A DNA stretch of 64,000 nucleotides, taken from Oscillospiraceae bacterium. GTDB taxonomy: Bacteria > Bacillota > Clostridia > Oscillospirales > Ruminococcaceae. Made by a program: the position numbers and the translations under genes. Shown here in pieces: positions 1 through 64,000 of the stretch (position 1 is its first letter; each line of letters begins with the position of its first letter). Under the pieces are notes generated by a model. That model was not told the DNA's origin. It saw only the letters and a list, made by a program, of their open reading frames with translations, and made no database searches. The stretch spans positions 1-64,000 of the forward strand of contig JAITFZ010000022.1 in NCBI GenBank assembly GCA_031280965.1, given 5' to 3'.

Positions 1-2
1 GG

Positions 3-770
3 CAAGATGACAGAACACACGAAATACCGCAAATGGCTGACATATGGGGTGCGCTTGTTATAACGGGTCAGCACGGAACAGGAACCTCAGACCCGCATGT
101 TTTTTCCAATTTTGTTGCAGTAGGTACAAATCAGCACAGGGGAAGCTGCACAAAATGCCAAGCATTCCAACACTCGGAGCTGTGTAATTCGTCAAAAGTA
201 ACTCAGGTTTCCAATAATTTTAATCAGCACGAGCGTAGATGTTCAGGATGTAACAGATACCACTCAATGCAAAACCACAGTTATTCTTCTTGGTCTTCCG
301 TTAATGCGATAAATCACGCCCGGACATGCTCGGGAACAGGTTCGTGCGGCTTGAGACAGGAAGCGCAACATTCATTAACCCTAACCAGTAACGGAGCCGC
401 AAACCATACAAGCAGATGCAGTACATGCAACTTCTCTGTACAGGTAAATCATGCTTTCTCCGGGTGGTCTTCATTAGACAGGGATTTTCACGCACGGACA
501 TGCGCCTGCGGTTTCAGACAGCAGGACCGGCACTGGTTATTTTATGCCCTTTACTACGATGATATAGTCGGACATGCCATGCATTCAATTTCTTGCATCA
601 CATGCAACTACAGAACGACCAACGTTCATACATTAACTCACACAAATGACGGAAATGCAAGCACACACTTAACCCGATGTACCTTATGCAGCTTTTGGGA
701 GCGCAGGACTCACAGATGGGGTACGGGAGCTGATAGTAACAGATGTATACATTGCGGGAGAACCAGATAG
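3..770 (+). CDS. Cys/His-repeat protein, 5' end outside window
   Basis: I do not recognise a named family. The reading frame is open to the left edge, so the ATG at 33 is probably internal and the true N-terminus lies outside. The visible ~255 residues hold about eight short modules of the form H-x3-C-x2-C, usually followed by another His 5-9 residues on (HRGSC-KC, HERRC-GC, HTSRC-TC, HSISC-TC, HLTRC-LC and others), ending in RCIHCGR. Such modules could each bind a metal such as zinc; that is inference. Distantly similar C-x2-C repeats occur in long surface proteins of gut Firmicutes. No membrane segment is visible in this part. A terminator follows directly. The C-terminal CxHCGR resembles the tail of the gene at 2422-2841. 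Confidence 0.7.
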   Translation, partial: QDDRTHEIPQMADIWGALVITGQHGTGTSDPHVFSNFVAVGTNQHRGSCTKCQAFQHSELCNSSKVTQVSNNFNQHERRCSGCNRYHSMQNHSYSSWSSVNAINHARTCSGTGSCGLRQEAQHSLTLTSNGAANHTSRCSTCNFSVQVNHAFSGWSSLDRDFHARTCACGFRQQDRHWLFYALYYDDIVGHAMHSISCITCNYRTTNVHTLTHTNDGNASTHLTRCTLCSFWERRTHRWGTGADSNRCIHCGRTR

Positions 771-789
771 TAATGTTAAAATGCAAAAG

Positions 790-821
790 CGCAGATGATT
801 TAATTTATCTGCGTTTTTTTT
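790..821 (+). terminator. Rho-independent terminator
   Basis: A stem CGCAGAT / ATCTGCG with a 10-base loop is followed by eight T (814-821). It ends transcription of the Cys/His-repeat gene. Confidence 0.8.
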
Positions 822-832
822 GCGTTTTAATA

Positions 833-861
833 TTGCTTATGCAAGAGTTTTGTGTTATACT
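833..861 (+). promoter_or_regulatory. sigma-A type promoter for SGNH hydrolase
   Basis: TTGCTT (833-838), 17-base spacer, TATACT (856-861), 65 bases ahead of the ATG at 926. Hexamers and spacing fit the housekeeping consensus. Confidence 0.6.
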
Positions 862-925
862 TGAAGAAATAATCGAAATCTGCAAAACAGTGCAGGATTA
901 CGGCAAGCAAAAGGAGGCGGGAAAC

Positions 926-1837
926 ATGAGAAAAATAATACTTATGTTTGGTATTGTGTGTGTAGTGTTTATAACATCCGCCGGAGCGCATATGTTTTCA
1001 GAAGGCGGGGACGAGGGGCAACTGTCGGCTGATAAAGGACAACCGCCGATTGAAGAGCCGCTGTTGGCGTTGCCGCCGATTACTACACTGCCGCCGATTA
1101 CGACAACGCCGTCGATTACTACACTGCCGCCGGTTACGACAACGCCGCCGATTACAACACTGCCGCCGATTACAACAACAACGCCGCCGCCTTTAATAAC
1201 TCCGAAAGCAGAGGTGCTGCGCGGCGCCGAATATTTCGACAACAGCATGTTTATTGGCGATTCAATCACCACGGGATTCAGCATATGGCGGCAACACATA
1301 AGAATTGACGGCGTGACGCTGGATAACACCGTTATCTTCGCGGCGGGAAGCTACGGGGTTTTCAATTCACTGCGGGAAATATCGAAAACCAGCATACACC
1401 CTTTGATGAACGGCGTACAGACGCGCCCCGAGGACGCAATTGCCGCATATGGAGCAGAACGTGTGTTTTTAGCAATGGGGCTGAACGATATGTATACGGC
1501 GCTGGACTCGTTTATACATAATTATACACGGCTTTTAAATAATATCATTGAGAAAAATCCTGATGTTGAGATAATTATACTCCCCATTCCGCCTTACATG
1601 GAAGAAGCTCAGCCGGCGCCCGGGCAAAATGCGAAAATCGCCGAGTACAATGACGCGCTCACTCTGCTTGCATATGAGTTCGGGATTACGTTCATAGACA
1701 GCACTGCGCCGATTCGTGACGAGGGCGGTAATTTGAAACCGGAGTATTGCGGCGACCCGTTGCCGACGGGGTTGGGGTGTCACTGGAAGCCGGCGACGTA
1801 TGAAACGGTGTTGCGCTATATAGCGGAGCATATGTGA
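926..1837 (+). CDS. Exported SGNH/GDSL-family hydrolase
   Basis: A secreted or surface-anchored esterase-like enzyme of the SGNH fold, 303 residues. The ATG at 926 is chosen because AAGGAGG lies just ahead and a signal peptide follows; an upstream ATG at 743 in the same frame has neither. Order: hydrophobic signal or anchor segment (about 4-22), Pro/Thr-rich linker of PPITT-type repeats (about 49-92), then the hydrolase domain with the nucleophile block GDS (Ser113), a GLND block and a late His in CHWKPATYE that can complete the catalytic pair. Related Firmicutes proteins are annotated as GDSL lipases or acetyl/acyl esterases acting on cell-wall or plant polysaccharide; the substrate here cannot be read. 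Single-gene unit between two terminators. Confidence 0.85.
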   Translation: MRKIILMFGIVCVVFITSAGAHMFSEGGDEGQLSADKGQPPIEEPLLALPPITTLPPITTTPSITTLPPVTTTPPITTLPPITTTTPPPLITPKAEVLRGAEYFDNSMFIGDSITTGFSIWRQHIRIDGVTLDNTVIFAAGSYGVFNSLREISKTSIHPLMNGVQTRPEDAIAAYGAERVFLAMGLNDMYTALDSFIHNYTRLLNNIIEKNPDVEIIILPIPPYMEEAQPAPGQNAKIAEYNDALTLLAYEFGITFIDSTAPIRDEGGNLKPEYCGDPLPTGLGCHWKPATYETVLRYIAEHM

Positions 1838-1977
1838 TAGTCATGCATGGGAGGCTTTTATGGAGTGGCAATATGTGTGGATGGTATTTTAAGTTTGAAA
1901 CAAAACACAACTGAAACGGGAAAAATGTTGTTTTCATTCCTTGTCGGTGAAGAAAGGACTTTATGAAAATATGAACA

Positions 1978-2017
1978 AAAAAAGCCGCCGGGGTTCGTCA
2001 CCTCGGCGGGACTTTTT
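1978..2017. terminator. Bidirectional terminator
   Basis: CCGCCGGGG (1985-1993), loop TTCGTCA, CCTCGGCGG (2001-2009), with an A7 tract on the left and T5 on the right. It can end the SGNH gene on the plus strand and, with seven T on the minus strand, the tRNA-Ala transcript. Confidence 0.75.
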
Positions 2018-2041
2018 CAGTCAGGCAAAACCGTTTCTAAC

Positions 2042-2068
2042 CACGAACAGCCTGACAAAGTGTTCGTG
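2042..2068 (-). repeat. Inverted repeat downstream of tRNA-Ala
   Basis: CACGAACA and TGTTCGTG form a perfect 8-base stem with an 11-base loop, 12 bases past the tRNA CCA end. No T tract follows on the minus strand, so it may be a processing hairpin or a weak first terminator ahead of the one at 1978-2017. Confidence 0.5.
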
Positions 2069-2079
2069 CGTAACCTTGT

Positions 2080-2155
2080 TGGTGGAGATAAGGGGATTCG
2101 AACCCCTGACCTTCTGTCTGCCAGACAGACGCGCTCCCAACTGCGCCATACCCCC
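2080..2155 (-). tRNA. tRNA-Ala (anticodon GGC)
   Basis: A complete 76-base tRNA including encoded CCA (2080-2082). The anticodon arm is TCTGT / ACAGA around loop CTGGCAG, giving anticodon GGC for codon GCC. The T-loop TTCGAAT and a D-arm GGCGCAGTTGGGAGCGC are present. The acceptor stem carries G-U at position 3-70, the alanine identity element, which supports the assignment. No intact gene for another tRNA adjoins it; instead decayed copies lie upstream. Confidence 0.93.
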
Positions 2156-2252
2156 GTAACACAGTCACAGACTGCATTTTAATGCATTATTCATTCCTTG
2201 TGATTTCAATGATTTTCTCTATGATTTTTGGGGCAGTATCTTTGGTGTCGCC

Positions 2253-2303
2253 GGACTCCCAACTGCGCCAATCCCCCAAACACAGTCTATGACTGCATTT
2301 ATA
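2253..2303 (-). pseudogene. Decayed tRNA-Ala 5' half, copy 1
   Basis: The block 2253-2277 matches the 5' third of the intact tRNA gene (2131-2155) with few differences, including CTCCCAACTGCGCCA. The flanking bases match too: ACACAGT...GACTGCATTT follows both. Anticodon arm, T-arm and CCA are missing, so it cannot be a working tRNA. Confidence 0.75.
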
Positions 2304-2328
2304 GCGTTTTTGTAAATTCTTATCTTAG

Positions 2329-2398
2329 GGGTGTGTAACCCATTGCCTCGCGCTCCCAACTGAGCTAATGCCCCACAAATGCAACTGTAAACTGCATG
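2329..2398 (-). pseudogene. Decayed tRNA-like 5' half, copy 2 (left direct repeat)
   Basis: Bases 2350-2374 resemble the acceptor and D-arm half of the tRNA-Ala gene (CTCCCAACTGAGCTAATGCCCC) and the downstream flank again resembles the tRNA flank. The 25 bases 2329-2353 are identical to 2876-2900, so this is also the left member of a direct repeat of about 46 bases bracketing the gene at 2422-2841. No anticodon or T arm. Confidence 0.75.
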
Positions 2399-2421
2399 TT
2401 TTGTGTTTAATACTGCGTGTC

Positions 2422-2841
2422 CTATATTGTTTTTCCGCATTTATTACATTTTTTTACCGTGTATGTATAATTTTGATTATGCATATCGGCTTGCGATGCA
2501 TCCGTCATGTCTATTACATACCAGTCATCATGATTACAACTTATTGTACAAGGGTTATATGACTTATAGTTGTTGCGATTTCTGCCGCAATGTTCGCATT
2601 TATTATCGTTCCACTTGTGTTTTATTCCGATACAGCATGATTCCGATATAAATGAAAATAATTTAACAGTACTAACCCAAATTAAAACAAGAGAGATTAT
2701 CGGAAACATTAAACCCGCACTTGCTATCATCTCACCAATATCATTCGTGGGATTTACTCCTTCTGTTATTAGAAGATAAATAACAAAAACTGAAGCTGTA
2801 ATTGCGCACATCAAAAGTATACATAATGATATATATTTCAT
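2422..2841 (-). CDS. Small membrane protein with zinc-ribbon-like tail
   Basis: No family recognised. 139 residues from the ATG at 2841, which has AAAGGAAA just ahead; the longer open frame upstream runs through tRNA-derived sequence (the familiar spurious GALAQLG translation) and is not coding. Two predicted membrane segments lie at about residues 4-23 and 36-58. The soluble tail has CEHCG and CNKCGK pairs about 55 residues apart, which could make one zinc-ribbon, plus an intervening Cys/His-containing stretch. The gene sits between direct repeats made of tRNA 5' halves, suggesting it arrived or was duplicated as a unit of about 547 bases. Its CEHCGR motif echoes the end of the protein at 3-770. 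Confidence 0.7.
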   Translation of the reverse strand: MKYISLCILLMCAITASVFVIYLLITEGVNPTNDIGEMIASAGLMFPIISLVLIWVSTVKLFSFISESCCIGIKHKWNDNKCEHCGRNRNNYKSYNPCTISCNHDDWYVIDMTDASQADMHNQNYTYTVKKCNKCGKTI

Positions 2842-2875
2842 TAAAGATTTCCTTTCATAACTCCGATGTATATAA

Positions 2876-2924
2876 GGGTGTGTAACCCATTGCCTCGCGC
2901 ATCCCAACTGCGCCAATGCCCCTC
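2876..2924 (-). pseudogene. Decayed tRNA-like 5' half, copy 3 (right direct repeat)
   Basis: Bases 2876-2900 repeat 2329-2353 exactly; 2901-2922 repeat the tRNA-like part with one inserted base and a short mismatch, here closer to the intact tRNA (CCCAACTGCGCCAATGCCCC). It lies upstream of the small membrane gene, whose promoter may be within or near it. Confidence 0.75.
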
Positions 2925-2981
2925 GAACACAATAAATTATAACACACTCCCCACTCCCTGTCAACCCCTTTTCTCTCTCTT

Positions 2982-3602
2982 TCAATCCCTCGCCGTAATT
3001 ACAAGCACCGTACCTCCTTTAAGCGAAACCTGCGCCGTTTCCCCTGTCATAACATTACTGACTCCCCGACCCTCCCCGAACCTCAGTATCTCGTTCATGA
3101 GCGGATACCTGAAACCCTCAGTGGTTACTCCAACACAATCACAAAGCGGCACCAACGAAACCGTAACTCCTTCGCCGCCTTTTATTTCAAGCCTTGTTTC
3201 GGTGATTTTGATTCTGTTATGCTCGTCTATAATTTCTGCGTCCTCCCCGCGCTCAAGACAACTTTTAATCAGAAAGATATTCGCCAGCATATGGTCGGCT
3301 CTGCCGCCTGTTGCGCCGACGATTAGAAGTTCGCGCGCACCCGCTTCCCTTGCGTGAGCGAGAGCGAGTTCCGTATCTGTGTGGTTTTTTTCGGCAGGGT
3401 AGCGAACAGTCCTGACACCTGCGGGAATATCGCCCGCGGAATCAAAATCGCCAACCACAACGCTTACCGCAAGCCCCAGCTTAACTGCGTGGCTGTAACC
3501 TCTGTCAGCGCAGATAAAGAGGTCTGCGCCGAATTGCCCGAGCTGTTTTTTGATATAACCGTAGTCATCTATTCTGCCGCCGCTTATTATTACCGCCCGC
3601 AT
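2982..3602 (-). CDS. thiN: Thiamine pyrophosphokinase
   Basis: Transfers pyrophosphate from ATP to thiamine to make thiamine diphosphate, in the cytosol. 206 residues, the usual length. Family signatures are visible in order: a CADRG block (about 31-35), GDFDS (51-55), KNHTDTELAL (72-81) and GATGGRADH (96-104). The ATG at 3602 has AAGGAGT ahead. Transcribed away from the arabinose operon from a shared divergent promoter region (3632-3677). No TPP riboswitch is visible upstream. In many Firmicutes this gene follows rpe or rsgA; here it stands alone. Confidence 0.92.
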   Translation of the reverse strand: MRAVIISGGRIDDYGYIKKQLGQFGADLFICADRGYSHAVKLGLAVSVVVGDFDSAGDIPAGVRTVRYPAEKNHTDTELALAHAREAGARELLIVGATGGRADHMLANIFLIKSCLERGEDAEIIDEHNRIKITETRLEIKGGEGVTVSLVPLCDCVGVTTEGFRYPLMNEILRFGEGRGVSNVMTGETAQVSLKGGTVLVITARD

Positions 3603-3631
3603 AAAGAACTCCTTAGTTTAATATGTTTTTA

Positions 3632-3677
3632 ATTGTAGCACAGAAATCTTGCATTTGCAAGAACTCTGTGCTATAAT
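3632..3677. promoter_or_regulatory. Abutting divergent promoters inside a palindrome (thiN / ara operon)
   Basis: Plus strand: TTGCAT (3649-3654), 17 bases, TATAAT (3672-3677). Minus strand: TTGCAA (3660-3655), 17 bases, TACAAT (3637-3632). The -35 boxes touch. The region is also a 38-base imperfect palindrome: TAGCACAG (3636-3643) pairs with CTGTGCTA (3666-3673), TCTTGCA (3647-3653) with TGCAAGA (3656-3662). It could be an operator as well as a promoter pair. Confidence 0.7.
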
Positions 3678-3707
3678 TATGCTATCCATGCAAAAGGAGG
3701 ATGCGCT

Positions 3708-5267
3708 ATGCTCTGCTTAGGCATTGAACTCGGTTCGACCCGAATAAAAGCGGTTTTAATTGACGACGCTTACAAGCCCGCCGCTTCCGGTTCGCACAAC
3801 TGGGAAAATAAGCTTGAGGGCGGTTTTTGGACTTATTCGACCGAAGCTGTTTGGAGCGGTATTCAGGGCGCGTATGCCGAGCTTGCCGCCGACTATAAAA
3901 CCAAAACAGGCGGGGTTTTAACGAACATAGACGGTATCGGAGTTTCTGCTATGATGCACGGATACTTGGCGTTCGATAAAGACGACAGCCTGCTTGTGCC
4001 GTTTCGCACGTGGCGCAACACAACCACCGCCGAAGCCGCCGCAAAACTCACGAAAGCTTTCGGCTTTAACATACCTCAAAGGTGGAGCGCCGCGCACCTT
4101 TACCAGGCGATTCTTAACAATGAACCGCATGTTTCCGAAATTGCTTTCATGACAACGCTTGCGGGTTATGTGCATTGGAAGCTGACGGGAGAAAGGGTTC
4201 TCGGAATAGGGGACGCATCGGGGATGTTTCCGGTTGACGGCTTAGGGTATAATCATGCAATGCTATGCAAATTTAATGAGATAACAGGTATTAATATAAC
4301 CGACATCTTCCCGCGGATACTTAGCGCCGGCGAACCTGCGGGTATTCTGACTTCCGCGGGTGCGGGAATCCTTGACCCGACGGGTGCGCTTGCGCCGAGA
4401 ATTGCGTTCTGCCCTCCCGAAGGTGACGCGGGAACGGGCATGACCGCAACAAACAGCATTGCCCCCCGCACAGGAAACGTGTCGGCGGGAACGTCTGTAT
4501 TCGCCATGATAGTGTTAGAAGAGTCTCTGAAAACACTTCGTACCGAAATCGACACAGTAACAACACCAACGGGCAATCCCGTGGCGATGGTACACTGTAA
4601 TTCCTGCACCTCCGACCTTGATGCGTGGGTTAAGCTGTTCGGGGAGGCGGCGGAACTGTTGGGCGCGGACTTCGACAGAAACACCCTTTATGAGAAACTA
4701 TACTTAAAAGCGCTCGACGGCAGTCCCGACGGCGGCGGACTGCTGAGTTACAACTACTTTTCAGGCGAGCCTGCGGCGGGGCTTGACGACGGCTGTCCGC
4801 TCTTTTTCAGAAAGGCGGACAGCAAAATGAGCCTTGCCGACTTTATGCGGGTGCAGATTTACTCGGCAGTCGCGACATTAAAGCTCGGCATGGATATTCT
4901 CACAGAACAGGAAAATGTCAGGGTTGACTGCCTGTCAGGTCACGGCGGCTTATTCAAGACAAGGAATGTCGGGCAAAAATTAATGGCGGCGGCGCTTAAC
5001 ATTCCCGTTTCTGTCATAGAAGCTGACGGCAACTCCGCCGCCGCAGGCGAGGGCGGCGCGTGGGGAATTGCACTGCTTGCGGCTTATGCCGTCGGTAACA
5101 GCGGCGAACCGCTTGAAGAATTTTTGGAACAGCGGATATTCGCAAAAACAAAAGCAATACACGCCGAGCCCGACGCAAAAGATACAGCGGGTTTTAACAT
5201 ATTCTTTGAAAAATATAAAAAAGGTTTGGAAATTCAAAAATTTATAAAGGGGGAACTGAAGCTGTGA
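3708..5267 (+). CDS. FGGY-family carbohydrate kinase, probable L-ribulokinase
   Basis: Probably phosphorylates L-ribulose with ATP, between the AraA and AraD steps. 519 residues. The FGGY/actin-like ATPase core shows the N-terminal GIELGSTRIKAVL phosphate loop, the middle GNVSAGTSVFA region and the C-terminal GHGGLFKT and GNSAAAGEGGAWG adenosine motifs. It is not the classical AraB type by length or motifs; the ribulokinase role comes from its position, first in a three-gene operon with a 4-base overlap into araA. The ATG at 3708 follows AAAGGAGG. Alternative: another pentulose kinase. Confidence 0.85.
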   Translation: MLCLGIELGSTRIKAVLIDDAYKPAASGSHNWENKLEGGFWTYSTEAVWSGIQGAYAELAADYKTKTGGVLTNIDGIGVSAMMHGYLAFDKDDSLLVPFRTWRNTTTAEAAAKLTKAFGFNIPQRWSAAHLYQAILNNEPHVSEIAFMTTLAGYVHWKLTGERVLGIGDASGMFPVDGLGYNHAMLCKFNEITGINITDIFPRILSAGEPAGILTSAGAGILDPTGALAPRIAFCPPEGDAGTGMTATNSIAPRTGNVSAGTSVFAMIVLEESLKTLRTEIDTVTTPTGNPVAMVHCNSCTSDLDAWVKLFGEAAELLGADFDRNTLYEKLYLKALDGSPDGGGLLSYNYFSGEPAAGLDDGCPLFFRKADSKMSLADFMRVQIYSAVATLKLGMDILTEQENVRVDCLSGHGGLFKTRNVGQKLMAAALNIPVSVIEADGNSAAAGEGGAWGIALLAAYAVGNSGEPLEEFLEQRIFAKTKAIHAEPDAKDTAGFNIFFEKYKKGLEIQKFIKGELKL

Positions 5268-6718
5268 AATTTTGGTTTGTCGCGGGTTCACAACATTTAT
5301 ACGGCTCCGATGTGCTTAATACGGTAGCGGAACGCGCCGCGAAGATGGTGGGGGGCTTATCGTCTTCTGCGCCCTTTGAAATCATTTATAAAGCAACCGT
5401 AAAAACGCCGGACGAAATCACCGCGCTTGTCAAAGAAGCAAATTACGATGATACGTGTGCGGGTTTAGTTGTGTGGTGCCATACCTTCTCGCCGTCTAAG
5501 ATGTGGATTAACGGTTTAGTTGCTCTGCAAAAGCCGTATCTTCATTTACACACGCAATACAACCGCAATATCCCCGCAGACGACATTGACATGAACTTCA
5601 TGAACCTGAACCAAGCCGCGCACGGCGACCGCGAACACGGCTTCATAGGCGCAAGGCTTCGCCTTACCCGTAAAATCGTGGTTGGTTATTGGGAAGACGC
5701 GCATGTACAGGAGAAAATAGGCGCGTGGCAGCGTTCGGCTATCGGATTCACGATAAGCAAAAACCTTAAAGTAATCCGATTCGGCGACAATATGCGGCAG
5801 GTTGCCGTAACAGAGGGCGATAAGGTAGAAGCACAGATTAAATTCGGCTGGCAGGTGAATACGTGGGGCGTTGGTGATTTGGTTGCCGCGATGAACGCCG
5901 TTACAGACGCAGAAATAAACGCTCTTACGGACGAATATAACAGCAAATATACATTCGCAACAGAAGACACAGAAGCCGTAAAATATCAAGCCCGTGCAGA
6001 AATCGCAATGCTTAAAATCTTAGAACGCGAGGGTGCGGGCGCCTTCACAAATACCTTTGAAGACCTGCACGGCATGAAACAGCTCCCCGGTTTAGCAAGT
6101 CAGCGGCTTATGGAACGCGGCTACGGCTACGGCGGCGAGGGCGACTGGAAGGTTTCGGCACTGACGCATGTTATTAAAACCATGACAGCCGATATGCCGG
6201 ACGGAACTTCGTTCATGGAAGACTACACCTATGACTTAGAGGCGGGCAACGAGCTTGTCCTTGGTGCGCACATGCTTGAAGTCTGCCCGACAATTGCGGC
6301 GGCGAAGCCCCGGATTGAAGTCTGCCCGCTCGGCATAGGCGGCAAAGAGCCGCCCGCCCGCCTTATCTTTGAGGGGAAAGCGGGCAGGGCTGTTGTCGCC
6401 AGTCTTGTAGACCTCGGAGGGCGTATGCGCCTGATTGTGCAGGACGTAGAATGTGTCAAGCCGATTTATGAAATGCCTAAGCTTCCGGTAGCGCGGGTAA
6501 TGTGGAAACCTCTGCCCGACCTGCTTACTTCCGCACATGCGTGGATTCTCGCGGGAGGGGCTCACCATACAGTACTGAGTTACGGCGCGACCGCCGAAAT
6601 GCTTGAAGACTGGGCGAACATGACGGACATTGAATTCGTGCATATTAATGCAGACACAACCATAAACGAATTTAAAAAAGACTTGTTCACAGCGGACTTG
6701 GCGTGGAGGTTAAAGTAA
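5264..6718 (+). CDS. araA: L-arabinose isomerase
   Basis: Interconverts L-arabinose and L-ribulose, a manganese-dependent cytosolic enzyme. 484 residues, typical length. It begins [14 protein letters not shown], the family's usual N-terminus, and carries the [10 protein letters not shown] and [10 protein letters not shown] blocks with metal-binding Glu/His residues. Translation starts at GTG 5264, overlapping the kinase stop (GTGA), with AAGGGGGA ahead; coupling of the two is likely. The stop overlaps the araD start. Confidence 0.95.
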
Positions 6719-7404
6719 TGCCCGAACAATTGAAACAGCGGGTGCTTGAAGCCAACCTTGCGCTTGTAAGGCATAATCTCATAACACTGACATGGGGTAA
6801 TGTCAGCGGCATAGACCGCAGGAAAGGTTTAATTGTAATCAAACCGTCGGGTGTTGAATACAGCGATTTAACCGCAGATAAAATGTCGGTAGTGGACTTG
6901 GACGGACGGCTCGTGGGGGGGTTAAGCCCTTCATCGGATACGCCTACGCACATTGAATTATACAAGGCGTTCGGTTCTGTCGGCGGCATAACCCACACCC
7001 ACAGCCGCCACGCGGTTATGTTCGCGCAGGCGGGTATGGGAATCCCGCCGCTCGGCACAACCCACGCGGATTATTTCCGCGGGGAAATCCCGTGTACCCG
7101 TAAGATGAGCGTGTCTGAAATCGGCGGACACTACGAAAAAGAAACCGCAAATGTAATCACGGAGCGTTTTGCAGACTTAAAGCCCGAACAAATCCCCGCT
7201 GTTTTAGTTTACAGCCACGGGCCTTTCACGTGGGGGAAAAGCCCTGAAGAAGCCGTTCAAAATGCCGTTGTCCTTGAAGAGGTTGCAAACATGGCGTGGA
7301 ATAATCTTTTGCAAAATCCGGGGCTTCCGGCGATACAACGCGAACTGTCAGAACGCCATTATTTTCGGAAGCACGGCGAAGGCGCTTATTACGGGCAGAA
7401 ATGA
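6718..7404 (+). CDS. araD: L-ribulose-5-phosphate 4-epimerase
   Basis: Converts L-ribulose 5-phosphate to D-xylulose 5-phosphate, linking arabinose to the pentose phosphate pathway. 228 residues. Class II aldolase fold with the zinc ligands in the [10 protein letters not shown] region and a later His in YSHGPFTWG, and the early GNVSG and KPSG motifs. The start is the ATG at 6718 (TAATG overlap with araA stop), with GGAGG at 6704-6708; a GTG-proximal start 15 bases upstream is less good. No transporter or AraR regulator gene is in the window. Confidence 0.95.
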
Positions 7405-7452
7405 CAGAACTCATCAGGAAAAAGCATGAAAAACGCTGAAAAATAAATTTTG

Positions 7453-7481
7453 TTGACGAGCCGATAATTTTATGCTATACT
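7453..7481 (+). promoter_or_regulatory. Extended -10 promoter for chemoreceptor gene
   Basis: TTGACG (7453-7458), 17-base spacer, TGCTATACT with TATACT at 7476-7481. Near-consensus sigma-A site, 49 bases ahead of the coding start. Confidence 0.7.
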
Positions 7482-7529
7482 GTTAGAGTGACTTAGTAAT
7501 TTCTGATTACATACTCGGGAGGTATGATA

Positions 7530-9518
7530 GTGAAAAGAAAAAGTATAAAAACGGCTGTAATTATTCCTTTGCTCATTACGTTGCTCTTAGGATTCGCCGC
7601 TTTGGTGGTTACAGCAAGGGTGCTGTCCGCGAATATCGCCGACAGACTGACTGCCGAACGCACAACCGGCGCATCCCTTGCCGTGCAGGCGCGGCTCGGC
7701 AACCTTGAAGAGCAAACGCGGGTAATCGCGCTTGCTTTAGCTAACAGTTATACTGTTACTAATAATTTGCGAGAATGGAACGCCGGTGAAAAAACGCAGA
7801 GCAGAAATAATCTGCTTAACTATTTGGAAAGCGTGGCAAGAAACATAGGAGTTGACAGTTTTGTCGTGCGTGACGCGGACGGCTACATTGTCTTGCAACT
7901 ACATGCCCGTGACATCTTCGGCGAACGCGACAACTCCCCTGACAGCAACGCGGCTTTGGAGGGGAGAGCCACAACGTCTTACTCTTCGACGTCTGCAATT
8001 CCGCTTAGTTTAAACACAACAGTACCCATTAACGACAACGGCGAAATTATCGGTACGATGACCCCTGTTTTCTTTCTGCACAGCAATGAGTTTCTGAATG
8101 AATTTTCAAGAATTTTTAGTGCGGAAATCACGCTTTACGGCGGAAGCACAAGCATTGCTACCACACTGTTGGACAGCGAGGGCAATCGGGTTATCGGAAT
8201 TCAAGCAGGCGATGAAGCAACAGAAACCGTTTTGAACGGCGGACAGCTTTATGAAGGCGAAATGACATCGCATGGCGTAACGTATCATACGTTCTATTTC
8301 CCTCTTAAAAACGTTGCGGGGAATACGATTGCTATGTTCTCGGTGGGCTTTTCGACCGAATACAGAGCCTCCGCAATGCTTCAGCTCAGCTTTACTCTGC
8401 TTAGTATCAGCGCGGCGCTTCTTTTAATCATCGCTTTAATCGTGCGCGGGATTGTGAGTTCGTCTTTAAGAAAGCTCCCTGTAATTACTTCAGCCGCCGA
8501 AGCGATTGCTTTGGGCGATATAGATATTCAAGGGTTAGACGAAAGTCATGAAAATACCGCAAACGAAGTCACAAAGCTTGAACGCGCTTTCTCCAAAATG
8601 ATTGAAAGCTTTAAGAAGCAGGCGTATATACTTGCCCGTGTTGCGGAGGGCGACTATACGTCCAAAGTTGAAATCCGCTCGGAAAAAGACACAATCAACC
8701 TTGCGATTGAGATTATGCTTAATGAAACGCTGAATGTGCTGAATCAGGTCGCTACCGCCGGTGTTCAGGTTGCGGACGGCTCTAAGGAAATAGCGGCGGG
8801 CGCGCAAACGCTTGCGGACGGCGCGGCACAGCAGTCGGCAACGGTTGAGCAATTGTCTGCATCCATGTCCGAGATGGCGAAAACAACTAAAGAAAACGCA
8901 GTAATGGCAGACCGCGCCGCAAACCTTGCCGTTACGATTAAAGCAAATGCTGAAAAAGGCAGTAATCAGATGACCGAAATGATAGATGCGGTAAAGGAAA
9001 TCAACCAGGCAAGCCAAAACATAAGCAAGGTAATCAAGATTATTGACGACATTGCTTTCCAAACGAATATACTCGCCCTTAACGCGGCGGTTGAGGCGGC
9101 GCGAGCAGGTCAGCACGGAAAAGGCTTCGCCGTTGTAGCTGAGGAAGTTCGTAATTTAGCCGCGAAGTCTGCGGAAGCCGCCAAAGATACCGACGAGATG
9201 ATTTCCAGCTCTATTGAAAAAGCCGAACTCGGCTCACGCATTGCCGGCGAAACCGCCGCAAGCCTTGAAGAAATTGTAGCTGGTATTGTCGAAAGCAGTA
9301 AAATTGTCGGTGATATTGCAAGGTACTCAAACGAGCAGTCCACCAGTATTGCGGAAATTGACGCGGGTATAAATCAGGTCGCGAACGTTATTCATCAAAA
9401 CAGCGCGACCGCAGAGGAAAGCGCCGCCGCTTCACAGGAAATGAGCAGTCAGTCCAAGGTATTGGAGGAATTGATTATGCAGTTCCAGTTACGGGGCGGC
9501 AGACAAGCCAAAAAATAA
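7530..9518 (+). CDS. Methyl-accepting chemotaxis protein
   Basis: A transmembrane chemoreceptor that would control a CheA kinase (not in this window). 662 residues. The start is taken as GTG 7530, seven bases after GGGAGG (7517-7522); the ATG at 7524 is only one base from it. Order: membrane segment about 8-29, extracellular dCache-like sensor about 30-280, second membrane segment about 289-314, HAMP linker, then the coiled-coil signalling domain with the tip around [17 protein letters not shown] and [14 protein letters not shown]. No CheR-tethering pentapeptide at the C-terminus. The ligand cannot be inferred. The response regulator gene follows 44 bases on. Confidence 0.92.
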
Positions 9519-9562
9519 CGGCAAAACACTTCAAATAACTACATTATAAGCGGGGTATTATT

Positions 9563-10447
9563 ATGTTCACTAAAGAAAGTTTACTCACCATTCCGGAATT
9601 AAAGCTTGGTTCAAAATTAAGCTCGATGTCCGAATCGCAGTTTGGCGCATATATCAATGACCTGAACGCGTTTATCGACGGCTTTCCCGCGCTTACTGAC
9701 AGAATGCGTCAAACCCTGAACGCAAGTTCGTATAACCTGCTTGCTGTCAGCCTTATGGACACCGCGGAAATGCTGGATAAAATCTACGCGACCGACATTG
9801 CAAAAGATGCGCGTAATAAAGCGGGTGCGCTTAAAGCTAACGGCGACGCCGTAGACCACGACGCGACCGAAGCGTATGTAGAGCGGTTTATTCTGAACGT
9901 ATCTTCGCTGTCGATTGATATTCAAATGGCGGCGCACAAGAAACCGGTTGCGGCGGCTCCCGCTCCTAAGCGCTCCGTGCCGACAATTTTTACTGCGGGC
10001 TTAGACAAAAGCCCCGCACCCGCCCCGCCGGACTCCGCCGGAGCTAAAACCAAAAGCGGCGCACCGATGATTTTTACCGCGGGCTCATCTCAAAGCACCG
10101 CTATACTGGCGGTGGACAACGCAATCATGTTCCTGAACACACTCAAGAAGCTTTTGAAAGACTCGCCTTATGACGTACACTGTGCAACCTCGGGCACTGA
10201 AGCTTTAGAGTATATTCAAACCAACAGACCGGGCTTGTTTCTGCTTGATATTGAAATGCCGGATATGGACGGGTACGAGCTTGCCAGAAGAATCAAAAGC
10301 TACGGACACACCGCCCCGATTATCTTCGTAACCGCCAATTCTGCGAGAATGTATGTAGATAAAGCCATCGCGGTAGGCGCATCGGGACTGCTTATGAAGC
10401 CGCTCCGCGCAAATCAGCTTCTTGCGAAACTCAAGGAATTTATCTGA
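9563..10447 (+). CDS. Response regulator with N-terminal helical domain
   Basis: 294 residues. Residues 1-125 are a helical domain of unknown type; the DARNKAGALKANG stretch is faintly Hpt-like but lacks the phospho-His. A Pro/Ala linker with two copies of a TIFTAG/MIFTAG motif (about 130-173) joins it to a receiver domain (about 175-294) with LLDIEMPDMDG (phosphoacceptor Asp), the Thr in VTAN and the Lys in MKPL. The acidic pair at the domain start is AVDN instead of the usual VDD, so one metal-binding Asp is replaced by Asn. No output domain. Probably co-transcribed with the chemoreceptor and ended by a strong terminator. Confidence 0.8.
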   Translation: MFTKESLLTIPELKLGSKLSSMSESQFGAYINDLNAFIDGFPALTDRMRQTLNASSYNLLAVSLMDTAEMLDKIYATDIAKDARNKAGALKANGDAVDHDATEAYVERFILNVSSLSIDIQMAAHKKPVAAAPAPKRSVPTIFTAGLDKSPAPAPPDSAGAKTKSGAPMIFTAGSSQSTAILAVDNAIMFLNTLKKLLKDSPYDVHCATSGTEALEYIQTNRPGLFLLDIEMPDMDGYELARRIKSYGHTAPIIFVTANSARMYVDKAIAVGASGLLMKPLRANQLLAKLKEFI

Positions 10448-10469
10448 GTATAATCGTTTAAATTTAAAA

Positions 10470-10509
10470 CCCCCGCAATTAGCGAATAACGCTAATTGCG
10501 GGGGTTTTT
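10470..10509. terminator. Bidirectional terminator between convergent genes
   Basis: A perfect 15-base stem (10470-10484 with 10490-10504), loop AATAA, T5 on the right and AAAA on the left. It serves the plus-strand response regulator and the minus-strand hybrid kinase. Confidence 0.92.
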
Positions 10510-10513
10510 ACTA

Positions 10514-13500
10514 TTATTTGTCTTCTAACCATTTATTTATATCGGCGACCAATGTTTTCGCGTCTTTTATGAACTCATCGTTTAAGGTCTGAACCCCCGC
10601 TATATCGCCGCTTTTCGCCATTGCTTCAAGGTCTTTTGCCCGCATTTGAATTTCCTTTGCGCCGATACTGGCGCTCGCTCCTTTAATAGTATGTACGTCT
10701 ATGCCGTATTCGGACAGGGTTTCTTCGGAAACATCATGCAGTTTTTCAAGCTCGGCGGGAACGTTTTCGGCGAAGGAACGCAGGATTTCCACGTACATTT
10801 CTCTGTCGTCCTCATACAGGGATAATCCTAACTTCATGTTAACGCCGGGAATATCAGCGGATTTTTCAATTTTCGGGAGTTCAGCCTGAACGGCTTCTTC
10901 CGGCGCTTCTGAAGCGCTCTTGTTTGTGTCCGGTGCTTCTGTCTTTGACATTATCCATTCCCTGATAGCAACGTCAAGCTTCACAACATTTATAGGTTTC
11001 GATATAAAGGCGTTGAAGCCGTTTGCGAGGAACATTTTCTCGTTTTCGATGGCGGCGTTGGCTGTAAGCGCGATAATAGGCAGGTTCGCGGAATAATCCG
11101 TACCGAGGGCGCGGATACGCTGTGTTGCCTCCATTCCGTCCATGCCCGGCATCATGTGGTCCATGAAAATTGCGTTATAAACCGGCTTTTCCTTTTTAAT
11201 GCGCGCAATTGCTTCCGGCCCGTTTGTCACGCAGTCCACCTTCATCTTATATTTTCCGAGAACGCCTTTAGCTACATCTAAGTTGGTAGGGAAATCGTCC
11301 ACAACCAGCACCCGCACATAACTAAGGTCAGGGCGCACAAGTCCGCTTGTGTCCTTTTTTTCTATGTAGCGGAATTCACGCAGGTCTGCAATAGTCTGAG
11401 GGCTGATTAATCTTTCGCTGACAAAACCCTGCCGAACTTGAACGCGGAATGTTGAGCCTATCCCGTATTCGCTTTCCACGGATATTTTACCGCCCATAAG
11501 CTCCGCGAGCCGCTTAGTAATCGAAAGCCCCAGTCCTGTTCCTTCTATATTGCGGTTCACTTTCGCGTCTACCTGATGATAGTCCTTAAACAGCTTCTGT
11601 ACATCTTCCTTGCGTATGCCTATGCCGGTGTCATTTACAACGAAGGACAGATTTACATCTCCGTTTTTCATGCGTTCACAGCTTACTTTTAACGTTACCA
11701 TGCCTTTGCGCGTGTATTTGAAGGCGTTGCTGAGCAGATTGTTAAGCACCTGCTTAACCCGCAGGTCGTCGCCGTAAAGCAGGCTGTATACATTTTCGTC
11801 TATATCTAACCTGAATGTAATCGGCTTATCGTCAATACGAATCATATTAAACGTAGCTATATCGTTGAGCAGGCTTGCGATTTCGTATTTGGTGGGCGTC
11901 ATGGTGAATTTTCCCGACTCGATTTTCGATATATCAAGGATGTCGTTTATTATGCCCGTCAGCGTGTTGCCGGATGAGTGGATTTTTTTAAGATAATCCT
12001 TTTGTTCTTCAACCGTCTCGTTTTCGTCAAGAAGCAGTTCCGTAAGCCCCATGATTACGTTCATAGGCGTGCGTATTTCATGGCTGATATTGGCGATAAA
12101 GGCAGATTTCCCCTGATTGGCTGTTTCCGCCTCATCCCGCGCTTTGCGCCGCTCAAAGCCGGAAATAGCCAGCGCCATAAGGTCGGCAAGCGACGACGCG
12201 AAGTTCTGCTCTTCTATAGTCCACTCGCGCTTATAGATATATTCATCGCATATGTTCTGCTCGACACAAACCACACCGATTGTTTTACCGTCTATGCGTA
12301 TTGGCGCATCAAGCGCGGCGCACAGGTAAATGCCGTCGGATATAAGCCTGCACTCTGCCGGCGTATTCATAACGATTAAACGCTCGCTCATAAGCAGTTT
12401 TGCGTATTCCCGCCGCTTCAGCAGATTAAATTCATCAAGCATGGTGCGCTTGTTTGCGGCATTGTCATAACAGGAAAGACATTCGAGAAAATCCGGATTC
12501 TTTCCGAGTCTCCACACGCTTACGCGAAGGGTGTGGAGTACCTTACAGCCCTCCTCCGCGATAATATCGGCGGCGTCTTCTAAATCTCCGGCAGAAATAG
12601 TCGGCGATTTCGTAATATTTGAAAGCACTTCGCTCAGCTTATTTGCGTATTCATAATTCTCGGCTAATTTGCGCTCCGTTTCCTTTCTTCCGGTTATATC
12701 GCGCGCAACTCCTAAAATTCCGATTACTTCGCCATTAAGCATAAGCGGTACTTTTGTGGTTTCATAAAACGGATTTGTTCCGTTGACGTGCGGAATGTGT
12801 TCCTCAACTGTAATTACGCGCCCTTCGGTCATTACCTGCCGGTCGTTCTCCTCGTACCACTCAACCATGTGACCGGGAAGCCCGAGAGATTCCGAATAAT
12901 TTTTTCCCTCAAGGTCTTCCATTTGCTTGTTAAAATGCTCCAAAAGCGCTTTATTACAGTGCATAAAACGGAAGTCTGTATTTTTTGTGAAGATAAGGTC
13001 AGGGATTGAATTAAACAGCGTTGTGAGCGTGGCGGTTTGCAACGCAAGCTCTTTCGTCCGCTTTTCAACTAAGGCGTAGCGGTTGATGGCATTCGCTATC
13101 ATAAGGCACAGCGAGCGCAGAATCGCGATTTCTCCCTCTTCAAAGTCGCGTTCATTTCTTAAATCGTCAATACTGATTAATCCCCATAGCTTATCATCTA
13201 AGAACAGAGGAATAAGCGCGACCGTTTTTATATCGAAATCATTGAAATATTCCCGCTCTTCCTGAAACATCTTTGAAATGGGGCCGCCTATGTGTTCGCC
13301 GCGCATAAATTTTTTCCGCCATTCGGGCATATTCTTAAACGGCGACATCGCGCCTGTGGGGATTCTTCTGCTCTGCTTCCCGAGTTCGCTAAGCCACATA
13401 TATGCGTGAACAAATTCAAAGCCGCCGTTGACACTTTCTTCGTTTCGCCAAACGTGAACACGGTCTGCGTCTATGGCGTGACCCGCAAGCTTCATGCTTT

Positions 13501-14641
13501 CTATGAGCAGTTCCTCAACGTTTTCATTATCCTCGGTTGTAAGCAGTAAAACCGCCGCCTTGTTAACAGCCTGAAGCAGCTTATCTCTTTCTTCAATGCC
13601 TTTCATCATTTTATAATGTTCGCGCAGGTCACGGGTATATCCGATTACAACGTCGCTGTTCTTATATTTAACGCGGATAAGTGTGATTTCGGCAGGGAAA
13701 TCTATGTCTTCGTCGGGAATATGGTGCGTCCAGTCAAAAACGCAAAAACCTTCATCAAACGCCTGGAACACAAGCGCTACGGCTTTTTCATCCGAGCGCC
13801 GCCCGTCAGGCTGATACTCGGGCGAACATTCGGTTAAGAATCTCGCAACATATTCCGCTTTATTTTTGAACTTATATAATCTTACAGCCGCTTCATTACA
13901 GTCGATTGTACTAAGGTTTTTATCCCAGATTTGAATACAGAGCGGCGAACTGTCAAGCATGAGCATCAGGCGTTCCTTTGTTTGCGACGCCCGCTTTGAA
14001 AAGTGTTGCGTCACTACCCATGTAATCAGCAGAAAGACACCGTAAACTATAAACAGGATAATTTGAATATTATTAAGGTATAAATTAACATTCTCGCCGA
14101 CGATATCCGCTCCCAGCAAGCTTATAATATTCCCGTCCGCATCATAAATAGCTGCGTATGCAACTATCAGGTTGCCCCATTCCTCGTCTGCAAGCCAGGC
14201 GGAAGCCACCGGCGCGCCTGCATAAATTTTTTCTTTAATTTCGTCCGAACTGTCTGTATTTCCCGGCGCTGACCAGCTCTCGGAACCGATTGGCTCACCG
14301 TCTAATATAAATTCCCATTCCCCGTTTTCTTTTAACCTCACTGTATAAACATACGACAATTCGCCCCACTCTTTAATTTCGGCAAATTCCGAGTTCATCT
14401 CAATGTAAAAATCCGAGGTTATATCCCGTGTTTCAAGAAACTCCTGATAACGGTCAAGCTCTTTTTCAATTCCCCGCGCCGCCGCAAGGGCTACCCCCTG
14501 AACGTTTTTCATCATATGGTTTTCGAGCATGTTACGCATGAGATAATAGAGGCTTAAATGCAAAATAGCAATTGAAACAATCATCGCCGCCATTATGAAG
14601 ATAACAATGCGGTTTTTATTTAAGTTAAAGAATTTACTCAT
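10514..14641 (-). CDS. Hybrid sensor histidine kinase (PAS-GAF-PAS-GAF-HisKA-HATPase-REC-Hpt)
   Basis: A membrane sensor kinase with a built-in phosphorelay, 1375 residues from the ATG at 14641 (GGAG nine bases ahead). Order: membrane segment about 12-34, extracytoplasmic sensor about 40-188, membrane segment about 192-212, PAS-like about 225-340, GAF about 355-520, PAS about 540-650, GAF about 668-828, HisKA with SHEIRTP (His854), HATPase with N-box NLLSNAFKY and G1 NDTGIG and G2 GTGLGL, receiver with VVDD and Asp1161 and Lys1215, and a C-terminal Hpt with HTIKGAS (His1317). All phosphorelay residues are present. The final target regulator is not obvious; the neighbours are chemotaxis and cyclic-di-GMP genes. 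Confidence 0.93.
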   Translation of the reverse strand: MSKFFNLNKNRIVIFIMAAMIVSIAILHLSLYYLMRNMLENHMMKNVQGVALAAARGIEKELDRYQEFLETRDITSDFYIEMNSEFAEIKEWGELSYVYTVRLKENGEWEFILDGEPIGSESWSAPGNTDSSDEIKEKIYAGAPVASAWLADEEWGNLIVAYAAIYDADGNIISLLGADIVGENVNLYLNNIQIILFIVYGVFLLITWVVTQHFSKRASQTKERLMLMLDSSPLCIQIWDKNLSTIDCNEAAVRLYKFKNKAEYVARFLTECSPEYQPDGRRSDEKAVALVFQAFDEGFCVFDWTHHIPDEDIDFPAEITLIRVKYKNSDVVIGYTRDLREHYKMMKGIEERDKLLQAVNKAAVLLLTTEDNENVEELLIESMKLAGHAIDADRVHVWRNEESVNGGFEFVHAYMWLSELGKQSRRIPTGAMSPFKNMPEWRKKFMRGEHIGGPISKMFQEEREYFNDFDIKTVALIPLFLDDKLWGLISIDDLRNERDFEEGEIAILRSLCLMIANAINRYALVEKRTKELALQTATLTTLFNSIPDLIFTKNTDFRFMHCNKALLEHFNKQMEDLEGKNYSESLGLPGHMVEWYEENDRQVMTEGRVITVEEHIPHVNGTNPFYETTKVPLMLNGEVIGILGVARDITGRKETERKLAENYEYANKLSEVLSNITKSPTISAGDLEDAADIIAEEGCKVLHTLRVSVWRLGKNPDFLECLSCYDNAANKRTMLDEFNLLKRREYAKLLMSERLIVMNTPAECRLISDGIYLCAALDAPIRIDGKTIGVVCVEQNICDEYIYKREWTIEEQNFASSLADLMALAISGFERRKARDEAETANQGKSAFIANISHEIRTPMNVIMGLTELLLDENETVEEQKDYLKKIHSSGNTLTGIINDILDISKIESGKFTMTPTKYEIASLLNDIATFNMIRIDDKPITFRLDIDENVYSLLYGDDLRVKQVLNNLLSNAFKYTRKGMVTLKVSCERMKNGDVNLSFVVNDTGIGIRKEDVQKLFKDYHQVDAKVNRNIEGTGLGLSITKRLAELMGGKISVESEYGIGSTFRVQVRQGFVSERLISPQTIADLREFRYIEKKDTSGLVRPDLSYVRVLVVDDFPTNLDVAKGVLGKYKMKVDCVTNGPEAIARIKKEKPVYNAIFMDHMMPGMDGMEATQRIRALGTDYSANLPIIALTANAAIENEKMFLANGFNAFISKPINVVKLDVAIREWIMSKTEAPDTNKSASEAPEEAVQAELPKIEKSADIPGVNMKLGLSLYEDDREMYVEILRSFAENVPAELEKLHDVSEETLSEYGIDVHTIKGASASIGAKEIQMRAKDLEAMAKSGDIAGVQTLNDEFIKDAKTLVADINKWLEDK

Positions 14642-14673
14642 AAATGACCACTCCATTATGTAGTTTATACCTA

Positions 14674-14702
14674 ATTGTAACATGCTTTTCAGGAAAATGC
14701 AA
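14674..14702 (-). promoter_or_regulatory. Promoter of the hybrid kinase gene
   Basis: On the minus strand TTGCAT (14702-14697), 17-base spacer ending TGT, TACAAT (14679-14674), 33 bases before the ATG at 14641. It gives the kinase its own transcript, separate from the operon upstream. Confidence 0.7.
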
Positions 14703-14724
14703 GAAAAATGCCGAAACAAAAAAG

Positions 14725-15285
14725 TTAATGAAACGGCTTCTTGTTCGCCCCGATGCAAATTTTAGCCAAAACCCGTATTGCTTCTGCCCGCCGCTCCCTA
14801 ATCAGACGGTTAACCTCGTCTTCGTCCGCGGCGTTAAGCACCCTTACATACATCGGCGGCATAAGGTCTAAAGCGCGGTTGGTGATTATCCGCAGACAAT
14901 CATCGCAGGCGCAGGAATTAAAGCGTTCGACCGCCGCTCCGAGCTGCTCATTAATGAGCAGAAGCGGTATGCTTACAATCTGCCTTTCCCCCATTCCGCG
15001 AACATAAACCTTGGGGATGGCGTCCGCTTTGTCGGTGCCTGATGGAGGTTTAAGCGCGGGGTTTTCAAAACCCGGTTCCGACAGCTTTTCAATTTTCATG
15101 TGCTTGACAATGGCTTTCCGCGGTCTTTTTTTATGCTGAACAGGCGGCGGGGTTTCAGGGATTTCGGGCTTAGCGGATTCGCGCAGAACCTTAACCGGCT
15201 GTGGAATATCAACAGCCGGCGTTTCTTTTGTATCGCTAAGGTTTAACAACTTCAAAACATTTGAAGTTTTACTGCTTCTCGGCAT
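14725..15285 (-). CDS. ComFB-family protein
   Basis: 186 residues. Residues about 1-105 are a Pro/Lys-rich, probably disordered arm; the C-terminal part (about 108-178) matches the late-competence ComFB family, with the Cys cluster FNSCACDDC (Cys125, 127, 130), NRALDLMPPMYV and a conserved helical end. Members in cyanobacteria have been reported as cyclic-dinucleotide receptors; in Bacillus the gene sits in the comF operon with unclear role. Here it lies 34 bases downstream of a parA gene in a probable operon with a diguanylate cyclase and a PilZ protein, so a cyclic-di-GMP-sensing role is plausible but inferred. No comFA or comFC is nearby. Confidence 0.82.
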   Translation of the reverse strand: MPRSSKTSNVLKLLNLSDTKETPAVDIPQPVKVLRESAKPEIPETPPPVQHKKRPRKAIVKHMKIEKLSEPGFENPALKPPSGTDKADAIPKVYVRGMGERQIVSIPLLLINEQLGAAVERFNSCACDDCLRIITNRALDLMPPMYVRVLNAADEDEVNRLIRERRAEAIRVLAKICIGANKKPFH

Positions 15286-15319
15286 TTTTTCTCCAATTCA
15301 CAGGGATTTGATTTCAAGA

Positions 15320-16150
15320 TTATAGTATATCCTCCGGGCGCGGGTATTTTCGGGGTCTGCCCCTGCCTAACTTCTTCTCAACCCGCCGGGGTTTTTCGAT
15401 TCCGAGAATTTCACAGGTCAGGTCTTTGAATTCCGCCGCCGACTTTGAACGCGGCGCGTATTCTATTATAGTTTTGCCGTGCGCGGGAGCTTCGGCAAGG
15501 GTTACGCTCTTTAGGATTTTAGTCTCGAAAACATCGGTGTCAAGCTGTTCCGCGACGATGCTCGCGAGGTCTTCGACTTCCTTTGTAAGAATAAGGCGCG
15601 GGTTATATTTATTAAGTAAAATACCGCGTACTTCAAGCGCGTTATTGAAGTACTTCTTGACGGCGAAAATCGTTTCTTTAAGCTGCGACAGCCCCTGTAA
15701 ACTCAAAATCTCCGGTATCATCGGGATTACAAGCCAGTTGGCAGCGGTGTAGGCGTTGATTGTGAGAATCGAAAGCGCCGGAGGCGTGTCTATAATCACA
15801 TAGTCATAATCCGCCGAAATCAGGTCAAGCTGGTCGCGCAGGATATGCTCGCGCCCGATTGAAGTCAGCTCAAGCTCCGCGCCCGAAAGCAGTATGTTCG
15901 AGCAGGCAACGTCACAGTTCTCGGTATGCCTGATTACATCGTGCAGGTCAACCTCACCCTTGAATACATTATATATAGTATACGTGTCCTCTGTTTCCGC
16001 GCCGAGAGAAAAGCTGAGGTTGCCCTGAGGGTCAAGGTCGATGGCAAGCACCGATTTGCCCATTGCGGTCAGACACCCGCAGATTCCCGCGCAGACAGTG
16101 GTTTTCCCAACGCCGCCTTTTTGATTTGTCACAGCGATTATTTTAGCCAT
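15320..16150 (-). CDS. ParA/Soj-type ATPase with AT-hook-like tail
   Basis: A deviant-Walker ATPase of the ParA/MinD superfamily, 276 residues. Visible: NQKGGVGKTT Walker A (Lys11 and Lys16), IDLDPQGN, VIIDTPPAL Walker B, and the C-terminal ParA region. These proteins form ATP-dependent dimers that bind DNA or membrane and position cargo such as chromosomes, plasmids or chemosensory clusters. Residues about 255-276 add a basic tail with GRGRPRK, which is the core of an AT-hook, hinting at A/T-rich DNA binding. No parB or origin is nearby and the gene is not beside flhF, so it is an orphan. Its partner may be the ComFB protein encoded next. Confidence 0.88.
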   Translation of the reverse strand: MAKIIAVTNQKGGVGKTTVCAGICGCLTAMGKSVLAIDLDPQGNLSFSLGAETEDTYTIYNVFKGEVDLHDVIRHTENCDVACSNILLSGAELELTSIGREHILRDQLDLISADYDYVIIDTPPALSILTINAYTAANWLVIPMIPEILSLQGLSQLKETIFAVKKYFNNALEVRGILLNKYNPRLILTKEVEDLASIVAEQLDTDVFETKILKSVTLAEAPAHGKTIIEYAPRSKSAAEFKDLTCEILGIEKPRRVEKKLGRGRPRKYPRPEDIL

Positions 16151-16195
16151 AAGTTACTCCGTTAATTATTCGCTATTAATTTTCATTGTTAATTG

Positions 16196-18199
16196 TCATA
16201 TTGAGCGCATTAATTCCGTCAGAACACTGTCCTTTGGATTATAGATGTGATAATTGCTCTTGCCGTTCTTTTTGACAAAGTACATCGCCTCGTCCGCCGC
16301 GGCAAGAATAGACTCATTATCTCTGCCGTGTTCGGGGGAAATCGCAATGCCGAGGCTGGCTTTGATTTTAAGTGTTATATCGAACTCCTTCGTATAGTAA
16401 CCTTTGTCGAAAAGCTCAAGCACAGCCGCCGCCAGCTTTCCGATATTATTAAGAGTTTCTTCTTCCGTTACGCACATGACGAACTCGTCGCCGCCGAAAC
16501 GACCGGCAAAGCCCGCGCTTCCGAGTTTGTCTTTAATGATGTTCGCGACACACTTGATAATTTCATCGCCTGTATTATGCCCGTATTTGTCGTTTATGAA
16601 CTTGAAGTCGTCAACGTCTATGAAAATCACGCCCACGCGGCTGGTCGCGCTGCGCGTAATTTCCGACTGGAGTTCGCGCATAAATGTATTACGGTTGTAC
16701 AATCCGGAAAGGAAGTCGTAGCTTGCGCGTTCGGACAACTGAAGGGACAGCAGCTTCTCGTTGTTGATGTTGGTGATTACGCCGATGATTCTAAGCAGCT
16801 CGCCCAAGCGGTCAAGTACGCAGTGTGCGCGGATTGAAACCCATATTATGCTTCCTGTTTTGGTTGTCACCTGATACTCGCCGTGCATAGAGTCGCGGCT
16901 TCTCAGAAGCTTGTCTATATCAACTTTATAACGCTCGATGTCCTCTTTTTCCATAAGCGAATCTATGAAGCGACCGTTGATAAGCGTTGCGCGTTCGGTC
17001 TCGACCTCAAACATGCCGGCGAAGTTATCCGATACAAAGAGCGATTCTTTTCTGAAATCCCATTCAAAGAGCATGTTGTCGGAAAGTTCCGAAATTGCGC
17101 GGTGCATTTCACCGCTGATTAACACCTCGTCAAGCATTTCGTTAAAAGCTTCCGAAATGTATGCATATTCGTCGGTTCCTTTAACCATAAGACGTTCGTC
17201 CATGTCGCCCTCGTTGATTCGGCGCATTTTTTTAACGATGTCCTGCGGCGGGACTGTTACGTTTCGTATGATTATAAAAGCAAACACAAGACACGCCGCG
17301 GATATAACCGCAACCACAATAATCATTACTCTTACAAGCATCGGAACCGTGTCGATTGCAGATACCGGATATGTGCCGAACCAGTACCAGCCGTTTTTAA
17401 CGTTGCTTTTGTTGCCGTTTATTGAACCGAAAGAGCCGACATAGCTGTTGGAATTCAGGCTTCCCGAATCCCCTTCGCGACCGGACGTTACAACGCCGTT
17501 AACAATATTTCTCAAAGCGTCCGAGCCGATTTCGCTCATGCGGGCGGCAGAGGTTCCGTTGAGACCGAGCGCCGTGCCTTTTCTGTCGGTGATGAACACT
17601 GCGCCTTCGCCGTCAAAAAAGTCGCTGTTCGCAAGGGTTTCCGCAAACACTTCCGTTGTGAACACCATGCAGATATAGCCGTAAACAACTTCATCATTGT
17701 TTATACGACCTAAGAGGAAAAAGGTGTCTGCTCCGCCGTAAGCGGGGTTGGATAAAGCGATTTCAGACTTGAAGACTTCATTCCTTGCAAGGTTTCCCGC
17801 TTCATCGAAAGCAGGGAACAGCGCGCCTGCATTCCCGAAAAAGTCTATACAGACAATACCGTTGGCGTCGGTTACGATAATATCAAGCAGATGCGGGACT
17901 GTGGCGGCAGTGTTTTCAAACAAGCCGGTAACATCGTCCCTGACGCTGCTGTAATTCCCGTTCGCCGTCGTTTGTATTTCATCAAGCCGGGAGAGCGAAT
18001 GAAGCGCCTGCGCGCATTCATCGAGCAGAACATCAAAACCGACTGCCTGCGCTATGCTGAGCGCGGCAACCTCATCGGTTATTATTTCCTCGGCTTGTGT
18101 CCGCGATGCTGAAATGCCGGTCAAAGTCACGGCTATTACCGGAACCAAAATTGTTACCAGCAAAACCAAGCTGAGGAGCGGTTTTAACCCAATCTTCAT
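16196..18199 (-). CDS. Membrane diguanylate cyclase (dCache-HAMP-PAS-GGDEF)
   Basis: Makes cyclic-di-GMP from two GTP. 667 residues. Order: membrane segment about 7-29, extracytoplasmic dCache-like sensor about 32-285, membrane segment about 289-311, HAMP about 312-362, PAS about 370-480, GGDEF domain about 490-655 with an intact RFGGDEF (569-573), and DFKFINDKYGH for substrate binding. The inhibitory I-site RxxD is absent (LGSA at that place), so simple product feedback is not expected. No EAL or HD-GYP phosphodiesterase is fused. It lies between the PilZ and ParA genes, all on the minus strand with gaps of 71 and 45 bases. Confidence 0.93.
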   Translation of the reverse strand: MKIGLKPLLSLVLLVTILVPVIAVTLTGISASRTQAEEIITDEVAALSIAQAVGFDVLLDECAQALHSLSRLDEIQTTANGNYSSVRDDVTGLFENTAATVPHLLDIIVTDANGIVCIDFFGNAGALFPAFDEAGNLARNEVFKSEIALSNPAYGGADTFFLLGRINNDEVVYGYICMVFTTEVFAETLANSDFFDGEGAVFITDRKGTALGLNGTSAARMSEIGSDALRNIVNGVVTSGREGDSGSLNSNSYVGSFGSINGNKSNVKNGWYWFGTYPVSAIDTVPMLVRVMIIVVAVISAACLVFAFIIIRNVTVPPQDIVKKMRRINEGDMDERLMVKGTDEYAYISEAFNEMLDEVLISGEMHRAISELSDNMLFEWDFRKESLFVSDNFAGMFEVETERATLINGRFIDSLMEKEDIERYKVDIDKLLRSRDSMHGEYQVTTKTGSIIWVSIRAHCVLDRLGELLRIIGVITNINNEKLLSLQLSERASYDFLSGLYNRNTFMRELQSEITRSATSRVGVIFIDVDDFKFINDKYGHNTGDEIIKCVANIIKDKLGSAGFAGRFGGDEFVMCVTEEETLNNIGKLAAAVLELFDKGYYTKEFDITLKIKASLGIAISPEHGRDNESILAAADEAMYFVKKNGKSNYHIYNPKDSVLTELMRSI

Positions 18200-18270
18200 T
18201 TTTTAATTACTCCCTTAAATTTAATGAATGGCGAATAACGAACAGCTGAGCGTTCATTATTAACTGCCGA

Positions 18271-18978
18271 TTAATGTGCGGTTTCTGCGCGTTCGAGCGC
18301 ACGCTGTTCGATTTGCAGCTGATTGATAAACCTTGCCACAACTTCTTCCTGCCGGGAGTTGAGAAAAAGGAAACAGCAGCCGTAACCGTTGATTTCACCC
18401 TCGGGCGTGGTTTTTACCCTCAGCACTTTTGAAACAAGCTCCATGCTTGTTCCAGATGCGTCCTTCAGCACAACCGCCACAATGTCTTCCTGTTTAAGTA
18501 CAACCTGCCTATTGTTCTGAAGAAAAATCCCGCCTATGTTTATATCCAGTATTATGCCGGGAATGGGCGGTTCGACGGCGACATGATTCTCCAGCCGTGT
18601 AATTGAGGTGAGGAGACACGGTATTTCCATCGCGACCTTGTAAAAACGGCGGCGGTCAGGCAGAAGCTCCGCTTCGACCTGGCTGATGGTGATGTTGAGC
18701 TGAGCTTCGGTAGAAACCGCGATATGTCCGGGAAAGCTGAATCTGTCGCCCGCTCTTGTGTGCGCAACGATTATCACACTTGCGTTCCGTGCGAAGACAG
18801 GCAGGTTCTTGCCTTTAATGAAAACGCTGTCGTTTGGCGTAAAATGACTGTTTTCTTTAACTATTTGCTGAGGGAAAGTATAATTCTTCGACACAGAAAG
18901 CAAAGCGCGTCCTTTAAATGTGCAGACATCGACCTTTATAACTTTGTCCTTATCAAGCACTTTATCAAGTACAGGCAC
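18271..18978 (-). CDS. PilZ-domain protein, YcgR-like flagellar brake
   Basis: Probably a cyclic-di-GMP receptor that slows or steers the flagellar motor. 235 residues: an N-terminal YcgR/PilZN-like beta domain (about 10-100) and a PilZ domain (about 107-225). Binding motifs are present but altered: RRRFYK (109-114) has Lys where the last Arg of RRxxxR is usual, and DINIGG (145-150) has Asn for Ser in D/NxSxxG. Starts at GTG 18978 behind a G-rich Shine-Dalgarno. First gene after a sigma-A promoter at 19024-19052, followed by the diguanylate cyclase, so the signal's maker and a reader share a transcript. Confidence 0.85.
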   Translation of the reverse strand: MPVLDKVLDKDKVIKVDVCTFKGRALLSVSKNYTFPQQIVKENSHFTPNDSVFIKGKNLPVFARNASVIIVAHTRAGDRFSFPGHIAVSTEAQLNITISQVEAELLPDRRRFYKVAMEIPCLLTSITRLENHVAVEPPIPGIILDINIGGIFLQNNRQVVLKQEDIVAVVLKDASGTSMELVSKVLRVKTTPEGEINGYGCCFLFLNSRQEEVVARFINQLQIEQRALERAETAH

Positions 18979-19023
18979 ACGCCCACCCCCCCCGTGAAAA
19001 GCTTAAAAACTCTCTCCTATCAA

Positions 19024-19052
19024 AGTATACTATAAAATAAAAAATAAATCAA
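19024..19052 (-). promoter_or_regulatory. Promoter of the PilZ-GGDEF-ParA-ComFB operon
   Basis: On the minus strand TTGATT (19052-19047), 17-base A/T-rich spacer, TATACT (19029-19024), 46 bases before the GTG at 18978. Confidence 0.7.
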
Positions 19053-19082
19053 TAGATTTGGATATATTTTTGTCGTTTTCGT

Positions 19083-19113
19083 CTATAGGAATAAATGTAA
19101 ATTCTTCCTATAG
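19083..19113. repeat. Inverted repeat between divergent promoters
   Basis: CTATAGGAA (19083-19091) and TTCCTATAG (19105-19113), perfect 9-base arms with a 13-base spacer. It lies between the promoters of the PilZ gene and of the gene at 19185, so an operator is more likely than a terminator. Confidence 0.5.
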
Positions 19114-19134
19114 GTGTTTTTTCGTGAAAATAGC

Positions 19135-19163
19135 TGTACAAAAGCAAAAAAAAGTAGTATAAT
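19135..19163 (+). promoter_or_regulatory. Promoter for the 242-residue membrane protein
   Basis: TGTACA (19135-19140), 17-base spacer, perfect TATAAT (19158-19163), 22 bases before the ATG. Confidence 0.6.
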
Positions 19164-19184
19164 TGAAAAAACGAGGAGAAGAAT

Positions 19185-19913
19185 ATGATGCGTTTTTTTC
19201 ACTGTGACACCGGCAGATACATAAAACGGCGGAAGTATTTATTGTGGATTACCCTGCTTCCGCTTATTCAGGGCTCGGTAATCACCTCGCTTATAGTTAT
19301 TGTTAACTTTCGTGCTTTCTACGAAAAAGGCTATCATTTGCCTGCGATTCGTGCGGTAACGGCGGCGGCTGTGTTCGGTACGCTTGTTTTCTTCGCGACA
19401 TTTTTCATTACCGAAAAGGCGGTAAAACGGAACGCCCGCTACACTTTTTTTGAAATAGGCACAAAGGCGCTGATTTACAGCCGATACAGCGGGGAATACA
19501 TACGCAGGGGAAAGCGCGTCATAAACCGCAGTCTTTATGTTGTTCCGCTGTGTTCTTTAAAAAAAATCGGCTACAGCGAAAAAAAAGGCAGGCTTTATCT
19601 TGAAGCGGACGGGGACGGCGTCGCAAAAATCCGGAAATACCACGATTCAAGCGAACGGCTGAAATATAAATTATCGGACGGCTTCCCGCAGTTCGAGAGC
19701 TGGTGGTACAACGAACACGGCTTCAGGACGCTGACGGTTTTAAAAGTTCCCGCTATTTTCGGCGGTATCGAAAAGCTTTCGGAAATCGCGGAAAATATAG
19801 CTGAGGCGAAAAGAGCTTTTGAAAATACGCCCAAGCCCAAACCTTACGTTCATAAAGAAGCGGATTTTATCAAAAGAAAGCGCGCAATAGAGAAGCTGAA
19901 AAAGCAAAAATGA
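19185..19913 (+). CDS. Two-segment membrane protein, YcxB/PH-like tail
   Basis: Function unknown. 242 residues, starting at one of two adjacent ATGs behind GAGGAG. Two membrane segments (about 19-42 and 55-77) are followed by a cytosolic part in which beta-strand-like stretches (YTFFEIGTKALIYS, IGYSEKKGRLYLEA, RTLTVLKVPAIF) look like the YcxB or bacterial PH-like fold seen in small Firmicutes membrane proteins. The C-terminus is a Lys/Glu-rich helix. It stands alone with its own promoter, just ahead of the motility operon, on the plus strand. Confidence 0.7.
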   Translation: MMRFFHCDTGRYIKRRKYLLWITLLPLIQGSVITSLIVIVNFRAFYEKGYHLPAIRAVTAAAVFGTLVFFATFFITEKAVKRNARYTFFEIGTKALIYSRYSGEYIRRGKRVINRSLYVVPLCSLKKIGYSEKKGRLYLEADGDGVAKIRKYHDSSERLKYKLSDGFPQFESWWYNEHGFRTLTVLKVPAIFGGIEKLSEIAENIAEAKRAFENTPKPKPYVHKEADFIKRKRAIEKLKKQK

Positions 19914-19975
19914 GAAAAAACGGGAAAAATCTCGAAAAAACTTTCATAAAATAACAAAAAGTTGACGAAAAGCCC

Positions 19976-20004
19976 TTGAATTTGTCTATATGTTGTGTTA
20001 TAAT
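19976..20004 (+). promoter_or_regulatory. Main promoter of the flagellar operon
   Basis: TTGAAT (19976-19981), 17-base spacer, TATAAT (19999-20004), 54 bases before the flgB ATG. A nearby TTGACG at 19962 is 31 bases from the -10 and so not its partner. This is a sigma-A type site; no sigma-28 consensus is seen here. Confidence 0.7.
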
Positions 20005-20058
20005 GTTCTATGAATGGGTTTGAAATCCGTCCGCGCAAAAAATCAAGGAGGTTCAGAA

Positions 20059-20433
20059 ATGTCGGGATTATTTAATACCACCGCTTTTCGGATAGTTGAG
20101 CAGGGTATAAACATAATGGCGCAAAGCAACAGAATTATTTCCCATAACATATCCAACGCCGATACGCCCGGTTACAAGACCAAGTACTTATACTTCGAGG
20201 GGATTCTCCGCGATAAGATTAACACGAGGGGAACCGAGAAATTCCAAAAAGAGCTTCACATGGGTACGGCGATGTACGTTGACAGAATAACCAAAGGACA
20301 ACCCGACGGCAATAACGTCGATAACGATAATCAGCAGGCATTGTTTGCGAAGAACAGACTGCGTTATGACGCGTTGGTAAATCAGCTTAACGCGGAATTC
20401 GAGTTGCTTCGCACTGCAATGAGAAGGAGTTAA
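20059..20433 (+). CDS. flgB: Flagellar proximal rod protein FlgB
   Basis: A rod subunit of the flagellar basal body, exported by the flagellar type III system. 124 residues from the ATG at 20059 (AAGGAGG ahead; the upstream in-frame ATG at 20014 has none). Carries the rod-family N-terminal motif ISHNISNADTPGYK (about 30-43) and a C-terminal helix for packing. First gene of the long motility operon, with flgC two bases after its stop. Confidence 0.95.
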   Translation: MSGLFNTTAFRIVEQGINIMAQSNRIISHNISNADTPGYKTKYLYFEGILRDKINTRGTEKFQKELHMGTAMYVDRITKGQPDGNNVDNDNQQALFAKNRLRYDALVNQLNAEFELLRTAMRRS

Positions 20434-20435
20434 TC

Positions 20436-20921
20436 ATGGCTTTCTTATCTTATCTTGACATATCCGTGTCAGCAATGGCGGCGCAAAGGCTTCGCACAGA
20501 AGTTATTCAGCACAATGTCGCCAACGCCCACTCCACCCGCACCGAAAGCGGCGGCCCGTACAGAAGGCAGGTAGTGGTCTTCGGGGAGCATCGCCCTTTC
20601 AAAAACATGCAGACGGGCAAAAACTATGTTACCAACAGAAACTTCGGGAGCATACTCGAAATGACTATGGCTGAGCGCCGCCAGAGAAGACTGGCGGGGG
20701 TTCGTGTGCTTCAAATCGTGGAAGACCCGACGCCGCTTACGCCCATCTTTGACCCCACACACCCCGACGCAAACGAGGAAGGTTATTATTATCTTCCGAA
20801 CGTGGATATTGCCGAGGAGCAGATGGATATGCTTGCGGCAACCCGTTCTTATGAAGCCAATCTGACAATTTTCGACGAACTCAAAAACATGGCGACAAAA
20901 GCACTGACCATAGGACGATAA
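20436..20921 (+). CDS. flgC: Flagellar proximal rod protein FlgC
   Basis: Rod subunit next to FlgB in the basal body. 161 residues. The family's N-terminal motif is present as VIQHNVANAHSTR (about 24-36), and the C-terminal VDIAEEQMDMLAATRSYEAN block is typical of FlgC. AGAAGGAG precedes the ATG. The region EHRPFKNMQTGKNYVT is less conserved. Confidence 0.94.
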   Translation: MAFLSYLDISVSAMAAQRLRTEVIQHNVANAHSTRTESGGPYRRQVVVFGEHRPFKNMQTGKNYVTNRNFGSILEMTMAERRQRRLAGVRVLQIVEDPTPLTPIFDPTHPDANEEGYYYLPNVDIAEEQMDMLAATRSYEANLTIFDELKNMATKALTIGR

Positions 20922-20953
20922 AACCAACAGATAAAACAAAAGGAGTATAGAGT

Positions 20954-21262
20954 ATGATGAATCCGGTAAAATTTCAGCCGCTTCAGCCTTTGCAGAACCC
21001 GTTTGAGCCGCCGAAGCCGCAGAGTGAGCAGAAAGTCGGCGCGCCGACTTTCCTCGACGTATATAAAAGCATAGTCGGGGGAGCCGCCGCCACACAGGAG
21101 CAGAAATCGCAGGACATGCTTGACCTCATGCTCGGCGATGTTGACGACCTTGAACGGATTCAATCAAATATAACCAAGGCGCAGATTTCCCTTGAGCTGT
21201 TGGTTAACGTCAGAAACGTAACGCTTGAAGCTTACAACGAAATAATTAAAATGAGCATTTAA
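20954..21262 (+). CDS. fliE: Flagellar MS-ring/rod junction protein FliE
   Basis: Joins the MS-ring to the rod. 102 residues, the usual size. The N-terminal third is Pro/Gln-rich; the C-terminal two helices hold SQDMLDLMLGDVDDL and the conserved ISLELLVNVRNVTLEAYNEI ending. Two ATGs in a row (20954, 20957) follow AAAGGAG; either is possible. Third in the operon, in the standard flgB-flgC-fliE order. Confidence 0.94.
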   Translation: MMNPVKFQPLQPLQNPFEPPKPQSEQKVGAPTFLDVYKSIVGGAAATQEQKSQDMLDLMLGDVDDLERIQSNITKAQISLELLVNVRNVTLEAYNEIIKMSI

Positions 21263-21314
21263 AAAACACTTCGGTACAGGGTGCGTCGCCATGACGCTGA
21301 AAGGTGATACATAA

Positions 21315-22964
21315 ATGGATAAAGCAAAGGATGTTCTCAAAAAGCTGTATGTCTTTATCAAAGACAAGTGGAGCGCGGCTAATAAAAACGCACGGATTGT
21401 AACATTAGCCGTGGCGGCGGCGATGCTGGTCGCCGCGGTTACGCTGATTGCGCTTTCAAGCCGTACCGAATTCACGGTGCTTTATACCGGCGTATCCGCC
21501 GACGAAATGAGTGAAATTGCGACGGCGCTCGGCGGTATGGGCGTGACCGCCAGAATCGACGGGCAAACAATCAGTATTCCGAGAGATGTTAGTGACAGTG
21601 TACGCATGGACCTTGCCATACAAGGCTTTCCGAAGGCGGCATTCAACTACGATATTTGGCACGACAACGTCGGAATGTTCTCGACCGACGCCGACAGGAA
21701 GGAACTGCAAAGACAGCAGTTAGAGTGGAACCTCAGGGCAACGCTCCGAAGTCTCAATGATGTTATAGACGCGAACGTAATGATAACACCGCCCGTTATG
21801 GACAACGCTGTACTGCCCTCAAACAGAGAACCCGCACGGGCATCCGTAACACTCAATATAAGACCCGGCGCAAGCCTGAAGCAGAATCAAATTGAGGGCA
21901 TAAGAAGGATTATTATGACCGCTGTTCCGGGGCTTGATTTAGAAAACTTAGGCTTGTTTAATCAAGTCGGCGTGGAATTAATTCCGGACGACATCTCCAA
22001 CGCGGAAACTCAGCTTGCACTCAATATGCAGAAAATTAACTGGCAGAACGAGTTCAGAAGAAGATTTCAGGAAGACCTGAAAAACAATATAGAATCTCTG
22101 ATTGAAGGCACCGTAAGGGATTTTCGCGTGGCTGTTAATGTAGTGCTTGATTTCAGCGAATGGGAAAGACGCTCAACTACATACGAGGGCGCGAACGTTG
22201 ACGAAAACGGCTTTCAGCACGGAATAATCGACTACGAGGAACTAATGATTGCATTGAACGCCATAGGCGAGGGCGGCAATTTAGTCGGCACAACGATTAA
22301 CTCGGATATTTCGCCCGGCTATCCCACCCTGGAAGATTTGCAAGATGCGGAAGTGTTCTACGAATATGCCAACAGAATCCAATATAAAGTTGACGAATAT
22401 CATACGTTAGCCAACTCAAACAGCTTCAGCATTGAGCAGATTACAATCGGCGTTCAAATAGACGAGGGAAATGCTTTGCCGCAGGATGAAATCGACATAT
22501 GGCGGCAACTCATAGCCAGAGCCGCAGGCACGGATATAGAAGACGTATCGGTAAGAACCACCAACTTCATTCTCTCCCCTGCGCCGCCGCTTATCCCCCC
22601 TCCCGCTCCCTCACCTGTGAGAAACTTGCTTGTATTCATAATAATCTCGCTCGGCGCGCTTTTAATCATACTCTTTATGCTTGCGATTATGTCGTCGGGC
22701 TCAAAGAAAAGACGCCTCATCAGAGCAAGGGCCGCCGCCTATCAGGGTGCGGGCGCGTCGTCAGTCGATGATTATGATTTAGGGGCATATTCCTTTAATA
22801 AACAACAGGAAGAAGAAACCGAAGAAATCAAAATACAGTCACTCCTCGGCGCGGGTGAAGGCGAAACAAGAGACGCACTGCTTAAAAATGAAATACGCGA
22901 ATTCGCAAAAACCAATCCCGATATAGTCGCACAGCTTATACGCACGTGGATTCGCGAACCGTAA
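21315..22964 (+). CDS. fliF: Flagellar MS-ring protein FliF
   Basis: Forms the inner-membrane MS-ring that anchors the rod and the FliG rotor. 549 residues. Membrane segment about 26-48, ring-building motifs in the periplasmic part (TEFTVLYTGVSADEM, then the LQRQQLEWNL and VTLNIRPG blocks), a Pro-rich loop (PAPPLIPPPAPSPV), second membrane segment about 437-459, and a C-terminal FliG-binding tail ending VAQLIRTWIREP. Length and order are standard. Confidence 0.95.
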   Translation: MDKAKDVLKKLYVFIKDKWSAANKNARIVTLAVAAAMLVAAVTLIALSSRTEFTVLYTGVSADEMSEIATALGGMGVTARIDGQTISIPRDVSDSVRMDLAIQGFPKAAFNYDIWHDNVGMFSTDADRKELQRQQLEWNLRATLRSLNDVIDANVMITPPVMDNAVLPSNREPARASVTLNIRPGASLKQNQIEGIRRIIMTAVPGLDLENLGLFNQVGVELIPDDISNAETQLALNMQKINWQNEFRRRFQEDLKNNIESLIEGTVRDFRVAVNVVLDFSEWERRSTTYEGANVDENGFQHGIIDYEELMIALNAIGEGGNLVGTTINSDISPGYPTLEDLQDAEVFYEYANRIQYKVDEYHTLANSNSFSIEQITIGVQIDEGNALPQDEIDIWRQLIARAAGTDIEDVSVRTTNFILSPAPPLIPPPAPSPVRNLLVFIIISLGALLIILFMLAIMSSGSKKRRLIRARAAAYQGAGASSVDDYDLGAYSFNKQQEEETEEIKIQSLLGAGEGETRDALLKNEIREFAKTNPDIVAQLIRTWIREP

Positions 22965-22980
22965 ACAATTTACAGTCAGA

Positions 22981-23032
22981 TAATTGCGAAATGCGAAAAT
23001 AACGGCGCACCGAAAAATGAATTTCGCAATTA
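22981..23032. repeat. Inverted repeat in the fliF-fliG gap, related to 58478-58507
   Basis: TAATTGCGAAAT (22981-22992) and ATTTCGCAATTA (23021-23032) are a perfect 12-base inverted pair. The left arm and adjoining loop (22982-23011) match the lepA-hemW gap at 58478-58507 with about five differences, pointing to a dispersed intergenic repeat. Confidence 0.7.
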
Positions 23033-23062
23033 CTGTACAGCATAATAAAGGAGGCGAAAATT

Positions 23063-24070
23063 TTGTCAGAAGGCACCATCACAAATATGCAGAAAGCATC
23101 ACTCGTGCTGTCTTCCATAGGCACGGAAAACGCCTCTTTGGTATTCAAGAACTTTTCAGATGATGAAATTGAGAAGCTTACGCTTGAAGTGGCGAAGAAC
23201 GATTACTGGCCTGTAGATATAGTGGAGGAAGTACTTAACGACTTTTACGAACTCTGCCTGACGCAGAAGGTTATTTCCGAGGGCGGCGTGGATTATGCGC
23301 GTGAAGTGCTTGAAAAGGCGTTCGGCCCTCAGCAGGCGGCGGCGTTGTTTGAAAAGATTACTAAACAGCTTAAAACAAAGGCGTTCGGCTTTGTGCGTAA
23401 AGCTGACTACAAGAACCTGCTTGCGATTGTTCAGAACGAACACCCGCAGACGATTGCGCTTATTTTGTCATATGCGAGAAGCGACCAGGCGTCCGCGATT
23501 CTGTCGGAACTGCCCAAGGATACGCGTATCGAGGTAGTTGAACGAATAGCCAAGATGGATGCCGCTTCTCCTGATGTCGTGCGCTCAATCGAAGCAACGC
23601 TTGAACGTAAATTCGCGAATCTGGTTACGGCGGAAAGCATGGACGTAGGCGGAATAAATTACATCGCCGATGTTCTCAACTCGGTGGACAGAGGGACGGA
23701 AAAGCAGATTTTCGACGAATTGTCACAGCGCGACCCGAAGCTCGCGGAAGAAATACGGCAGAAGATGTTCGTATTCGAGGATATTGTTATGCTTGACGAT
23801 ATGTCGGTTCAGGCGTTCCTCAAAGAAGTTGACCCCAAAGATTTGGCGGTTGCCATCAAGGGTTCAACTTCGGAAGTTGCCGATTCGGTCTACAGGAACA
23901 TGTCCCAGCGCGCCCGCGAATCCCTGCAAACAGACGTCGAGTATCTGCACAATGTACGTCTGCGCGACGTGGAAGAAGCACAGCAACGCATAGTTGCGAT
24001 TATAAGGCGGCTTGAGGACGATGGTGTGCTGACGATTTCAAAAGGCGGGGCAGACGAGATTATTTCATAA
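23063..24070 (+). CDS. fliG: Flagellar rotor/switch protein FliG
   Basis: Rotor protein on the cytosolic face of the MS-ring, the contact point for the stator. 335 residues with the N, middle and C domains; the middle domain EHPQ motif (NEHPQTIALIL) and the C-terminal motor domain (MFVFEDIVMLDD, MSQRARESL) are clear. Starts at TTG 23063 behind AAAGGAGGCG; no ATG fits the family's N-terminus. Confidence 0.96.
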   Translation: MSEGTITNMQKASLVLSSIGTENASLVFKNFSDDEIEKLTLEVAKNDYWPVDIVEEVLNDFYELCLTQKVISEGGVDYAREVLEKAFGPQQAAALFEKITKQLKTKAFGFVRKADYKNLLAIVQNEHPQTIALILSYARSDQASAILSELPKDTRIEVVERIAKMDAASPDVVRSIEATLERKFANLVTAESMDVGGINYIADVLNSVDRGTEKQIFDELSQRDPKLAEEIRQKMFVFEDIVMLDDMSVQAFLKEVDPKDLAVAIKGSTSEVADSVYRNMSQRARESLQTDVEYLHNVRLRDVEEAQQRIVAIIRRLEDDGVLTISKGGADEIIS

Positions 24071-24086
24071 TGCAGCAGCACCATCC

Positions 24087-24120
24087 CTAAAATCCAACAA
24101 ATCGGTTTATTGGATTTTAG
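24087..24120. repeat. Inverted repeat in the fliG-fliH gap
   Basis: CTAAAATCCAA (24087-24097) and TTGGATTTTAG (24110-24120), perfect 11-base arms, loop 12. TATAAT follows at once (24121-24126) but no -35 box lies at the right distance. No T tract. It may be an RNA-stabilising or processing hairpin inside the operon. Confidence 0.5.
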
Positions 24121-24141
24121 TATAATAAGGAATAAGGAATA

Positions 24142-25125
24142 ATGAATAATAATTTCGTTTTTATGCCCGGGCAGGGCGGGAATAATACAGCCCTCCGACC
24201 GGCTACGGGAATAATCTCCGACGAAGCGCCGGCAGTAAGACCTGTTTTAAGACCCGGAATAAAAAGCGCCACGCTGTCTGTATCGGAGCAACTCTCAAAT
24301 TCTTCGGAATCCACGCCCGAAATCGCGAACGAACCCGATGAACAGCCCTTAAATGAGCAGGAACAGTTAATACTCCGCAAGGAAATTATAAGAGAATACG
24401 ACGCACTCCGGCAACAATACGTTTCCGAGGGCGAGAAAGCCCGCGCAGACGCACGGGAATGGGCTCAGCGACTGACGGAAACCACCGAGAACGACATTCG
24501 CAAGCTTTTTGCAAAAAACGAGACCGACTGCGCGCAAATGCGTAAAGAAGCCGAGGAGCAGGGCTTTAAAGACGGCTATGACCGCGGGTTTGGCGAGGGT
24601 AACGAAAAAGGTTATGAAGAGGGTTATAACAAGGCGCTCCGTAAATGCAAAGATACGCTTCAGGAGCTTATGAACATGCTTCAGTCAATAGACGGCGAAC
24701 GCGAACGGTACTTTAAAGAATACGAGAACCGCTTCTTCAATGTAATATTCACAATAGCCAATAAAATCACCGTGGACAGCCTTAAACAAAAGGAAAAGGC
24801 GGTTATTACAAAGATGCTCAAAGAAGCCGCCAAAGGCTTCCGCAACTCGGAATACATAAAAATCACGCTGTCTAAGCTCGACACAGAGCAGTTCGGGACG
24901 GCGGGGCTTGACGCGCTGAGGGAGATTTTCCGTGAAAACCAGCACGTAGAGTTCGAGGTCGTCAAGGACGCGCCGGAAGGCACGCTGATTCTTGATAACG
25001 GCAGTGAAATTACCGATGCGGGTGTGGCAACACAGCTTATGATGATTGAAAAGCTCGGAAAAGGGAAGTTTAGGGATAAATCGGAGGGTATTCCTCCCGC
25101 CGGCGAAGCCGACACCCCCCTTTGA
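24142..25125 (+). CDS. fliH: Flagellar export stator/regulator FliH
   Basis: Peripheral stalk-like partner of the FliI ATPase. 327 residues, longer than usual because of a ~70-residue low-conservation N-terminus. The middle is a long coiled coil with Gly-containing repeats typical of FliH (KDGYDRGFGEGNEKGYEEGYN, residues about 144-164), and the C-terminal globular part has the FliH/SctL pattern. Position between fliG and fliI fixes the identity. Confidence 0.9.
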   Translation: MNNNFVFMPGQGGNNTALRPATGIISDEAPAVRPVLRPGIKSATLSVSEQLSNSSESTPEIANEPDEQPLNEQEQLILRKEIIREYDALRQQYVSEGEKARADAREWAQRLTETTENDIRKLFAKNETDCAQMRKEAEEQGFKDGYDRGFGEGNEKGYEEGYNKALRKCKDTLQELMNMLQSIDGERERYFKEYENRFFNVIFTIANKITVDSLKQKEKAVITKMLKEAAKGFRNSEYIKITLSKLDTEQFGTAGLDALREIFRENQHVEFEVVKDAPEGTLILDNGSEITDAGVATQLMMIEKLGKGKFRDKSEGIPPAGEADTPL

Positions 25126-25137
25126 CAGGGAGGCGGC

Positions 25138-26442
25138 ATGGATTTAAACGGATTTTTAAAAGAACTAAAAACCTATGAATCTTATCGTAATATGGGTAAG
25201 ATTGAGAAGATAATCGGAATGACCATCGAAGCGAGCGGCCCGACCTGCAACATCGGCGACGTCTGCCGCATTTTCAGCAAGGACATGCAAAGCTTCATCT
25301 ACGCGGAGGTGGTCGGCTTCAACTCCGAAAACGTGTTGCTCATGCCTTATACCGACATCGAGGGAATAGGTCCGGGCAGTATTGTTGATAACACAGGCGC
25401 AAAGCTGATGGTTAAAACGGGCGAAAAGCTTATCGGACGTATAATTGACGCCATCGGCAACCCGCTTGACGATGGCGCCGAAATCGAATATACCGGCACT
25501 ATTCCTATTTCCGGTGTACCCGTGAACCCGCTGACCCGCCCGAAAATAGCAGTGCCTATTGAACTTGGCGTTAAGGCAATCGACGGTGTCATGACGCTCG
25601 GAAAAGGGCAGAGAATCGGTATATTCGCGGGGTCGGGCGTGGGCAAGTCCACGCTTATGGGCATGGTTGCGCGGAAAGTCAAAGCCGACTTGAACGTGAT
25701 TGCGCTTGTGGGTGAGCGCGGACGCGAGGTGCGCGAGTTCATTGAAAACGATTTGGGCGAGGAAGGCATGGCGCGCTCGGTTGTGGTTGTCGCGACTTCC
25801 GACCAGCCTGCCATGATGAGGAATAAATGCCCGCTGACAGCAACGGCTATTGCCGAATACTTCATGCAGCAGGGCAAGGACGTGCTTCTGATGATGGATA
25901 ACCTAACCCGCTTCGCTATGGCGCAGAGAGAGGTCGGGCTGTCGATTGGCGAACCGCCGATAGCGAGGGGCTACACGCCTTCTATATACTCGGCGCTTCC
26001 GAAACTGCTTGAACGCGCCGGCTGTTTCGAGAAGGGCAGTATAACAGGAATTTACGCGGTTTTGGTTGAGGGCGACGACACCAACGAGCCTATTGCCGAT
26101 ACGGTTCGGGGTATAATTGACGGGCACATAGTCTTATCGCGGAAAATAGCGGCAAGGAACCATTATCCCGCAATAGATATTCTTAACAGCGTTTCGCGCC
26201 TTATGGTACTCGTAACACCGCAGGAACATCAGGACTTAGCCAATCGGCTACGGAATCTGCTCGCTCTTTATGAATCTAACTCCGATTTAATAGCAATAGG
26301 CGCCTACAAGCACGGAACCAATCCCGCTCTTGACGAAGCGATTGACAAAATAGACGCAATTAACGGTTTTTTATGCCAAAAAACAAAAGAATCGTTTAAT
26401 TTAGAAGAAACTGTTAAACTTTTAGAGCAAGTTGTACGATAA
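25138..26442 (+). CDS. fliI: Flagellum-specific ATPase FliI
   Basis: Hexameric ATPase that unfolds and feeds export substrates to the gate. 434 residues. Walker A FAGSGVGKST, catalytic Glu in LVGERGREVREF and Walker B VLLMMDNLTRFAMAQREVGL are intact; the family more often has DSLTR, here DNLTR. N-terminal beta-barrel domain and C-terminal helical domain are of normal size. ATG follows AGGGAGGCG. Confidence 0.96.
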   Translation: MDLNGFLKELKTYESYRNMGKIEKIIGMTIEASGPTCNIGDVCRIFSKDMQSFIYAEVVGFNSENVLLMPYTDIEGIGPGSIVDNTGAKLMVKTGEKLIGRIIDAIGNPLDDGAEIEYTGTIPISGVPVNPLTRPKIAVPIELGVKAIDGVMTLGKGQRIGIFAGSGVGKSTLMGMVARKVKADLNVIALVGERGREVREFIENDLGEEGMARSVVVVATSDQPAMMRNKCPLTATAIAEYFMQQGKDVLLMMDNLTRFAMAQREVGLSIGEPPIARGYTPSIYSALPKLLERAGCFEKGSITGIYAVLVEGDDTNEPIADTVRGIIDGHIVLSRKIAARNHYPAIDILNSVSRLMVLVTPQEHQDLANRLRNLLALYESNSDLIAIGAYKHGTNPALDEAIDKIDAINGFLCQKTKESFNLEETVKLLEQVVR

Positions 26443-26478
26443 TATATATACCTGAAAATTAAAATTAGGCGAAAGTGT

Positions 26479-26928
26479 ATGAAAAAGTTCTCATTTTCAT
26501 TAGCAAAACTTAAACATTACAAAGAGCGGATGCTTGAAGCCGAAAAGAACAACCTCGGCATTTTAAGGCGTGAGCTTGCCGTCTTACAACAGCAGTTACA
26601 GGAAATATTCGACATTATAGAAAACAAGAACGCCGAGCTTGCCGAAGAATTCATAAAAGGTACGACACCGGTTAAAATCTCGACAAGCAAGCGCTTCATA
26701 ACCTCCCGTAAGCAGGACGCATCCCTTAAGCAAATCGAAATCGTTCGTAAGGACGACGAAATCCGAAGACAGCTTGAGGTTGTGCTGGAAATCCAAAAGG
26801 AAGTCGCTTCTTTAGAAAAGCTTGAAGAGGTTCAGCTTGAGGAATACCGCGCCGCAGAACTCAAAGAAACCGAGCTGTTTATAGATGAATTTATTACTAA
26901 CGCTGATTTTCGTAAGCAGAACAATTAA
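26479..26928 (+). CDS. fliJ: Flagellar export chaperone FliJ
   Basis: Coiled-coil stalk subunit associated with FliI and FlhA. 149 residues, nearly all predicted helix, starting MKKFSFSLAKLKHYKE with the typical FliJ N-terminal pattern and rich in Glu/Lys/Leu heptads. Sequence conservation in this family is low, so the call relies on length, coiled coil and position after fliI. Confidence 0.88.
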   Translation: MKKFSFSLAKLKHYKERMLEAEKNNLGILRRELAVLQQQLQEIFDIIENKNAELAEEFIKGTTPVKISTSKRFITSRKQDASLKQIEIVRKDDEIRRQLEVVLEIQKEVASLEKLEEVQLEEYRAAELKETELFIDEFITNADFRKQNN

Positions 26929-26986
26929 TTATTCGACAAAAATTTATTGATTTTTTATAAATTTTTGTAAAAATAGCGAAGAAATC

Positions 26987-27015
26987 TTGACAATAGTGCG
27001 CTTTTTGTGTATAAT
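26987..27015 (+). promoter_or_regulatory. Consensus internal promoter ahead of fliK
   Basis: TTGACA (26987-26992), 17-base spacer, TATAAT (27010-27015): both hexamers match consensus exactly. It sits in the 235-base fliJ-fliK gap, 20 bases before a leader ORF. Confidence 0.85.
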
Positions 27016-27034
27016 CAAAGTAAGGTGGGTAAAT

Positions 27035-27076
27035 ATGTTTGAAATAAAGTATAACCGAAATGCTCGTTTTACCTAA
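27035..27076 (+). CDS. Putative 13-residue leader peptide upstream of fliK
   Basis: ATG at 27035 is preceded by AAGGTGGG at a good distance and starts a 13-codon ORF, MFEIKYNRNARFT, that stops at 27074-27076. It lies just downstream of the consensus promoter and is followed immediately by two hairpins and then fliK. The layout resembles an attenuation leader. No run of one regulatory amino acid is visible, though Asn and Arg codons recur. Could be chance; coding is unproven. Confidence 0.4.
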   Translation: MFEIKYNRNARFT

Positions 27077-27078
27077 AA

Positions 27079-27111
27079 ACCGACTTAATCGGTATTAAGC
27101 CTTTTCGGCTT
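27079..27111 (+). promoter_or_regulatory. Two hairpins in the fliK 5' leader
   Basis: ACCGA-CTTAA-TCGGT (27079-27093) and AAGCC-TTTTC-GGCTT (27097-27111), three bases apart, directly after the leader ORF stop. Neither is followed by a T tract, so a role in translation or RNA stability is as likely as termination. I see no match to known riboswitch cores. Confidence 0.45.
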
Positions 27112-27163
27112 GATATATACAGACACCGACGTCTATTATTCATACAGAAAGGAGGTGTATGAT

Positions 27164-28681
27164 ATGACTGTAAGCACAGGCATGTTATCGCAATACCCCG
27201 CACCGGCGGAAATACCGCAGTTTTCGGACATAGCGGGCGGCTACATCGAAGAAGGTTTCTGCGAACACATTAAAACAGCGCTTTCGGAGATGGAAAAGCA
27301 GAGCGCGAAGCACACGGTTATCAGCACAGGCTTGAATTCGGCTCCGGGCTGTTTCGGAAAAAGCCTTGAATCAAACCCCGGCGGCAAAGACGGAGAAAAG
27401 GTTTCAGCGAATTATCTGCCGGATATAACGAAGCTTCCGAAAACTTCAAGCCAATCGTGGCTAATTGATGAGGAAGAGGCGGCAAATCCGTTTGAAATCG
27501 CGGCAATGCTCATGAATCCGCAGGTTCTCGAAATCCGTATTCCGGAAATGGAAGCACAACTCGCGGTTATAAGGACGGCTGAAGAAACTCCCGAAACGCC
27601 GGACTTCAAGAAACCCGAAGCGCCGAAAACACCCGAAAACCAGCCCCCAACTCCGCTGATTTCCGAAATGCAAGCCCCGGAATCACCGCGAATCACAGCA
27701 AACCCCGAATCCGGGGAATCTTATGAAGTCACGCAAACACCGCAGGACGGGATAATTATAAATCCCGAGGTGGTGCAAACACCGATAACGACGGCAGCTC
27801 CCGAAGCTTTAAACTCCGCTGAAATTCCGACTCGCACAATTGAATTTGTACAGCAGGAAGAACTTAAAACGCTCTCGACGGGGCATGGCAACCGTGAAAC
27901 CCGCGATATTCATTACGGCAAGGCAACAGCGGAATCCGCCGTTGGCGAAAGGTCTGCAACGGAACAGGCTTTGAAAGCGTCAGAGAATGTCAGGGTTACA
28001 ACTGAAAGTCAGGGAAAGACGGCGAAACAAAATCAGGCGCAGACACTGCCGGAACCGCAATCCGAATCTGTCCTGAAAGCATGGGAAACGCTTCCGAAAG
28101 CCAAGGTAAACTTAGTAGAAAAGCCGCAGGAATTAAACGAGTTGCTTGAAAATGCGAAAGCGGAAAACACGGACAATACGGAAGAAACAGCGGCAAACGA
28201 AATCCCGAACCCGCTGCTTCAGACAAATCAGGCAACCCCGAAGCCGATTGTTGTGAACGCACAGGAAATGATTCTCCCGCAAAGCCAAACCAACCGAATC
28301 GGCGAAGAAATCATAGCACGGCTCACAACCGCAAAGAACGGAACGGTTACTTTCGAGATGGTTTTAAACCCTGTCAGTCTTGGTAAAATCACAGTCAAGT
28401 TAGTAGCAGGGGCGGCAGGCACGGCGGTCGAAATCACGGCAGAGAACGGCAAAACCGCACAACTTCTGCAAAACTGCGCGGACAGAATCGGAGCAATCCT
28501 CGATAAAAGCGACGCAAGACTTGAAAGCTTTGTCGTGAACGTTGAAAACAAACCCGATTACAGCGAACAACGCGAAAACCAAAATCAAAACCGCGGCTCT
28601 TATGAAAGCGGCGAACAGGCAGACGATGAGGATGAAAGCGAACAAGGAATAAGCTTTTCGGAGTTACTGCGGGAAATGTAG
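27164..28681 (+). CDS. fliK: Flagellar hook-length control protein FliK
   Basis: Secreted molecular ruler that sets hook length and switches export specificity through FlhB. 505 residues from the ATG at 27164 (GGAGG at 27151-27155). A long Pro/Glu/Thr-rich, probably extended ruler region (about 80-370) leads to the Flg_hook C-terminal domain with LNPVSLGKITVKL and a following VEITAENGKTAQLL. The tail is Gln/Asn/Glu-rich. The family diverges strongly in sequence, so the call rests on the C-terminal domain and the slot before flgD. Confidence 0.88.
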   Translation: MTVSTGMLSQYPAPAEIPQFSDIAGGYIEEGFCEHIKTALSEMEKQSAKHTVISTGLNSAPGCFGKSLESNPGGKDGEKVSANYLPDITKLPKTSSQSWLIDEEEAANPFEIAAMLMNPQVLEIRIPEMEAQLAVIRTAEETPETPDFKKPEAPKTPENQPPTPLISEMQAPESPRITANPESGESYEVTQTPQDGIIINPEVVQTPITTAAPEALNSAEIPTRTIEFVQQEELKTLSTGHGNRETRDIHYGKATAESAVGERSATEQALKASENVRVTTESQGKTAKQNQAQTLPEPQSESVLKAWETLPKAKVNLVEKPQELNELLENAKAENTDNTEETAANEIPNPLLQTNQATPKPIVVNAQEMILPQSQTNRIGEEIIARLTTAKNGTVTFEMVLNPVSLGKITVKLVAGAAGTAVEITAENGKTAQLLQNCADRIGAILDKSDARLESFVVNVENKPDYSEQRENQNQNRGSYESGEQADDEDESEQGISFSELLREM

Positions 28682-28735
28682 ATTTTATTTATTCCTTATT
28701 CATTACTCGTTGATTATCGGGGAAAGGAGGAGAAA

Positions 28736-29686
28736 ATGAGCGTAAACAGTTCACAAAGCATAGCCGAAAACAGACAGAGATACGCAAGGTATTTTACGAC
28801 CCAGGACAAAGACGCTTTCTCGATGGAAAACTTTTTCAATTTGCTGATGGCGGAAATGAAGAACCAAGACCCGTTAGAGCCGATGTCCAACACCGAGTTT
28901 ATCTCACAGCTCGCCAACTTCACGGCGCTGAAAGCACAGCAGGACGCGCTTTATTACCAAAACGCAAACTACGCGCAGTCATTAGTAGGCAAAACCGTAA
29001 CGGTAGCAACGCTCGGCGGTTCAAGCCTCGCAGTCGAAAGCGGAATCGTTACCTCAATGAGCCTGTCTGAAGGACAGTTTATGGTTAAGGTCAACGGCAA
29101 AGACTATGCCCTTTCAAGCATAATGGAAGTCCTGCCATCTCATAATCCGTACACGATTACAGGAAACGACGGCGCTTACGCAACCTCGCTTATAGGCAAG
29201 CAGGTAACGGTTGTGGGAACCGACAGCGCGGGCAGAAGGATTATCGAAACAGGCACGGTCAACCGTATTGAAATCGCCGACAACCAAATCAACATCATCA
29301 TGGACGGTTTATCTTACCCGCTTTCAAGCGTAATCAGAGTTGAAGACACAGAGAGTTCGGCTAATAACCAATCAACAATTACAGCAGGCGACTGGGCACA
29401 CGCAACTTCACTCATAGGCAAACTGGTAACGGTCACAGAACCGCACGAAGACGGAAAAGGATATGTTGACACCGGAATCGTAACAAGGGTTGAAGTCAGC
29501 GATAACCAAATCAAGTTAATCATCGACGGTCAGGCTTACCCGCTCGCGTATGTGACTAAGGTTCAGGAAGCTCCGCAAAACACCGCAGACAGTAAAAGCG
29601 AACCCAAGCCCGCAGAACCCGAGGTTACACCCCCGCCCGAAAGCGAAGACGATGATGAGGCGCTCAGGCAAATGTTCGACGATTAG
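28736..29686 (+). CDS. flgD: Hook-capping protein FlgD with three tandem C-terminal repeats
   Basis: Scaffold cap for hook assembly, exported and later replaced. 316 residues. The N-terminal FlgD signature is clear: ENFFNLLMAEMKNQDPLEPM and ISQLANFTALKAQ (about 31-70). Then a ~55-residue unit occurs three times (about 79-135, 148-203, 222-277), each starting SLxGKxVTV and ending with a YPL/YAL-S stretch; units two and three are the most alike (DNQIN-I-MDG against DNQIK-I-IDG). The usual family has one such domain. A Pro/Glu-rich acidic tail follows. Confidence 0.93.
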   Translation: MSVNSSQSIAENRQRYARYFTTQDKDAFSMENFFNLLMAEMKNQDPLEPMSNTEFISQLANFTALKAQQDALYYQNANYAQSLVGKTVTVATLGGSSLAVESGIVTSMSLSEGQFMVKVNGKDYALSSIMEVLPSHNPYTITGNDGAYATSLIGKQVTVVGTDSAGRRIIETGTVNRIEIADNQINIIMDGLSYPLSSVIRVEDTESSANNQSTITAGDWAHATSLIGKLVTVTEPHEDGKGYVDTGIVTRVEVSDNQIKLIIDGQAYPLAYVTKVQEAPQNTADSKSEPKPAEPEVTPPPESEDDDEALRQMFDD

Positions 29687-29713
29687 CAACAAGCACCGAA
29701 AGGAGGGAATGAA

Positions 29714-30124
29714 ATGCTGCTGAACGAATTTTTAAAGCTGCGCGGTCAGCAGATAAGCGTAAACAAACCGGGCGAAGCGCAAACCCCAAACGCAAATACC
29801 GTTCCCGAAACCAATGAGCAAGGACAAAGCTTCGCAGACGCTTTAAGGCAAAAGCTTGAAAAAACCGTAAACGTAGAGTTCTCAAACCACGCAATCAGAC
29901 GGCTTGACAGCCGAAGCGTAGACATTGTGGAGAACGGCAAGCTCGAAAGACTTAACGAAGGTGCGCGAATCGCCGCCGAAAAAGGAAGCAACGAAACCCT
30001 TATATTAGTGGATTCCACCGCTTTCATAGTTAATGTCAGAAACAACAAGGTCGTCACCGCAATGGAGATGGAGGAACTCAAAGGCAACGTATTCACCAAC
30101 ATCGACTCCACCGTGATTATGTAG
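29714..30124 (+). CDS. Flagellar operon protein, TIGR02530 (flg_new) family
   Basis: 136 residues. Members occur between flgD and flgE in Firmicutes motility operons; the job is unknown, perhaps hook assembly or FlgE export. Visible signature: VEFSNHAIRRLDSR, LNEGARIAAEKGSNETLILVD split over about 80-105, and VNVRNNKVVTAM. The first 45 residues are variable. AAAGGAGGG precedes the ATG. Called from pattern and position. Confidence 0.85.
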   Translation: MLLNEFLKLRGQQISVNKPGEAQTPNANTVPETNEQGQSFADALRQKLEKTVNVEFSNHAIRRLDSRSVDIVENGKLERLNEGARIAAEKGSNETLILVDSTAFIVNVRNNKVVTAMEMEELKGNVFTNIDSTVIM

Positions 30125-30311
30125 CCGATACCCGCGGCACCGCTATACATTTAATAAAATTTAACACAAGCCGGCGAACTTAAAACATGGTCCCTGACGG
30201 GAAGTGTTTACTGCCCCGACCGACTGACGGGCAGCAAAGCAAGATAATGAATAATTGTTCACTGTACATTATTCATTGTATATGCCGGCATATGAGAAAG
30301 GATTTATCGTT
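30125..30311 (+). promoter_or_regulatory. 187-base leader of flgE with hairpins
   Basis: Non-coding gap. Three structures: TCCC-TGAC-GGGA (30191-30202), CTGCCC (30211-30216) with GGGCAG (30229-30234), and AATGAATAAT (30246-30255) with ATTATTCATT (30268-30277). CTGACGGG occurs twice. No good sigma-A promoter is seen. The last inverted repeat belongs to the A/T-rich repeat type found in other gaps here. Confidence 0.45.
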
Positions 30312-31994
30312 ATGATGAAATCACTCTATTCCGGTGTGTCCGGACTTAAAAACCACACGGTAAGAATGGACGTTATCGGTAACAACATCGCCAACGTTAA
30401 TACCACGGCTTACAAAGCCAACTCCGTGACTTTCAGGGACGTATTCTACCAAACAAGAACCTTTGCTTCCTCCGGAACCAACATTTCGGGCGGTACCAAC
30501 CCCCGTCAGGTCGGTTACGGTCTGGCGCTCGGCTCAATTGACAAGGTAATGACCCAATCGGGCTTTACTTTCACGGGCAGCGAATATGACTGCGCTATTA
30601 AAGGCGAGGGCTTCTTCCAAGTAATGGACGCCGCGGGTAACATCTTCTATACCCGTAACGGCGTTTTCAACGTGGATAACGCAGGAAACCTTGTAGACTC
30701 GAACGGTTACATCGTTCTCGGCGTGTCGGGCGACCCTACCGGCATAGGCCCGTCCAGCCAGAGAATCAACCTCTTTATCCCCGATATATGGAACCAGCAG
30801 GCATTCGCCATAAGAGAAATCGCAATCGGCGACAGGGAATATGAAGTCATGTTCGAGGCGTCGGGTTACGGCCCTAACGGCAACATCGCAATAAACATAA
30901 CCCACAACGAATCGCCCTTCGCTACCATGAACGGCAACGTGCTGAGCGTACAGATGGACTTAACGCAGGAATTCGCTTCCCCTGCCGAATTCCGCGATGC
31001 GGTAAACGCGGCGATTGCGGCGGGCGGCGTAAACCCGGGCGAAGGCGTACTTCCGATTAACATTACATTCAACAACGTACCGGCAGACACCAGCGCCATC
31101 TCCGCTTCCAACACATTCAACTTCGGAACCGCCGGCACTCCTCCGGTTGCCCGCTTAATGCAGTTTGAAACCGTAGTCCCCGGCGAAGCCGGCAACAGGT
31201 TTGAAATAGCAATGAGAACTTCCGATGCCGCAGGTGCGACCGTAACCGCAAGATGGTCACAGAATGTACTTACAATAACCCTGCCGAGCGGCGACGGCGC
31301 CCCCGATGTAACTTTGGCAATGATTCAGGACGCGATTAACGAAGCGGCAGGCATGGAAAGAGCTATGGCGGGAACACCTCCGGCACCCACAGGCCCCTGG
31401 GTTGAGGGTTCGGGGAATCAGGCGCGCGCACTCATCGTCAGCGTTCCCGGCGCACCCGCCGGACCGGGCGGCATAGGCTATGATATAGTTGAAGCGGTAG
31501 GCAGCGGCGCACCCCGCAGAATAGGTCTGAGCGGCGGCGAAGACAACTTCTACCGTACGATTGTTACAAGGATGAGTACTGTGGTTATGGGCGGAACCCC
31601 CGAAACACAGGGGCGTTACGCAGGGCCGCAGTCGGTTCGCGACCTTGAAACCATTTTTATCGACCCCGAAGGCGTAATCTTCGGCGAACACGCTGTTCAC
31701 GGAAGGCTTCTGCTGGGACGTATCGACCTTGCGATTTTCCAGAACGCCAACGGTTTGCTGGAATTCGGCACATCATACTACAGAGAATCGCTGTCTTCCG
31801 GCGCGGCGGAAGTAAAAGTCGCCGGCACGGACGGCGCGGGTGAAATTGTTTCGGGCGCACTTGAAATGGCGAACGTTGACCTCTCGCAGGAATTCTCGGA
31901 TATGATTATCACACAAAGAGGATTCCAGGCGAACTCGAGAATAATCACGGTTTCAGACACCATGCTTGAAGAGTTGATTAACCTCAAAAGGTAA
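30312..31994 (+). CDS. flgE: Flagellar hook protein FlgE
   Basis: Builds the hook that links rod and filament. 560 residues from ATG 30312 (a second ATG follows at 30315), with AGAAAGG ahead. N-terminal rod/hook motif IGNNIANVNTTAYKANSV (about 20-38), FlgE-specific SGTNISGGTNPRQVG, the middle variable domains, and the C-terminal EMANVDLSQEFSDMIITQRG and FQANSR motifs for D0 packing. The size, well above FlgF/FlgG, marks it as the hook subunit. Confidence 0.94.
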   Translation: MMKSLYSGVSGLKNHTVRMDVIGNNIANVNTTAYKANSVTFRDVFYQTRTFASSGTNISGGTNPRQVGYGLALGSIDKVMTQSGFTFTGSEYDCAIKGEGFFQVMDAAGNIFYTRNGVFNVDNAGNLVDSNGYIVLGVSGDPTGIGPSSQRINLFIPDIWNQQAFAIREIAIGDREYEVMFEASGYGPNGNIAINITHNESPFATMNGNVLSVQMDLTQEFASPAEFRDAVNAAIAAGGVNPGEGVLPINITFNNVPADTSAISASNTFNFGTAGTPPVARLMQFETVVPGEAGNRFEIAMRTSDAAGATVTARWSQNVLTITLPSGDGAPDVTLAMIQDAINEAAGMERAMAGTPPAPTGPWVEGSGNQARALIVSVPGAPAGPGGIGYDIVEAVGSGAPRRIGLSGGEDNFYRTIVTRMSTVVMGGTPETQGRYAGPQSVRDLETIFIDPEGVIFGEHAVHGRLLLGRIDLAIFQNANGLLEFGTSYYRESLSSGAAEVKVAGTDGAGEIVSGALEMANVDLSQEFSDMIITQRGFQANSRIITVSDTMLEELINLKR

Positions 31995-32072
31995 TTTCTA
32001 ATCTTGTTTTGAGCGGGGGCGCGGGGGCAGCCCCGTCCGCTCCCTGCCAAAACAAATAAAGAGGACAAGTCA

Positions 32073-32273
32073 ATGATAATTTTAACTAAGTTAGACGGCA
32101 AGCAAATTCTTATAAACGAACAGCTTATAGAAACGGCGTACGAAACGCCCGACACCATTGTACTGATGAATAACGGGCATACATACATCGTCGCCGAAAC
32201 ACTTGAGGATATAATGCGGAAAGTTACGGAGTTCCGCCGCATGGTGCGAAGGCGCGTAAGGAATAAGGAATAA
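32073..32273 (+). CDS. flbD: Flagellar FlbD-family protein
   Basis: 66 residues. A small cytosolic protein found between flgE and motA or fliL in Firmicutes (YlzI in Bacillus subtilis); function not settled and not related to the Caulobacter regulator of the same name. Begins MIILTKLDGKQILIN, with the conserved IETAYETPDTIVLMNNGH block. The last codons and the stop lie inside a TAAGGAA tandem repeat. Confidence 0.9.
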   Translation: MIILTKLDGKQILINEQLIETAYETPDTIVLMNNGHTYIVAETLEDIMRKVTEFRRMVRRRVRNKE

Positions 32274-32298
32274 GGAATAAGGAATAAAGAATAATGAA
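32257..32298 (+). repeat. TAAGGAA heptamer tandem repeat across the flbD-motA junction
   Basis: Four perfect copies of TAAGGAA (32257-32284) and two variants (TAAAGAA, TAATGAA). The array covers the flbD stop, supplies AAGGAA as the motA Shine-Dalgarno (32279-32284) and runs into the motA ATG. Confidence 0.85.
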
Positions 32299-33067
32299 CA
32301 TTACCATTATTATAGGTTGGTTAGGAGCGTTCGCGGCTGTCGTCATCTCCATATTCATAGCCGGTGAGCTTGCATGGTTCCTTGACCCTGCCAGCGTATT
32401 TGTCGTTATTGTAGGTACGGCTTTCGCGATGGTTGCGACCATAACGCCCGAAATGGCAAAGGGCGTGGGCAAGTATTTTAAGTTAGCGCTTTTCCCGCCT
32501 AAGTTCAACCCTGCGGAGTACATAAAGGACCTGGTTGAATACGCTACAATCGCCCGCAGTAAGGGCTTACTGGCGCTTGAAGAAGGAGCGAACGCCGCCA
32601 AAGACCCGTTTATGAAGCAGGCTTTAATGCTCATAGTTGACGCAAATGACCCCGATAAAGTTCGCGAAATGCTCGAGAGCGCGGTTGACCACACCGCAGA
32701 AAGACACGCAAAAGGCGCGGACTTCTTCGCGAAGGGCGTAACTTTCGGGCCTGCTTTCGGTATGATGGGTACGGTTGTCGGGCTTGTTTCTATGCTTCAG
32801 GTAATGGGTGACAACCCCGAGGACATGGGCGGCTCTATGGCGACCGCGGTTATTACGACGCTGTACGGCTCTATGCTGTCTAACATTATATGCGCGCCGA
32901 TGGAAAGCGCGCTTAAACACGCGCACACCAACGAAGAACTCTGTATGAATATTGTCATAGAGGGCGTTATGGCTATAGCGTCAGGCTCAAACCCGCGTTT
33001 AATTCAGGAAAAGCTTGAGTTTATGCTGCCGCGTTCGGGCAGGGGTAAAGCCGAAAAAACAAAATAA
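32294..33067 (+). CDS. motA: Flagellar stator protein MotA
   Basis: Ion-channel stator subunit that, with MotB, converts ion flow to torque against FliG. 257 residues with four membrane segments (about 4-23, 31-50, 143-165, 177-198) and the cytosolic torque loop between the second and third. The GMMGTVVGLVSML and GPAFG motifs of the third segment are typical. Whether it uses protons or sodium cannot be told safely; the name motA is used for the usual proton type. Confidence 0.93.
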   Translation: MNITIIIGWLGAFAAVVISIFIAGELAWFLDPASVFVVIVGTAFAMVATITPEMAKGVGKYFKLALFPPKFNPAEYIKDLVEYATIARSKGLLALEEGANAAKDPFMKQALMLIVDANDPDKVREMLESAVDHTAERHAKGADFFAKGVTFGPAFGMMGTVVGLVSMLQVMGDNPEDMGGSMATAVITTLYGSMLSNIICAPMESALKHAHTNEELCMNIVIEGVMAIASGSNPRLIQEKLEFMLPRSGRGKAEKTK

Positions 33068-33121
33068 ATGTCGAAAAAAGAACAAGAAGTAATTTGTTTG
33101 TAAATTTAACAAAAATTACAA

Positions 33122-33150
33122 TTGCAATATACTTTATTTTATGGTATACT
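33122..33150 (+). promoter_or_regulatory. Internal promoter ahead of motB
   Basis: TTGCAA (33122-33127), 17-base spacer ending TGG, TATACT (33145-33150), 18 bases before the motB ATG. Extended -10 compensates for a weaker -35. Confidence 0.6.
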
Positions 33151-33168
33151 TATTGAAAGGAAGAAGTC

Positions 33169-34260
33169 ATGGCTAAGAAAAAGAGTAGCCCGACCATTAA
33201 AAAAGGGCTTGACGAATGGATGGCAACGTATGCGGACATGGTTACGCTGCTGTTCTGCTTTTTCGTTATGCTCTACTCGGCTTCCAATCAGGACGAGGCA
33301 AGATTTCAATATATTCTTCAGGCGTTCAGCACCGGCGGCAGATACATCAACACCATCGTCGGTCCCGAGCTTGACCCGCCGCTTGACCCGCAGGGTCCCA
33401 ACGAAAACACCAATATCCCGCCGCAGGCGCCGGGGGACAGTGAGGGCAATCACCCCGGAACAACCAATGAGCCGCACCTGTTCGACTCGCTTTTTTCACA
33501 AATTGCGGAATTGGTTGAATCGCTGGATTTATCCGGCGTTCAGGTTTATTCAAGCCCCGGCTTAATTCGGATTCTTCTTTCGGATGACGTTCTGTTTGAC
33601 GGGGACAGCTACGTGCTTAAAGACGAGGGCAGGCGCATACTCGACCTCTTCGTCCCTGCCATAAGAGCGCAGGACGATTACATAGCCTCGGTTCAGATTC
33701 AGGGATATACCGCGGATGTACACTCGCCGACAGGTATGAACGACTGGGACTTATCGTCAATGAGAGCTTCTACGGTAGTCAGGCATCTTGATGAAGTCAG
33801 GAAAATGGTTCAGACCACTAAGTTCAGCGCGGAAGGGCTCGGAATCCGCAACCCGATTGGCGACAACTCCACCCCCGAAGGTCGCGCACAAAACCGCCGC
33901 GTGGAAATCATCATTAACCGAAACGAATTAACCGATGAAGAAAACCGTTTCGTAGACGATATATTAAGGTACGATTACAACAACCCGTTCCAGGTGGTAG
34001 ACCCGCACGGACGCCCCGTGCCGCAACCGGGAACGCCGGTAGAAAGCATAGTCGCGGGAATCATCGGCGACCTGCTCGAAAGATACGGCGACAGGAGCGA
34101 CCCGTCGTCTTCATCTCCCGGAGGAACACCGATTGGCCCGAACCCCGGAGGCTTTACAGGCGTGACCGACAGCGATTTCCTGCCGCCCGGCCCGATAACT
34201 CCGCCGGTTAACGGCGAAAATGGAGAAAACGGCACAAACGGCGCAGAAACAAACGATTAA
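33169..34260 (+). CDS. motB: Flagellar stator protein MotB
   Basis: Peptidoglycan-anchored stator partner of MotA. 363 residues. A single membrane segment (about 21-41) carries the ion-binding Asp23 in TYADMVTLLF. The OmpA-like domain (about 150-250) binds the wall with GYTADVHSP, DLSSMRASTVVRHL and GRAQNRRVEI. After it comes an unusual ~95-residue Pro/Gly/Asn-rich tail (PNPGGFTG, PPGPITPPVNGENGENG) that most MotB proteins lack. AAAGGAAGAAG lies ahead of the ATG. Confidence 0.94.
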   Translation: MAKKKSSPTIKKGLDEWMATYADMVTLLFCFFVMLYSASNQDEARFQYILQAFSTGGRYINTIVGPELDPPLDPQGPNENTNIPPQAPGDSEGNHPGTTNEPHLFDSLFSQIAELVESLDLSGVQVYSSPGLIRILLSDDVLFDGDSYVLKDEGRRILDLFVPAIRAQDDYIASVQIQGYTADVHSPTGMNDWDLSSMRASTVVRHLDEVRKMVQTTKFSAEGLGIRNPIGDNSTPEGRAQNRRVEIIINRNELTDEENRFVDDILRYDYNNPFQVVDPHGRPVPQPGTPVESIVAGIIGDLLERYGDRSDPSSSSPGGTPIGPNPGGFTGVTDSDFLPPGPITPPVNGENGENGTNGAETND

Positions 34261-34301
34261 GCTATTATTTACTGTTCATTGTAAAAGAGGGGTGGTTTGG
34301 T

Positions 34302-35300
34302 TTGGCGGATGTATTAACGCAAGAGCAAATAGACGCCATGCTAAGCAACGCGCAATCAGGCGAGCCTATAATTGCCGAAGCGGAAAAACCGGCTGATATT
34401 AAAGAATACGATTTCCGCTCGCCTAAGAAGTTCACGAAAGAGCGTATTAAAACCTTGGACAGCATTTTCGATAACTATTCAAGACTGCTTTCATCGTATC
34501 TTACGGGGCTTTTGCGGCTTTATTGTAAAGTGTCGCTGGTTTCCGTGGAAGAACAGAAGTACTTCGAGTTCAACAATGCACTGCCCGATTATGTCATGAT
34601 GGGAATGGCAGAACTTATGATACAGGACGATGAGGTTGAGGACTTAAATCTGATTGTGCAGTTATCCAACACGCTGACTTATATCATGATAGACCGTCTG
34701 CTCGGAGGAAAGGGTGAACATTTAGACACCGGAGAGCGTGAGTTTACCGAAATCGAGGTAAGCATCATGGAAAACATAATCCGAAACTTCCTCGGACTTA
34801 TGAAAGAGCCGTGGTCGAGTTATGTCGAAGTTGACCCCGTGCTTGAAACAATTGAAACTAACTCAAGGGTTATATCGGCTATGGGTCACGATGATACCAT
34901 GATAATCTGCATACTTGAAATAATGGTGATTGAAACCAAGGCGCTTATAACAATATGTATACCGGCGGTCGGGCTTGAAGGCATCATGCAGAAATACACC
35001 ACGCGGCAAACGCGCACAGGTCGTAAGATTGACGCTAACAGAGAAAAAGAGCGCAGAACCAACATTTTCGACGGCGTCACGCACACCGCGCTTGACATAA
35101 GAGCCGTACTCGGCGAGGTTGACCTTGATATGTTAGATGTGCTGAGGCTTCAGGCAAACGATATTATTCCGCTCGGAAAGAGCATAGACAGCAATATTAC
35201 CCTTAATGTTGGCGGTAAAAAATGGTTTGACGGCAAGATGGGTGTATATAATAATAAAAAAGCTGTAAAAATAGAAAACATCTTCGGTATGGAAATATAG
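34302..35300 (+). CDS. fliM: Flagellar switch protein FliM
   Basis: C-ring protein that binds phospho-CheY and sets the direction of rotation. 332 residues. N-terminal CheY-binding peptide LTQEQIDAMLS, CheC-like middle domain, and SpoA C-terminal domain. Starts at TTG 34302 behind AGAGGGG, which gives the standard MADVLTQEQID start. It directly follows motB; fliL, often between them, is absent. Confidence 0.95.
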   Translation: MADVLTQEQIDAMLSNAQSGEPIIAEAEKPADIKEYDFRSPKKFTKERIKTLDSIFDNYSRLLSSYLTGLLRLYCKVSLVSVEEQKYFEFNNALPDYVMMGMAELMIQDDEVEDLNLIVQLSNTLTYIMIDRLLGGKGEHLDTGEREFTEIEVSIMENIIRNFLGLMKEPWSSYVEVDPVLETIETNSRVISAMGHDDTMIICILEIMVIETKALITICIPAVGLEGIMQKYTTRQTRTGRKIDANREKERRTNIFDGVTHTALDIRAVLGEVDLDMLDVLRLQANDIIPLGKSIDSNITLNVGGKKWFDGKMGVYNNKKAVKIENIFGMEI

Positions 35301-35358
35301 ACATTGTACATTGTTAAATTGTTCATTGTAAGGCCGGAGGGAAAGGAAAACCGCTTAT

Positions 35359-36525
35359 ATGGCTGTAGTAGAATTTACTGATTTGCAAAAGGACGCGATT
35401 GCGGAAGTCATGAATATAAGCATGGGTAACGCCGCGACCGCCGCATCGGAACTGCTGAATGCTAAAGTTTGGATTACTACCCCCCGTGTTTCGATACAAA
35501 AAGCCGCCGAGTTGCGTAAAGAATCGCTTGAGCCGGCTATATGCGTAAAAATAGTTTATGTCAAAGGCATCACCGGAACCAATATGATGCTTTTAAGGCA
35601 GGACGATGTTCAGTTGATTTTGAATCAGCTTATGGGTCAGCCGCTTGAGGTTACACCCGATTTTGAATTTGACGAACTTAATATCAGCGCGGTCAGCGAG
35701 GTTATGAACCAGATGATGGGTTCGTCCGCAACCGCCTTGTCGAACTTTTTGGGACTACACGTAGACATTTCGGTACCTACGCCGTATATAATGAATGAAA
35801 TAAATCTTTCTGAAATTCATGAATACGATACGGACGAGGAAGTTATAGCGATTACTTTCGACATTACTATAGAGGGCGTAATTAAATCAGAGTTTGTGTC
35901 GGTTATGAGCGCGGAGCTCGCGCAGATTATCTGCGATAAAATGCTTGAAAGCAGTGAACCCGAGCCCGAACCCGCCGCCGTGCCGGCAGCTGCGACACCG
36001 TCTCCGGCGGCACAGCAACCCGCTCCGGCGGCTTCCGCACAGCAGCCCGCGCAACAGCCTTACGCGCAACCGCAAACGCCTGCCGGCTATTCGCCGCAGC
36101 CGATGATGCCGCAAGGTGCGCCGATGGGATACCCGCCGCCCCCGCATTACGGATACCCGCCGCCGGCTTACGGATACGGAGCTTATCCTCAGCCGATTAA
36201 TATACAAAACGCTCAGCTTCATCAATTTGAGCCCCCGCAGTTCAACCTTCCGGGTGACCAGGGTGACAACCTTCAGCTTCTTATGGGCGTACCGCTTCAG
36301 ATTTCGGTCGAAATAGGAACGGCAAGGCGCAAGGTCAAGGAAATACTTGAGTTTTCGCAGGGGACGATTATCGAGCTTGAAAGACAGGCGGGTGCGCCGG
36401 TAGACGTGGTAGTCAACGGCAATCTTATAGCAAGAGGGGACGTCGTAGTAATAGACGATAACTTCGCAGTCAGAATCACCGAGATTTTAAAATCAAAATT
36501 TATGGATTCATTAGGTAAGGAGTAA
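35359..36525 (+). CDS. fliY: Flagellar switch protein FliY (CheC-like plus FliN)
   Basis: C-ring component and CheY-P phosphatase of Gram-positive bacteria. 388 residues: a CheC-like phosphatase half with two active-site helices (EVMNISMGNAATAASEL about 15-31; EVMNQMMGSSATALSNF about 114-130), a ~90-residue linker of Pro/Ala/Gln then Pro/Tyr/Gly (PPPPHYGYPPPAYGYG), and a FliN SpoA domain (about 310-385). The linker composition is unlike its neighbours. Confidence 0.94.
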   Translation: MAVVEFTDLQKDAIAEVMNISMGNAATAASELLNAKVWITTPRVSIQKAAELRKESLEPAICVKIVYVKGITGTNMMLLRQDDVQLILNQLMGQPLEVTPDFEFDELNISAVSEVMNQMMGSSATALSNFLGLHVDISVPTPYIMNEINLSEIHEYDTDEEVIAITFDITIEGVIKSEFVSVMSAELAQIICDKMLESSEPEPEPAAVPAAATPSPAAQQPAPAASAQQPAQQPYAQPQTPAGYSPQPMMPQGAPMGYPPPPHYGYPPPAYGYGAYPQPINIQNAQLHQFEPPQFNLPGDQGDNLQLLMGVPLQISVEIGTARRKVKEILEFSQGTIIELERQAGAPVDVVVNGNLIARGDVVVIDDNFAVRITEILKSKFMDSLGKE

Positions 36526-36532
36526 TTCACAC

Positions 36533-36895
36533 ATGGACAAGAAAATTCTACTTGTGGACGACGCGGCTTTTATGAGAATGCTCATAAAGGACACATTAAC
36601 CAAAAACGGCTACACCTCGATTCTTGAGGCCGCAGACGGCGAAATCGCCGTTCAGGTGTATGAGGCGGAAAAGCCCGACCTTGTAGTTATGGACATCACC
36701 ATGCCCAACATGACCGGAATTGAGGCGCTCGCCGCAATTAAAGGCAAGTATCCCGAGGCAAAAATCATTATGTGTTCCGCGATGGGACAGGAAGCAATGG
36801 TTGTCGAGGCGATTAAACTCGGCGCGCTCGACTTTATCGTTAAGCCGTTCAAGCCCGACAGAATCCTGCAAACTGTTTCTAAAATCCTCGGGTAA
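36533..36895 (+). CDS. cheY: Chemotaxis response regulator CheY
   Basis: Single receiver domain that carries the CheA signal to FliM and FliY. 120 residues with the acidic pair LLVDDA (Asp8, Asp9), phosphoacceptor in VVMDITMPNM (Asp53), the Ser/Thr position in MCSAMG and Lys in IVKPF. Eight bases after fliY. No cheA, cheW, cheB or cheR in the window. Confidence 0.95.
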   Translation: MDKKILLVDDAAFMRMLIKDTLTKNGYTSILEAADGEIAVQVYEAEKPDLVVMDITMPNMTGIEALAAIKGKYPEAKIIMCSAMGQEAMVVEAIKLGALDFIVKPFKPDRILQTVSKILG

Positions 36896-36924
36896 TCCGG
36901 TAATACATACCGGAGGAGGATTTT

Positions 36925-37341
36925 ATGGGTAATAATCCATTATGGTACGCAATTTCTCTTTTTGCCGTACTCGGGCTGATTTTCTTCATGTTCTTTATGA
37001 TGAAGAAAATGAACAGGCTTACGAGAACGGCAAGCGGTAGCCGTCTGCGAATCATTGACAGAGCCAACACAGGCAGAGATTCTTCACTGCTTGTTGTCAG
37101 CGTGAGCGGCAGACTTATGCTGGTTGGCGTAAGCGCGGGAAGAATTGAAAAGCTCTGCGACTTAGACATTGACGAGGAGGAGTATTTCGATTCTTCTGAC
37201 CAACCGGACAAGCCCGCCCTGAATTTTTCAGACGTACTCAAAAATTATCTGAAGCTTAACAAAACCAATCATAAACTGACGGAAAAAATCCCGAAAACCG
37301 AAGGAGAGGAACCGACCGTTGAACCGGATATCAAAAGTTGA
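36925..37341 (+). CDS. fliO: Flagellar export assembly protein FliO
   Basis: Membrane protein that helps assemble the FliP ring of the export gate. 138 residues, one membrane segment (about 5-25), then a beta-rich cytosolic domain with RLRIIDRANTGRDSSLLVV and GRLMLVGVSAG, matching FliO/FliZ. ATG behind GGAGGAGG. Ends 23 bases inside fliP. Confidence 0.88.
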   Translation: MGNNPLWYAISLFAVLGLIFFMFFMMKKMNRLTRTASGSRLRIIDRANTGRDSSLLVVSVSGRLMLVGVSAGRIEKLCDLDIDEEEYFDSSDQPDKPALNFSDVLKNYLKLNKTNHKLTEKIPKTEGEEPTVEPDIKS

Positions 37342-38275
37342 AAAACTTAAAAGAATCAAAAGAAAACTCTTTATCCGTTTTCTCGCGTCTTTCGCCCTTA
37401 CGGCGGCGCTCTTTTTCGTCATTTTTGCGCTGGGCGGATTCGCGGCAGACACCGCGCCTTTTGTGCCGCCGCCCGAGACTGACAACATAAACACCTCGCC
37501 CGAAGCCGTTGACGCGGCGAATCCGGACTCGGCACTCGCCCCGAACGAGAACAGCGCGCTTTTTGACCTTATCGGAATTGATGCTTCTCAGCCGCTTGAA
37601 ATCCTGTTGCTGATTACAATTATCTCGATTGCTCCGTCGATTCTGCTGATGATGACCTGCTTTTTGCGGATTGTTATTGTGCTTAGCTTTATGCGTAATG
37701 CCATGCAAACCCAGCAGACCCCGCCCAATCAGGTTCTGATAGGACTTGCGCTTTTCTTGACGATGTTCATAATGTGGCCTGTTTTCATGCAAATTAATGA
37801 AATCGCATACCGTCCTTATGCGGACGGCGAGATAACAACGTGGGAGGCTGTCGAACTTGCGGGCGAACCGCTCAAAACCTTTATGCTCAAGCAGACTTCC
37901 AACTCTAACATGGCGTTCTTCCTCAACATAGCGGACATAACAATTTACTCGCCGGAAACCTACGGTACCGATAATCAGACCGAGGACGATATATCCCGCC
38001 CCGAAATTGATTTAGAGAATTATCAGGAACAGCTTGAGTTTCGCGTGGTGATTCCCGCGTTCATGATAAGCGAGCTTTCGCGCGCTTTCCAAATGGGCTT
38101 CATGCTGTTCATACCGTTTTTGATAATAGACATTGTTGTAGCGAGTACCCTCATGTCAATGGGTATGATGATGCTTCCGCCCGCGATGATTTCCATGCCT
38201 TTCAAGCTTATGTTGTTTGTGCTGATTGACGGATGGCAGATGTTGGTGGGAAGTATACTTGCTTCATTCTACTGA
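37319..38275 (+). CDS. fliP: Flagellar export gate protein FliP
   Basis: Core of the export gate. 318 residues, longer than the usual ~250 because of an N-terminal extension that includes a hydrophobic segment (about 21-45) and a Pro/Asn-rich stretch before the conserved part. Family motifs: SFMRNAMQTQQTPPNQVLIGLALFLT split over about 121-146, VVIPAFMISELSRAFQMGF and the final GWQMLVGSI. Starts at TTG 37319 in the fliO overlap; a later start cannot be excluded. Confidence 0.94.
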   Translation: MNRISKVEKLKRIKRKLFIRFLASFALTAALFFVIFALGGFAADTAPFVPPPETDNINTSPEAVDAANPDSALAPNENSALFDLIGIDASQPLEILLLITIISIAPSILLMMTCFLRIVIVLSFMRNAMQTQQTPPNQVLIGLALFLTMFIMWPVFMQINEIAYRPYADGEITTWEAVELAGEPLKTFMLKQTSNSNMAFFLNIADITIYSPETYGTDNQTEDDISRPEIDLENYQEQLEFRVVIPAFMISELSRAFQMGFMLFIPFLIIDIVVASTLMSMGMMMLPPAMISMPFKLMLFVLIDGWQMLVGSILASFY

Positions 38276-38304
38276 CCGGAAACTCTTATATAAAGGTGAG
38301 ATTT

Positions 38305-38577
38305 ATGACCCAGGAAATGGTAATGGATATATTTATGGAGGCAATGGGGCTGGCGTTTCGGTTAGCGCTTCCCATACTTCTTGTCGCTATGCTGATTGGT
38401 CTTACTATAGCCATTTTACAGGCGGCGACGCAGGTTCACGAGCAGACGCTGACCTTCGCTCCTAAGGCGATTACAATCGCCCTTGCGCTTTTGATTGCGG
38501 GGCCGTGGATGACGAGCGAGATTATAGACTTTATGAGTTACATATTTGATAAGGTCGCAAATACGCCGATACGATGA
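38305..38577 (+). CDS. fliQ: Flagellar export gate protein FliQ
   Basis: Two-helix subunit of the export gate. 90 residues, the normal length, from ATG 38305 behind AAAGGTGAG; an in-frame ATG at 38233 lies inside fliP and lacks a ribosome site. Begins MTQEMVMDIFMEAM and has the LILQ-like ILQAATQVHEQTLTFAPK core. Membrane segments about 17-39 and 52-72. Confidence 0.94.
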   Translation: MTQEMVMDIFMEAMGLAFRLALPILLVAMLIGLTIAILQAATQVHEQTLTFAPKAITIALALLIAGPWMTSEIIDFMSYIFDKVANTPIR

Positions 38578-38612
38578 CGAACAACTGACAATCGGGTTAA
38601 GGGGAATGCTTT

Positions 38613-39401
38613 TTGGAGCAGTTATGGAATCTTGTAGTCTATAATTTTGTAGGCTGTTTGATTGTTTTCGCCCGTGTCGCCGGAATATTCACGTTTAATC
38701 CGATTTTCGGACGGCAGAATGTCCCGATGATGGCGCGTGTGGCAATGACTATGGCTTTGGCGGTATGTATGCTTGCCGGAATGGGCAGCACGACAGGGTT
38801 TATTCCGCAGAGTATCCCGCACTTTGTATTTGTGTTGCTTGCGGAGGTTCTTTTGGGGCTTGTCTTCGGCTTTTTCGTGAATCTTATGCTGACGGTTACT
38901 ATATTCGCGGGTGAAGCAACCGACAAGCAAATCGGACTTGCCATGGCGAACGTCATGGACCCCGGAACCGGCATACAAATGCCTGTTTTCGGCACATTTT
39001 ATTATTATTTGTTTATACTTTACTTTTTCGTAACAGGCGCGCATTTGGAATACATCAGGCTTTTCGCGGTTTCTTATGAAATTATACCAATCGGCTTTGA
39101 AATCACCGCGAACACCATAGCAATCACGCGGAGCATAGTTTACTTCATGAGTATAGTCATGAATCTGGCTATGCGACTGGCACTGCCCGTAATCGCTGCG
39201 GGGCTTATCGTGGAAACCTGCGTCGGTGTTATTATGAAAGCCGTTCCGTCCATTCAGGTTTTCGTTGTTAATATACAGTTGAAGATTCTTTTGGGGCTTT
39301 TTGTAATTATGGCGTTAGCGGCGCCAATTTCCGATTTTATAAGCGGACTCTTCGGCACAATGTGGGGTTATTTAGATTATTTTCTGCATAATTTTATATG
39401 A
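38613..39401 (+). CDS. fliR: Flagellar export gate protein FliR
   Basis: Export gate subunit, 262 residues, six or so membrane segments. Signatures: FNPIFGRQNVPMMARVAMTMAL near the N-terminus and LALPVIAAGLIVETCVGVI toward the middle. Starts at TTG 38613, with AAGGGGAA ahead at a slightly long distance; no ATG or GTG gives a full N-terminus. Confidence 0.93.
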   Translation: MEQLWNLVVYNFVGCLIVFARVAGIFTFNPIFGRQNVPMMARVAMTMALAVCMLAGMGSTTGFIPQSIPHFVFVLLAEVLLGLVFGFFVNLMLTVTIFAGEATDKQIGLAMANVMDPGTGIQMPVFGTFYYYLFILYFFVTGAHLEYIRLFAVSYEIIPIGFEITANTIAITRSIVYFMSIVMNLAMRLALPVIAAGLIVETCVGVIMKAVPSIQVFVVNIQLKILLGLFVIMALAAPISDFISGLFGTMWGYLDYFLHNFI

Positions 39402-39421
39402 ATTTATAAAGGGTGATATAA

Positions 39422-40495
39422 TTGGCGGGACAGGAAAAAACCGAAAAAGCCACGCCTAAGAAGCGCAGAGATGCGCGAACCAAAGAAGGCAACGTATTGC
39501 AAAGCAAGGAAGTTAATACCACGTTTTCGCTTCTCGGAGTTTTTTTAACGTTATCGGTAGTCGGGCCTTTCATGTATGTGCAGCTACAGTCCGCGCTCAG
39601 GTATTTCCTGAGCAATGTGGGTTCGGATTTTGAAGCAAACCAGTTATTTCTCACCCAAACAGCACTGCAAATATTAAGATATGTCGTACTTATTGTCGGG
39701 CCAATCCTTGGCGTAGCGCTTCTTGTCGGAACTATACCCACGATTTTTCAAACCAAGGGACTTTTTACAATGAAGCCCCTGAAGCCCAAGTTCTCAAAGC
39801 TGAACCCTATCACGGGCATGAAAAGGTTTTTTTCAATCCAGTCGTTTGTTAATGTTATAAAAGGCATAATCGTCATTTCTATAATTGTTACAATCGTATA
39901 TTTGCGCGTATCCGAACTGCTTCCCGAAATAAGAAAAGCACCGCAGTGGGAAATTCAGCAGGGCGTGTTGTTCATAGCGGAAAACGTATTTTCCATAGTA
40001 ATACTTATTATAATTATCTTCGCGTTTATTTCGGCGGGTGACTATGTGTTCTCGTGGTGGCAGTATGAGCGGAAGCTTAAAATGTCAAAGCAGGAAATTA
40101 AAGACGAGTACAAGCAAATAGAAGGTGACCCGAAAATCAAGAGCAAGATTAAACAAAAACAGCTTGAAGTCGCCCAGAACCGTATGATGCAGGAAGTGCC
40201 GGATTCGGACGTGGTGGTGAGAAACCCTACGCATTACGCCGTTGCGCTCCGTTACGACACCGAACGTTTCTTCTCCGCGCCGAAAGTCGTTGCGAAGGGA
40301 CAGGATGAATTAGCGCTCAAAATTATAGCTGTGGCAGAAGAAAGCGGCGTACCCGTCACCGAGGACAGACCGCTCGCACGCGCCCTGCACGACACGGTAA
40401 AGCTCGGGCATGATATACCGAGCGCGCTGTTTACGGCGGTAGCGGCGATCTTCGCGGAATTAGATACTATCAGACAGAAAATAAATGTAGATTAA
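39422..40495 (+). CDS. flhB: Flagellar export switch protein FlhB
   Basis: Export apparatus protein that changes substrate class from hook to filament after self-cleavage. 357 residues: Lys-rich N-terminus typical of the family (EKTEKATPKKRRDAR), four membrane segments, and the cytosolic domain with the NPTH cleavage site (VVRNPTHYAVAL). The TTG start at 39422 follows AAAGGGTG. It would receive the FliK signal. Confidence 0.95.
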   Translation: MAGQEKTEKATPKKRRDARTKEGNVLQSKEVNTTFSLLGVFLTLSVVGPFMYVQLQSALRYFLSNVGSDFEANQLFLTQTALQILRYVVLIVGPILGVALLVGTIPTIFQTKGLFTMKPLKPKFSKLNPITGMKRFFSIQSFVNVIKGIIVISIIVTIVYLRVSELLPEIRKAPQWEIQQGVLFIAENVFSIVILIIIIFAFISAGDYVFSWWQYERKLKMSKQEIKDEYKQIEGDPKIKSKIKQKQLEVAQNRMMQEVPDSDVVVRNPTHYAVALRYDTERFFSAPKVVAKGQDELALKIIAVAEESGVPVTEDRPLARALHDTVKLGHDIPSALFTAVAAIFAELDTIRQKINVD

Positions 40496-40517
40496 ATCTT
40501 TAGGGGGCGCAAACACC

Positions 40518-42614
40518 ATGCTGAAACGCATGCTTGACAATGTATTCGCGGTATTTGTCATAATCATCGTGCTTGCGCTGATTATTCCGCTTAATAAAAC
40601 GCTCGTGGACTTTCTTATAGCCACGAACATTGCGTTGGCTATAATAATACTGCTCATTACACTTTACATAAAGGAAGCGCTGGAGTTTTCCATTTTTCCG
40701 TCAATCCTGCTTATAACAACGGTTTTCCGGTTAGCGCTTAGTATTTCGACCACAAGATTAATACTCAGCAGTACCGGCGGAGCCGAGGTAACGGCGGCGG
40801 CGGGGAATATTATACAGGCTATCGGAAACTTCGTAATGATGGACAACCCCGGTGTAGGTTTTATCATTTTCGTAATCCTTGTTCTTGTGAACTTTTTGGT
40901 TATTACAAAGGGTGCCGAGCGTGTTTCCGAGGTTGCGGCGAGATTTACGCTCGACGCTATGCCCGGTAAACAGATGGCGATTGACGCCGACCTTGCGGCG
41001 GGCGCAATTGATGACGAGGAAGCCAAGGAAAGACGCATAAAGGTTCAGCGCGAAGCGGACTTTTTCGGCGCTATGGACGGTGCGGTTAAATTCGTTAAGG
41101 GCGACGCCATAATGGCTATTGTTACGATGATAATAACACTTGTCGGCGGAATGGCTTTCGGTTTGGCGGGCGGAATGGAGCTTGATGAGGTTTTAGGTTC
41201 ATATTCGCTTGCGACAATCGGCGACGGACTAAGCTCGCAAATCCCCGCTCTGCTTATCGCGTTCGCTACCGGTATGGTTGTTACCAGAACGGCAAGCACC
41301 GGAAGCTTCGGCATTGAGCTTCGCACACAGTTCGGGCAGAACCCCACGGTTATGTTCATAGCCGGCATGGTGGCTTACGCATTTATGTTTATACCCGGCT
41401 TCCCCTTGATGGTATTCTTTGTTATAGGTTCAGTGCTGTTGACGCTCGGTTTTTACCTCAGACGGCAGAAGCTTGCGCTCGCAGCTATTACTGAGCAGGA
41501 AGAGCAAATGCAGGCACAGATTGAACAGGAGCAGGCGGCGGCAGAAACGGCAGGCAGCGAAGAGTATTACCGCGACATCGACAATGTGTTTAAGCTGTTA
41601 TCGGTTGACCAGATTGAGATGGAGTTCGGTTATAGTCTGCTTCACCTTGTTGACGAAAAGAGCGGCGGAAGCTTTATTGAGCGCCTTGTTATATTCCGCA
41701 AGGACTTCGCGATGACGATGGGCATGGTGTTTCCGTCGGTTAGGATGCGAAACAATCCCGAAATCAACCCCAACCAGTATGTAATCAAAATCAAAGGCGA
41801 AGAAGTCGCAAGGGGCGAAATACTCGCCGACCACTACCTTGCGCTTGATAACGGCGATGTAACCACGCCTGTTGACGGCATAGATACGATTGAACCGGCG
41901 TTCGGAATACCTGCGCGCTGGATAAGCGAAGACAAGAAGGTTATGGCGGACGTTGCGGGCTATACGCTGATTGACCCTGTTTCGGTTATGATTACGCACT
42001 TGTCGGAGATTATAAAACAACACTGTCATGAAATTCTGTCGCGTCAGGACGTAAAGACGATGATTGACAACATGAGACAAACCAATCCGAGCGTAATCGA
42101 AGACCTGATTCCGAACATGGTAAGCGTTGGTTATCTGCAAAGGGTGCTTTCCATGCTACTTAAAGAAGGTATACCGATTCGTGATATGGAAACTATTCTC
42201 GAAACGCTTTCCGAGAATGTTTCCGCGCTTAAAGACATGGATATTATCGTGGAATATGTAAGGCAGGCGCTGAAGCGTACAGTTACAAGGCGCTTCGCGG
42301 AAGCCAACGCGCTTCGGGTAATTACACTCGACCCGCGTATTGAAGACTCGATTATATCCAACGTTAAAAAGACCGACCGCGGAAGCGTTTATGTTCCCGA
42401 CCCCGATGCGGCGCAGACGATAATCGCAAAAACCACGGAAGAAGTCGAGAAAGTCAAGGACGTGCTTCCGAGCGTAATTGTTCTCACCTCGCCTATTGTC
42501 CGCGTATACTTTAAAAGGCTTATCGACCAGTATATTCCGGGACTCACCGTCCTTTCATATAACGAAATAGATAATACAACGCAAATTCAGGCAGTCGGAA
42601 ACATCACCATGTAA
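40518..42614 (+). CDS. flhA: Flagellar export platform protein FlhA
   Basis: Nonameric export ring and proton channel. 698 residues: about eight membrane segments in the first 320, the FHIPEP-type conserved loop with TKGAERVSEVAARFTLDAMPGKQ split over about 128-155 and QMAIDADLAAG, and the four-domain cytosolic half. Usually followed by flhF and flhG in Firmicutes; here fliA follows after 15 bases. Confidence 0.96.
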   Translation: MLKRMLDNVFAVFVIIIVLALIIPLNKTLVDFLIATNIALAIIILLITLYIKEALEFSIFPSILLITTVFRLALSISTTRLILSSTGGAEVTAAAGNIIQAIGNFVMMDNPGVGFIIFVILVLVNFLVITKGAERVSEVAARFTLDAMPGKQMAIDADLAAGAIDDEEAKERRIKVQREADFFGAMDGAVKFVKGDAIMAIVTMIITLVGGMAFGLAGGMELDEVLGSYSLATIGDGLSSQIPALLIAFATGMVVTRTASTGSFGIELRTQFGQNPTVMFIAGMVAYAFMFIPGFPLMVFFVIGSVLLTLGFYLRRQKLALAAITEQEEQMQAQIEQEQAAAETAGSEEYYRDIDNVFKLLSVDQIEMEFGYSLLHLVDEKSGGSFIERLVIFRKDFAMTMGMVFPSVRMRNNPEINPNQYVIKIKGEEVARGEILADHYLALDNGDVTTPVDGIDTIEPAFGIPARWISEDKKVMADVAGYTLIDPVSVMITHLSEIIKQHCHEILSRQDVKTMIDNMRQTNPSVIEDLIPNMVSVGYLQRVLSMLLKEGIPIRDMETILETLSENVSALKDMDIIVEYVRQALKRTVTRRFAEANALRVITLDPRIEDSIISNVKKTDRGSVYVPDPDAAQTIIAKTTEEVEKVKDVLPSVIVLTSPIVRVYFKRLIDQYIPGLTVLSYNEIDNTTQIQAVGNITM

Positions 42615-42629
42615 AGGGTGTGAGATTTT

Positions 42630-43370
42630 ATGGCGGCGGACAATACCGTGTTATTTAAGAAATTTAATGAAACTCGTGACGTAGAAATCCGTAACGAGTT
42701 AGTACTGATTTACATGCCGGTTGTCAAGTACGTAGCCATGTCGCTCAGGAATGTCTACGCAAAATACGGCGACCTTGACGACATTGTTAACGAGGGCGTA
42801 ATCGCGCTTATTAACGCTGTTGAAACCTTTGATATCGGCAGAGGTGTAAAGTTTGAGACTTATGCCAACTTAAAAATCAAAGGCGCGATTATTGACTACG
42901 TAAGAAAGCAGGACTGGATACCGCGTCAGGTGCGGAAGTTCGGGAAAGAGCTTGACGAAACCTACAACACGCTTTATACCGAACTCGGGCGTTCACCCAC
43001 CAACAATGAACTCGCCGAGAAAATGGGTCTTACTAAAGAAAAATTCGCCAAATGCATGGCTGATACGGCGGGCTCCATGACATTGTCGTTTGAGGAACTG
43101 CTGTATGAGGACAACTTCAGCGACAAAGGCGGGCTTGCGAACGAGGCAGACAGAAGCATATATGAAAAGGAACTGAAGCAGGTTGTCGCCGCCGCAATAG
43201 ATGCGCTCAACCCGAAAGAAAAGCAGGTTATTTCCCTGCACTACTACGAAAGGCTCAAATTCGCGGAAATAGCGAAAGTTATCGGCGTTTCGGAATCGCG
43301 GGTGTGTCAGATTCACTCAAAATCAATGTTGCACTTAAAACGCAAACTTGAAAACTACATAAAAATGTAA
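42630..43370 (+). CDS. fliA: Flagellar sigma factor FliA (sigma-28/SigD)
   Basis: Directs RNA polymerase to late flagellar genes such as flagellin and chemoreceptors. 246 residues with region 2 (YVAMSLRNVYAKYGDLDDIVNEG and TYANLKIKGAIIDYVRKQD), region 3 (GRSPTNNELAEKMGL) and region 4 (LHYYERLKFAEIAKVIGVSES). No FlgM anti-sigma gene is in the window, and I found no clear sigma-28 promoter here. Confidence 0.94.
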   Translation: MAADNTVLFKKFNETRDVEIRNELVLIYMPVVKYVAMSLRNVYAKYGDLDDIVNEGVIALINAVETFDIGRGVKFETYANLKIKGAIIDYVRKQDWIPRQVRKFGKELDETYNTLYTELGRSPTNNELAEKMGLTKEKFAKCMADTAGSMTLSFEELLYEDNFSDKGGLANEADRSIYEKELKQVVAAAIDALNPKEKQVISLHYYERLKFAEIAKVIGVSESRVCQIHSKSMLHLKRKLENYIKM

Positions 43371-43398
43371 GCCGGGATTAACAGGAGGAGATGAAAAC

Positions 43399-44151
43399 AT
43401 GTTCAGAGGATTTTACAACGCGGCGCAAGCCATGATTATTCATCAGAGGAAGCTCGACTCCATCTCGAATAACGTACTGCACGTCAACACCGCAGGTTAC
43501 CGCAAGGACGAAATCGTCACGAACACCTTTATGGAAGAACTTATTTTAGTGCGCGGACGCACAAGGCTGAGCGGTACATTTCAGCAGACCTACGTGCAGA
43601 ACAACAAGGTGAACTTAGAGCAGTCCAACTTTGAATACACCGAGAGCAGATTCGATATGGCGGTTTGGGGCAATGTTTATTTCAACATACGCACCATGAC
43701 AGAAAACCCGAACGTTTATCAAACCCGAAACGGGCAGTTCGAGCTTGACAACGAGGGTTACTTAGTACTCGGCAGAGCGGGGCGGGTTCAGGGTCAGAAC
43801 GGTGATATTTATATAGGCAGCGATGATTTTATTGTTGAGCCGGACGGTGTAATCAGGAACAACGACGGCATAATCGACGCACTGCTCCTCACCTACATTC
43901 CGCCTGACGCGGATGTCGCGAAAATCAGCGATACTCTTTTCAGCTATACAGGCGGGGAAGAGCTTCCCGCAGGCGAGGGCTTCGACATTATTCAGGGTGC
44001 GTTCGAGAAATCCAACGTTGACGTTAACAAGGAAATGACGCGAGCAATGGAAATTCAGCGGCTTTACGAAGCTAACAGTAAAATGTTGCAATATATAGAC
44101 ACCCTGAACGCAAGGTCGGTGTCGCTTGCAAGGGCGGGAAACGCCAACTAA
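43399..44151 (+). CDS. Flagellar distal rod protein, FlgF/FlgG family
   Basis: Rod subunit. 250 residues. N-terminal motif LDSISNNVLHVNTAGYRKDE (about 17-36) and C-terminal FEKSNVDVNKEMTRAMEIQR with YEANSKMLQ. The N-terminal motif is less canonical than in the next gene (VLHVNTAGY against IANINTVGF), so this is more likely the FlgF-type partner and the next FlgG. The pair sits after fliA, as in many Clostridia. ACAGGAGGAG precedes the ATG. Confidence 0.9.
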   Translation: MFRGFYNAAQAMIIHQRKLDSISNNVLHVNTAGYRKDEIVTNTFMEELILVRGRTRLSGTFQQTYVQNNKVNLEQSNFEYTESRFDMAVWGNVYFNIRTMTENPNVYQTRNGQFELDNEGYLVLGRAGRVQGQNGDIYIGSDDFIVEPDGVIRNNDGIIDALLLTYIPPDADVAKISDTLFSYTGGEELPAGEGFDIIQGAFEKSNVDVNKEMTRAMEIQRLYEANSKMLQYIDTLNARSVSLARAGNAN

Positions 44152-44199
44152 GCAATTAACAATGAACGCAGGAGGCGTCTGCCGGAAAGGTGAAAATAT

Positions 44200-44958
44200 A
44201 TGAACATTTCTTTTTATACCGGAAGGTCGGGTCTGATTTCCCAGCAGGAAGGGCTTAACATCTATGCAAACAACATTGCCAACATTAATACTGTCGGGTT
44301 TAAGGCGATGCGCCCGTCCTTCGCGGAATGTCTTTACGTGAGATACCGCTCAACCGAACCGCAGTGGGAAACGGGTCACGGGCAGTATCTTATGAAAACC
44401 GATTTAATGTGGCAGGAGGGGATGTTTACAGCGACCGACCAGCCGCTGGACTTTGCGCTCCCGAACGACGGCTTCTTTATGGTAAGCGACAGATACCAGA
44501 ATACTTATCTTACCCGCGACGGCGCATTTTCCATGACATACAACGAGGACGCGGAAGTCTGGCAGTTAGTCAGTGCGGCAGGCGAATATGTGCTGGATTA
44601 TGACGGGAACAGCATTAACATACCGTTTGAAGTAATAACGGACGAAGACGGCAACGAAACGGTTACTTCAATTGTCGATTACGCCGTACTTGAAACGATG
44701 ATTGGCGTTTTCACCGTACCGAACAACTGGGGGCTTGACAATATGGCGGGGAACAGATTTGCGGTAACGGAGCGTTCCGGTGCGGCAGCTCCCGCACCGG
44801 AATACGATAAAGTCAGAATGGCGCTTGAATTATCCACGACCGACCTCGCGGGTGATATGGTAAGGATTATCGAAACACAGCGCGCATATCAGTTAGCGGC
44901 GAAAATCGTTCAGACCTCCGATGAATTCATCAGAATCGCAAATAACCTACGCTCGTAA
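44200..44958 (+). CDS. flgG: Flagellar distal rod protein FlgG-type
   Basis: Distal rod subunit. 252 residues with QEGLNIYANNIANINTVGFK (about 17-36), PLDFALPNDGFF, and the C-terminal ELSTTDLAGDMVRIIETQRAY split over about 208-229. GAGGCG and AAAGG lie upstream; the spacing of AAAGG to the ATG is ordinary. Closest in pattern to FlgG, though FlgF cannot be excluded for either member of this pair. Confidence 0.88.
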   Translation: MNISFYTGRSGLISQQEGLNIYANNIANINTVGFKAMRPSFAECLYVRYRSTEPQWETGHGQYLMKTDLMWQEGMFTATDQPLDFALPNDGFFMVSDRYQNTYLTRDGAFSMTYNEDAEVWQLVSAAGEYVLDYDGNSINIPFEVITDEDGNETVTSIVDYAVLETMIGVFTVPNNWGLDNMAGNRFAVTERSGAAAPAPEYDKVRMALELSTTDLAGDMVRIIETQRAYQLAAKIVQTSDEFIRIANNLRS

Positions 44959-45005
44959 TAGCGGGCGCCATATCATATAACGATAAAACGAAAGGACAGA
45001 CGCAA

Positions 45006-45623
45006 ATGATTAAAAAATTTGAAGACCTCAACGAAATGCACTTAGATGTACTGACCGAAATAGGCAACATCGGTTCAGGTAATGCGTCAACCGCGCTCTC
45101 AAGCATGATAGGCAAGGAAATCATGATTAAACTGCCGCAGGTTATGACGCTTGACTTTCAGGACGCAATTGAACACTGCGGCTCTCCCGAGGAGTTGCGC
45201 GCAACGGTGCTAATCAGGCTCAAGGGCGAACTTGAAGGCATGATTTTACTGATGATTACGCAGGAACTCGCGGAAACTATACTTAATATCTTCTTTCAAA
45301 AGACGAACGTTAACCTTTTAGAGCTTGATGAGGGCGACATTTCGGCATTGTCCGAAATAGGAAACATTATGGGCAGCTCGTACATGAGCGCAATCGCTAC
45401 GCTTGCCGACTTGAAAATAGGTGTTGAAGCACCGGTTTTCACCGTGGATATGCTCGGCGCAATCATGAGCGTTCCGGTTATTGAATTCGGAGAAGTCGGC
45501 GACAAGCTGCTTTGCATTGATAAATCTATCGAAATAGACGGCATCTGCATAAAATCCAACATGATGCTTATTCCTACCGTTGATTCTCTTTCAGTACTGT
45601 TTACAAGGCTGGGTATATTATGA
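45006..45623 (+). CDS. cheC: CheY-P phosphatase CheC
   Basis: Dephosphorylates CheY-P, stimulated by CheD. 205 residues, with both active-site helices: TEIGNIGSGNASTALS (about 13-28) and SEIGNIMGSSYMSAI (about 117-131), each holding the Glu and Asn needed. ATG behind AAAGGAC. Stop overlaps the cheD start by four bases, so the two are translationally coupled, as expected for partners. Confidence 0.95.
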   Translation: MIKKFEDLNEMHLDVLTEIGNIGSGNASTALSSMIGKEIMIKLPQVMTLDFQDAIEHCGSPEELRATVLIRLKGELEGMILLMITQELAETILNIFFQKTNVNLLELDEGDISALSEIGNIMGSSYMSAIATLADLKIGVEAPVFTVDMLGAIMSVPVIEFGEVGDKLLCIDKSIEIDGICIKSNMMLIPTVDSLSVLFTRLGIL

Positions 45624-46105
45624 TAAAACCCTTAAATGTCGGTATTTCCGACTGGAAAACAAATAAAGGCGAGGGCGCAATTGTTACTTATGCCCTCGGC
45701 TCCTGCGTGGGAATCTGTCTTTATGACAAGGTTTCGCAAATCGGCGGACTGTCGCATATTATGCTTCCTGACAGCAAAAGTGTTGCAACGGGTGCGGCGA
45801 CCAACCGCATGAAGTTCGCGGATACGGCTATTCCCGACATGCTGTCAGCCATGCTTAAAATGGGCGCGGTCAAGGCGCGTATAATAGCGAAAATAGCGGG
45901 CGGGGCGCATATGTTCGCGACCTCGAACGAGAAATTCAACATAGGCGACCGCAATGTAACCGCGGTTAAGGAAGCGCTGAAAATTTTAAGCATACCTATA
46001 TTGGGACAGGATATCGGGCTTAACTTCGGGCGTACGGTTTTTTTCTACACCGAAGACGGTAAGGTTGAGGTTAAATCCAGCATAAAAGGTGTGAAATACC
46101 TGTAG
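45620..46105 (+). CDS. cheD: Chemoreceptor glutamine deamidase CheD
   Basis: Deamidates receptor glutamines and binds CheC. 161 residues with the catalytic Cys in LGSCVGICLYD, the His in GLSHIMLPD and the Thr downstream (the RNVTAV region), and the usual KIAGGAHMF block. The receptor at 7530-9518 is a possible substrate. Last member of the motility operon by function. Confidence 0.95.
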   Translation: MIKPLNVGISDWKTNKGEGAIVTYALGSCVGICLYDKVSQIGGLSHIMLPDSKSVATGAATNRMKFADTAIPDMLSAMLKMGAVKARIIAKIAGGAHMFATSNEKFNIGDRNVTAVKEALKILSIPILGQDIGLNFGRTVFFYTEDGKVEVKSSIKGVKYL

Positions 46106-46156
46106 GGAGAAATGCAGGCACAACACCCCTGCAAATAATCCGGGAGGTACCGGGAA

Positions 46157-46999
46157 ATTAAACTGTTAACATTAATTGAAAACACAGCCGCCAGCGATAA
46201 GCTCTATATCGAACACGGGCTGTCCTTTTACATAGAACACGCAGGCAAGCGAATTCTGTTTGACGCGGGAGCATCGGGGCTTTTCGCGAAGAATGCGTCA
46301 AGGATGTTGGTAGACTTAAAAAAGCTTGATGCGGCGGTTCTGTCGCATAATCATAACGACCACGCCGGCGGCTTTGATACACTGCTCGGTTATCAGCCTA
46401 ACATCAAAATTTATGCTAAAAAAGCCGTATTAGCCGGCTTTTTTAAAAAGGCGGGGATTTTCCGCGTACCGATAGGGCTAAATCGCGAATACTTTGAAAA
46501 ACGGGCAGATAATTTCGTGCTGTTCAACAGCTTCCAACAGCTTGCCGACGGGGTTTTCCTTGTGTCGAACGAGGTTTTTGAAACATGCTTCACAGATAAG
46601 ACACTGCTTATGAAAAAAGGCGGCAAAGCCGCGGCGGATGATTATTCGCACGAAATTTTCATGGTTGTTTTTCCAACGGGCGAAGCCGAGGACGGTATGG
46701 TTATAATTTCAAGCTGTTCTCATTCGGGCGTTATTAATATTCTGAAAACAGCGCGGCAGACATGGGAGGGCGCGCCTGTTCTTGGATTTGTCGGCGGGAT
46801 TCACCTAACGTCAAACGGCGGGAAGAAGTTGCTTTGTTCTTTTGACGACATCGAGAAAATAGCGGACGAAATCAAAGCAATGGACATCGGACCGGTTTAT
46901 GTTTGCCATTGTGCGGGGCAGAAGGGTTACGAACGCCTTAAAATCCACCTCGGAGACCAGGTTCAGTATTTGAGGGCAGGGGAAGAATTGGAATTTTAA
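46157..46999 (+). CDS. Metallo-beta-lactamase-fold hydrolase with apparent ATT start
   Basis: 280 residues, of the MBL group often named for 7,8-dihydropterin-methyl-ribofuranosylaminobenzene phosphate synthase; true substrate unknown. Metal motif SHNHNDHAGG (about 60-69), later His in SCSHSG, GGIHL and CHCAG. The family N-terminus, KLLTLIENTA then a ligand-free H of IEHGLSFYIE, is fully encoded upstream of the first ATG (46304), but no ATG, GTG or TTG exists in frame after the stop at 46136. ATT at 46157 lies nine bases past GGAGG (46143-46147) exactly where homologues begin MKL. CTG at 46163 is the alternative. Follows cheD by 51 bases. Confidence 0.82.
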   Translation: MKLLTLIENTAASDKLYIEHGLSFYIEHAGKRILFDAGASGLFAKNASRMLVDLKKLDAAVLSHNHNDHAGGFDTLLGYQPNIKIYAKKAVLAGFFKKAGIFRVPIGLNREYFEKRADNFVLFNSFQQLADGVFLVSNEVFETCFTDKTLLMKKGGKAAADDYSHEIFMVVFPTGEAEDGMVIISSCSHSGVINILKTARQTWEGAPVLGFVGGIHLTSNGGKKLLCSFDDIEKIADEIKAMDIGPVYVCHCAGQKGYERLKIHLGDQVQYLRAGEELEF

Positions 47000-47067
47000 C
47001 ACCAAACTTCATTAAAAAAATTAATAATCGCTCCCGCCCCAAAAGCGGACGGTCATTAACTCAGCAA

Positions 47068-47098
47068 ATAGCAAATCAATTTTACATTGATTTGCTAT
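47068..47098. repeat. Inverted repeat after the MBL-fold gene
   Basis: ATAGCAAATCAAT (47068-47080), loop TTTAC, ATTGATTTGCTAT (47086-47098), perfect 13-base arms. No long T tract; may still be a weak terminator, or an operator ahead of glgP. The rest of the 211-base gap holds only the promoter below. Confidence 0.55.
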
Positions 47099-47135
47099 AT
47101 TCACAAATAATTACACGTAAGTTATATTTTGTATC

Positions 47136-47164
47136 TTGAAATATAGGAAAAATTGTAGTATAAT
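47136..47164 (+). promoter_or_regulatory. Promoter of glgP
   Basis: TTGAAA (47136-47141), 17-base spacer, TATAAT (47159-47164), 47 bases before the glgP ATG. Confidence 0.75.
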
Positions 47165-47210
47165 TATAAAAGCATATAAAATAATTCACATAAATGAAAG
47201 GACACTTGAG

Positions 47211-49610
47211 ATGAAAGCACCATTTACAAAAACCGAACTGAAAAAGCAACTCTACGGAGTGTTGGAGTTCGACCTGCGTATTTCCCCGAAAGAAGCGACC
47301 CTGAACCAGGTTTATAAAGCGCTGTCCATTATTATCTTTAACCACCTCAAAGGTAAAAGGCACAAATTCCTGACGGACAAGAATTCCGTGGGAGCAAAAC
47401 AGGTGTATTACATATCCATGGAGTTTTTAATGGGGCGTTCATTAAAGACGAACCTGTTCAACCTCGGTTTGGATGAAATCGCAGGCAGTGTGCTTAAAGA
47501 GGAATTAGGTATAAATATAGACAGGGTTTATGAAAACGAACCGGATGCCGGGCTCGGAAACGGGGGGCTCGGACGGCTCGCGGCGTGTTATATGGACGCG
47601 CTGGCGACCTGTGCTTTCCCCGCTACGGGTTACTCCCTGCTGTACGAGTACGGTATTTTCAAGCAGAAGCTTGAGGACGGCTGGCAGGTTGAGTTTCCCG
47701 ACGACTGGCTTTCGGGCGGCGGCGTTTGGCTTAACCCCATACCCGACCAGGCAATTGAAGTCCGCTTCGACGGTGAAATCAAGGAATACTGGGAAGATGA
47801 ATATCACCATGTCGCTCATGTGAATTACACGACCGTTCACGCTATGCCTTACGACATGTATGTTTCCGGTTATGACAGCAAGGGCGTTTCCAAGCTTAGG
47901 CTTTGGAAGGCGCAGACGATGTCTTTCAATATGGGCGAATTCAATAAGGGCAACTATGACCTTGCGCTCGGCGCAAGCAATATAGCTAACGCTATTACAA
48001 AGGTGCTTTATCCCAACGACAATCAGCTTGAAGGAAAGGCTCTTCGGCTTCGTCAGCAGTACTTCATGTGCGCGGCTTCAATCGGCGATATAGTTATGCG
48101 CCACATGAACACCTACGGCACACTTGACAACCTGCATGAGAAAGCCGCCATTCACATTAACGACACCCACCCGACGCTTGCCATTCCCGAGCTTATGAAA
48201 ATTCTGCTCGATGATTGCGGCTACAGCTGGTCTAAGGCGTGGCATATTATACAGAACACTTTCGCCTATACCAACCATACGGTAATGGCGGAAGCTCTCG
48301 AAACATGGGACAAGGACTTATTGCAGAGAATATTGCCGCGTATTTATACGATTATATGTGAGATTAACAGGCGTTACTGCGAGGGACTGCTCAACCGCAT
48401 GGGCGACCAGGGGAAGGTTGACCGTCTTTCGATTATAAGCCACAATAAGGTTAAGATGGCGAACCTTTGCATAGACGGCTCGCACTCGGTCAACGGCGTG
48501 TCGAAACTGCACTCGGAGATTATCAAGGAATCGGTATTTAAAGACCAGTATGAGGATAAACCCGTTCACTTCAAGAACGTCACTAACGGCATTGCGTACC
48601 GCCGCTGGCTTCTGCAATCGAACAAGGGGCTGACGAAGTTGCTCACGAGCATGATTGGTGAAGGTTTCAAGAAGAACGGGCAGGAGCTTCAAAAACTGCG
48701 GGTTTTCGAGAAAGACGGCAAGGCACTTGCCGAACTCGCAAAAATAAAACGCGAGAATAAAGAAATTTTCTCGAACTGGGTAAGCAAGCGTTATGGCATT
48801 GAGCTTAACCCCGACAGCATTTTCGATGTTCAGGCGAAGCGCCTGCATGAGTACAAGCGTCAGCAGCTTAACGCCCTTAACATCATCGCAGATTATAACA
48901 TGTTGCTTGAAAATCCCGATATGGACTTTACGCCCAAGACTTATATTTTTGCGGCAAAGGCGGCGCCGGGGTATTACTTGGCGAAGCAAATCATTAAGCT
49001 CATTTGGTGTCTTGGCGAGGAGCTTAAAAAGAACCCTAAGATTAACGAAAAGTTAGCGGTGGTGTTCCTTGAAGACTACAGCGTTTCACTTTCGGAACTG
49101 ATGATGCCGGCAAGCGAACTCAGCGAGCAGATTTCACTTGCGGGTACGGAGGCGTCCGGCACGGGCAACATGAAGTTCATGCTCAACGGCGCATTAACGC
49201 TCGGCACTTATGACGGCGCTAATGTGGAAATCCACGAGCTTGTGGGTGACGATAACATGTTCCTTTTCGGCATGAGTACCCCCGAAGCGAACATCATGAA
49301 AGCCAACGGCTATACGCCGGAGGGTTATTATAAGCATAATCTTGTCATAAAAGCGGCGATAGACCGTATTTATAACGGCATAAACGGCGTAAAGTTTGAG
49401 GAAATCGGCGATATGCTTAAAACAACCGACCGTTACATGTGTTTAGCGGACTTCGACAGTTACCGCACTTCACAAAAAAGAGCCAGCGAATTGTACTGCG
49501 ATGTTAAGCTTTGGAACAAGATGTCGCTTGTGAATATTGCGGAAGCCGGCTTCTTCTCGGCAGACAGGTCGGTGACTGAATACGCAACACAGATTTGGAA
49601 CCTTATATAG
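47211..49610 (+). CDS. glgP: Glycogen/starch phosphorylase
   Basis: Releases glucose 1-phosphate from glycogen or maltodextrin using phosphate and pyridoxal phosphate. 799 residues from ATG 47211 (GAAAGGAC ahead; the in-frame ATG at 47136 lies within the promoter). GT35 family: FLMGRSL, ENEPDAGLGNGGLGRLAACY split over about 108-128, and the PLP site EASGTGNMKFMLNGALTLGT (Lys in NMKF). Probably one transcript with the amylase and pyruvate kinase genes. Confidence 0.96.
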   Translation: MKAPFTKTELKKQLYGVLEFDLRISPKEATLNQVYKALSIIIFNHLKGKRHKFLTDKNSVGAKQVYYISMEFLMGRSLKTNLFNLGLDEIAGSVLKEELGINIDRVYENEPDAGLGNGGLGRLAACYMDALATCAFPATGYSLLYEYGIFKQKLEDGWQVEFPDDWLSGGGVWLNPIPDQAIEVRFDGEIKEYWEDEYHHVAHVNYTTVHAMPYDMYVSGYDSKGVSKLRLWKAQTMSFNMGEFNKGNYDLALGASNIANAITKVLYPNDNQLEGKALRLRQQYFMCAASIGDIVMRHMNTYGTLDNLHEKAAIHINDTHPTLAIPELMKILLDDCGYSWSKAWHIIQNTFAYTNHTVMAEALETWDKDLLQRILPRIYTIICEINRRYCEGLLNRMGDQGKVDRLSIISHNKVKMANLCIDGSHSVNGVSKLHSEIIKESVFKDQYEDKPVHFKNVTNGIAYRRWLLQSNKGLTKLLTSMIGEGFKKNGQELQKLRVFEKDGKALAELAKIKRENKEIFSNWVSKRYGIELNPDSIFDVQAKRLHEYKRQQLNALNIIADYNMLLENPDMDFTPKTYIFAAKAAPGYYLAKQIIKLIWCLGEELKKNPKINEKLAVVFLEDYSVSLSELMMPASELSEQISLAGTEASGTGNMKFMLNGALTLGTYDGANVEIHELVGDDNMFLFGMSTPEANIMKANGYTPEGYYKHNLVIKAAIDRIYNGINGVKFEEIGDMLKTTDRYMCLADFDSYRTSQKRASELYCDVKLWNKMSLVNIAEAGFFSADRSVTEYATQIWNLI

Positions 49611-49679
49611 TTTATTGAGGTTGCACCCTCCCGCATTATAAATATTCCGCATAAATAATTTTTAACAGGAGTGAGTATT

Positions 49680-51635
49680 ATGACCAATCCTGCACCCCTC
49701 CCCATTTATGACTCCTTTAAAAAAGAATACAAGCACCCTTTCGGAGCAGTAAAGCGGCTTCAAAGTTGCGTGTTTACACTGCGCTTTCCTACATATATGC
49801 AGGTGGAGCGGCTTATTCTCGCAATGTTCAGACCCGGTCACAAGGAAAAGTACGCCCCGCTTGAGTACTGCTCTAACGAAGACGGGCTTTACAACCTTTA
49901 CACCTGCACCTACACGCCGCAGGATTTAGGATTGCATCAGTATTATTTTATAGTGACAACAGGCGGTACGCCGGGTTTCATAAAACGTGCGGGTGCAAGC
50001 GAGGGCAGACTTGACGGCACGGAGTTGTTTCAACTGACGGTTTATGATGAGAACACTAAGCCCGTAGAGTGGCTTAAAGGCGGCATAATGTACCAGATTT
50101 TCCCCGACCGCTTCTATAAGCATATTCCGGAAAACAGCGAGAAAACGCCGCCGCTCCCCGCGGGGAGGACAATGCACACGGATTGGAGGAAAATCCCCGA
50201 CTGGCGCCCGAATGCGGACGGCATTGTCACTAACAGCGACTACTTCGGCGGGAATCTGCGCGGAATAGAGGATAAGCTTGACTACCTTTACTCGCTCGGA
50301 GTAACCTGTATTTATCTTAATCCGATTTTTGAAGCGCACGAGAACCACAGATATAATACCGCGAATTATGAAAAAATAGACATTCTGCTCGGAAGCGAAG
50401 CGGATTTCGTCAGCCTTTGCGAGAAAGCAAAGCGGCTCGGAATCGCCATAATTCTTGACGGCGTGTTCAGTCATACGGGCGCAGACAGCGTGTATTTCAA
50501 CAAGTACGGACGTTATGGCGCAAATACGGGGGCATTCCGCGACCCGACAAGCCCGTATCGGAACTGGTACAACTTCATTCATTACCCGAATGTTTATGAA
50601 TCGTGGTGGGGGTTTGAATCCCTGCCGAATGTAAACGAAAACGACCCGAATTTCACCGAGTTTATCTGCGGTGAAGACGGCGTCTTACAAAAATGGCTGA
50701 AGCTCGGCGCGTCCGGATGGCGGCTTGACGTAGTTGACGAACTTCCTGACGAGTTTATTGACAGCCTTAACCGCGCTGTTAAAGCTGTCGGTGATGACAA
50801 GGTGATTTACGGCGAGGTTTGGGAAGATGCAACCACAAAAGAAGCATACGGCGTAAGACGGCGCTATCTGACGGGCGGGCAGCTTGACAGTGTGATGAAT
50901 TACCCGTTCAAGGAATGTATTCTGCGGTATGTAAGACATTCGGACGCTGACGGGTTGCGGGACAGCGTTATGGGCATTTTGGAGCGTTATCCTAAGCCGA
51001 GCGCGGATATTCTGATGAATTTTCTTTCAACTCACGACATTGAGCGCGCACTGACACGTCTCGCCGGCAAGGAAATCGGCACTCATGACCGCGGGTGGCA
51101 GGAGCAGAATGTCTTGTCGGACGCTGAATACATATACGGGATTGCGCTTATGAAATGCGCGATGGTTCTGCAATTTTTCCTGCCCGGAATACCTTGCATA
51201 TACTACGGGGACGAGGCGGGCGCAGAGGGTTACAAAGACCCGTTCAACCGACGGACATATCCGTGGGGCAGAGAGAACACAGACCTGCTTAAATTTACGC
51301 GGGAGTTGGCGTCAATCAGAAAAGGTTGTCAGGTTTTCGCTGAGGGTGAGCTTGAATTTGTGAAAGTTACATCAGATGTTTGCGTGTTTTTGCGTAAGGA
51401 CTATGCGCTGAAGCAGGGGGTTGCGGTTTTCCTTAATAAATCGAAGAGTCCTAAGCGCTTTTCGCTTAAATCCGTTATTAAGGACGGCATTAATGCCGAC
51501 TTTACACGAGCTGTTGAAATCGACGGAAAAAACGTGTACGTTTCGCCTTATGATTACGCAGTCGTTAAGTACGAGCTGTGTGAACTCGATAAGGTTGACA
51601 TAGAATTCAGAGAGGACATACTAATTTATGAATAA
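49680..51635 (+). CDS. GH13 alpha-glucan hydrolase (neopullulanase/cyclomaltodextrinase-like)
   Basis: Cleaves alpha-1,4 (and perhaps 1,6) bonds of maltodextrins or glycogen. 651 residues, no signal peptide, so cytosolic. The ATG at 49680 is nine bases after AGGAG; the in-frame GTG at 49671 touches it. N-terminal beta domain (about 1-125), then the TIM barrel with YQIFPDRF, DGVFSHTG, GWRLDVVDE (Asp350 nucleophile), GEVWEDA (Glu379 acid/base) and LSTHDIERA (Asp453), and GIPCIYYGDEAG. Ends eight bases inside pyk. It could trim branches that GlgP cannot pass. Confidence 0.9.
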   Translation: MTNPAPLPIYDSFKKEYKHPFGAVKRLQSCVFTLRFPTYMQVERLILAMFRPGHKEKYAPLEYCSNEDGLYNLYTCTYTPQDLGLHQYYFIVTTGGTPGFIKRAGASEGRLDGTELFQLTVYDENTKPVEWLKGGIMYQIFPDRFYKHIPENSEKTPPLPAGRTMHTDWRKIPDWRPNADGIVTNSDYFGGNLRGIEDKLDYLYSLGVTCIYLNPIFEAHENHRYNTANYEKIDILLGSEADFVSLCEKAKRLGIAIILDGVFSHTGADSVYFNKYGRYGANTGAFRDPTSPYRNWYNFIHYPNVYESWWGFESLPNVNENDPNFTEFICGEDGVLQKWLKLGASGWRLDVVDELPDEFIDSLNRAVKAVGDDKVIYGEVWEDATTKEAYGVRRRYLTGGQLDSVMNYPFKECILRYVRHSDADGLRDSVMGILERYPKPSADILMNFLSTHDIERALTRLAGKEIGTHDRGWQEQNVLSDAEYIYGIALMKCAMVLQFFLPGIPCIYYGDEAGAEGYKDPFNRRTYPWGRENTDLLKFTRELASIRKGCQVFAEGELEFVKVTSDVCVFLRKDYALKQGVAVFLNKSKSPKRFSLKSVIKDGINADFTRAVEIDGKNVYVSPYDYAVVKYELCELDKVDIEFREDILIYE

Positions 51636-53385
51636 GACAAAAATCGTTTGCACACTCGGGCCTGCCACCGCTGACGATGCGGTTCTGCGGGAACTCATGA
51701 AAAGCGGTATGAATGTGGCGCGGCAGAATTTTTCCCACGGCGACCACGAAAGCCACACAAAAACTTTTAAACAGGTTAAAAGAATCCGCGAGGAATTAAA
51801 CCTGCCAATCGCATCCCTGCTTGACACAAACGGTCCGGAAGTAAGGGTGAAGACCTTTCGAGAAGGTAAAGTAACTTTGGTTGACAAGCAGACGTTCACG
51901 CTTACTACCGAGGAAGTAGAGGGTACAAGCGAATTTGTTTCCATTACTTATAAGGGATTGGCGAACGACATAGATATCGGGACTTCGATTTTGCTTGACG
52001 ACGGTATGATTGAGCTTAAAGTTACCGATATTGTGCAGAACGGCGAAGAAACGGACATAATTACCCGCGTGGTTCACGGCGGGGTGCTTTCTGACAGAAA
52101 ATCCGCTAATTTCCCGGGAATTAAGCTTTCACTGCCGTATATTTCAACGCGGGACAGAGGGGATATTATCTTCGGGGCAAAGCTCGGCTTTGATTATATC
52201 GCCGCGTCTTTTGTAAGGCGTGATGAGGATATTCTCGAAATCCGTAAAATCCTGGAGGAAAACAACTGCAGCGATGTGAGAATTATTGCCAAAATTGAAA
52301 ATCAGGAAGGCGTAGACAACATCGAAGACATAATTCGCGTTTCGGACGGCATAATGGTAGCGCGGGGCGATATGGGGGTGGAAATTGCCTTTGAGGAACT
52401 TCCGCGTATTCAAAAAGAGCTGATTAGAAAAGCCTATTTCGCGGGGAAGCCGGTGATTACGGCGACTCAAATGCTTGAATCCATGGTTACTAAGCCGCGC
52501 CCGACCCGTGCCGAAACAACCGACGTTGCGAACGCGATTTACGACGGTACGAGCGCCTTAATGCTTTCAGGCGAAACTGCGGCGGGTGCGTTTCCGGTTG
52601 AAGCTTTGCGGACGATGGTTAAAATTGCCGAGCGCACCGAAAAAAACATAGATTACACCAAGCGTTTCCGCACGCTCGAATGTGACCTTGGGGTCAATGT
52701 AACTAACGCTATAGCCCACGCAACGGTGACAACCGCTTTAGATTTACGGGCGGAGGCGATTCTGACAGTAACTCACGGCGGGAACACGGCGCGTCTGCTC
52801 TCTAAGTTCCGGTCATGCCGTCCTGTTCTCGGCTGTACGCCGAGCAAAAGGACATGGCGGCAACTCGGCATGAGCTGGGGCGTGGTTCCTATATTAACAG
52901 AAGAAAAGGACAGGGATACGTCATATGACGAACTGCTTCATCACGCGGTAGACCGGGCGGTTGAGGAGGGTCATCTTGAAAACGGCGACCTCGTGGTTAT
53001 AACGGCGGGAGTGCCGCTCGGAGTTTCCGGCACGACAAACCTCATGAAAGTGCAAACGGTGGGTGATGTTTTGGTAAGCGGGAGCGGCGTTACTAAAAAA
53101 AGCATAACCGCGCCGCTTTGTGTTGCGCTCACTGACGAAGAAGCGCTCGAAAGCTTCGAGAACGGCGATATTTTAGTAATGCCTAAAACCGACAACAAGC
53201 TTATGAGGGTTTTGCGTTCGGCGGGCGGGCTTATTGTTGAGGAAGAAGGGCTTGACAGTCATGCGGCGATAGTCGGGCTGACGCTTGATATTCCTGTAAT
53301 TGTCGGCGCGAAGAACGCAACGAAAATATTGAAAAGCGGCGTTGCGGTGACGCTTGACGCTAATAAAGGTATGGTGCTTAACTAA
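51628..53385 (+). CDS. pyk: Pyruvate kinase with C-terminal swivelling domain
   Basis: Makes pyruvate and ATP from phosphoenolpyruvate. 585 residues: standard core (KIVCTLGPAT, KIENQEGVDNI, MVARGDMGVE, TATQMLESM, SGETAAG) plus the extra C-terminal PEP-utilising-like domain found in Bacillus and Clostridia, here with GLDSHAAIVGLTLDIPVIVG in place of the strict TSHAA motif. Overlaps the amylase stop by eight bases. A strong terminator follows. Confidence 0.96.
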   Translation: MNKTKIVCTLGPATADDAVLRELMKSGMNVARQNFSHGDHESHTKTFKQVKRIREELNLPIASLLDTNGPEVRVKTFREGKVTLVDKQTFTLTTEEVEGTSEFVSITYKGLANDIDIGTSILLDDGMIELKVTDIVQNGEETDIITRVVHGGVLSDRKSANFPGIKLSLPYISTRDRGDIIFGAKLGFDYIAASFVRRDEDILEIRKILEENNCSDVRIIAKIENQEGVDNIEDIIRVSDGIMVARGDMGVEIAFEELPRIQKELIRKAYFAGKPVITATQMLESMVTKPRPTRAETTDVANAIYDGTSALMLSGETAAGAFPVEALRTMVKIAERTEKNIDYTKRFRTLECDLGVNVTNAIAHATVTTALDLRAEAILTVTHGGNTARLLSKFRSCRPVLGCTPSKRTWRQLGMSWGVVPILTEEKDRDTSYDELLHHAVDRAVEEGHLENGDLVVITAGVPLGVSGTTNLMKVQTVGDVLVSGSGVTKKSITAPLCVALTDEEALESFENGDILVMPKTDNKLMRVLRSAGGLIVEEEGLDSHAAIVGLTLDIPVIVGAKNATKILKSGVAVTLDANKGMVLN

Positions 53386-53396
53386 CTAACTAACTT

Positions 53397-53450
53397 CAAA
53401 ACCACCCCTTGATTGCGGAATTAACTTTCCGCAATCAAGGGGTGGTTTTG
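53397..53450. terminator. Bidirectional terminator between pyk and pilT
   Basis: A perfect 23-base inverted repeat (53397-53419 with 53428-53450) around an 8-base loop, with AAAA/TTTT at the stem ends on both strands. Separates two convergent genes. Confidence 0.92.
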
Positions 53451-53462
53451 ATTAAAATATTT

Positions 53463-54632
53463 TCAGTTCAGTTCCGGTCTTGCAAGCGGGTCGTCCATCA
53501 GCTTCCTTGTGCCTGCCTTAGCGCTGACCGCTGTATTCGAGTGTGCGGTTTTAAGGTTCATGTACGCCGCGTCAAGATAACGTATAAACTCGTTCGGTTC
53601 CTGACAGCGGGTCAGAGCCTCTTCTCTCTTAATCCTGCTCTGCGCCGTTAGCCTTGCCAAATCCTGGTCAAGCGTGAACATGCCTTTTGCCCGCCCTGTT
53701 GCAATCGCGCTCGGAATCTGATAGGTCTTGCCTTCGCGGATTAACGCGGAAATAGCGTCTGTGCTGTTCAGCAGTTCCATCGCCGCTACGCGCCCCTGCC
53801 CGTCGGAAGTCGGAACGAGCGTCTGCGATACAATGCCTACAACGTTGTTCGCAAGCTGTGAGCGGCACTGCCCCTGTGAGTGTGGCGGGTAGGTGTCGAT
53901 TATACGGTCGAGCGTTTCCGCCGCGCCGGTGGTATGTAGGGTAGACATAACAAGGTGTCCGGTTTCTGCCGCCGTTACCGCCGCGGAAATCGTTTCGTGG
54001 TCACGCATTTCTCCCACGAGTATAACGTCGGGGTCTTCACGGAGCGCGGCTCTGAGAGCAAGCGCGAAACTGTTGACGTCAACGTTAACTTCGCGCTGGT
54101 TTATCATTGACTGCTTGTGTGTATGCAGATACTCTATCGGGTCTTCTATAGTGATGATATGGCAGTTTTTGTAGCGGTTAATGTGGTCAATCATTGCGGC
54201 AAGGGTTGTGGATTTACCCGAGCCGGTAGGGCCCGTTACGAGAATCAGCCCTCTCGGACGCAATGAGAAATCCGCCAAAAGCGGAGGCAACATTAAATCG
54301 TTGAGCGTCGGAATATCATTGCGTAACAATCTGAACGCTATAGCGTGATAACCGCGCTGACGATAGACGTTGACCCTGTGGCGGTGTCCCGCCGCGCTGA
54401 CATAGGAGAAGTCCGCGTCGTCGCCGCGCTGAATGACCTGTTTGTGCTTTAATGTGGTAATCTGATTAATTACGTTGACTATAATCGGCTCGGTACAGTC
54501 GGGATAACCATGAAGTTTTTGAATACGTCCGTGCAAACGCACCATCGGCGGCAACCCCGCCGTAAAGTGCAGGTCAGAACAACCAAGCTCACGAGATTCG
54601 TCAAGAATATCGTTAATCATTACATCTTTCAC
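53463..54632 (-). CDS. pilT: Type IV pilus retraction ATPase PilT
   Basis: Hexameric ATPase that pulls in type IV pili. 389 residues from GTG 54632 behind GGAG. N-terminal PAS-like half (SDLHFTAGLPPM), Walker A GPTGSGKSTT (about 134-143), Asp box EDPIEYLH, Walker B VILVGEMRD, His box HLVMSTLHTT, and the retraction signature AIRNLIRE seen here as AISALIRE. No pilB, pilC, pilin or prepilin peptidase is near; the rest of the system must be elsewhere or missing. Confidence 0.93.
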   Translation of the reverse strand: MKDVMINDILDESRELGCSDLHFTAGLPPMVRLHGRIQKLHGYPDCTEPIIVNVINQITTLKHKQVIQRGDDADFSYVSAAGHRHRVNVYRQRGYHAIAFRLLRNDIPTLNDLMLPPLLADFSLRPRGLILVTGPTGSGKSTTLAAMIDHINRYKNCHIITIEDPIEYLHTHKQSMINQREVNVDVNSFALALRAALREDPDVILVGEMRDHETISAAVTAAETGHLVMSTLHTTGAAETLDRIIDTYPPHSQGQCRSQLANNVVGIVSQTLVPTSDGQGRVAAMELLNSTDAISALIREGKTYQIPSAIATGRAKGMFTLDQDLARLTAQSRIKREEALTRCQEPNEFIRYLDAAYMNLKTAHSNTAVSAKAGTRKLMDDPLARPELN

Positions 54633-54700
54633 GGAATCAATCTCCTTCGCATATAATAGGGTCTGTAGGGAGCGACGGCGGCAACCGCTCTGTTACGCCG

Positions 54701-55177
54701 TTAGATTTCAACGATTTTCATTTTTATTGTCATATCTTCTGCAGTTTCGATTATTCCGTATGTAGGCGGATTTTTCCCTCTCGGTTCGCTTAAACTGCCC
54801 GGATTCATTACATATACGTTGTTGATAAAATCGGTTTTATAAATATGAGTGTGGGCATAGAGCGCGATTTGGCACTCATGGAAGATAGCTCTGTCCAAAA
54901 GTTGGTCGAGTCCGTCGCTTACGCCGAGGGAGTGACCGTGGGCGCAGATAATTTTAAGCCCTCCGACGGTTATGACGCGCTCTTCTTTAATGCTTCCGTG
55001 GTCTGCGTCACCCTTGACAAAAACAAACTTCATATTAGGGTAGAGGTTCGCAACATCTATTAACTCATATTGCCCGTCACCGAGGTGAATGAATAAATCG
55101 GCGTCAGTATTGGCTTCTGCCACGCTTTTGAGTATATGAAAGTCTTTATGCGAATCCGCTACTACCGTTATTTTCAT
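54701..55177 (-). CDS. YfcE/MJ0936-family metallophosphodiesterase
   Basis: A small dimetal phosphodiesterase, 158 residues from ATG 55177 (the longer frame to 55210 has no better start; GGAAGG lies upstream at a long distance). Metal motifs in order: ADSHKD for the usual DxH, LGDGQ for GDxx, KGDADH for GNCD, CAHGH for GHGH, YAHTH for GHTH. Homologues hydrolyse simple phosphodiesters in vitro; the cell substrate is unknown. Own promoter at 55223-55251. Confidence 0.88.
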   Translation of the reverse strand: MKITVVADSHKDFHILKSVAEANTDADLFIHLGDGQYELIDVANLYPNMKFVFVKGDADHGSIKEERVITVGGLKIICAHGHSLGVSDGLDQLLDRAIFHECQIALYAHTHIYKTDFINNVYVMNPGSLSEPRGKNPPTYGIIETAEDMTIKMKIVEI

Positions 55178-55222
55178 TTTATGAATCAATCCTTCCCAGA
55201 ATAATAACATGCTGTAAGTATT

Positions 55223-55251
55223 ATTATAACTAAAATATTCCGAAAAGTCAA
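55223..55251 (-). promoter_or_regulatory. Promoter of the YfcE-type gene
   Basis: On the minus strand TTGACT (55251-55246), 17-base spacer, TATAAT (55228-55223), 46 bases before the ATG. Confidence 0.75.
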
Positions 55252-55289
55252 TCCATTTCTGCTAAAACTTTACAGAAAGATGTTTTGCT

Positions 55290-55321
55290 GTGATTTTTCC
55301 TGCCCGCGGCAAGGAAATCAC
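55290..55321. repeat. Imperfect hairpin between divergent genes
   Basis: GTGATTT (55290-55296) pairs with AAATCAC (55315-55321), and the inside TTCCTGCC / GGCAAGGA continues the stem with a bulge. It lies between the YfcE promoter and the 55392 gene, with no T tract. An operator or a leader hairpin are both possible. Confidence 0.4.
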
Positions 55322-55391
55322 AAAAGCTGTTCTTCTTGTTAAAATACATAATTCCATATTTTAATTAATAAACTGTAGGGAGGCGATATAT

Positions 55392-55619
55392 ATGACAGGC
55401 ATGGAAAAACTGCTTAAAACCGCAAGCCTAAAACTCGGAATGAGTCCTGAAAGCCTGATGGGTGCGCTCGAAAAAGGGGACATGAACAGTATACTTGCGA
55501 ACATGAACCCGTCCGACAAGCAAAAAATCAAGTCTGTTCTCGAAAACGGCACGGCTATGGAAAAACTTATGCTGAACCCGCAAGCCGCCGCGATGATGAA
55601 ACAAATGGGTAAAAAATAA
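55392..55619 (+). CDS. Small helical protein of unknown function
   Basis: 75 residues, not recognised by name. GGGAGGCG precedes the ATG. Mostly helix with Met, Leu, Lys and Asn; the end reads LMLNPQAAAMMKQMGKK, loosely like an STI1-type NP...MM motif, but that is only resemblance. No membrane segment or Cys. First of five plus-strand genes (55392-57329) with short gaps, likely an operon. I recall similar small proteins paired with the next gene in other Clostridia, but give no function. Confidence 0.7.
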   Translation: MTGMEKLLKTASLKLGMSPESLMGALEKGDMNSILANMNPSDKQKIKSVLENGTAMEKLMLNPQAAAMMKQMGKK

Positions 55620-55634
55620 ATGAGGTGAGGCGTT

Positions 55635-56033
55635 GTGGCACAAGCTAACAATGGCGGCAGCCGCCCTCAGATGTCAGAAATGCTGCAATCGCTTCTTTCG
55701 GCACTGAACAGCGAGGATTCGGGTGAAAAGGCTTCGTCTGACAGCGGCTTCGGCTCAGCCGACGAAAGCTTTTCAACCGGCGAAAACGCAGGCGCAGGCT
55801 TTGACTTCGGGAGCTTTTTCGAGAACATTGACCTTGAAATGCTGATGAAAGCCGGCGAAATCTTTGCCCGTTTCAACAGCCCGGACAAAAACACCGAACT
55901 TCTGCGCGCCTTAAAGCCGCATATGCGGGAGGAGAACCGGGAAAAAATAGATACCGCCATAAAGCTAATCAAGATTACGGCGCTGTTGCCGTTTCTGCGG
56001 GAAAGCGGGCTGTTTGATAAAATGTTTAACTAA
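55635..56033 (+). CDS. Conserved Clostridia-type protein of unknown function
   Basis: 132 residues from GTG 55635 behind TGAGGTGAGG. Residues 1-65 are Ser/Gly/Glu-rich and likely disordered; residues 70-132 are helical with a pattern of the type LLRALKPHMREENREKID followed by KLIKITALLPFLRESGLF. Comparable C-terminal halves occur in uncharacterised Firmicutes proteins. Lies 15 bases after the 75-residue gene, suggesting co-function. Confidence 0.72.
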   Translation: MAQANNGGSRPQMSEMLQSLLSALNSEDSGEKASSDSGFGSADESFSTGENAGAGFDFGSFFENIDLEMLMKAGEIFARFNSPDKNTELLRALKPHMREENREKIDTAIKLIKITALLPFLRESGLFDKMFN

Positions 56034-56079
56034 CGGGGGCGGCTGACCCGTCCCTGCATATACGTAGGAGGGTTATTTA

Positions 56080-56952
56080 ATGGAGTGGAAGCAAACTCAT
56101 ATTCCTAAAAACGAGCTTGAAAAAAAGCAGTCGGATTATGCTAAGATGGCTATGGATATGGCAAAACGGGCGAAACACATCCCGGAAAAGCCTAAACCCG
56201 AATCGGCACCCGAGCCGGTTATTGCACAGAAGGTCGCGGAAAAGCCGGCGGTTGCCGAGGAAGTTGTTGAGAAAACTGTTGAAAAGCCGGTAATTATTAA
56301 GAAAATCATTGAGAAGCCGATGGTTATCAAGAAAATCATTGAGAAACCAGTGATTGTTGAGAAAGTGGTGGAGAAAGTTATAGAAAAGCCTCCCGAGGTA
56401 ATTATCGAGAAGGTTCCTGTTCCTGTTGTCATAGAGAAAGTAGTGGAAAAAGAACCTGTAATTATCGAAAACAAAACTGAACAGAAAACCACAATAAATC
56501 TCAATCAAAGCAAGAAAATCGAAATAAACGCCGATGTGGACGTAAATGTAAACGCCGCCGCACTTCTCGCGAAAGGCAAGACAAACATTGCGCCCCGTGA
56601 AAATGTACAGGAGCTTTTAAAAGAAGAAGCGGAGAAGTTCGAGCCGCAGGAAATTGAGTTTCCGGGCGACGAGGTAATCGAAGAGCTTTGCGAGGAAGAG
56701 GAAGAGGAGGAAGAAACCGAGTATCCTTTTGAGAGCTTCGAGAGCTGTGAGTGCGAAAAGCCTGTACGTCAGCGCCGCTGTGAGAATTCAGCGCCCCCGA
56801 ACTTCAATAAATACATAAACGAGCATAACAGGCGCAACTGTTGTAACAGCCGTTCCGCGTCTGCCAACCGAGCCGATTCCGGCAGAGGCTTTTCTACCGG
56901 CGGGGGCGGCCCTCCCGGGGGATTTTCATGGAAAGATTTCAAAAAAAACTAA
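56080..56952 (+). CDS. Val/Ile-Glu-Lys-Pro repeat protein with Cys-containing tail
   Basis: Function unknown, 290 residues. N-terminal ~45 residues are helical and charged. From about 55 to 130 the chain is a run of (I/V)-(I/V)-E-K-P and IIKKIIEKP-type units, which would form an extended rod. Then a more ordinary segment (NLNQSKKIEINADVDVNVNA), an acidic patch of nine or more Glu (about 200-215), and a C-terminal part with CECEKP, RRCEN and NRRNCCNSR and a Gly-rich end. No signal or membrane segment. A structural or surface-layer role such as in spore coats is only a guess. AGGAGGG precedes the ATG. Confidence 0.7.
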   Translation: MEWKQTHIPKNELEKKQSDYAKMAMDMAKRAKHIPEKPKPESAPEPVIAQKVAEKPAVAEEVVEKTVEKPVIIKKIIEKPMVIKKIIEKPVIVEKVVEKVIEKPPEVIIEKVPVPVVIEKVVEKEPVIIENKTEQKTTINLNQSKKIEINADVDVNVNAAALLAKGKTNIAPRENVQELLKEEAEKFEPQEIEFPGDEVIEELCEEEEEEEETEYPFESFESCECEKPVRQRRCENSAPPNFNKYINEHNRRNCCNSRSASANRADSGRGFSTGGGGPPGGFSWKDFKKN

Positions 56953-57074
56953 GTATTGACGCCATTCTCAGCGACAGGGACTTAATGCTTCTGGCTGTCC
57001 TGCTTATAATTCTGCTATCCGAGGGTGCGGAACTGCCGCTTGTTATGGCGCTTGCGTATATTCTTTTGTTTTGA
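56928..57074 (+). CDS. 48-residue membrane peptide overlapping the previous gene
   Basis: ATG 56928 is six bases after GGGGGA and overlaps the 56080 gene end by 25 bases in another frame. Sequence starts MERFQKKLSIDAILSDRD and then has one hydrophobic helix (LMLLAVLLIILL, about 19-30), a short acidic break and a second hydrophobic stretch (LPLVMALAYILLF). Coding is supported by the ribosome site, the coupling and a sensible amphipathic then membrane layout. Function unknown. Confidence 0.65.
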   Translation: MERFQKKLSIDAILSDRDLMLLAVLLIILLSEGAELPLVMALAYILLF

Positions 57075-57119
57075 AACAGCGGAAAAATTTAGTGTATATT
57101 TTCACGGTTTTTGTGAAAG

Positions 57120-57150
57120 ATAATATCAGGCATAATCTGCCTGATATTAT
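57120..57150. repeat. Inverted repeat ahead of the 57177 gene
   Basis: ATAATATCAGGCA (57120-57132), loop TAATC, TGCCTGATATTAT (57138-57150): a perfect 13-base stem. The TATTCTTTATAG after it is a weak T tract. It may end the preceding operon or act as an operator for the 50-residue gene. Confidence 0.6.
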
Positions 57151-57176
57151 TCTTTATAGTTTAAAGGAGAAGAGTC

Positions 57177-57329
57177 ATGGGCAAGAAAAACAAGGGCGGC
57201 GGTAATAATAATAACAGGAACAGCGCCGCGAACCGCGACCCCGCGCCTCAGCAAACAAGTTCGGCAAACAACTCGAATGAAAGGCAGAATACACAAACGC
57301 AGAATCAATCAAGGGCGAAAGGGGGTTAA
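57177..57329 (+). CDS. 50-residue Asn/Gln-rich basic protein
   Basis: AAAGGAG eight bases ahead of ATG 57177. MGKKNKGGGNNNNRNSAANR then Gln/Asn/Ser, ending QSRAKGG. Low complexity, basic and probably disordered. Small proteins of this composition are seen among spore-associated (SASP-like or coat) peptides, but no family motif is visible. The last five codons are inside the stem of the terminator at 57313-57341. Confidence 0.6.
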   Translation: MGKKNKGGGNNNNRNSAANRDPAPQQTSSANNSNERQNTQTQNQSRAKGG

Positions 57330-57341
57330 ACCCTTTCGCCC
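57313..57341 (+). terminator. Terminator overlapping a stop codon
   Basis: GGGCGAAAGGG (57313-57323), loop GGTTAAA that contains the TAA stop, CCCTTTCGCCC (57331-57341), then GGCTTTTA. Ends the plus-strand cluster just before hemW, which converges. Confidence 0.75.
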
Positions 57342-57346
57342 GGCTT

Positions 57347-58456
57347 TTATGTGGGGAGAAACTGCTCAGCCGGCTCGGTTATCAGCTTGTTAATAATTTG
57401 GTTTGAAACCAAAAACCCTTCCTGCGTGATAGCCACGCCCCTGTCGGTTATTCTGAGATAATCCGGCGGCACTAACCTGCATCTTTTCAGCAATGCGTCT
57501 TTCCCGACCCCGAAGCCCCCGCATTCCGCGAAAGTAAGCCCTTCAACAAGACGCAATTTCAGCATTGCATACTCCTCAAAACTGCCCGCCGCTGTATCGG
57601 CGCTACGCTTTTCTGTTATAATTACCTGTTGTATGTTGGCTTTTGTGAACTCCCGAACATCGCCGATTACAAAAAACCTTTCGCCGTCATAGAAAGAATG
57701 AGCCGCTGCACCGATTCCAAGATATTCTTCACTTTTCCAATATTTAAGGTTATGCCTGCACTCGCGGTCTTTTTTGGCGAAGTTGCTGATTTCATATTGC
57801 ATGAACCCGTGTTCCTCAAGCGCGCTTGCCGCCGCGAGGTAAATCTGCGCCGTCAAGTTTTCGTCGGGCGGGTTCGCAGTACGTGCGAAAGGTGTGTTGG
57901 GTTCAATTTTCAGCATGTAAGCGGAAACGTGAGTTATATTAAGTCCGGTGAGGATTTTTATGCTTCTGCGTACACTGTCGGGCGTTTGCCCGGGAATCCC
58001 GAGCATTAAATCAACCGAAATATTTTTGAAGCCGCATTCAAGCGCAAGCTTTATCGAATTCGATGCGTCTTCCGATGTATGCGAGCGACCGAGTGCGCGG
58101 AGTTCCGCGTTTGACAGCGACTGCACACCGACAGAAAGCCTGTTAATCCCGCTGTTTTTCATCCATGAGAGAGATTCTCTCGTAATCGTGTTGGGGTTGG
58201 CTTCAACGGTAATTTCGGCGCCGTCCGCAAGTTTCAGCTTCCCCACAATACGGCAGACGTCCCGCCATGCCGCCGAGGGTGTTCCGCCGCCGAAATATAC
58301 AGTATCGTAACGTTCTTTGTAATGTTCGGCGTTTCTAATTACAGCGTCGGCGTAGGCGTAAGCGGCGCGGTCGCTGTATGCTGCGGAGAAAAAGTCGCAG
58401 TAAGGGCATTTTTGCAAACAGAAAGGAATGTGAATGTATAAGCCGAGTCCGGACAT
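57347..58456 (-). CDS. hemW: HemW-type radical SAM heme chaperone
   Basis: Long annotated as oxygen-independent coproporphyrinogen oxidase-like; members are thought to insert or carry heme. 369 residues from ATG 58456 (AAAGGGG ahead; the in-frame ATG at 58498 is in the gap). CFLQKCPYC-type cluster CxxxCxxC (Cys13, 17, 20), GGGTPS, EANPNT and GVQSLSNAELRALGRSH, and the HemW C-terminal domain. The extra N-terminal residues typical of true HemN are absent. Downstream of lepA, the common pair in Firmicutes. Confidence 0.92.
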   Translation of the reverse strand: MSGLGLYIHIPFCLQKCPYCDFFSAAYSDRAAYAYADAVIRNAEHYKERYDTVYFGGGTPSAAWRDVCRIVGKLKLADGAEITVEANPNTITRESLSWMKNSGINRLSVGVQSLSNAELRALGRSHTSEDASNSIKLALECGFKNISVDLMLGIPGQTPDSVRRSIKILTGLNITHVSAYMLKIEPNTPFARTANPPDENLTAQIYLAAASALEEHGFMQYEISNFAKKDRECRHNLKYWKSEEYLGIGAAAHSFYDGERFFVIGDVREFTKANIQQVIITEKRSADTAAGSFEEYAMLKLRLVEGLTFAECGGFGVGKDALLKRCRLVPPDYLRITDRGVAITQEGFLVSNQIINKLITEPAEQFLPT

Positions 58457-58477
58457 TGTGTTTCCCCTTTCTGTATC

Positions 58478-58507
58478 AATTGCGAAATACGAAAACAACA
58501 GCGTACT
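58478..58507. repeat. Dispersed intergenic repeat copy in the lepA-hemW gap
   Basis: AATTGCGAAATACGAAAACA (58478-58497) and the next ten bases match 22982-23011 in the fliF-fliG gap with about five changes. Only the left arm is present here, without its inverted partner. Confidence 0.6.
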
Positions 58508-58513
58508 TATGCA

Positions 58514-60319
58514 TCATGTATCAAGCTTCAGCACTGCCATAAACGCTTCCGGCGGCACTTCCACCGAGCCTAATTGCCGCATCTTCTTTTTTCCCTCTTT
58601 CTGCTTTTCGAGCAGTTTTTTCTTACGTGTGATGTCGCCGCCATAACATTTTGCAAGCACGTCCTTACGCATAGCTTTAACGGTTTCGCGGGCTATTATT
58701 TTCCCGCCGATTGCCGCCTGAATAGGCACTTCAAACAACTGGCGCGGGATATTGTCTTTAAGCTTTTCGGCAATTCTGCGCCCGCGGGCATACGCCTTAT
58801 CTGTGTGAACAATAAACGACAGCGCGTCTACCACATCGCCGTTGAGAAGCACATCAAGTTTTATCAGCTTCGACGGTACGAAGCCGCTGATGTCATAATC
58901 AAAGCTGGCGTAACCCCGCGTCTTGGATTTAAGCAGGTCGAAGAAGTCGTAAACAATTTCGTTAAGCGGCAGGTCAAAGTGCATATCTACGCGCTTTTCG
59001 TCAAGATACTTCATGTCCTTGAAAATTCCGCGCCGTTCAATACTTATTTCCATAATCGCGCCGATATATTCCGCCGGCGCAATTATATGCGCGTCGGTCA
59101 TAGGCTCGAAAGCCTGTGCGATTTCGGTCGGGTTCGGGTAATTCGCCGGATTGTCTATTTTTACAGTTTCGCCGCTTGTCATCTCGATTTCATAAATAAC
59201 AGACGGCGCGGTGGTAATCAGGTCTAAATTATACTCGCGCTCAAGCCGCTCCTGAATGATTTCCATGTGCAGGAGCCCGAGGAAGCCGCACCTAAATCCG
59301 AAGCCGAGCGCGTTTGACGTTTCTGCCTCGAAAGTCAGCGCCGCGTCATTAAGTCGGAGTTTTTCAAGCGCGTCTTTAAGGTCGTTGTACTTTGCGCCGT
59401 CAACGGGATAAATTCCGCTGAAAACCATGGGAAGCACCGGTCTGTAGCCCGGCAAAGGCTCTGCCGCAGGGTTCGCGGCACTTGTTACCGTATCGCCGAC
59501 CTGCGTGTCGCCGATTGATTTAATCGATGCGGCTATGAAGCCGACTTCGCCCGCTTTGAGTTCGTCTGCGGGAACCAAGCCCGTTGCGCCCATAAAACCA
59601 AGCTCGACTATCTGAAACTCCGCTCCGGTAGCCATTAGTTTAATCCTCTCGCCGGCGGACACCTTACCCTCCTTGATTCGGATATAGATGATTACGCCCT
59701 TGTAGAGGTCATAGTAGCTGTCGAAAATGAGCGCCTTTAACGGCGCGTCTGCATCGCCCACGGGCGGCGGCACAAGCTTTATTACCTGCTCAATTACATC
59801 GCGGATATTAACGCCGTTTTTAGCCGAAATGCACGGCGCGTCAAGCGCGGGTATGCCGATGACGTTTTCTATTTCCTCCTTGCACATTTCGGGGTCGGCG
59901 GCGGGGAGGTCGATTTTGTTTATAACAGGAACTATTTCTAAGTCGGCGTCAACCGCGAGGTAGGCGTTCGCGAGTGTTTGCGCTTCAATTCCCTGCGACG
60001 CATCCACAATCAGCACAGCCCCCTCACATGCGTTCAGCGAACGGCTGACTTCATAGCTGAAGTCAACATGCCCGGGGGTGTCGATTAGGTTCAGGATATA
60101 TTCTGCGCCGTCTGAAGCCGCATAATTCATGCGGACGGCGCGGGCTTTTATTGTTATGCCCCGCTCCCGCTCCAAATCCATGTTATCTAAAAGCTGTGCC
60201 TCCATGTCGCGAAGAGCGACAGTTTGCGTGAGTTCTAAAAGCCTGTCGGCAAGCGTAGACTTGCCGTGGTCTATATGCGCTATAATACAGAAATTGCGAA
60301 TATTGTTAGGGTAGTCCAA
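58514..60319 (-). CDS. lepA: Elongation factor 4 (LepA)
   Basis: Ribosome-binding GTPase that back-translocates or remodels stalled ribosomes. 601 residues. G motifs [28 protein letters not shown]-like domains; the LepA C-terminal domain with [16 protein letters not shown] and ending [13 protein letters not shown]. Starts at TTG 60319 with AGGAGG upstream. Followed by hemW after 57 bases. Confidence 0.97.
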
Positions 60320-60334
60320 AAATTTTAATTCCTC

Positions 60335-62464
60335 CTAAAAGTTAAACCCGCTATTGTTAAGAAGCCCCCGCCAAAAATTCTCCCACTGCTCCGCGCTCCA
60401 AGCAAACATATCCTCATCGTTCGCCGGGAAGTAACTGTAAAGAACATCATCGTCAATGTTATTCATTACCGCCTCTACTTCATAATACAGCGCGCCGATA
60501 TTATACCCGAAACCTTCCAAAACCTCTATCCAATCCTCGACTTCAAAATACATTAAATCTAATTTGTAAATCTCCGTTATGTCATTCCAGAGCGCCTCGT
60601 TCCAGCTTCTGCCTATAAGCAGCTTCCACAGTCCTTTGTAGTAGTTGACAATATAGTCGTAAAAATCATAATTACTCCAGTTGTCGTAATCATCCCAGTA
60701 GTTATCCCAGTAATCATCATTACAGCACCAGTCGTCGCAGTCGGGAGGGCAGTCCCAGTAGTTATCCCAGTAATCATCGTTACAGCACCAGTAGTCACAA
60801 TCGGGAGGGCAGTCGGCCCAACGGCTATTACTACTGCCGCTAAGTGCATCGTAAATTTCCCACATGCCGGTCATGTAGCTAAATTCCCAAATCAAATCTT
60901 CGATTAAATATTCAAGCGAATCTATGAAGTCCAAACCGATATCTAAGTCTGCCAGCCCGAACAGCCACGCTGAAAAGTCATTGACGAGCGTCATTATATC
61001 ATCTTCGTTTTCAGGGTCAAGGGTGTTGGCGGCTGTCATGTTCGGCGGGGTTATGCTTTTGCCGCTGTTAGTGCTGTAGTTGATTTCAAGGTCAACCGCT
61101 CTTAATCCAAACACCGAAAGCGAACCGGTGATTTTTTGGCTGTCGCCCGCAACCGTTGATTTAAGGCTCAGTTCCACGCCGAAATTTTCACCCGGAATGG
61201 GCACATCAACGTTAATCGTACCGCTGAACAAGCCGTTGTTCTCAACTTTAAAATCGCGGTACTTAATTGTCAGCGAGTAAGAATCCCGTCTGTCGCCGTA
61301 AGAAAGCTTTATGGTTCCGGTGCTTTCACCGCGCTCGGTTTTGCCGATGTCGCTGTAGCTTAAAGATTCGCGCCCCTGTGAAAGTTTTACGGTTTTCGCA
61401 TAATCCGCGCCCTCTGTTATGGACACATAGCTGAAAGTGACGTCGTCTATGACTATATCGCGTCTTATTATATCTTTTCCGCTGACATAAACTAACATTT
61501 CGATATAATTGTCGCCAAAGTCGCCTTCATCTAAAACATCATATAATTCATCAAGCCCGTATTCAAGCAAATCCTCAAAGTCCTTGTAATTGCCGAAAAG
61601 CCACGGAAAATCTTCTTTAAAGTAAGCAAAGACCTGCTCGCTCACCCTCATAATCTCATCGCTTTCAAGATATGCTTCAAGCGCGGTTATAAAGATTTCG
61701 CATAAGAACTCTTCATCTATTATAATTCTGTAAAAATCGCACATCTTACTTAAATCACCGGCGCTTACTTCCTCTTTGTGTGTAGCCTGTACATCTTTTG
61801 TCAGCTCGAAGTAATGCTCGAAAACCTGCCTGCCGATTTCGCCGAGTTCTTTGTAGATGGCGTCGGTGTCAACATCGCTAAAAATTCCTATATCGGGCAT
61901 CTGCATTATGACATCGCCCATGTTCATCATAGCTATGTAATACTGAGATATTTCGGGGAACTGTATTATGAGCTGTTCGCCAAGCGACCACATCGATACG
62001 GAAACATCTACACCCAAAGCGCTCAATCCCAAAGCCGTAAACATATCGGTTCCGTCAATGATTATTTCCGAACTGAAGCCGATGCTTCCTATGTCCGGTA
62101 TTCCCGGAATCAGGGTAGCGAGTTCTTTTGACGGGGTGATTGTAACGCTTACTGACCCGGACATGTTCATTTCCGGAAGAAATGAAGAAAATCCGTTAGC
62201 GAATGCGTTCAGAGAGTTGCGTTCAGCCCGTTCGTATGAAGAGCCCGCGTTAGTCAAAAAGAACAGCGCACCCGCCGTCAGCGCGCCCGCAAGAAACATG
62301 CAGACGAGCGTAATCACTATAGGAGCGCGGCTTCTTTTTACAGCCGCAGTGTTAGAATCCCACGACTTGGGGAGCGATGAGAAACCGGTTGCCTGAGAAT
62401 CGTCGAAGCCTGTTGCAGGGGGATTTTCAAAGCCTTCAACAAAAGGGACATTATTATTTTCCAT
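60335..62464 (-). CDS. Membrane-anchored protein with Trp/Asp/Cys tandem repeat
   Basis: No family recognised. 709 residues from ATG 62464 (GGAGG five bases ahead). N-terminal cytosolic ~45 residues with two copies of an (A/Q)TGF motif, one membrane segment (about 48-70), then a large extracytoplasmic part. About 75-500 looks like a beta-rich fold with repeated VDVPIPG-, LSYGDRRDSYSLTIKY-type strands. From about 552 to 592 two 20-residue units of the form CPPDCD-WCCNDDYWDNYWD stand in tandem, each with four Cys, giving eight Cys and many aromatic and acidic residues. Its own promoter is at 62510-62538. Function unknown. Confidence 0.72.
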   Translation of the reverse strand: MENNNVPFVEGFENPPATGFDDSQATGFSSLPKSWDSNTAAVKRSRAPIVITLVCMFLAGALTAGALFFLTNAGSSYERAERNSLNAFANGFSSFLPEMNMSGSVSVTITPSKELATLIPGIPDIGSIGFSSEIIIDGTDMFTALGLSALGVDVSVSMWSLGEQLIIQFPEISQYYIAMMNMGDVIMQMPDIGIFSDVDTDAIYKELGEIGRQVFEHYFELTKDVQATHKEEVSAGDLSKMCDFYRIIIDEEFLCEIFITALEAYLESDEIMRVSEQVFAYFKEDFPWLFGNYKDFEDLLEYGLDELYDVLDEGDFGDNYIEMLVYVSGKDIIRRDIVIDDVTFSYVSITEGADYAKTVKLSQGRESLSYSDIGKTERGESTGTIKLSYGDRRDSYSLTIKYRDFKVENNGLFSGTINVDVPIPGENFGVELSLKSTVAGDSQKITGSLSVFGLRAVDLEINYSTNSGKSITPPNMTAANTLDPENEDDIMTLVNDFSAWLFGLADLDIGLDFIDSLEYLIEDLIWEFSYMTGMWEIYDALSGSSNSRWADCPPDCDYWCCNDDYWDNYWDCPPDCDDWCCNDDYWDNYWDDYDNWSNYDFYDYIVNYYKGLWKLLIGRSWNEALWNDITEIYKLDLMYFEVEDWIEVLEGFGYNIGALYYEVEAVMNNIDDDVLYSYFPANDEDMFAWSAEQWENFWRGLLNNSGFNF
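60691..60810 (-). repeat. Two tandem 60-base coding repeats
   Basis: 60691-60750 and 60751-60810 are near-identical 60-base units (a few mismatches, clustered at the boundary and in the Asp/Tyr codon region). They encode the CPPDC...NYWD units. A partial unit to the left (60681-60690) suggests the array once was longer. Confidence 0.9.
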
Positions 62465-62509
62465 GAGAACCTCCAAAATTATATAGTAAAAATTTAACGT
62501 ATTGATTTT

Positions 62510-62538
62510 AGTATAGCATATTTATTTAATTAAATCAA
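62510..62538 (-). promoter_or_regulatory. Promoter of the Trp/Asp/Cys repeat gene
   Basis: On the minus strand TTGATT (62538-62533), 17-base spacer ending TGC, TATACT (62515-62510), 46 bases before the ATG. The -35 abuts the stop codon of the upstream methyltransferase gene. Confidence 0.75.
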
Positions 62539-63999
62539 GGGTTTTCCGTTAAAAACACTGCCCGCAATATCAACGGCGCTTTTAGCGTCTTTTCCGTAAA
62601 AGTCCGCGCCCGCTTTACGCGCCCATTCCTGCGTTACTACCGCACCACCCACCATGACTTTGCAGTCTGTTCCGGATTTAATGAGCCGCGCAGTTTCTTC
62701 CATTGCCGGCAAAGTCGGCGTCATTAACGCGCTAAGCCCTACGAGCTTTACGTTCTGCCGTTTAACCTCTTCAAAAACAACCGCGCTTTCCACATCTTTG
62801 CCAAGGTCGATTACGTTGTAACCATAGCTTTCAAGCAGGGTGCGGACTATGTTTTTGCCGATGTCGTGAATATCGCCTTTTACGGTTGCGAGGATTATTT
62901 TTTTGTCAAAATCAGGCGCGTTGCCGCCGAAAGCCGATTTGACAATATCAAAGCACGTGCTTGCGGTTTCAGCCGAGAGCAGTAACTGCGGCAGAAAAAT
63001 TTTTCCGCTCCCGAAAGCCGCGCCGACTTTATCTAAAGCCGGAATTAAAGATTTATTAATGATTTCAAGCGGCGGCATATCGCGAAGCAGGTTCTTTACC
63101 ATTTCTGCCGCTTCGCTTTTAAGAGCGTTCAGAATTAAATATTCGAGGGTTTGTTCCGGGCTTGTTGTATACGCCGGCTTTTCGCCGCCTCCGCTGTTTT
63201 TTGCGCTCGTTTGGACAAATTCGATGTATTCGGCAGCGTTTTTGTCGAACCCTGCCAGAACATTAAAGGCGCGGACGGTATCTGTCATTTCTTTTTCATT
63301 CGGATTCATAATCGGCAAATCAAGCCCGCTTTGAAGCGCGAGCGCAAGAAACGTCCTGTTGATTACGCCGCGTTCGGGAAGCCCGAATGAGATGTTGGAA
63401 ACGCCCAAAACAGTTTTGAGCCCTAACTTTTCTTTTACTAAAGCGACAGCTTTCAAGGTTTCCGCTGCGCTTTCCTGCTCTGCGCCAACCGTCAGCGTAA
63501 GGCAGTCTATGAAAACATCTTGGCGCTTTATGCCCAACTCAAGTGCGCGGTTCAGAATTTTTTCCGCTAAAGCGAGCCGCTCTTCTGCCGTTTTCGGGAT
63601 TCCGTTCTTATCAAGCGTCAACCCCACAACCGCCGCGCCATATTTTTTGACAAGCGGCAAAACCGCTTCAAGACTGTCTGTTTCGGCGTTCACGGAATTC
63701 ACAATCGGCTTGCCGTTACAGACGCGCAGAGCCGCTTCAAGGGCGTCGGGATTTGCGCTGTCAAGCTGAAGCGGCATACCCGTAATGCTTTGAACCGCTT
63801 TTACTATTTTCGGAAGTACGGCGACTTCGTCAATTCCCGCCGCACCGACATTGATGTCGAGAATATCCGCGCCGGCGTTAATCTGCTCGGCGGCTTGTTT
63901 GAGGATATAGCCCGTGTCATTATCTGAAAGCGCTTGCTTCATCGCTTTCTTGCCTGTCGGGTTAATCCGCTCGCCGATGATTCGGGGGCGGTTTATTTC
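62530..63999 (-). CDS. Corrinoid-dependent methyltransferase (pterin-binding plus B12 domains), 5' end outside window
   Basis: Moves a methyl group between methyltetrahydrofolate and cobalamin, as in methionine synthase or related corrinoid enzymes. The frame stays open to the right edge through the family motif IIGERINPTGKKAM, so the ATG at 63942 is internal. Order visible: pterin-binding (DHPS-like) domain with INAGADILDINVG, GKPIVNSVN and a long ELGIKRQDVFIDCLTLT stretch; then the cobalamin four-helix module and the B12-binding Rossmann domain with GDIHDIGKN (His that ligates cobalt) and VGLSALMTPTLPAMEET. There is no SAM-activation domain after it. Upstream may hold a homocysteine-binding domain. 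Probably MetH-like; a free-standing methyltransferase I cannot exclude. Confidence 0.9.
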   Translation of the reverse strand, partial: EINRPRIIGERINPTGKKAMKQALSDNDTGYILKQAAEQINAGADILDINVGAAGIDEVAVLPKIVKAVQSITGMPLQLDSANPDALEAALRVCNGKPIVNSVNAETDSLEAVLPLVKKYGAAVVGLTLDKNGIPKTAEERLALAEKILNRALELGIKRQDVFIDCLTLTVGAEQESAAETLKAVALVKEKLGLKTVLGVSNISFGLPERGVINRTFLALALQSGLDLPIMNPNEKEMTDTVRAFNVLAGFDKNAAEYIEFVQTSAKNSGGGEKPAYTTSPEQTLEYLILNALKSEAAEMVKNLLRDMPPLEIINKSLIPALDKVGAAFGSGKIFLPQLLLSAETASTCFDIVKSAFGGNAPDFDKKIILATVKGDIHDIGKNIVRTLLESYGYNVIDLGKDVESAVVFEEVKRQNVKLVGLSALMTPTLPAMEETARLIKSGTDCKVMVGGAVVTQEWARKAGADFYGKDAKSAVDIAGSVFNGKPLI

Positions 64000-64000
64000 A

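Follow-up and report, generated by a model that had tools for sequence, protein, structure and literature searches.

The window, i.e. the whole analysed stretch of 64,000 nucleotides, contains four consecutive genes on the minus strand separated by gaps of 71, 45 and 34 bases, in agreement with the coordinates given in an earlier note on this DNA. These open reading frames encode a two-barrel PilZ protein (18271..18978; 235 residues; domain match and fold), a membrane diguanylate cyclase with Cache-like, HAMP, PAS and GGDEF domains (16196..18199; 667 residues; domain matches), a ParA ATPase (15320..16150; 276 residues; domain match and tree) and a ComFB-like partner protein (14725..15285; 186 residues; profile, zinc motif and fold). 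A promoter-like site lies ahead of the set at 19024..19052 on the same strand. Read from 19052 to 19024, it corresponds to TTGATT-17-TATACT, a modest match with 9/12 consensus bases of a kind found 16 times against 6.1 expected, and the stretch is nearly identical in three relatives with a PilZ identity of 51–67%. Searching the window with Rfam at gathering scores yielded a tRNA as the sole match, ruling out a c-di-GMP riboswitch, and we found no repeats within the window accounting for the operon.

Divergent from the set, the plus strand carries a gene for a membrane protein of unknown family (19185..19913), which adjoins 16/20 of the loci with a PilZ of this type, followed by the start of a flagellar operon (20014..21262), whose genes we take, from sequence and gene order, to be flgB, flgC and fliE. 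Further along the same strand, flhA is directly followed by a fliA-like sigma factor gene, with flhF-flhG absent between them (40518..43370).

Conservation of the ParA–ComFB pair

The gene order was found again in the genomes of relatives and is therefore not a product of chance. For the long-form ComFB genes, a ParA was the next gene upstream in 52/52 cases, confirming the proposed adjacency of ParA to a ComFB-family protein and extending it well beyond this strain. These 52 pairs comprise 45 from a sample of 148 genomes of the family as well as those of G015, G265, G306, G389 and L032–L034, where the pair of G049 was counted by coordinates and the ParA of G016 is a fragment at a contig end. 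The class sample has 93 loci where ComFB stands alone, and none of them showed such a ParA within 1.5–2.5 kb on each side; some of these stretches are ended by contig ends, and the control loci include two weak matches in 427-residue frames that are perhaps not ComFB (G241, G375). In G281, the profile match begins early and crosses a stop; its ComFB frame comprises 87 residues, and a ParA was not found within 15 kb.

A PilZ of the window type accompanies 20/52 pairs (18 seen adjacent), all belonging to one ParA clade, and a GGDEF gene accompanies 8/52, ruling out both as core members. The conserved unit is thus the ParA–ComFB pair rather than the four-gene set, and the earlier description of a set that makes, reads and uses c-di-GMP can apply to a sub-lineage at most. 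Taken as a whole, that first interpretation is partly supported. A literature search, judged mainly on titles and the beginnings of abstracts and with subscription papers and preprints outside its scope, found no publication naming the pair.

Properties of the encoded proteins

The window ParA matches AAA_31 with 179 bits and contains an intact Walker A motif (KGGVGKTT). Of the deviant motif KGGxGK[T/S], both lysines, the two glycines and the threonine are kept in 49/50 ParA proteins, the one other row being gapped there. In a tree calculated without G016 (a fragment) and G049 (known by coordinates alone), the ComFB-linked ParA proteins form a subfamily apart from Soj and FlhG on a branch of moderate support (91/72), with Soj being the nearest of the compared ParA proteins. 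The very long branch labelled MinD_own in this tree is a polysaccharide-type tyrosine kinase on which no conclusion was based; the corresponding match in the source genome (C30; TIGR01007, 187.7 bits) was rejected as a MinD. At one of two positions that we take to be DNA-contact arginines of Soj, 36 of the 50 ParA proteins have arginine and 8 have lysine, and the second arginine is lost in the ComFB-linked subfamily, rendering nucleoid binding by the ParA uncertain. The GRGRPRK tail, highlighted before as AT-hook-like, is indeed present in the window ParA and basic, but it is lineage-specific and, being carried by only 5/50 ParA proteins, was dropped as a core feature.

The proximity to Soj in the tree, the order of ATPase then partner as in Soj–Spo0J, and ParA_partition as the top NCBIfam match, although under its cut-off, would all fit a ParA for chromosome or plasmid partition that works with a substitute for ParB. 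However, the partner is ComFB-like and would not be expected to bind a centromere, the source genome already has a separate Soj whose next gene downstream is ParB-like (L164), and the pair follows flagella (see below), so that we consider a partition function hardly credible. In all of the 17 inspected cases, the gene after a ParA without ComFB was ParB-like.

The ComFB-like protein scores only 13.5 bits (E 0.075) with Pfam ComFB (PF10719), below the gathering cut-off of 25, which is surpassed by its relatives in G129 (67.6 bits), G306 (57.3 bits) and G051 (57.7 bits). Its profile matches B. subtilis ComFB (4wai) with an E-value of 7e-9, and the best five Foldseek matches of its structural model were 4wai and the c-di-GMP receptor CdgR (8hja), with probabilities of 0.90–1.00 and E-values of 0.02–0.13, none below 0.001. 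Combining the profile, the zinc motif and the predicted fold, which concur despite the weak Pfam score, homology to ComFB is secure, and a chance annotation was discarded.

The ComFB-like proteins share a conserved basic amino terminus (KTSNVLKLL in the window protein), a variable arm and a carboxy-terminal ComFB domain with the zinc motif. Residues 1–100 of the window model exhibit pLDDT values of about 50 or less. In counts without G084 and G049, the net charge of the first 25 residues is at least +2 in 41/50 proteins and lower in 9/50, for some of which the start was perhaps called too early. The arm has a net charge of +6 in the window protein and is negative in most relatives (median −3), and the type of amino-terminal motif tracks the ParA clade. 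C125, C127 and C130 are invariant across 32 aligned rows, and H186 is kept in at least 90%, in an alignment without the divergent G015, G089 and G122 and without G084 and G049 (no locus). By homology, these four residues are putative zinc ligands, matching the CxCxxC motif plus a carboxy-terminal Cys or His described in a study on ComFB (PMC4381287). CxCxxC is found in 48/50 proteins and is absent from G089 and G015, the latter partner being degenerate with its cysteines gone.

Besides this motif and fold, which they share with B. subtilis ComFB and cyanobacterial ComFB/CdgR, proteins of the window type differ by an extra amino-terminal stretch, tens to hundreds of residues long, a ParA neighbour and a flagellar setting without a comF operon. 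Cyanobacterial ComFB binds both c-di-AMP and c-di-GMP (PMC12313861), and deletion of comFB in B. subtilis left transformation unaffected (PMC4381287). The arrangement likewise resembles McdA–McdB and other ParA pairs, in which the ParA adjoins a partner that has a separate domain and whose amino terminus is basic and likely disordered, yet here this separate domain is a ComFB zinc domain, kin to a cyclic-dinucleotide receptor.

The PilZ domain of the window PilZ protein was detected with 37.6 bits, and its two-barrel fold is nearest to B. subtilis MotI/DgrA, with 5vx6 as the best solved structure match. It shares fold and flagellar neighbours with MotI/DgrA and YcgR but not the canonical c-di-GMP motifs RxxxR and (D/N)xSxxG, which are replaced by RxxxK and (D/N)xNxGG in 20/20 PilZ proteins of the pair loci, making the proposed reading of c-di-GMP by this protein doubtful. 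The PilZ protein of G023, a genome without the pair, keeps both canonical motifs. Weaker PilZ matches of another kind were seen in genomes with pairs of other clades, about 4 kb (G109) and about 13 kb (G029) from the pair.

The cyclase comprises a weak dCache match (16.8, cut-off 45), HAMP, PAS and a GGDEF domain (126 bits) with an intact GRFGGDEF motif; GRFGGDEF or GRFGGDEY is found in 7/7 aligned operon cyclases. RxxD, the motif of the diguanylate cyclase I-site, is absent ahead of GRFGGDEF in the window cyclase, as previously proposed.

Co-occurrence with flagella and absence of FlhF

Within the family, 45/148 genomes carry the pair, and these include 44 of the 50 genomes with FlhA and one of the 98 without (Fisher 7e-30). 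In this single genome (G047), entered as FlhA-negative in the test, flgM/flgN-like genes adjoin the pair. Flagellar or chemotaxis genes lie near the pair in 27 of the 40 loci seen in wider windows; flgB-flgC adjoin 14/20 PilZ-type loci and flgK-flgL adjoin other loci, with PilZ-ParA-ComFB heading the flgB operon in several. The distribution upholds the flagellar link suggested for the set and, together with these neighbours, disfavours pili as the alternative target. A role in type IV pili or DNA uptake with an incidental flagellar link could build on Synechocystis ComFB, which controls pilus genes and competence (PMC12313861), and on the PilT-like ATPase gene in the window (53463-54632); given the distribution, with which five within-genus contrasts agree, we regard it as very unlikely. 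The pair appears dispensable for flagella in some cases, since five family genomes with FlhA have no recognisable pair (G023, which is 78% complete, G053, G064, G068 and G087) and the partner in G015 is degenerate.

FlhF was found above the cut-off in 0/148 family genomes, the best score in the source genome being 69.7 versus a cut-off of 174 bits; loci with flhA-flhF-flhG served as the positive control. Across 291 genomes of the class, the pair is present in 5/11 genomes with FlhA and without FlhF versus 0/101 with both (Fisher 3e-6; 4e-4 when the own genus is excluded), and, within the scope of the search, 6/11 lack both systems. Of the eight f31 genomes with FlhA, seven have FlhF and no ComFB match; the remaining genome, G389, lacks FlhF and carries the pair. 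The class lineages are few, as G000 and G015 are congeneric and G265, G306 and G389 have ParA proteins that group with one another in the tree. The contrast may therefore reflect a small number of transfers or a single cluster type in common.

The pair thus resembles FlhF–FlhG in placing a ParA/MinD-class ATPase in a flagellar gene region and in its complementary distribution in the class sample, but its loci are devoid of FlhF and the partner is a ComFB protein. Compared with the genes that follow flhF in four control loci, the window ParA shows an identity of 26–29%. It starts MAKIIAVTNQKGGVGKT, with the Walker A motif near residue 10, which leaves no space for the amino-terminal activation helix DQAxxLR that is described for FlhG (PMC12826062). 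FlhG also has a carboxy-terminal membrane-targeting sequence, where the window ParA has its basic GRGRPRK tail.

A possible role in flagellar placement or number

Based on these data, we favour a flagellum-dedicated positioning or number-control system that replaces FlhF–FlhG, possibly gated by a cyclic dinucleotide, and consider the case for it evenly balanced. Flagella and chemotaxis arrays are not distinguishable by co-occurrence, and cheC-cheD often lie near the pair. Chemoreceptor arrays are positioned by ParC/ParP and PpfA/TlpT, and a similar positioning or partitioning of arrays rather than flagella is an unlikely but serious contender here: flagellar and chemotaxis genes share one cluster, cheC-cheD lie within about 2.5 kb of the pair in G051, G140, G306 and G389, the last with a CheW-receiver gene also nearby, and the flagellated G068 and G087, without the pair, had no cheC-cheD match in the stretch inspected. 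However, cheC-cheD occur without the pair in G053 and G064, most PilZ-type loci adjoin flgB-flgC and others flgK-flgL, and the pair is complementary in distribution to FlhF–FlhG, which act on flagella.

Control of flagellar gene expression or assembly number without any placing role, comparable to FleN/FlhG restraining an activator, appears quite unlikely. Where PilZ-ParA-ComFB leads the flgB operon, as in several loci, its position would suit such control, and repression of fliA by E. coli MinD and the control of flagellar number by C. jejuni FlhG are reported in PMC12826062, but a ParA whose partner has a basic amino terminus is the arrangement seen in positioning systems (PMC10241942).

In the favoured positioning or number-control system, an ATP-bound ParA dimer would sit on a matrix, the nucleoid being likelier than the membrane. 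The basic amino-terminal peptide of the ComFB-like protein would dock on this dimer, leading to ATP hydrolysis and ParA release, as with ParB, McdB and MinE; contacts of partner proteins to ParA/MinD via a disordered basic amino terminus are described in PMC10241942. The variable arm would join the peptide to a ComFB domain, dimeric and zinc-bound, which would hold a flagellar part. As this domain may also bind either c-di-GMP or c-di-AMP, flagellar placement or number could track the second messenger. In the window lineage, the PilZ protein with its MotI/YcgR-like fold would act on the motor, and the membrane cyclase of the same operon would provide c-di-GMP. The pair would substitute for FlhF–FlhG, absent from these bacteria.

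More tentatively, and with less confidence than in the general reading, we propose that the pair is an undescribed system for both placement and number of flagella, which took over from FlhF–FlhG in Oscillospiraceae and in a small number of further Clostridia, with a cyclic-dinucleotide receptor as its adaptor, such that the messenger would set flagellar site and number, and with the cyclase and PilZ protein added to the operon here. The ParA–ComFB pair is a concrete candidate for such a system and occurs in the majority of flagellated genomes across a large family. It gives ComFB a likely partner and setting, and it provides a simple way to test whether a nucleotide second messenger is directly linked to ParA-type positioning.

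Conserved core of the four-gene locus

In the window, the genes for a PilZ protein, a membrane cyclase, a ParA protein and a ComFB-type protein lie in that order on the minus strand (18978-14725), and the gaps of 71, 45 and 34 bases between their open reading frames agree with the earlier note. The cyclase comprises Cache-like, HAMP, PAS and GGDEF domains, where GGDEF is kept and the I-site is indeed missing. The promoter-like site (19052-19024) is on its own a modest match, but the stretch is almost identical in three relatives. A divergent membrane-protein gene (242 aa; 19185-19913, plus) is followed by the flagellar operon from flgB on the plus strand; its product had no Pfam or NCBIfam family and was matched in 16 of 20 PilZ-type loci, window counted.

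Just downstream of the ComFB-type gene lies a large hybrid sensor kinase gene (PAS, GAF, HisKA, receiver, Hpt; 10514-14758, minus), whose listed TTG start overlaps the ComFB-type gene and for which an ATG at about 14641 seems the better start. The flagellar and chemotaxis genes are followed further downstream by a PilT-like T2SSE ATPase gene (53463-54632). An inverted repeat at 53396-53451, perfect over 25 bases and with a loop of 6, may be a terminator separating convergent genes. An 18-base tandem repeat lies within an open reading frame at 1053-1196, and four stretches within 800 bases (2130-2922) resemble part of the tRNA-Ala gene (2080-2155; 69-100% alike), although ARAGORN called a single tRNA. 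Rfam returned one tRNA and nothing else over the window.

A scan of genome contigs revealed all four genes together with the divergent neighbour and flgB in three Oscillospiraceae assemblies, with ComFB-type protein identities of 57-68%. As single queries, the ComFB-type protein matched in 32 and PilZ in 24 of the 148 family genomes, while a 32-row profile detected ComFB of any form in 48 and the form with an N-terminal extension (long form) in 45. A ParA gene was the next upstream of the long form in 52/52 loci (45 from the family sample, G015, G265, G306 and G389, and the three named assemblies), at gaps of up to ~300 bases, where G049 was known from coordinates only and in G016 a contig end leaves just a fragment of ParA. 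Window-type PilZ accompanied one ParA clade of 20 loci, with adjacency seen in 18 (G070 is split over two contigs, and G136 carries PilZ on a separate contig). In seven loci the cyclase gene is flanked by those for PilZ and ParA; in an eighth, G070, it adjoins ParA, the contig ending there. Because ParA accompanies every long form, PilZ 20 loci and the cyclase eight, the core is the ParA-ComFB pair, PilZ being a clade addition and the cyclase a sub-clade addition. The four-gene module proposed earlier is thus conserved outside this strain, but two of its genes are not core.

No ParA of the pair kind was found within 1.5-2.5 kb on each side of stand-alone ComFB genes in the class sample (0/93 loci, some stretches being shortened by contig ends); the class genomes G306 and G389 do have ParA beside ComFB. 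The window's own genome also encodes a true, stand-alone ComFB (88 bits; L166:6660-6923, contig 28).

Association with flagella and absence of FlhF

FlhA was present in 50 of the 148 family genomes, and the long-form pair in 44 of these versus 1 of the 98 others (Fisher 7e-30); ComFB of any form occurred in 47 of the 50 plus one other genome, G047. This lone pair-positive genome lacking FlhA is 73% complete, and it is probably flagellated too, since the genes beside its pair resemble those before flgK in G129, labelled flgM/flgN by position. Five FlhA genomes (G023, G053, G064, G068, G087) had no recognisable pair, and the G015 partner is degenerate. At least five genera (g18, g30, g31, g41, g42) mix flagellated and non-flagellated species, with the pair only in the flagellated ones (5/5), and all PilZ matches fell in FlhA genomes (24/24). 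A pair serving pili would be an unlikely alternative.

Flagellar or chemotaxis genes lay near the pair in 14/20 PilZ-type and 13/20 other loci, that is 27 of the 40 with a wide stretch fetched, the other 12 being known from ~3 kb or coordinates. These neighbours include flgB-flgC-fliF, flgK-flgL, FapA and flhA-fliA-cheC-cheD, and the pair might instead position chemoreceptor arrays or control flagellar gene expression. The pair of G389 has EAL-HDOD and CheW-receiver genes as its neighbours (L161:8742-10935), another possible c-di-GMP link.

FlhF of the usual FlhF-FlhG placement system exceeded the cut-off in 0/148 family genomes, the top match in the own genome scoring 69.7 bits versus a cut-off of 174. 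At four FlhF loci flhA is followed by flhF and then a ParA-class gene, whereas the loci of FlhF-less genomes in which flhA and a fliA-like sigma gene could be seen together (the window plus fifteen more) have the sigma gene after flhA without a gene-sized gap. Among the 291 class genomes, FlhA was found in 112 and FlhF in 102. The pair was present in five of the 11 genomes with FlhA lacking FlhF (G000, G015, G265, G306, G389), not found in the other six (G158, G196, G237, G302, which is 61% complete, G330, G334), and found in 0/101 genomes with both (Fisher 3e-6; own genus left out, 4e-4). In the tree, G265, G306 and G389 have ParA proteins that group together. As few lineages are involved, this contrast is suggestive, though not final, of a pair complementary to FlhF in the class.

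Properties of the encoded proteins

In the maximum-likelihood tree, one branch (support 91/72) set the 50 ComFB-linked ParA proteins apart, another (92/92) did so for 17 Soj proteins, and FlhG was distant; the entry named 'MinD_own' proved to be a tyrosine kinase and not MinD. AAA_31 matches in the own genome were four: Soj, the window ParA, a tyrosine kinase and a 76-aa frame. A role of the pair in partition, as for Soj, is a further, unlikely alternative; ParA genes lacking ComFB were followed by a ParB-like gene, named so from its sequence, in 17/17 cases. Window-type ParA keeps the ATPase motifs, and of the two positions that we take to be the Soj DNA-contact arginines, one is R or K in 44/50 proteins and the other is not kept. 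The GRGRPRK tail pointed out earlier is there in the window, but occurs in only 5/50 ParA proteins.

The partner consists of a short conserved N-terminus, a variable arm and the ComFB domain. The N-terminus carries a net charge of +2 or more in 41/50 proteins, a figure that could shift if gene starts were called too early, and the arm has a median net charge of -3 (window protein, +6). Some partners (on L160, L161, L162 and L211) have very long acidic arms of net -36 to -159 in proteins of 303-606 aa. The N-terminal motif types split as the ParA clades do: a KT-type occurs in 26/26 partners, of which 20 belong to the PilZ-type clade and 6 to its neighbours, and an IMP-type marks the third clade, where 21 fit the pattern (counting G016, absent from the tree) and G057, G096 and G113 are one letter off.

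CxCxxC is kept in 48/50 partners and the window protein ends in His, matching the zinc ligands described for B. subtilis ComFB (PMC4381287). In G015 (L060:8757-9320) the zinc cysteines are gone, while the four-gene order is intact and ParA still 76% identical, possibly a natural loss of the zinc site. The family profile matched 4wai (ComFB; E 7e-9) and weakly 8hja (CdgR, a c-di-GMP receptor; E 0.03), and an AlphaFold2 model, of which only the part from residue 101 onward is confident, had the same two entries as its five best structural matches (E 0.02-0.13). Cyanobacterial ComFB is described (PMC12313861) as a dimer binding c-di-AMP and c-di-GMP with micromolar affinity.

The PilZ model, with a mean pLDDT of 72 and five models that disagree, matched MotI/DgrA best, followed by MrkH and YcgR. 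Its canonical c-di-GMP residues are replaced alike in 20/20 pair-associated proteins; they are kept in PilZ of G023, a genome lacking the pair.

A candidate system for flagellar placement

ParA positioning is a known kind of system. In ParA/MinD systems (PMC10241942), a disordered basic N-terminus of the partner docks on the ATPase and the remainder holds cargo, a layout of ATPase and partner that the ParA-ComFB pair resembles. The ComFB domain would accordingly be placed as cargo holder and may sense a nucleotide. The analysis shows the associations and homologies; contact, cargo and gating are what we infer. In the literature searched, neither a ComFB protein as ParA partner nor a flagellar dedication replacing FlhF-FlhG was found. 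Given this layout, its flagellar surroundings and a distribution that complements that of FlhF-FlhG, we favour the reading that the pair would place flagella or limit their number.
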